Positions 1 to 26,162 of a DNA stretch of 26,162 bases are shown in pieces. A model generated the notes under the pieces. It did not search any database and was not told where the DNA came from. It saw nothing but the letters and a program-made list of their open reading frames with translations. The first letter of the stretch is position 1. Every line of letters begins with the position of its first letter. The translations under genes were made by a program, and so were the position numbers. The stretch is taken from positions 221,821 to 247,982 of the forward strand of contig MU001686.1 of NCBI GenBank assembly GCA_010093515.1, read 5' to 3'. The stretch comes from Lineolata rhizophorae. Taxonomy: Eukaryota; Ascomycota; Dothideomycetes; Lineolatales; Lineolataceae.

Positions 1-1060
1 TCCCAGGAGCACATTGCCGCTGAGATCATTCAAATTGATTAAGAATTGGCAGAGATATGGTGGATTGGGTTGAAGTAGTGGCGAAACCAACGCAGCCAGG
101 GGGTCAACGCAGCCAGGGGGTGGACCACGTTACATGCTTATTATCCTTGGAGCAATATCTCCTACATACATCTATCTATTTATCTTGTACTACACGTTAT
201 CTTCTACTCCTTCCACTATCTATACGTGTCTGAATATTCGTATTTTTAAGTCGTGCTGCACTGGCTTGAATGACACCTTCTGTGTGAGAGAGTAGCGAGA
301 GGGTCCCTAAGGGCCGAACTCGTGTTTTAGAAGCAAACAGGGAAATATGGAACTAAGGTGACCCGTTCGGCTAGACTAGTAAATGGGGATGCTAAAAGCC
401 AGTATATCAGGCGCCAAGGATTTTGCGATCAGAGTACGTCAGTGAAGCGAGATGGGTTGGAAATGGATTGATGGCAGTGTCTCGCTCAGTGCTGCCAGAC
501 TGAACTTTCAAAGACTTATTCCAACATGTCGATTGCATGGCTTTCAATTAACTACGCATAGACAGAGTCTACAGGGAAACGCAATTTTCAGGTAGAGATT
601 CATATTATAGTTCAACCGTTTAGAGCAAGCTACTGCATTGAACCCACCCTCCCAAATTGAGTTCCCTTGACCTCCGTCCCTAGTAGCGTAGCCGCGGCAC
701 TAGGGTGCCGGCGAGCGGAGCAACTTTTCCAGGTGATACGGTCCTGTAAAGCCAATCTACCGATCCAATCCGCAGGCCGGGCTTGCTCTGCTTGCCGCAA
801 CGCCCGGGCCCAAACAAGCCAAGCCCCATACCCCGCACCCCACACCCCACACCGCGCACAGGCTGCCAAACTGGGAGAGCTCGGAGGGCCAAGCGAAGCT
901 GTCCGGCACTCCGGCTTCGCCTGCGAGTTGCGGATGGGCCTAGGTTTTGGCCCAAACCGCGTCGGACAGCCGGCTCTTTTAGTTCCCGCCCTGGGGATTT
1001 TCTCTAGATGCCACCTCACCTAACGCGCGTGCCAGCTCCCCCATTGCAACCGTGGATGTA
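1..1060. other. Intergenic region upstream of the transhydrogenase gene
   Basis: No gene can be supported here. Roughly the first 650 bases are mixed in composition. The part from about 690 to 1020 is GC-rich and holds overlapping ORFs on both strands of up to 129 codons, which resemble no protein family and look like by-products of base composition. A run of ACCCC/ACCCAC-like words lies near 825-860. The region probably contains the distal promoter of the gene to the right, and perhaps the tail of a neighbour outside the window. Confidence 0.6.
88..121. repeat. Perfect tandem duplication of a 17-bp unit
   Basis: The unit CAACGCAGCCAGGGGGT occurs twice head to tail (88-104 and 105-121) without a mismatch. 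It lies in otherwise non-repetitive non-coding DNA. It is probably a small replication-slippage duplication; no function is implied. Confidence 0.85.
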
Positions 1061-1068
1061 CCTCCGGC

Positions 1069-1078
1069 ATAAATATAT
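1069..1078 (+). promoter_or_regulatory. TATA-like box upstream of the transhydrogenase gene
   Basis: The motif ATAAATATAT stands alone in GC-rich surroundings about 275 bases before the proposed start codon at 1352. It is followed by pyrimidine-rich sequence of the kind that often marks fungal transcription starts. If it is used, transcription would begin around 1100 and the leader would be about 250 nt. The element is seen directly; its use is inference. Confidence 0.4.
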
Positions 1079-1253
1079 CTGACTCCTTCACCCCCTATCG
1101 GCCACGCCCGCGCGTGCGCCGTTCGCCGCGCCAATTTCCCCCCTGCTGCTCGTGCCATTCACTCGGGTGTTTTCTACTTTGCGCCACCATTTAGCCTCTC
1201 CATTTCTCCCCAAGGATCACGGGATCCGTCCGTTCCATCCCACCCTGTTGCAA

Positions 1254-1313
1254 ATGCCCGCTCCCACCATCAGCGTAGTCCTTCCCTCCTCCTTCCCGTC
1301 CCCTCCGCAATAA
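1254..1313 (+). promoter_or_regulatory. Candidate upstream ORF in the transhydrogenase leader
   Basis: An ATG at 1254 opens a 19-codon reading frame closed by TAA at 1311-1313, 38 bases before the proposed main start. It is rich in Pro and Ser. If transcription starts near the TATA-like box, it would lie in the leader and could lower translation of the main frame. No conservation evidence is available. Confidence 0.3.
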
Positions 1314-1351
1314 CGTACACCCACCTACCTACTTCCTCTCCTCTAGCCACA

Positions 1352-4300
1352 ATGTGGCCGTTCTCCCTGCGCCCGCTACTGCTTCCGCCAACGGCCGCGA
1401 CGGCGCGCGTCGTCGGTGGCAGCAGCGGTAGCAGCAGCTGCCGCGGCGGCGGCAGTGGCACCAGTGGCACTGCGTCATTCCTGCAGCGTGCCGTGTTCGG
1501 CCTCTTCGGTTCGTGCAAGCCCCATCACTTCGGTCAGCACCCTATCACGGCTCCCCGCCATCCCCTCGCCTCTGCCCCAAGGGCCGCCAGGCCAGCCCTA
1601 TGCCCCAGTCTCTCTCTTTTTCCTTCCCACCTGCCGTCCCAGAAATGAGCAAGCTAGCTCGCCCCTTGTTGCGCGCACCATGCAAGGCCGCGGCCGCAGC
1701 GGGAGCTCCCGCCGCAGGAGCTCCACTCCTCGAAGCTAGCTGGACAGCGGGCGGCGCAGTCAGCATGGAACCCAACACAGCAGCCCGATTAGCCTTTCGG
1801 AAAGCTTAAAAGCTAATCTCCTTTACGGCGCGCAGCGCGCGCAGGGAATCTCGCCGCCGTACCGGCGGTACTCCCGCTCGCGTATCGGCCCGCGGCCTCG
1901 AGCGAACCATGGGACCACCGCTACCAGCCGCGCCGCGCCTTCACCACCGCGCGAGGTCGCTCGTCACGGCAGCAGCAACAACCCCACCGGTACCTCAGCG
2001 CCTTCCGGCGCCCGCTGTCGCTCTGCCTCGTCCGCGACCCCGTCAACGTCCTCCCCGCCCTCCTCCATGCCCCGCCCACGCGCGCCATCTCGACGGCCCC
2101 GGCGGCGCCGGTCCCCTACGCCGACCTCGCCGTCGGCATCCCCAAGGAGACGGCCCCGCACGAGCGCCGCGTCGCCATCACGCCGGCCAACGTCGCGCTG
2201 CTGCTCAAGAAGGGCGTTGCGCGCGTGCTGGTCGAGCGGGGCGCCGGCGCCGCGGCCGAGTTCACGGACGCCATGTACGAGGGCGCGGGCGCAACTATGG
2301 TGGATGCGGAGCGCGTCTGGGCCGAGAGCAATGTGGTGCTGAAGGTGCGGGCGCCGAGTGGTGCCGGTGATGGTGGTGGGGAGGTGGGTCTGATTAGGAG
2401 CGGGGCCACGTTGATTTCGTTTCTGTATCCGGCGCAGAACAAGGGGCTGGTGGAGGGGATTGCAAACAGGGGCGCGACCTGTTTTGCCATGGATATGGTG
2501 CCGCGGATCTCGAGGGCGCAGGTCTTTGATGCGTTGAGGTGGGTGTTTTGGGATGACTTCTTGGGGGTAGAGAGAGTGGGGTTTGCGGTTTGGTACGGCA
2601 TGTGCGCTGATGTTTGTGACTGATGCAGTTCTATGGCGAATATTGCGGGGTATAAGGCAGTGCTGGAGGCGTCGAACCATTTTGGGCGGTTTTTGACGGG
2701 ACAGGTTACCGCGGCTGGGTAAGTGGACTGACTGACTGAGTGGAGTTGAGTAAAACGAGCGCTTCGTGCTAATTTTGCGTCCTAGCAAGGTGGTTATTCC
2801 CGCTTTTGATTCCCTATGATATTATTTTGACGGTATTCGCGCACAGATACCCCCGTGTAAAGTGCTTGTAATCGGTGCCGGTGTCGCAGGTCTTAGCGCC
2901 ATTGCCACGGTAAGTTGTCAGCCGCCTCGTGGTGTTTGAAGCTGTATTGATAGTATCTCCAGGCGCGGCGTCTGGGCGCTATTGTCCGTGGTTTTGATAC
3001 CCGTGAAGTCGTTCGTGAGCAGGTCCAGTCTTTGGGTGCCGAGTTCATCGAGGTGGACATGAAAGAGGAAGGATCAGGCACGGGCGGCTACGCAAAAGAG
3101 ATGTCCAAGGAATTCATCGAGGCCGAGATGAGGCTCTTCAAAGATCAGTGTCGGGAGGTAGATATCGTAATTACTACGGCGCTGATTCCAGGGAAACCGG
3201 CGCCAAAGTTGATTACAGAAGAGGTGAGATCCTTTATTCTGGAAGGGACGAGGAGCTGCAGCTGATCGTCGATGTAGATGTTGGACGTGATGAAACCAGG
3301 CTCTGTTGTGGTTGATCTAGCGGCTGAGGCCGGAGGTAACTGCGCAGCGACTTCTCCTGGGAAACTTGTCAGGCACAAGGATGTCACCATTATTGGTGAG
3401 TTGGAGACAAAACTATGTCGTAGAATTTTTGTATTGATATTGAGCAGGCTACACTGATCTTCCCTCGCGTCTTCCGACACAGTCGTCAACGCTGTATTCG
3501 AACAACATCACAAAGTTTCTGCTTTCAATGTCGCCCGAGCCGAAGCACTTCGGGATCGATCTTAACGACGAAGTGGTCCGTGGGGCCATAGTCACCCACA
3601 AGGGCGAGATTCTCCCTCCGGCGCCTCGGCCGGCACCTCCACCTGCGCCCGCAAAGCCAAAGCCTGCAGCGGCGGCTGAGGAAACGAAGGCTTTGACTCC
3701 ATTCCAAAAGACGTCGCGCGACGTTGCAACCGTGACGACTGGAATGGGCACCGCTGTCGCGCTTGGAAAGATGACCGAGCCGATTTTTATGGGCAATGTC
3801 TTCACCTTCGCCCTGGCCGGCTTGATTGGGTACCGCGTAGTCTGGGGCGTCGTTCCCGCGTTGCACTCGCCCCTAATGTCCGTCACAAACGCGATCTCGG
3901 GTCTCGTCGGCGTCGGCGGCTTCTTCATCATGGGTGGCGGACTCCTTCCGGAGACGATTCCGCAGCTGCTTGGCACCATCTCGGTGCTCCTTGCCTTTGT
4001 CAACGTTTCAGGCGGCTTCGTCGTCACTAAACGCATGCTCGACATGTTTAAGCGGCCCACGGACCCGCCAGAGTACCCATGGCTGTGGTCGATCCCAGGT
4101 CTAATCTTCGGCGGTGGCTACCTCGCGGCCGCGAGCACGGGTATGGCGGGACTTGTCCAGGCAGGTTACCTCGTCAGCAGTGTGCTGTGCATTAGCTCTA
4201 TCTCGGGACTATCAACGCAGGCCACGGCACGGCAGGGCAACATGCTAGGCATGCTGGGCGTCGCCTCGGGCGTGTTGGCCTCGTTGGCTGCGGTTGGGTT

Positions 4301-5654
4301 CCCGCCGGACGTGCTGATGCAGTTCGCTGGGGTGGCTGGTATCGGTAGCTTGGTGGGCTTCGCCATCGGCAAGCGCATCACGCCCACAAGTCTGCCGCAG
4401 ACGGTGGCGGCGCTGCACTCGGTCGTCGGGCTTGCGGCCGTGCTGACCAGCATCGGCTCCGTCATGGCGCACGTGGCAACCGACCCGTCGACACTACACC
4501 TAGTTACCGGCTACCTCGGCGTCCTGATCGGCGGCATCACCTTCACCGGCTCCATCGTCGCGTTCCTGAAGCTCGCAGCTAAGATGTCCTCGCGGCCCAC
4601 GATGCTGCCGGGCCGGCACCTCATCAACAGCGCCATGCTGACGGCCAACGTGGCCACCATGGGCGCCTTCGTTACCATGGCGCCCGGCGCGCCCGTCCTC
4701 GCGGCCGGCTGTCTGGCTGCCAACACGGCACTCAGCTTCGCCAAGGGGTGGACAACGACGGCCGCCATCGGCGGCGCCGACATGCCAGTCGTAATCACGG
4801 TGCTGAACGCGTACTCTGGCTTCGCGCTCGTGGCCGAGGGCTTTATGCTGGACAACCCGCTGCTGACGTCGGTGGGGGCCCTCATCGGCGCCTCGGGCTC
4901 CATCCTCTCGTACATCATGTGCCTGGGCATGAACCGGTCACTGACTAACGTGCTCTTCGGCGGTATCGCGGCGCCGCAGGTAGCGGCCAAGATCGAGGGC
5001 GAGGTCCAGAAGACGACGGTGGACGAGACGGTGGACGCGCTCGCGAACGCAGAGAACGTCATCATCGTCGTCGGATACGGGATGGCGGTCGCTAAGGCGC
5101 AGTACGCCATTTCAGAGTTCACTAAGGCGCTGAGGGCTAAGGGGATCAATGTGCGGTTCGCCATCCATCCTGTTGCGGGTAGGATGCCGGGTCAGTGCAA
5201 CGTGCTGCTGGCTGAGGCGGCGGTCCCGTACGATATCGTGCTGGAGATGGACGAGATCAACGATGACTTCCTCGAGACGGATGTCACGCTCGTGATTGGT
5301 GCGAATGACACGGTTAATCCGATTGCGTTGGAGAAGGACTCGCCGATTGCGGGCATGCCGGTGCTGCATGCGTGGAAGAGCAAGCAGGTTGTGGTCATGA
5401 AGCGGAGTATGGCCAGCGGTTATGGTGAGTTCTGGTCTTCACACATTTGTTTGTAGCCGCGTTTTGCGCTGACGAGTCCTTTCTTATGTAGCCGACGTGC
5501 CGAACCCACTGTTCTACAAGCCGAACACGAAGATGTTGTTCGGCGATGCGAAGACGACTTGTGATGGTAAGTTAAAAGCTTTCAGAACTTATGTGGATGA
5601 TGGAAGCTGATTTTAGGCATAGCTATCAAGCAGAACCTCGAGGGCCGCAATTGA
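1352..5654 (+). CDS. NNT: Mitochondrial NAD(P) transhydrogenase (proton-translocating), multi-exon
   Basis: This inner-membrane enzyme uses the proton gradient to transfer hydride from NADH to NADP+, supplying matrix NADPH. The single chain has the animal/fungal order: NAD-binding domain I from about residue 143 (start [18 protein letters not shown] motif near 325), membrane domain II (about 515-970), and NADP-binding domain III ([10 protein letters not shown] near 1004, then [10 protein letters not shown] and GANDTVNP). Proposed exons: 1352-1508, 1845-2538, 2629-2718, 2786-2789, 2847-2909, 2963-3223, 3278-3395, 3448-5424, 5492-5566, 5623-5654; the total is 3471 nt, in frame, 1156 residues. 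Exons from about 2100 on follow the family closely. The 5' end is uncertain: the frame before 2225 has no in-frame ATG back to a stop at 1814, so an upstream exon is required. I chose ATG 1352 (good context, [10 protein letters not shown] start) joined by a branch-like GCTAATC at 1812 and an acceptor at 1844. ATG 1645 ([12 protein letters not shown]) is an alternative, and the resulting presequence is unusually long. The last intron has two in-frame acceptors (5616 and 5622). Confidence 0.93.
2786..2789 (+). other. NNT: Four-nucleotide microexon (CAAG) of the transhydrogenase gene
   Basis: Exon 3 must end at 2718 because GTAAGT follows and reading on meets TAA at once. The next clear coding begins at 2847 ([15 protein letters not shown]), but joining 2718 directly to 2847 gives the wrong frame and a stop. 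Keeping CAAG at 2786-2789 completes GGC and adds AAG, giving the family sequence AAGKIPPCK. It is flanked by a 67-nt intron (branch GCTAAT, acceptor TAG) and a 57-nt intron (donor GTGGTT, acceptor CAG). A variant of 7 nt (donor GTTATT at 2793) would insert one extra Val. This is inferred from frame and family sequence, not from transcript data. Confidence 0.75.
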
Positions 5655-6012
5655 CGATAGTGAGGGAAGGACATCCAGAGGGAGCGTCTCTTCTGACATT
5701 TCGAGTTTTAGATTTTCTTGCAGATAGTGAAGTGCCTGCGGTGCACGTCATGCTATCCTAGACTGAATTTAAGGATCATTTTGGTCGGCTTTTGTTCTTT
5801 GTTTTGCAAGATCTTAATTGGCTGTTTTAGAGTCGGAGTATCCCTCATAGGTACTTCGATTATCTGTCAGTGGGTCTTAGTGATTCGCTGCAAGCGATTG
5901 AAGCGGCTGCTAATGGTAGGTGGCTTGGCACGTGCAAATGTCATACATCCAGGCAGGTACTGATTACTAGTCCTGGGGGGAGTCAAAGCCACAACTGAGG
6001 GCAGATACTGGG

Positions 6013-6022
6013 TAGGTACCTA
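6013..6022. repeat. Palindromic decamer TAGGTACCTA, copy 1
   Basis: This is a perfect 10-bp palindrome in non-coding DNA downstream of the transhydrogenase gene. It is one of three exact copies in the window (the others lie at 7470-7479 and 25801-25810). Confidence 0.8.
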
Positions 6023-7468
6023 TGTTTCGTTTTTCTAAGCTGCTATATTTAAGAAGCTTCGATATCCAACAAGGATCGGCTGGAGGAGGCGCAATCTCAA
6101 CATGGAGTCGAGTACCTCTTCCCGGATATGCAAGAACACATGCGGACGCAGGATGCCAGTTCCGCGAGGAGTACTGAACTCAAGTGTTCATCCTGGCATC
6201 GCCTATCCATCTGAGTTTGTCTAGGTCTTTCATGCCTCCTAACAAATGGCACATAGGTCGCTCCTACCATGTTGCGAAGTTTGGGTAGGGTCGGTTTCCA
6301 GTGGGCCGTGTACGCGGCTGCCTACACTCCTAATTGTTTTGAATGGCCTCGGCGGCTCAGTCACCTTCCAAACCCAAAACACATCTAGGATACGCTCGTT
6401 TCATTACACCAATGCTATGCCATCGACGTCTATCTTCTGCTAACTTTTCACATCCGTTTCAACATCGCAGCCCGCTAATATGCGGTCATACGTCTCCATT
6501 GCCACCAAGCGGTCTTCTAACTCGCTCGGAATGTTGGGTGACTGGCCTTTCTGCGGCAATCTGAAAAACATTGCTGACAGAGGGAGATTTTAATGAAAAA
6601 TATCACTCAAAATGGAAAATGGCCCGACTCTTTGGAATGGCTCTTCTCTATTGATCCGCTGCAGAACTATTCTGCGTATTCAAAATACCACCTACCTCTG
6701 GCGCGGGGGGGTTGAAAATGAACATAATGTGAGTGTGTAGATCTTGAATGGCGGAAATCCGAAATACGTCTTCCGATAATTGGATTAGGTCGTTGGAACT
6801 TCCCTTCCCAACAGAAACTTTATCCGCAGAAGTTGTCAAAGTAGGCCGATCACCTGGTCTCTCCAGAATCACTTATACTAGCTTACGAGATCCAACAATT
6901 GTAACAAGCTATGTTTTCTCGGGCTGTGAACGGCTCGTGTTTTACTCTGAGCCAAAATTTTATCGCGACAAAGTACAGTATGTGCCAAAGTGCGTTATCA
7001 AAATTCGCCCTTAAAGCACTAGATAGCTAAGACTGTGTAGGCACTCTAAACGTAGGATTCTGAGGCTTGGTCAAAAAGGACCGACCCTCCCTAGAACAAA
7101 GTAGATAGCAAATTAGGCAGCTCTTTTACATCCTGGCTATGTAAGTATTACGTGGAAGCATTTTTCTAGAAGCATCCTGTTGTTGTTGTTGTGAAGGAAA
7201 GAAAAGGGAGAGTAAACTAAATGCACTTCGCTGGGGGTGAGGAGTCACGTGAAAGACTGCTGAAAGGGAAAGCAAAAGCAAATTCGGACAGTGACCTCCC
7301 ACTCTTTTACAATAGGTCAACTGGGTGTTGCTCATGTTAGCAAAATACTTCTATTTGTGGAGGCATTGAAGAGTTTGTATCAGGGAGGCTCCGCAGATTG
7401 GGTGATTACAGCACTCATGTGAAGCTAGGCATGAAACTCAAAGATTGTACGTGCCTTCCGGCGTCTAC

Positions 7469-7480
7469 CTAGGTACCTAG
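7469..7480. repeat. Palindromic decamer, copy 2, extended to 12 bp (CTAGGTACCTAG)
   Basis: Here the shared decamer is extended by one base on each side to a 12-bp perfect palindrome and is preceded by CTAC, so ACCTAGGTACCTAG-type words overlap. It lies in non-coding DNA. Confidence 0.8.
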
Positions 7481-8050
7481 CTATTCAAGAATCTCCATTA
7501 TGCACGCTTTAGAGCTCATATTTAATCCTTGCAGTCTTAGCCGTACGGTAAGTTTATAATTAAATGTATTTTCAATAGCATTCTCGTTCCAAGAAATACA
7601 CCTTTTTGCTCGGCGCACCCGTCCTCAAGTTACCTTAGTTTTGTAGGTATGAGAAGCGGTCCCTATCTCTCTGGGATACGTCGCTAAGTATATTAGAGAG
7701 GCAATTTTAGTGCACATTATAAGTTGTAAGGACAAGACGTCGATGCCGTCACGAGTCATGTGAGAAGTACTAAGGCTACATCTAGTCGTACCGACCCTGA
7801 CTTACCATTTTGAAAAGGCGCCATCGGAAATGCTTTTACTTCCAGTAAGATTTGCTATAAGCAATTTAAGGTAGTTTCTGTCCCCGGGTTCCATCGGGCA
7901 CCTAGGCTCTTGGTCTAGTAATTGCGCAAAAAGAATTGCTGTTGACAGCGATGACCTATCGAAAACATGTCAAGATAAACCATGTACTTTAACGAGCAAC
8001 ACCGCGGGGTGGAGAAATAAGCAAAGCTCTGCGAGCGTCAGATTGCCAGT

Positions 8051-8950
8051 TCCCCACCGCGACTGAGCTCCATTGCGTCAGGCGGTGTAATGGTTGGCCT
8101 TGCATGTATGCAGATCTTGTTGCGGAGAGCCAATGCTTCCGAAACAGAGCGAGCAAAGCAAGGCCGAAACCCCCTCCAGAAAAGAGCTCGAGTGGAAAAG
8201 CAATCCGATCTCTCTGTACCGTTCACCACAAGCCTGCAAGGCTCCCCTCGGGCCCCGCCCTCCTACCAGAGTGCAAAAATAGGCCACCCCGTCGGACCCC
8301 ACGAAGACCCCCTGCACCAAGATCACCGCCGCAGCAAGACTCAGACCCACGGCCCTACAACCACCCCAACAACACCGCCCTTCACCCCGCGGGGCCTGCA
8401 ACCGACTCCGGACGCGGCGCCGACTGACGCGCACCACCCACCGCCAAAGCGCCTCGACCGGGGCATGTTTCCATCCCATTCCTTCAGCTGCGGCGCGCGG
8501 GCCCGTCCGCCCGTGGCACCGCGCCACGCGGCCGGCGAGCTGAAAGGCGGCCGGGCAGGCGGACAGACAGGCAGGGCAGGGCACGACTCCGCAGGCGCCG
8601 TGATGCGCGGCCGCCGCGGCGGCAGCGTCGCTGGTTTGGAATCTTGCAGGTGGTGGCACGAGCCCGCGGGAGGGGCGCCCGGTCCGCACAGCGTAGAGGC
8701 GCGAGACCGGTGGCGCAGCCGCGCAGCTAGGCAGCGATGTGGGAAGACGACAAAGCAAGGCGGAAGGACGAAATAGTCCGATTTTGTGTAACCGCGCTCT
8801 GGAAAAGGCTGCTAGGCAGGACTCTTTGACGTGCTGCGAAAAAGCGCCCCGGGGGGCCGGGGCGGCTGCCTTGGCTGTTATGGTGCTGACGCGCGACTTG
8901 GTGGGGATTAATTGGTCGGCATACAGGTATTCCGTACTCCGCATGTGAGT
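8051..8950. other. GC-rich island with long overlapping ORFs on both strands
   Basis: Composition rises sharply compared with the DNA to the left. Open frames of 288 codons (- strand, 8078-8944) and 228 codons (+ strand, 8090-8776) overlap almost completely. Neither translation contains a domain or motif I recognise; both are biased to Arg, Pro, Ala, Gly and Ser, as expected for GC-rich non-coding DNA. I cannot rule out that one is a lineage-specific gene. A GC-rich promoter or a non-coding RNA is also possible. No function is proposed. Confidence 0.4.
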
Positions 8951-11900
8951 GTCTATATTCGGAAGCGCTCGACGCTACTCCATGGAGGTGTATGTACATC
9001 TACTGTAGACTCGTCCTGTCCCCATCCGTGCACTGTTAGCTCCGACTCCTGCGGCGCATGTGGTCAGTTGCTCGCTGATCTACCTAGCGATCACTCCTGA
9101 GAGCTGGTGGATCAGGTGCGAGCTTATGTGCGGAGGAGTAGGGATTTGAGCTGTAATGCTGGACTTTGCGGAGGAGCATGGTTACTGTCGGAGTGGCTGT
9201 GTACCATGCATTCCGTACCACATAACCTGTCGCCGCGGTCATGCGAAGTGTGGACCTGCAGGGCTGCAATAAGTGCTGCTGTTCCTGTGTACCGGAGTTA
9301 GGTCACCTGGATAAGTGCTGCATACTACATCCTTGGTGAAAGAGGTAAGAGAAGATGCGGCGAACATGCACGTGAAGGGCGGAAATAGCAGAGGATGCGC
9401 CGAGGCAGCTATACGGGTGGAGGATTAAGCATTGACACCAAGAGCTACGGTCCGGCGAAGGAGCTTGGGCTTAGTTTGTCCGTTTGTCGGCATCAGGAAT
9501 TGCATGGGAGCTGGCAACTGCAGTCCCTCTTGACTAAACGAGCCGCAAAGCGACATCGTCCCAAGAATAGACCAGCAACCTCGTGGGCGCACGTCACCGT
9601 GGATCTCCGTTACATAGGATGCACAAGCCGGCCAGGTGAAGCGAGTTCGATTTTAGCCGGGACTTTGGAGTTGGGACGATCTGGTGGTGCGGAGCGCTGT
9701 GATGCTGCTACCGGTGTACCGGTTAGCCTTGTACCAAAACCAAAATAGAGTACCACTTCGTGCCATGGTTGAATGTATCTGCTACCCGGAGCAACGTAAG
9801 CATAAATAGACATACCGCTTATCGCCCAGGATATTTTGATAGCGGCGGCCGTAGTGTACTGCTAGTGAAGATGTGCACGCTAGAAAGTCACGACCACATG
9901 AAGGACGGAACTCGAACTCAGTGAGACAACAGCAAACAGGGTTGGCCGGTTCAGGGACGAGACCGGTCCATCGGCCGGACGCAACAATGCATGGGGAGAG
10001 CCCCGATGCTCCCGCTGGACATCCGATCAGCTCTTCAACATGCGGACGACCGTGCGCATTTGGAACGCTGGGTACGTATGTAGAACCAGGACGAGAGCGT
10101 CGACGGGGAAAGATGCGGCGAGCGGGTCCGGCTGCAGGACCGCTCCACGCGACGACCTCGTGGTGCCTGGCACATTGATCCTAGAACCGGCAAGCGCATT
10201 GACTTTGCTTCTGCAGGTCCTATTGCTTGCTCCACTTCCAGCAGCTCGTCCGATATCTGGCAGTTCGCCAAGAAGCGGCTACAGCCAAGCTGCAGGATTT
10301 CGGCGGTCGCTTCGCGGGTGGTGTGGGGAGAACTGCGTTCGTGCTCGACGGGCTGGCTGGCGAGTCCGCCATCTACAGTACATAGGAACGCACATGGACC
10401 TTCGGACGAGATGCAGGGGCAACGAGGGCGAGTCCGCGAGATGCAGCCAGCCGGCGCCGCGGCGGTCTTGTACGTGCGGAGTCGCTCCTTATGTTATTTC
10501 GCTTCCTCCCGCGCAGCTCGAAGAGGGAATGGCTTCGCCAAGGGCACTTCCCAAGAGGTCCGAGTGGCGTTCGGGCTGTTTTTTTTTTCTCCGCTCGTTT
10601 GCATCAACGCCACCGAACTGGCCACGTCGCTGTTGAGAGCTTTCGGTATGGTCGATGGGGCCAATTCAACATTCAAGCCATGATGTGCACGCCGACGAAT
10701 CTCCATGAATAATGGAGAGGCGGGATGCTCGAAATGAGTTCTAAACCACCTGCTCAATCTCTCCGTGACTCCAGCTTCCCGCCTGCTCCGACTGGTACCC
10801 AAGCGTAGCACAAATGCCCGGACTCCGGAGAAGCGATGCATTGTTCCTAGTTTACTACTACTGCAGCACGACCTGGAGCCAGGCCGATGCCAGGATCCCT
10901 AACCGCGGGCGAGAAACACGCGATGCTGCCACGAGGCTACATAGGTGGCCTCGGTCCGGTCCCTGCGGCGCATCGGGCCTCGAAGCTTCCGCTGCCAGGC
11001 ACAGAGTCCAAAAATGGACAACGGGCCCGGGAGCTCCTTGCCAGGCTGCCGACGCCACCATCTCGCCGCCAGCGCCCCGCTACTTACCACAACGTACACA
11101 GTCCGTCGTTCGCTTCATGGCACGGCGTCGATCAAACGCTCACCCGCGCCCGAAAAGGGTCCGCGCCGTCGCGGCAAGGTGCAGCGCCACCTGTTCGCAG
11201 ACCACGGCTCGCCGGGCTCTGCGTTGGCCGAACGTTTTGTGCCGCGGCCAAAACGAAACGCTGTGGCGTTCTTGTTCTTGTCGTGGACGCAGTCTCGGGT
11301 CCCGGGCACGTCGTGTGCGATTCTGTCAAAGGCTTGGGACAAAAGCGAGCAGGACAGCAGACACAGCTAGGCATGAAGACGACCAATATCTTCGAAAACG
11401 ATTTAATCCGTTGTTCTCCAATGCTGCATTTTGAAGTTTTGACATTTCGTTGGGACATTCTGGCCCGCACACTTTATGAACAGTTCTGCATCTACTGGTC
11501 AAATCCGCTCTATGCAACCCCAAATTATGTCGATCTTTATCAGGTTCTCGTGTGCACCTTTGATGTCCACAAATGCTTCAAAAATTCATCCTTATCGAAA
11601 GACTTCGATTCTGCGCTGTGCAGTGGCAATGCCAGCCTTTATCTACTGTAAAGATGCTCCCATCCACCACCAAAGCCCTTGCCACGTTGTGCAGCTCGCC
11701 TGCATGCGGGAAAGCACTCTACAAGCTGTATGTGCGGACGGGCCGGGTGGCAGCGAGCCCGACGCCGCCCATCTGCCGTCCAGGGTGCTAGGAGCCACTT
11801 GGCCCCTTGTTCTTCTGCCCGCACGAGGCGGAAGCACGGACTGCAAACGAAAGATTCCCGTTTGTCGAAGGCTCGCCGCGGGACGGCGAGGGCCCGCGGG

Positions 11901-11951
11901 AATGCGGCTTTCCTATCGAAGAGTTTCGCCGCACTAAGCACATCCCTACAT
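8951..11951. other. Intergenic DNA without a supported gene
   Basis: Several ORFs of 60-254 codons exist (the longest is 10887-11651 on +), but they overlap one another in several frames, change character abruptly along their length and match no family I know. A tRNA-like GAGTTCGATTT word at about 9643-9653 lacks an A box and a paired acceptor stem. Two ACCGGT sites separated by GT (9710-9723) form a small symmetric element. Nothing else is supportable. Confidence 0.55.
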
Positions 11952-11954
11952 ATG

Positions 11955-13510
11955 TGTGCCACTTCTAGATCGCCCCTTTTGTGCTCGTCGTTGTCGCAGC
12001 AGCGCGGCGCGGAGCCCGGAGGAGGTTTCTCACGGCCGACTGTGTTTTAAGCTGCCTGCCCGTCTGTCCGTCGCGTTTGTTCTTTGTGCGCCCGGGAGCA
12101 CAGAACTGGTCCAAAACACACCACGTCTCCCGTACCCTGATCTCAAACAGAACGAGTCGACCGGAGGCTTGAGACCCTCCAGGGCACAGTTGATTCATTC
12201 TAAAAGGTTGAAGAAGGGCCCGCCGCCTCAAAGGCCGACCTCGAGTTGGGCTCACTTTCCCAGTCTTTCTCTTCCTCCTTTGACACCGGCCTCCGCGTCC
12301 CCTGTTCCTCAACGTCTTTTAATCTACCCGCCCGTGGGAAGACACGAGAGTGCGCTGGTCCCTCGCAGCGCCCGACTATTTTGGGGACCTTGTATATTCG
12401 ACCCTGGCCACCCTCACCTTCTCGCCCATTACCGCCTATCGTCATAGTATGCGCATCCTCGCAGCCCTTTCAGTTTGCTGGGACTGACAATATATTTTGA
12501 TAAGGCTTTGGCAGCGCACCGGCCTGGTCCTGTCCGCCTTGCTGGGCAAGCGTACCTGACAGGAGTCAATCAACCCGATCCCTAGCTGGTTGTTCTCGTG
12601 CAACTCTCCGACTGGCCCTTCGAGCTGAACCCTACCGTCCGACAGCCGGCCTACCCGCCGAGCCAATCACCACTCCGCCTGCCACCATCATCCTGGACTC
12701 CAACCCGATATCCACGACGCCGGCTGAGCAGTTGCAACCACCCTAGGCCAGAGGAGCCAAGGCCCACCGCAACCCTACACTGCGCGGACGGTAGACTGCA
12801 TCGAGCTTTGCTGCGTTAATCTGGGCCGCGGGCTTGTCTGACTGCATTGTACTTATTTCTGGTGCCTTTCGTCCCTCACCACTTCCTTGGCCCTGTGTGT
12901 GCCCAGCGCTCCTTCCACCGGCGTCCGTTCATTTTTTTTCTCTCTCTCTTTTGCCTGTCTGTCTGCGGCTGCGCAGGACGCGCCTCCGCCCAGCTAGCCC
13001 GCAAAAAGAAGTCGTTCGTCCGAACTTTTTTCAGCTTTCGCTTCTTTACCTTGCGCACCGGACGGAATCCGTCGTGGAACCTTGCCGTGGAGGGGCTAAC
13101 CCCCCAGCGAGCTGAACTCTACGTCTCTCATTCAAAGGAAGAGATAAAGCTTTCGCGCGGCGCCCCGTCGGGGTCCATTTTCGCGGGGTACAGATTCTGA
13201 GGGTGGTTACTGTGTGGCTGCGGATTTCTGCGCTGACGATCGTCTTGCTTACCCTCCTCCGTCAACATACCCGGTGGGAGGCTTGGCTGCGTCAGTAATT
13301 ACTCTCCGCCGCACTGCCTCACTCCCACTTCACCACTCCCACATCACCTCGCTGCGGTCTCACTTCGCGGCAACTCTTGCATATTAGGCCTTCGCCTCCC
13401 CCACCGAGCCGCGTCTCACTGCTTCCTTCTTTTCCCCCCCGCGTGCCTCGGGTTTCGCCCTCGAGGTTACTTGTACCTTTTGATTATATTCTCTCCTCCG
13501 CCAACACAAA
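11955..13510 (+). promoter_or_regulatory. Probable very long 5' leader/promoter of the 13511 gene, nearly ATG-free
   Basis: On the + strand I find a single ATG (at 12449) between 11955 and the start codon at 13511; the last 1059 bases have none in any frame. The same interval carries 14 CAT triplets, so the lower strand is not short of ATG. Such one-sided depletion is expected where a transcribed leader is under selection against upstream start codons. CT-rich tracts typical of fungal leaders occur at about 12245-12310, 12930-12970 and 13385-13440. The transcription start is not known; introns may be present. The triplet counts are seen directly and the leader is inference. Confidence 0.55.
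12932..12949 (+). repeat. Poly-T plus TC dinucleotide tract
   Basis: A run of eight T is followed by CTCTCTCTCT, then shortly after by repeated TGTC units. It is a simple pyrimidine tract within the presumed leader of the 13511 gene. Confidence 0.8.
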
Positions 13511-15535
13511 ATGGAAACCGTTATGCAGCTTCAGAGACCTCACCTCAATATCCCGGAGCGGAATTGGATTCGCAAACCGGCTTTGACTAAAATCGAGCCC
13601 ACGCAAACTATGGAGAAGCCATACATCCCTCGGATTCATTCATCTGCGAGCAACAGTTCCGCAGGCTCTTCCTATTCGGACCGTGTGCAAGTTCTCGCAC
13701 CTCCGACCATCGTCCACCCGGATCCCAACGCCAGTCCTACGAGCGACTATGATCGCCGGTATCTGTCTGACGAAGAGCCTCTTTCCCCCGACGTCTCCCC
13801 TCTCGATCCCGACCTGCCAATCCCCGACTTCGACGACGAAGACGGAATCAGCATGCTCGACGTAGATGCCATGGTGCAGCCCAAAATGCAGTACGAGGCC
13901 CCTCAGCAGGAGCAAGAAGAGGAGCCCGAGTCGGCACTAGAACCCACGCGCAACTCCTTCTACGAGATCCTCGAAGCCAAGCCTATCACGCCCGTGAAGA
14001 GCAAGTGCGCCGTCGCGGTGCAGCTCGTGTCGGCCGGGCGGCCCCGCGTCGTCGAGGTGCCGCTGTCTGCGCAGCAGTCGTCGCGCAGCGGATCAGTGGG
14101 TGCCGAGGACAGCGACAGGTCGCCGCCGCAGCAGCAACAGCAGGCGGAGCCCCGTCCGGGATCGCGCGAATCACCCATTCCGGTCGCACGAGCGGTGGAC
14201 TCAGTAGTACCGACTGTGCGTGCACCCGTTCCACGGCGGCGCCTACACACGTCAAACGGAGCCCCGACAGCACGGCCGCCACCTCCGTCGAACTACAGCT
14301 CCGGTGCTGGTGCGGCGACGACCGGGTTCTACTCTGCCGTGGGCATCAACGCAGAGATCGCCAACATGGATACTCCCAGGCCGACGTCCTCTATCCCGAG
14401 CCCACTGGCCCGCCCCAGCTCACCCACCATCGCCGTCCGCCCAGCAACCTCGGCGGGCGACAGCCCGTCTTCGCCCGCTCAAACGACTCAAGCAGCGACT
14501 CCTCTGCCGCGCAATCGCTCGCCTCTCAGCGTTTCGACGACTAGGCCCGTCACTCCTCGCTCGTCCCACGTCCCGCTCGCCTCCATCTCGACTCCCTTGC
14601 GCGACTACTCCAGTGCCGGCGGCATGCAGTCCCCCTTGCCCACGATGGCGAGCGCGGCCGTGCCCCGCAGCGCCGCCCGCCGCACGCCGCGCAGCACGCC
14701 CATCGTGCCGCGCATCCCGACCGAGTACCTCGGCAGCCCGCATCTGTACAGCGAGTTCAACCCGGGCATGGTCTCGGAGCCGGCCGAGAGCGGCGGCCTG
14801 CCTCACGGCGCCGCCGCCGCCGCCTCCGAGCTCTCCCTGAGCGCCTCCTCCCTGTCGCCCAAGAGCCCCGCCAAGAAGAAGCTGCGCAGCATCTCGCGCA
14901 CCATATCCATCGCCAAGATGGCCGTCTCGCTCGGCGGCGCGCACACCGGCAGCGGCGAGAAGGCCGGCACCGCCGCCGGCGCCGACGCCAACGACCACCC
15001 GACGCCCGCCCACACGCCCGCCCACGGCGTCAGCTTCGCCCCCGCGGCGCCCCGCACGGCGAGCCTGCCGCACCGCCGCCACCGCTCCACGACGCTGGAC
15101 CGGCACGCCTTGGCCGGCGAGCCGGGGCACCCGAGCTGGGCGGCGCACCTGGGGTCCGGGCCGGCGAGCACGGCGCCCTCGTCGGCGGCGCACTCGACGG
15201 CCGCGTCCAGCATCGCCGAGGCGTCGTCGGTGACGAGCGTGTCGGCGTCCAGCCTGGACGACTTGACGCCGGTGGTGGCGGCGCCCGTGAGGAGGCGCGC
15301 GAGCACGGCTGCTACGGCGGCACCATCGGCGAGGCCCAGGGCGAAGATGGTGCCGAGGGCCGCGGATGAGAGGGCGCCGCCGATTGAGATTCCGCCGTTC
15401 GATAGCGACGATGAGGAGGAAGGGGAGGGGTTCAAGGTGCTGAAGGGGAGGGGCAAGGTGAGGAAGGCGAGGCCGGAGGAGAAGGGGATTGTGGGTGGTG
15501 CGAGGGAGGGGCGTAGGAGGATGGTTTTGGATTGA
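13511..15535 (+). CDS. Large low-complexity, probably disordered protein of unknown function (674 aa)
   Basis: A single uninterrupted frame opens with ATG in good fungal context (CACAAAATGG) and ends at TGA 15533-15535. I do not recognise a family. The protein is rich in Ser, Pro, Ala, Thr and Arg and has no signal peptide, membrane segment or folded domain that I can see. Visible features: a start with regular-looking residues (HLNIPERNWIRKPAL), an acidic stretch at about 84-112 (FDDEDG), Gln and Glu runs near 130, a more ordered-looking segment at about 148-180 (NSFYEILEAKPITPVKSK), many SP/TP sites (possible phosphorylation sites), a basic amphipathic segment near 450-475 (KKKLRSISRTISIAKMAV), and an acidic patch near 630 (FDSDDEEEGEGF) followed by a basic tail. 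A nuclear or cell-cortex adaptor role would fit, but that is speculation. The length and steady character of the frame, the clean start and the ATG-poor leader support a real gene. Confidence 0.85.
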   Translation: METVMQLQRPHLNIPERNWIRKPALTKIEPTQTMEKPYIPRIHSSASNSSAGSSYSDRVQVLAPPTIVHPDPNASPTSDYDRRYLSDEEPLSPDVSPLDPDLPIPDFDDEDGISMLDVDAMVQPKMQYEAPQQEQEEEPESALEPTRNSFYEILEAKPITPVKSKCAVAVQLVSAGRPRVVEVPLSAQQSSRSGSVGAEDSDRSPPQQQQQAEPRPGSRESPIPVARAVDSVVPTVRAPVPRRRLHTSNGAPTARPPPPSNYSSGAGAATTGFYSAVGINAEIANMDTPRPTSSIPSPLARPSSPTIAVRPATSAGDSPSSPAQTTQAATPLPRNRSPLSVSTTRPVTPRSSHVPLASISTPLRDYSSAGGMQSPLPTMASAAVPRSAARRTPRSTPIVPRIPTEYLGSPHLYSEFNPGMVSEPAESGGLPHGAAAAASELSLSASSLSPKSPAKKKLRSISRTISIAKMAVSLGGAHTGSGEKAGTAAGADANDHPTPAHTPAHGVSFAPAAPRTASLPHRRHRSTTLDRHALAGEPGHPSWAAHLGSGPASTAPSSAAHSTAASSIAEASSVTSVSASSLDDLTPVVAAPVRRRASTAATAAPSARPRAKMVPRAADERAPPIEIPPFDSDDEEEGEGFKVLKGRGKVRKARPEEKGIVGGAREGRRRMVLD

Positions 15536-18500
15536 GGGTGGAGATGAAGGTGGAAGGGCGAGGGGGGGCCGAGCCGATTTACGGAAGCGTCAGTTACCAC
15601 ATGGAGTTCTCATGACGGTATGTTGGTAGCTACGTCCGTTCCCTTTTGGTGGCTATTCACACTTCTTTTCGTTGCTGGATCCTGGTCTTGGAACAGCCCT
15701 TCTTTTTCCCATTCTTCGACGTGAGCCTCCGCCCCGATTGGGCTGAGGCGATTAATAATAGTTGGTGTCCTGGATTGGTGCCTTTCCCGACTTCTTACGC
15801 TCCCTCATAAAGTCGTATACGACCGTCACGTTTTCAACACTTATTTCCTATGTTTCTTCGACTCTATTTCCTTTTTCTAAATTTCTTAGTCTTCTACCCA
15901 AGTTGGGCAAGCAATACCACAAGGCGCTATAGGCGCCGGGAGGTGGAGTTTCGAGGCGCAAAGTTTTGGGAGATTTTCTCGAGACTGTTGGCTTTTGGGT
16001 CGGAGAATACCTTGTTATGAGCCCGGCTGGCTCTTGAGATTGCTGCTGCTATTGCAAGGTGTACGGGGGCTTGGTCAATCAGTCCGATATTTCTTTCATC
16101 TCCTGTCGTCGTGGGTGGACCTCTTTCTCTTGCCTGTACAACACTCCTGTATGTACAACGTTGGGCTCCTCATCGAGCCTCCGGCAGCTCCTCTCACTTG
16201 GATAAGCCTGCCCCTTTTCCAATACACGCCGCAGCAAACCAAATCCATTCCCCAATCAACTACACCAAACATCGTGCAAAACTACCAGCGTCTCTAAAAT
16301 AACCACCTCTTTCCGCCTTCAAGCCGCCTCGCCCTCCCCCAAAATTCCCGTCGCCTCGCCTCCTCCAGCACACAGACCACCCGAACGCCCCTGCCCAAGC
16401 AGCCAAATTCCCGCGCCTCTTCCACCGGAGAATTTCCTCCTCGGGCCCACCACCCCTGCGAACGCACCACGCTCGCGGCGCGCGGCGCACACGTGCCTGC
16501 GTGCCAGCGCGCCCCGTGCGCTCGGCCACAAGGCGCAGCCCTCCCTGCCGCGCTATGACATACTACATACGTGTTCCCGAACGCGGGCTCTTCAGATTGA
16601 TTGCGCGCGCGCGCGCCGTCAAGGCAACGGAAAGAGTGCTCGGTGGCACCCGCACGTTCGGCGCTTGTGCCGGGGGGCCAGGGCGGCATGGCTAGGAATT
16701 GATGGTGGCGGTGTCGCGCGGTCGGAGTGGTGGTCGGAGTGTTGAGAGGCTAGGTGGATAGTGCGGCGCAGGGCGGAGGCCGTTGATTACTGGGCCAGGC
16801 AGGTTGGTAAGGCAGCGTAAGCGTGTTTCCTGAGCAAGTGTAGGCGGTGGGTGTGGGCGGTAGGGACTCGCGAGGCCGTGGGGAAGGCCGCTGGGCGACT
16901 GCTAGGGCATAGCCTTTAGGTGGCCGGTGCTATGATAGCAGGGATCTGGTTTTCATAGTGCGCTGGGGCGCAGTAGATTGTATGATTGATCCATGGGTGG
17001 GCTAATATCGGGGCCAGCAGGCGACCAGCGTGATCGAATGTTCCTGAAGAGCAGGGCTGCAGGGGCCGTAGATTGTCGTCACATTCGACTAGGGGACACA
17101 GCCAGTGTCCCAATAACTCAGCCTGACGAGATGTTTGGAGAGACTTTCCCTTCGACGACTGGCTGATTAGCTTGATGGGGGGATTTTCAAGGATCGTAGC
17201 GTGGGTCCTGACCGACCTTAGTAGCTATGAGCAGAGTCATTTCTCACCATCGACGTAGGCATTACATGTATATGTAGTAGTTCTGCATGTCCAAAGCTGG
17301 TCTGGTACTTTTAAATTCAAAGCATCAAGATAAAAACCGCCCTATTCATACTCTTATACCCGCATTAGTACTACAAAATTCTCAACGTCCGCCTAAACTT
17401 ATCAACAACCGACGTGATGCCCGCAACAATGCCAAATCATCAACCAAACGAACGAATAGATAAAAACGCCGGACAGAGCATACCTCACCAAAGACCTTCC
17501 CGCCACAGTAGAAAAAAATTGGTATATCACTTTTAACATCTTAGCCAAATAGCATTCATACCTTCGCGCCTAAGGTACCGCGCACAAAAGCCTCAACACT
17601 CTGCTCGCGTCCCATTTTCCTGACGACAGCCCCACCCGCCGCAAGTGACTCAGTCCCTCCTCCAGCTCCATCAACAGCAATTATTTTCCTCGCATTCCAC
17701 GTCTTGCTGCCTTTCCAACAACCCCTCCTGACTCGCTTGACGCAACCCAAACACACGAAAGCAGCACGGCAACTCCACTCCGCCATCCCATCTCAGGCCG
17801 CGCATCCATTCCGCATAAAACACCTCACACACACTCACTCCTCAACCAGCACCCCGACTAGTCCGAAGAAACACCAATGATATCAAGTCAATACTGCGAC
17901 GTTAAACCTACCTACAACCCCACCGCTCCCTCCAGCGTTCCTCCACTCTACATCCTCCAACCCGCGCAACCGCAGCCCACCACCTCCTCCACCGCGCCAA
18001 AAAGAAAAAACAGCGCCAACAAACAAAAAGAGCTACCCACATGAGCAAGAGGAACAAAGCGTCGAACCGGAGACAAGAAGCGGGGAAACAGACCGAGACG
18101 CAGTCGGCCCACCCCGCCGAAACCACGCCACAGCCACCCACTCGCCCATCTTTCCCGGCCGCGTTTTCACCGCCACGGGACGCTTTGATGCTCATCTCAG
18201 TCGAGCTACGCCATGCCTCTCTGCGCCTATCCTAACCCTCCACAAAGCGCCCCCAGTCTCCACATTCCCGATCTCGAGCGTCTCGACGCGAAAGACAGAC
18301 CAGCCAGTCAACTAGTCAGCCACAAGACGGGGGCCTGCCGAGCAAGTCCCCACGAATCCATTCCACACAGGGCATAAAGCGTAAATAGAAATATCTTTTT
18401 TGGTCTCGCTTCGCATAAAAGCCGAAACGAGGTATTCGTAGTATCCTAGGGGCGCCTGCATGCGTGCGTGTTTTGAAAGTGTGAGTGTGAGTTGATATCA

Positions 18501-19421
18501 GGTCTGGCTATCCGACTTCCCCCGCTTCAATCCTCCGTTTCCTTCTCGTGGTAAGAAAAAAAAAGAATAAAAGGGCTGAGAGAAAAGGATAAAAAAAGGG
18601 GGGAAAGGAACAAGAATAAAACAGAAAGGTAACCGAACAGGTAAAAGAAAAAAAAAAGAAAGAGGATAAGAGAAGAAAAAACAAAAACATAGAAAGACAT
18701 GAAACAAAAAAACCATTACAACGCCATGATCTATGCTAATGACCTGACCTAGCCCTCCCTCGCCGTCCGCAACCCCTAACAAAGACAACAAGACAGAAAC
18801 AAGGGGAGGAGCAAGAACAAGAGAAAGAGGAGAGAAAAAAAAAGGAAAGAGGAAGCAAACAGCCAGCACAAGAATTATCCACAAGCACCGCCTCCGCCTC
18901 TCAGCCTACAGCCTAACAGATGCGCCCCGACAGGGAGAACTCATTCTTCAATAGACCGCAAAGCAAGGCATAGAATCCGCACAGCCGCGGCGGTAGCGAA
19001 GATAACAAGGGGGCCGCGCAAGCACCAGCAACAGCAGCAAGCAGCGCTCGTACAGCACCAGGAGGTGGGGCAACAAAACCCGACACTCTCTCCCTACCCT
19101 CGACCTCGCCCGAGACACACACGCAGCAAACGCGCCCCGCAAGACAAGCCAACCAACGGAACCAGCCAGTCAAGCCTTCACGAGGCCCCCATCGCTTCCG
19201 GCCCGCGACAGTTCGCCATGGCGAGGCAGGCTCCCGCCACGTCTACGCAGGACAAAATGCAGCAAACAATGCCCCCCCCAGCTCCACCGACAGCCACCCT
19301 TCTCCAGCTTTCTCCACCCGTATCCCATATCCGTACCCCCCCCATCTCGCCTAACTCCGTTCTATCCATCCATCCACCCATCCCGCTCCTCTCCCCTCCC
19401 GCTTTCCGACGACGACCCGCC
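15536..19421. other. 3.9-kb region between convergent genes, no supported gene
   Basis: It should hold the 3' UTRs of both flanking genes. ORFs on either strand reach at most 131 codons (16294-16689 on -) and show no recognisable domain. A 95-codon frame at 17908-18195 on - has a hydrophobic middle but no clear gene context. The + strand is CT-rich at about 16295-16450 and purine-rich at 18540-18860. The spacing is wide for a convergent fungal pair, so an unrecognised non-coding transcript or lineage-specific gene is possible. Confidence 0.5.
18550..18712. repeat. Strand-asymmetric purine-rich tract
   Basis: The + strand is almost entirely A and G with scattered C and T, including runs of A up to ten long and a G run; a second similar patch lies at about 18779-18858. 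On the - strand this is a long polypyrimidine tract. Such tracts are common in fungal promoters and leaders, which would suggest - strand transcription, but no credible gene follows on that strand. Confidence 0.7.
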
Positions 19422-22400
19422 CTACCTAATAAAAATCTGATCGGCGCGATTCCAATTATTCCTCGCCTTGTTGACGTGGTCGAGTCCCAGAAAGGCCTCC
19501 ATGTTGACGTCGCGCAGGCGGTCGAACAGGACGTCGTCGTCGTCGAGGTAGTCGGGCTTGGCGTGGGGCGCCGGGGGCACGAGCGCAAAGCGAATCTTCT
19601 CGAACTGCTTGCCCTTGATGCCGGTGCGGCGCGAGAGGCGCTCCTTGGTGTCCTTGAAGAGCTCGCCCTGTGGTGCAACGCGAACGGAAGTCAGGATGCG
19701 GGGTCGGGGTGAGAGCGGAAAGAGAGGGAAGGAGACTTAGAGGGGGTGGGGGGCAAACGAAATAAGACTTACCGGCACCACCACAAAAATAAACGGCACG
19801 TGATGCCCCTTCGCCGGATCCTTATCGAAATGATAGCAACTCGCCAGCGCCTTCTCCAGCGTCCCGCCTTCCGCCCCATCCTCTCCCACAACCCCAGCCC
19901 CATCTTCCTCCGCCCCAACCATCCGCGCATCATTACCTGCCCCACCATTCCTCATCACGCCCCCTTGCACCTCCTCTCCCTTCTCCCCCTTCTCCTCCCT
20001 CTCCGCCATCTCCGCCAACTCCAAGTCGTCGTCCTTGCTCCGCCGCTCCGCGTACAGCAGCCTAAACTCGTTGATGCTCAGCACCGGGAAGCTAAGCTGG
20101 AGCTCGCGGTTGACCTTGGAGGCGTGGACCTCGACGAGGCGGAGGTCCTCGGGGCGAGCTTCCCTGAACGGCTGACCCGGCGAACCCCCCTGCTGCTGCG
20201 GGGGCGACGACGCCACGTCCGCGATGCGCGCCTTGCGGATCAACCCGCGTAGTATGTCCTCGACCGTGCCGTTCTTCTCCACCAGCAAGTCGTACTGTTC
20301 CTCCTTGGTGATGCCCTCGGGCAGCCACAGCACCTTGACGGCGCGCCTCGTCTCGAGCTCCGCTAGGGGCACCTCGAGCACTTCGTAGTAGAGGCTGTCG
20401 TGGCGGATGCTCTGGGCGGCGACGCCGCCGTAGCCGCCGTACGCGCCCGCGCCCGGCGTCAGTATCGTGCCCACCGTCGTGTTGGGCAGGCGCTTGACGG
20501 GCAGCTTGGGCCGCGAGTTGGCGAAGGCGACGGTCCAGAAGCGCAGGTGGGAGCCGGGCGCGCCGACGCGCTCGCCCACGGCCGTGGCCAGCTTGTCGTA
20601 CGTCATCTTCTTGGACAGCACGAGCACAAAGTGGGCGTCGTCGGACCCACCGCGGCGCGGCATGAACGAGATGCGCATGCGGTTGTTGAGGAAGTCGTAG
20701 AAGTCGGGTGCTGTTACGTTGGTGGTGGCCTCGGCGATGCGCGCCGCCTCCTTCTCCGGTATCGACTTCTGCACCGTGATGATGTCACCGTCCTGTAGCT
20801 CCGACTGGAACAGCGTCTTCTTTGGGTTCATCGCCTCGATCATGCTCGACTTGATTTCCTCGTACAGCTTGAACGACGTGCCTTCGGGCCACCTCAGCAT
20901 CTGCATGATCTTGCCCTGCATTTCCGACACTTTCTCCTGGACCGCGAAGTAGAATGTCCCCGCGCCTAGCAGAGTCTGCGAGAATGGATCCCAATGCTTG
21001 ACGAAGAGGAGTATGGCGCGGTTGTTAACCACGTTCTTAAGGTCCACGAGGCGGTCACCAAATAGTGGCGTGTCGTCCTCATCAACTCTAGCCGCCTTCT
21101 CAATATACATCTTCAAACCCGCCATTCGGGTGCTAAACTTGTTCGCCGCTTCCTCACAGCTGATGCTCAAGTCGTGGAGCGGCTGGTCCGGGCGCACGGT
21201 GCCATTCTGGCGATTCACCATGATCCAAGGCCGTATGTAACGGGCATTAAAACCGAGATCCTGGGCGACCATATCCATGAATCCGGAGACGGGAGTGGCG
21301 CGGAGGATGCGGTACGTGCGGGGAGCGGCTTGGGGAACGTGGTCGAATCCGCCTTTCCACGCCACGATGTCGAAACCCTGGTAGTTACGGAAATTCTCTT
21401 CTGTACAAACCTGAACTTCCATATAGAAGGGCGCTTCCTCCCGCTCTTTCCGGCGTCGCTCCGCCAAGGCGCGTTCTTCCGCAAATTTCCTGCCTGAAGT
21501 AAATTGTTACCCAAGAAAAAAAAAATGAATAAAGGACGAGGAGAGGGATAACTTACCGAGATGCTCCGGCGGCTTGACAATCTCACTAGTCTGCAACACC
21601 TCGTCAACCCGGCTTCGGCGGATATACACCAGCATGTACGCGTTCATAGAGCGCTTCAAGGACCACTGGCGCGTGTGCGGATTCCGCTGCATCGCGTTGC
21701 CGTTGGGCAGCCTGTCGTAGTCGCCGCCAAAGTTCTCCTCGATGGCCTCCTTCTTGAGGGCGCGCGTGACGCGGTCGTCGTCGAACTTGTAGAACTCGCC
21801 GTCCTTGTCCGGCTTGATGAAGGCGTAGTAATGGCCCGCGTTGAGCTCGCCGCTGTGAACTAGCACGCCGTGCAGCGCGTACTCGTAGGGCTCGCTCCGG
21901 TCCGCCGTGTCACTCAGGTACGGCGTCGCATCCCAAATCTCGGGGAACTCGTAACGGTCGTTGACCTTGGTCATGGCGTCGCGGGTGAAGTCGTACTCGA
22001 AGCGCTTGAGCTGCAGGTGGAGCACTTCCGGGAAGGACTCGAAGATGACGCCCTTCTTCGCGTCTTGGAGGCCAAAGCCCTCGGCGAAGTATTTGTTCTC
22101 GCCGTCCATGGTCTCCACCTGGATGTAGTCCTTGAAGCTGTCGTCCAGGTTCTTGTTGCCGCTGACGTTGAGCTGCAGATCCCAGAAGTCCTCGATACGC
22201 GACGACTCGAACTCGACGTTGATGCAGGAAATGTACGTCTTCATCTTGCCAACGAACATCCTGGGTAGCGCATTCTCGGCTTCCGTTCCCTTCATCTTCT
22301 CCTCTAACCGCTCCATCAATATGCGCGACAGCTCCTGCACATCTTGCTGCTCGAAGATTTGTTTTGAGTCCCAGCCAAAAGAGCCGGTGAGCTCCTGGGT

Positions 22401-23937
22401 TGACACGGCGCTATCGTTGGTCTGGAGGAGATAGAAGAGTCGTTGCAAGGCATATGCACAATTTGAGCGTGCATCTTCCTCATCTTCGGTGGGTATTTGA
22501 TAAACAGCCTGCGCATAAAAAAGATGGCAGTCAGTCAGTTTGGGCACGCAGAAAACCATGGGTGGTCGATGGGTCGACGACACACGCACCTTTCGAAAAG
22601 CAGTGGTAAAATACAGAGATTGGAGAAGGGAGTTCAGGTAGCAAGTTGCACCCTGATTTCGAAGGCCAACCATGCCGGTTTCCTTTTTGGAATCGTAGCT
22701 GTCGAAGGTTAGCGATTTGAGCTCGGCCATCAATCGGCGCAATCTGATCCACATTGGAGCGGACCAAGGTTAAACGAAAGGTGAAAAAAAAAAAAATGAA
22801 AAAGAAAAAGAAAAAGCAACAGCGGGTACGCCGTACTGTATGAAGTTATGCCACAGCACGCCGGTAGGGTCCTTGATGACCCGCACATAGGCGGTGATGT
22901 TCGCACAATCATTTTCCACCATCGGAATGCCCCTCTCGTCGAATTGGGCGGCGAAGATCTTTCTCAGCTCGGCGAACCGGGTGAAGCCCCAATCGCTCTC
23001 GTCGGCAGTGAAGCGGTGGTTGGCGTGGTGGGTGACGTAGACGGTGGGCTCGCGCGGGTTCCACAGCACGAGCAGGAACTGCACGCAGGCATGCCAGTTC
23101 TCGTCGGGCTTCTTGGCGGCCGCAGCGTCGCCGCCGTTGGGGGCGTCCTCGTCGTCGGCGTCGTCGGCCGCGGACCCGTGCTCGAGGTAGAAGGACACGA
23201 ACTCGACCTGGTTGCCCATGGGGAAGAAGAGGACGCGCCAGGGCTGGCCGCCGCAGGTGAAGGCGGGGCCGTGCTCGCGCTTGCCCAGCGACCGCCACCC
23301 CGTGATCTCCCACGTGTGCACGGCGTAGTCGTCCACCTCGAGGTCGCCGAGCGGCGGCAGGTGTCGCTTGGCGATGGCGTCGAAGTCGTCGGCGCGCAGC
23401 GGCGGGGCGACGTCGGCGTCGGCGGCGGCGGCGGCGGCGTCGTTGTTGGCGACGGCGCCGCCGTTGGGCGACGCGGCGGCGCCGTTCTTGCCGTCGACGA
23501 GGACGCCGTCGTCGGGCGTGATCTCCGCCACCGAGTTGTCCTTGGCCTCGTAGTCGGGCTCCATCAGCACGTCGTTTCCGATCTGCCGGCCACGCGAGGG
23601 GGGATGGATGGTTAGTCTAATGCCCTCGTCCATCTCGAGATAAGAGCGCTCGCGGAACGGTGGGAAAGAGGAGAGACTGGGCGGAGGGCGAAGGGAAGGG
23701 CAGCAGGCCGGAAAGAAGGGCGGGAAGAGGAGCAGAACGCGAGGGGGAGCGAACGCGTTCGGAGGGGGGAGAAAGGTTTGTGGTTCGGGCGTGGAGCATG
23801 CGAGCAGCGTTGCTCGTAGGTCCTTCCCGGGGCGCGGGGGGGAGGGGGGGCAGGCAACGGTGGCGCAAAGGTGTGTGTGTGCAGGAAGCGGGGGGAGTCG
23901 CGGCGCGGTTCAACGACGGGCAACGTACCTGGTCCAT
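19422..23937 (-). CDS. UBP15: Ubiquitin carboxyl-terminal hydrolase of the USP7/Ubp15 family
   Basis: A cysteine protease that removes ubiquitin from proteins; homologues are human USP7, yeast Ubp15 and fission yeast Ubp21/22. Proposed exons on the - strand: 23937-23929, 23582-22837, 22698-22590, 22508-21557, 21493-19773, 19667-19422. They total 3783 nt in frame, 1260 residues, close to the family. Every intron has a GTRNG donor and a CAG acceptor, and four show clear CTRAC branch sites. Domains: Ala-rich N-terminus (a GGC repeat at 23421-23439 encodes poly-Ala); MATH domain at about 90-240, including DWGF (about 200-203), the peptide-binding motif of USP7; catalytic domain at about 258-590 with the Cys box NQGATCYLNSLLQ (Cys about 271), the His box ELNAGHYYAF (His about 514) and KFDDDRV (Asp about 531); then C-terminal ubiquitin-like/ICP0-binding-type regions to the end. 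All catalytic residues are present. Oddities are an acidic Asp/Ala insert in the MATH domain and a Glu/Gly-rich insert near 1120-1165. ATG 23633 is an alternative start, reading through the branch and acceptor of intron 1, which I consider less likely. Confidence 0.95.
23583..23928 (-). other. UBP15: First intron of the deubiquitinase gene, after a 9-nt coding exon
   Basis: The donor is GTACGT directly after ATGGACCAG. The branch-like GACTAAC lies at 23617-23611 and the acceptor CAG ends at 23583. The 346-nt intron is much longer than the others in this gene and is CT-rich on the coding strand. Splicing joins Met-Asp-Gln to Ile-Gly-Asn-Asp without changing frame. Confidence 0.7.
23829..23850 (+). 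other. Potential G-quadruplex motif (G4-G7-G7) opposite intron 1
   Basis: The + strand, which is the template strand of the deubiquitinase gene, carries GGGG, CGC, seven G, A, seven G. This satisfies the usual four-tract rule because the seven-G runs can each supply two tracts. Whether it folds is unknown. Confidence 0.5.
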
Positions 23938-24119
23938 TGTGACGGCGGCCGTCGCAGCGGACAAGATGGACAAAGCGGAAGGATGGGGTTTGCGGGGAGG
24001 GAGAAGGTGTCGATGGCGAGGTGGGGAAGAAAGAAAGGCTGGTATCCGAGCAGTGGCGGTTGAAGGTTTGGGAAAGGCGAGGCAAGGTGAGGTAGGGTCG
24101 CGGTAAGCGGCGGCGCAGC

Positions 24120-24137
24120 GGGGGGGAGGGGGGAGGG
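24120..24137 (+). other. Potential G-quadruplex motif upstream of the deubiquitinase start
   Basis: Seven G, A, six G, A, three G lie on the + strand (template of the gene), about 183 bases upstream of the proposed start codon. Four G-tracts can be drawn from it. It could sit in the promoter or leader. Confidence 0.5.
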
Positions 24138-24811
24138 CGCTAACCGGGCCCGCCGAGGGGGTTGTGTTGTGTGGCCCGCCACCCTCTCGTTCTCTGCTGC
24201 CAGCGAGCGAGTCGAAGCGCGGCGGCGCGGTTACAGCGGGCGGACGGGTGCCTTGCTTGTTTCACGAGCTTGTCGACTCTGCGAATGTGCGGCGGGCGAC
24301 TCGGCGGCTCGAGGGCTGTTGGGCTGCGTGGCGCCAAGTTCGCGGCGGTGGGCGGCGGGTGCGAAGGGCCGCGCCCACCGCCGCCCACAGTCCCAGCGCG
24401 ACCAAGAGACAAACATCGCGCCCTCGTCCTTCCTTCTCCATTGCGTCTACACCTAACCTGCAGCCCGCGCCACTACCGCCCTTCAAAAAGGCGCCATTGA
24501 CTTTACCATCGTTATGGACGGCTCCTTGCTCGTCAAGTCCCCCGTTGACGTCGCCATACTACGCAGGTAGCCACTAGGGTTGATCTGCGTCGGGAGCTCG
24601 CGGCTAGCTGCTTCAACCGTCTGCTCCCCTTAACCAAGAGCCCGTGGTGCGACTGGTCGTTGCCCATAACTCGGGCTTGCTTGCACCTTGACAGACTGTC
24701 CCGGCGAGCTCTTTGGGCAAGAGGACAAAGGTTGCCACAACTAAGCTATGCAGGTTTCCTAGCTTGGCGCGTCGCTCGTGCATGATATATGATTGACGCC
24801 AGAAGGCGAGC

Positions 24812-24862
24812 CCTTCTAGAATGCAGCCGGGCCCGTGTCCGGTTGACGCGCTTTCTAGAAGG
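24812..24862. repeat. Short inverted repeat with 10-bp arms
   Basis: CCTTCTAGAA (24812-24821) is matched in inverse orientation by TTCTAGAAGG (24853-24862) across a 31-base GC-rich spacer. Each arm contains the 8-bp palindrome TTCTAGAA. It could form a hairpin, but there is no gene end next to it that would make it a terminator. Confidence 0.6.
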
Positions 24863-25800
24863 CCGTTGGCAGCGCTTATCGTTCATGCTATCGACGGGAT
24901 CTCGTCCGGATCCCGCTAGCTGTCCGTCGCACTGGCCAACGACGTAGCTAGCATTGAAATCTCGGAAGCTAATGGTCGACGGGTCTACGCAGTACCTAAG
25001 AAGACGCCAGACAACGCTGTTTGAAGAGGCCTTTGACTAGGCCCTCGTGGATGGTGACAAGTTGCGTGGTAACTTGCGGGAGCCAACACGACTCACGTAC
25101 AGGCTTCCATGTTCATTCAGCCCGGGCAGCGAATTGAACAAAAGCCTTGCACCTTCTATAAGAGTTGGATCGCCTTTCCTCCAGCCAGGCCGTCCCACTT
25201 GCTGGAGTGCGTACAGCCATAGAATTGCTGAGCTCAGGAGAGGTAAATCCCACCATTTGGTCGGAGCAGCTATAACCTGGTGGATGCGGGTTTCACCCGC
25301 TTTGCAAGACGACGCGAGCCTCGACTCTCGCTGCTTGACAGACATCTGAACCGCTAAAAATAACAAGGGTCCATGTCGGCCCGTTCGCTGCTTCTAGTCT
25401 TTCTCTGAGCTGCAGTTTGAGCTCCCAACTCGGGCCCGTCCACCCCCCAAAGACCACACGGCGGGGGTAAACGCTGGGGCGCACCCCGTTGCAGCGCACC
25501 TCGCCCAGCGCCACGGCCCCCTCCTCCGGCGCGCTGCTTACCTCGACCATGAGGTCTGGGCTATCGCGACTCTCGCGTGAAGAACATGGCTTACATCTAC
25601 AAGCCAATCCAGCCCGTCATGCCCGTATACCTTCGGCGCGGACGCCCAATCGGAAACGGACCTGCTTCATGCACGACTTGGTCCACCAGCCGGTTTGACT
25701 TTGACTGCCTCGCTTTCTCGGGCGACTGTCCGATCCGGTGTCCGGACGGCGGAAGAGCCGAGACGTTGAGCAGCGGGAGAGGCGGCGGGTGAGCTACAGT

Positions 25801-25810
25801 TAGGTACCTA
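25801..25810. repeat. Palindromic decamer TAGGTACCTA, copy 3
   Basis: An exact third copy of the decamer, followed by CCTAG, close to the presumed end of the transposon at the right edge. Confidence 0.8.
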
Positions 25811-25834
25811 CCTAGCCAGGCAGTAAGCTAGCTG

Positions 25835-25868
25835 ACCGGGTTCCGAGTCACCCGGGGTTCCAACTCAC
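25835..25868. repeat. Imperfect 17-bp direct repeat near the transposon end
   Basis: Two adjacent 17-base units, 25835-25851 and 25852-25868, agree at 13 of 17 positions, sharing the GGGTTCC and TCAC blocks. They lie just outside the transposase stop codon. Confidence 0.6.
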
Positions 25869-25921
25869 TGACCCGAAACCACCCATCCTCATGAAAAATC
25901 GTGTTTATTCTCTCAACGTAG

Positions 25922-26162
25922 TTACAATTGCCACTCTGTACACATAGACTGAAGTGTTTGAGCTGCTGTTTCAGCTGCTACTCTTTCTGCTGCCCGTTCC
26001 TCAGCGTCGGCATCCCGTTGTGCCTCAAGAAGTTGTGAGGCCTGTACAGCAACCATGATTGTATCTATATCTGCAAATCGTTGATTTGGATTAACACGAA
26101 CTTTCTTTCGTGGCTGTTGAGGCTTAAGAGCCTCAAGTTGACTATTTAATCTTTTATTTTGT
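25922..26162 (-). CDS. Fot1/pogo-family transposase, C-terminal fragment (edge-truncated)
   Basis: Reading the - strand from the edge gives 79 residues in an open frame ending with TAA at 25924-25922. The translation begins QNKRLNSQLEALKPQQ, continues with PRKKVRVNPNQRFADIDTI and ends in an Ala/Glu-rich helical stretch and SMCTEWQL. The basic KKVRVNPNQRFADI block followed by a charged helix is typical of the C-terminus of fungal pogo-type (Tc1/mariner superfamily, DDE) transposases such as those of Fot elements. The helix-turn-helix and DDE core would lie beyond the window. No stop interrupts the visible part, so the copy may be intact or recent. Codon use is more AT-rich than in the host genes nearby, as expected for an inserted element. 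Confidence 0.8.
   Translation of the reverse strand, partial: QNKRLNSQLEALKPQQPRKKVRVNPNQRFADIDTIMVAVQASQLLEAQRDADAEERAAERVAAETAAQTLQSMCTEWQL

What the first reader, a model, noticed from the sequence alone, without database searches (positions are those of the whole stretch)
2719..2846. Four-nucleotide microexon in the transhydrogenase gene
Between two well-fixed coding blocks (ending at 2718 and starting at 2847) the only way I find to keep the frame and restore the conserved Gly-Lys of domain I is to retain CAAG at 2786-2789 (or CAAGGTG with one extra Val). Exons this short are near or below the size usually thought recognisable by exon definition and are missed by automatic gene finders. 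Skipping it shifts the frame and gives an early stop, so it could act as a splicing switch for a mitochondrial NADPH source.
Basis: partly seen in the sequence, partly recalled or inferred. Interest (0 to 1): 0.72.

Follow-up and report, generated by a model that had tools for sequence, protein, structure and literature searches.

The report
Four-base exon in fungal transhydrogenase gene
A fungal gene for a mitochondrial-type energy enzyme very probably contains an exon only four bases long, needed to keep the protein readable; such tiny exons are rare and easily missed but already known in fungi, plants and animals.

Summary
The gene (about 1.8-5.65 kb, + strand) is the only proton-translocating NAD(P) transhydrogenase found in this fungal genome. 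Between exons ending at 2718 and starting at 2847, the solution that keeps frame and conserved sequence is intron 2719-2785 (67 nt), exon CAAG 2786-2789, intron 2790-2846 (57 nt). The surrounding 24-residue block is ungapped in 80 of 80 bacterial relatives (the closest of 465), with G 80/80, K 76/80 and R 4/80. Chance rate for such a Lys/Arg exon: 1-2%. Acceptor and donor flanking CAAG are the best internal ones. The seven-base variant adds a residue seen in none of the 80.

The 'switch' reading is untested and less likely. A frame-shifting exon in a single-copy gene, between two ordinary short introns, fits constitutive inclusion by intron definition. Precedents: a 1-nt exon in Fusarium CYP621A, 20 nt in Trichoderma Xlr2, and a constitutive 4-nt exon in human MPC1. 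New member of a known kind, and a good annotation case. No RNA data or fungal orthologues could be examined, and the downstream donor is weak.

The parts
1817..2538 (+). open coding block of the transhydrogenase gene ending in the dI N-terminal domain; the start of translation and the 5' exon(s) upstream are unresolved
   Evidence: open frame; translation; PF05222; no single-intron join from ATG 1352 passed the filters
2539..2628 (+). intron, 90 nt, GTGGGT...GCAG
   Evidence: joined protein aligns to relatives without a gap there
2629..2718 (+). coding exon ending ...TGQVTAAG(GG) in phase 2
2719..2785 (+). intron upstream of the microexon, 67 nt, GTAAGT...CTAAT...CCTAG
   Evidence: donor is the strongest of the stretch (U1 -9.8), the only internal YAG acceptor, CTAAT at 2769
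2786..2789 (+). 4-nt microexon CAAG: last base of the Gly codon plus the Lys codon
2790..2846 (+). intron downstream of the microexon, 57 nt, GTGGTT...CACAG; weak donor; branch-point-like TTGAT at 2806 and TTGAC at 2827
   Evidence: U1 -5.9 kcal/mol, 5.9% of 4000 sampled GT sites are as strong or stronger
2847..2909 (+). coding exon starting ATA CCC CCG (I P P), containing the GAGVAG nucleotide-binding motif
2910..2962 (+). intron, 53 nt
2963..3223 (+). coding exon
3224..3277 (+). intron, 54 nt
3278..3395 (+). coding exon
3396..3447 (+). intron, 52 nt
3448..5424 (+). long coding exon, membrane domain and most of the PNTB domain
5425..5491 (+). intron, 67 nt
5492..5566 (+). coding exon
5567..5616 (+). 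intron, 50 nt
5617..5654 (+). last coding exon to the stop (LEGRN, stop)

Best explanation
CAAG (2786-2789) is a constitutively included 4-nt exon of the single-copy NNT-type NAD(P) transhydrogenase gene of a filamentous fungus. Shown by sequence: two canonical GT-AG introns of ordinary length (67 and 57 nt) flank it, and its inclusion keeps the frame and the length-fixed TAAG-K-hydrophobic-PP block. Inferred: each short intron is recognised as a unit (intron definition), so exon length is no obstacle. Because the two introns lie four bases apart, their spliceosomes probably assemble one after the other: first the 67-nt intron with its strong GTAAGT donor and CTAAT branch point, then the 57-nt intron, whose weaker donor now reads GGCAAG|GTGGTT. 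Skipping, or retaining either intron, gives an early stop and presumably mRNA decay, so such products would be errors rather than isoforms. It probably arose when two introns came to lie four bases apart in one conserved block.
For: Reading frame and 1115-residue open protein. Four Pfam families over cut-off in one chain. NNT chains 6que and 6qti at about 1e-130, with no gap across TAAGK(I/V)PP. 80 of 80 bacterial relatives (the 80 best of 465 found) ungapped over 24 residues, G 80/80, K 76/80, R 4/80. With the outer sites fixed, CAAG is the only listed internal exon with no stop, frame shift or extra residue. Flanking signals: only internal YAG acceptor, best internal donor, CTAAT. Chance rates. 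Intron lengths 67 and 57 lie within the 50-90 nt of eight control introns of the window, 128 nt does not. No second copy found: PF02233 matches only this gene, and the one other PF05222 hit, on C13, reads to me as saccharopine dehydrogenase (my reading).
Against: No transcript or proteome data. No fungal orthologue could be compared: genome contigs is prokaryotic, viral contigs gave no relative, and the own genome has no relatives here. The 2790 donor is weak, with +4 G and +5 T, while all eight control donors have +5 G; it is the second weakest of the nine, next to a USP7-like gene donor at -5.8. The second intron has no CTRAY motif, only TTGAT and TTGAC. The Lys is not universal: 4 of 80 have Arg, and the 1ptj chain has Thr. 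The failed gene finder parsed this stretch otherwise (introns 2719-2789 and 2793-2896). The 5' end of the gene is unresolved.
Confidence: 0.9

Rival explanations
1. Seven-nucleotide microexon CAAGGTG (2786-2792), with donor GTTATT at 2793, giving G-K-V-I-P-P with one extra valine.
For: Frame kept, no stop.
Against: Donor much weaker (U1 -2.6 against -5.9; 35% of 4000 sampled GT sites are as strong or stronger). The extra residue falls in a block with no insertion in 80 of 80 relatives or in the five alignments shown. It may occur as minor donor slippage.
Confidence: 0.04
2. A single in-frame intron with no microexon: 2705-2846 (GTTACC...CACAG, 142 nt), deleting VTAAGK; 2719-2896 (GTAAGT...CTTAG, 178 nt), deleting [18 protein letters not shown]; or GC-AG introns 2711-2846 (deleting AAGK) and 2714-2846 (deleting AGK).
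For: All keep the frame without a stop. The 2705 donor is about as strong as the 2790 one (-5.6 against -5.9).
Against: Each removes residues that are invariant or nearly so in the 80 relatives (T, A, A, G each 80/80, K 76/80); 2719-2896 removes the GxGxxG motif. Lengths of 133-178 nt are outside the 50-90 nt of the eight control introns. The GC donors GCGGCT and GCTGGG were not scored but look poor.
Confidence: 0.03
3. A regulated switch: conditional skipping of CAAG or retention of the 57-nt intron tunes transhydrogenase level through truncated, decay-prone mRNA.
For: Skipping and retention both give early stops. The 2790 donor is weak. A switch-like microexon is reported in Trichoderma Xlr2 (PMC11121469, passages). 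[quoted passage not shown] In PMC9929638, four of five short mammalian microexons were not constitutively spliced in HeLa reporters.
Against: No expression data. [quoted passage not shown]
Confidence: 0.08
4. A spliceosomal twin intron (stwintron): one intron nested in another and the whole 128 nt removed in two steps.
For: Two adjacent short introns totalling 124 nt within 128; stwintrons are reported in Hypoxylaceae and Aspergillus (starts of abstracts in the listing).
Against: Removing all 128 nt shifts the frame and stops after AAGYPRVKCL.
Confidence: 0.01
5. Genome sequence error or a pseudogene, the real locus having Lys in an ordinary exon.
For: A single assembly, no reads available.
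Against: The rest of the gene is open over 1115 residues, and two complete introns with fitting signals and lengths would have to arise by error.
Confidence: 0.02

Closest known systems
1-nt exon in CYP621A P450 genes of Fusarium (PMC12940212, parts 1 and 2 of 3 read)
   Same: Filamentous ascomycete; a tiny exon inside a conserved motif, needed for frame; a 139-nt stretch, over twice the 56-nt median intron, pointed to it; missed in most gene models; AG and GT borders.
   Different: 1 nt rather than 4 nt, a P450 of unknown function, and supported there by 20 orthologues and 18 SRA reads.
4-nt microexon of human MPC1 (PMC9929638, outline with abstract and the Discussion read)
   Same: 4 nt, frame-shifting, in a gene for a mitochondrial carrier protein; constitutively included.
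   Different: Flanked by introns of over 12 and 3 kbp and, by that paper, spliced by exon definition with distant branch points; here the introns are 67 and 57 nt.
20-nt switch-like microexon of Trichoderma virens Xlr2 (PMC11121469, passages)
   Same: Filamentous ascomycete, non-3n microexon inside a conserved domain, missed by annotation.
   Different: 20 nt and glucose-dependent; no regulation is shown here.
1-nt microexons of plant APC11 and VPS55 (PMC8831610, passages)
   Same: Ultra-short internal exons needed for the conserved frame, absent from reference annotations.
   Different: Plants; 1 nt; conserved in diverse land plants, whereas conservation here is unknown.
Basidiomycete bglA genes with 5- and 6-bp minimum exons (PMC9142197, passages) and Phanerochaete P450 microexons (PMC1184071, passages)
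   Same: Fungal genes with very small exons and short introns (bglA means 59-81 nt; P450 introns frequently 45-55 bp).
   Different: Basidiomycetes, different genes; the passages do not say how each tiny exon is spliced.

Membership tests
microexon (internal exon of 30 nt or less between two spliceosomal introns) | size 30 nt or less | tested here: met
   4 nt, 2786-2789
microexon (internal exon of 30 nt or less between two spliceosomal introns) | GT-AG splice sites and a branch-point-like motif on both flanks | tested here: met
   GTAAGT/CTAAT/CCTAG upstream; GTGGTT/TTGAC/CACAG downstream, the second donor and branch point being weak
microexon (internal exon of 30 nt or less between two spliceosomal introns) | inclusion needed for the conserved reading frame | tested here: met
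microexon (internal exon of 30 nt or less between two spliceosomal introns) | present in mature mRNA | not testable with these tools
   no transcript data held
switch-like (regulated) microexon | condition-dependent inclusion | not testable with these tools
   no RNA data
stwintron | an internal intron interrupts a splice signal of an external intron and the whole stretch is excised | tested here: not met
   excising 2719-2846 whole shifts the frame to a stop
proton-translocating NAD(P) transhydrogenase (NNT type) | AlaDh_PNT_N, AlaDh_PNT_C, PNTB_4TM and PNTB in one chain | tested here: met
   four families over cut-off in one 1031-residue query (its first six letters were a slip)
proton-translocating NAD(P) transhydrogenase (NNT type) | close match to solved NNT | tested here: met
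   6que_A 1e-130 and 6qti_A 1.4e-130 for a 367-residue query of the first domain
proton-translocating NAD(P) transhydrogenase (NNT type) | mitochondrial import | not tested
   N-terminal exon unresolved

The most novel reading that the evidence does not exclude
The 4-nt exon, with its weak downstream donor, is a conserved and regulated splicing gate: metabolic state sets how much of the 57-nt intron is retained, and so how much mitochondrial NADPH the fungus can make through its only transhydrogenase.
Probability: 0.07. Interest if true: 0.6.

Novelty: new member of a known kind. Interest (0 to 1): 0.33.

Why it matters
It suggests that ultra-short exons also occur in core-metabolism genes of filamentous fungi, and that a gene finder with a minimum exon length would break this enzyme: it would have to drop the Lys with conserved neighbours or split the gene (inference from the enumeration). 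It is also a clean test case for intron-defined splicing, with two ordinary short introns four bases apart that probably cannot be spliced at the same time. No earlier report of a transhydrogenase microexon was found in the library searched: 0 papers hold both 'transhydrogenase' and 'microexon', and none of the 8 papers concerns it by title or start of abstract. The spelling 'micro-exon' was not searched together with transhydrogenase.

Tried and rejected
A home-made gene finder did not converge: predicted introns rose from 603 to 2824 over four rounds, and in the last round it parsed this stretch as introns 2719-2789 and 2793-2896, not as the CAAG exon. I treat its output as unusable. A motif-pair survey of intron lengths in 226 kb showed a modest excess at about 44-91 nt over reversed sequence, but 214 against 209 pairs in all and similar excesses in other bins, so it carries no weight. 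A first regular-expression count of the Gly-Lys block (run over 100 loci, 20 of them from the own genome) matched 66 of the 80 bacterial loci (65 GK, 1 GR); it was replaced by alignments of all 80. The two introns were compared as possible duplicates: no similarity (local score 6.0, shuffle mean 6.95, 452 of 500 shuffles as high). Relatives were sought in viral contigs: none. A second gene copy was sought in the genome: none found. A single intron joining ATG 1352 to the main frame was sought with strong donor, YAG acceptor and CTRAY: none passed; joins from ATG 1645 or with two introns were not computed. Stwintron reading rejected on frame.

Full report
WHAT THE GENE IS. The window lies on contig C17 of a 31-Mb fungal genome in 48 contigs. 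There are 67 HET-domain matches in it, some of them pieces of one gene because the search goes exon by exon; that this domain marks filamentous ascomycetes is my own knowledge. The + strand gene from about 1.8 to 5.65 kb encodes a single-chain proton-translocating NAD(P) transhydrogenase. Pfam finds AlaDh_PNT_N, AlaDh_PNT_C, PNTB_4TM and PNTB, and the best solved relatives of its first domain are nicotinamide nucleotide transhydrogenase chains 6que and 6qti, E about 1e-130 (that these are the mammalian mitochondrial enzyme is recalled). It is the only copy found: both PF02233 hits are exons of this gene, and the only other PF05222 hit, on C13, reads to me as saccharopine dehydrogenase.

THE OBSERVATION. 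The exon that ends at 2718 closes with ...TGQVTAAG in phase 2 (GCTGG). The next fixed exon opens at 2847 with [21 protein letters not shown]. Between them lie 128 bases. Removing 2719-2785 and 2790-2846 and keeping CAAG gives GGC AAG ATA, G-K-I, and an open frame of 1115 residues from 1817 to the stop. Skipping CAAG gives AAGYPRVKCL and a stop. Keeping the second intron gives [13 protein letters not shown] and a stop. Keeping the first gives a stop soon after AAG (GTAAGTGGACTGACTGACTGA).

IS THE BLOCK REALLY FIXED. One scan found 465 prokaryotic relatives and kept the best 80. All 80 of these 80 align over a 24-residue stretch around the site without a gap: the Gly is G in 80, the next residue K in 76 and R in 4, then V, I, M or L, and the second P in 80. 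These are the closest relatives, so the count says little about distant ones. The chains 6que and 6qti read TAAGKVPP without a gap; against universality of the Lys, the 1ptj chain reads TAAGTVPP, also without a gap in this block. So the length of the block is the stronger constraint, and it asks for 4 nt between GCTGG and ATACCC.

ALTERNATIVES. With the outer sites fixed, the list of GT-AG internal exons (both introns at least 30 nt, exon up to 90 nt) has 11 members. Four keep the frame, two of these contain a stop, and CAAG and CAAGGTG remain. The latter adds a valine, with 0 of 80 relatives showing an insertion, and uses a poor donor (U1 duplex -2.6 kcal/mol, against -5.9 for the CAAG form). 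Single introns that keep the frame (donors GT, GC or AT at 2695-2759, acceptors AG or AC at 2800-2899) number seven. Two are GT-AG: 2705-2846, which deletes VTAAGK, and 2719-2896, which deletes the nucleotide-binding motif. Two are GC-AG and delete AAGK or AGK. Three use an AC acceptor. Removing the whole 128 nt as a twin intron breaks the frame.

SIGNALS AND CHANCE. Of eight AG dinucleotides in the stretch two are YAG: 2785 and 2846, the two acceptors used. The strongest of ten GT sites are 2719 (-9.8) and 2790 (-5.9), the two used; next is 2833 (-4.4). CTAAT at 2769 is a good branch point for the first intron; the second has only TTGAT at 2806 and TTGAC at 2827. Eight control introns in the window, six in this gene and two in a neighbouring USP7-like gene, are 50-90 nt long with U1 energies of -5.8 to -9.7 and G at +5. 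The microexon's introns fit in length, but the second donor is the second weakest of the nine and lacks +5 G. In dinucleotide shuffles of the stretch, a 4-nt exon with Lys arises in 0.13% of 20,000, with Lys or Arg in 1.1%, and with Lys and CTRAY in 0.025%; genomic GT..AG 128-mers give 7, 27 and 1 of 1384. For genomic stretches of 118-138 nt, a 4-nt exon with any sense codon is found in 3322 of 30,765, Lys or Arg in 536, and Lys or Arg with a YAG acceptor, CTRAY and a donor of -5.8 or better in 12. These genomic sets include the window. The last filter was set after seeing the site, so 1-2% for Lys/Arg is the fair figure and the signals are extra support.

HOW IT PROBABLY WORKS. Shown: the sequence anatomy. 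Inferred: short fungal introns are recognised as units, so a 4-nt exon is no barrier, but two spliceosomes probably cannot sit on sites four bases apart, so the introns go one after the other. The first has the stronger signals and probably leaves first, after which the second donor lies on an ordinary long exon. Weakness of that donor may cause some intron retention with an early stop. That is the only sequence hint towards regulation, and I rate regulation unlikely. [quoted passage not shown]

WHAT IS KNOWN. A 1-nt exon in Fusarium CYP621A is described with 20 orthologues and SRA reads; there too a long stretch, 139 nt against a 56-nt median intron, pointed to the tiny exon (PMC12940212, parts 1-2 of 3). 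A 20-nt switch-like exon is described in Trichoderma Xlr2 (PMC11121469, passages), 5- and 6-bp minimum exons in basidiomycete bglA (PMC9142197, passages), small exons in Phanerochaete P450 genes (PMC1184071, passages), a constitutive 4-nt exon in human MPC1 (PMC9929638, outline and Discussion), and 1-nt exons in plants (PMC8831610, passages). Literature searches answered are. The present case is therefore a new member of a known kind, in a gene for which I found no earlier report.

VERDICT. Observation confirmed, microexon reading about 0.9, switch reading unproven. Interest is moderate to low because the kind is known and transcript proof is missing.

Noticed in passing
window 1352-1850: The 5' end of the transhydrogenase gene is unresolved: the main frame (from 1817) has no Met before the conserved domain, candidate starts that I see are ATG 1352 and ATG 1645, and no single intron that passed the filters joins ATG 1352 to it. 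More introns, perhaps another small exon, are likely here.
   Followed up: partly
window 2725-2740: The upstream intron carries a short ACTG tandem run (GGACTGACTGACTGAG) with two CTGAC motifs far from the acceptor.
   Followed up: no
window about 19737-22769 and beyond, - strand: USP7-like ubiquitin-specific protease gene: UCH, USP7_ICP0_bdg and USP7_C2 domains, with introns 22589-22509 (81 nt) and 21556-21494 (63 nt) used as controls.
   Followed up: partly
window 13484-15535, + strand: A 683-codon open frame rich in Ser, Pro and Ala; its part 13502-15535 has no Pfam match at E 0.001.
   Followed up: partly
G000 (own genome): 67 HET-domain matches, some being pieces of one gene and several with in-frame stops; as I recall, typical of a filamentous ascomycete.
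   Followed up: no
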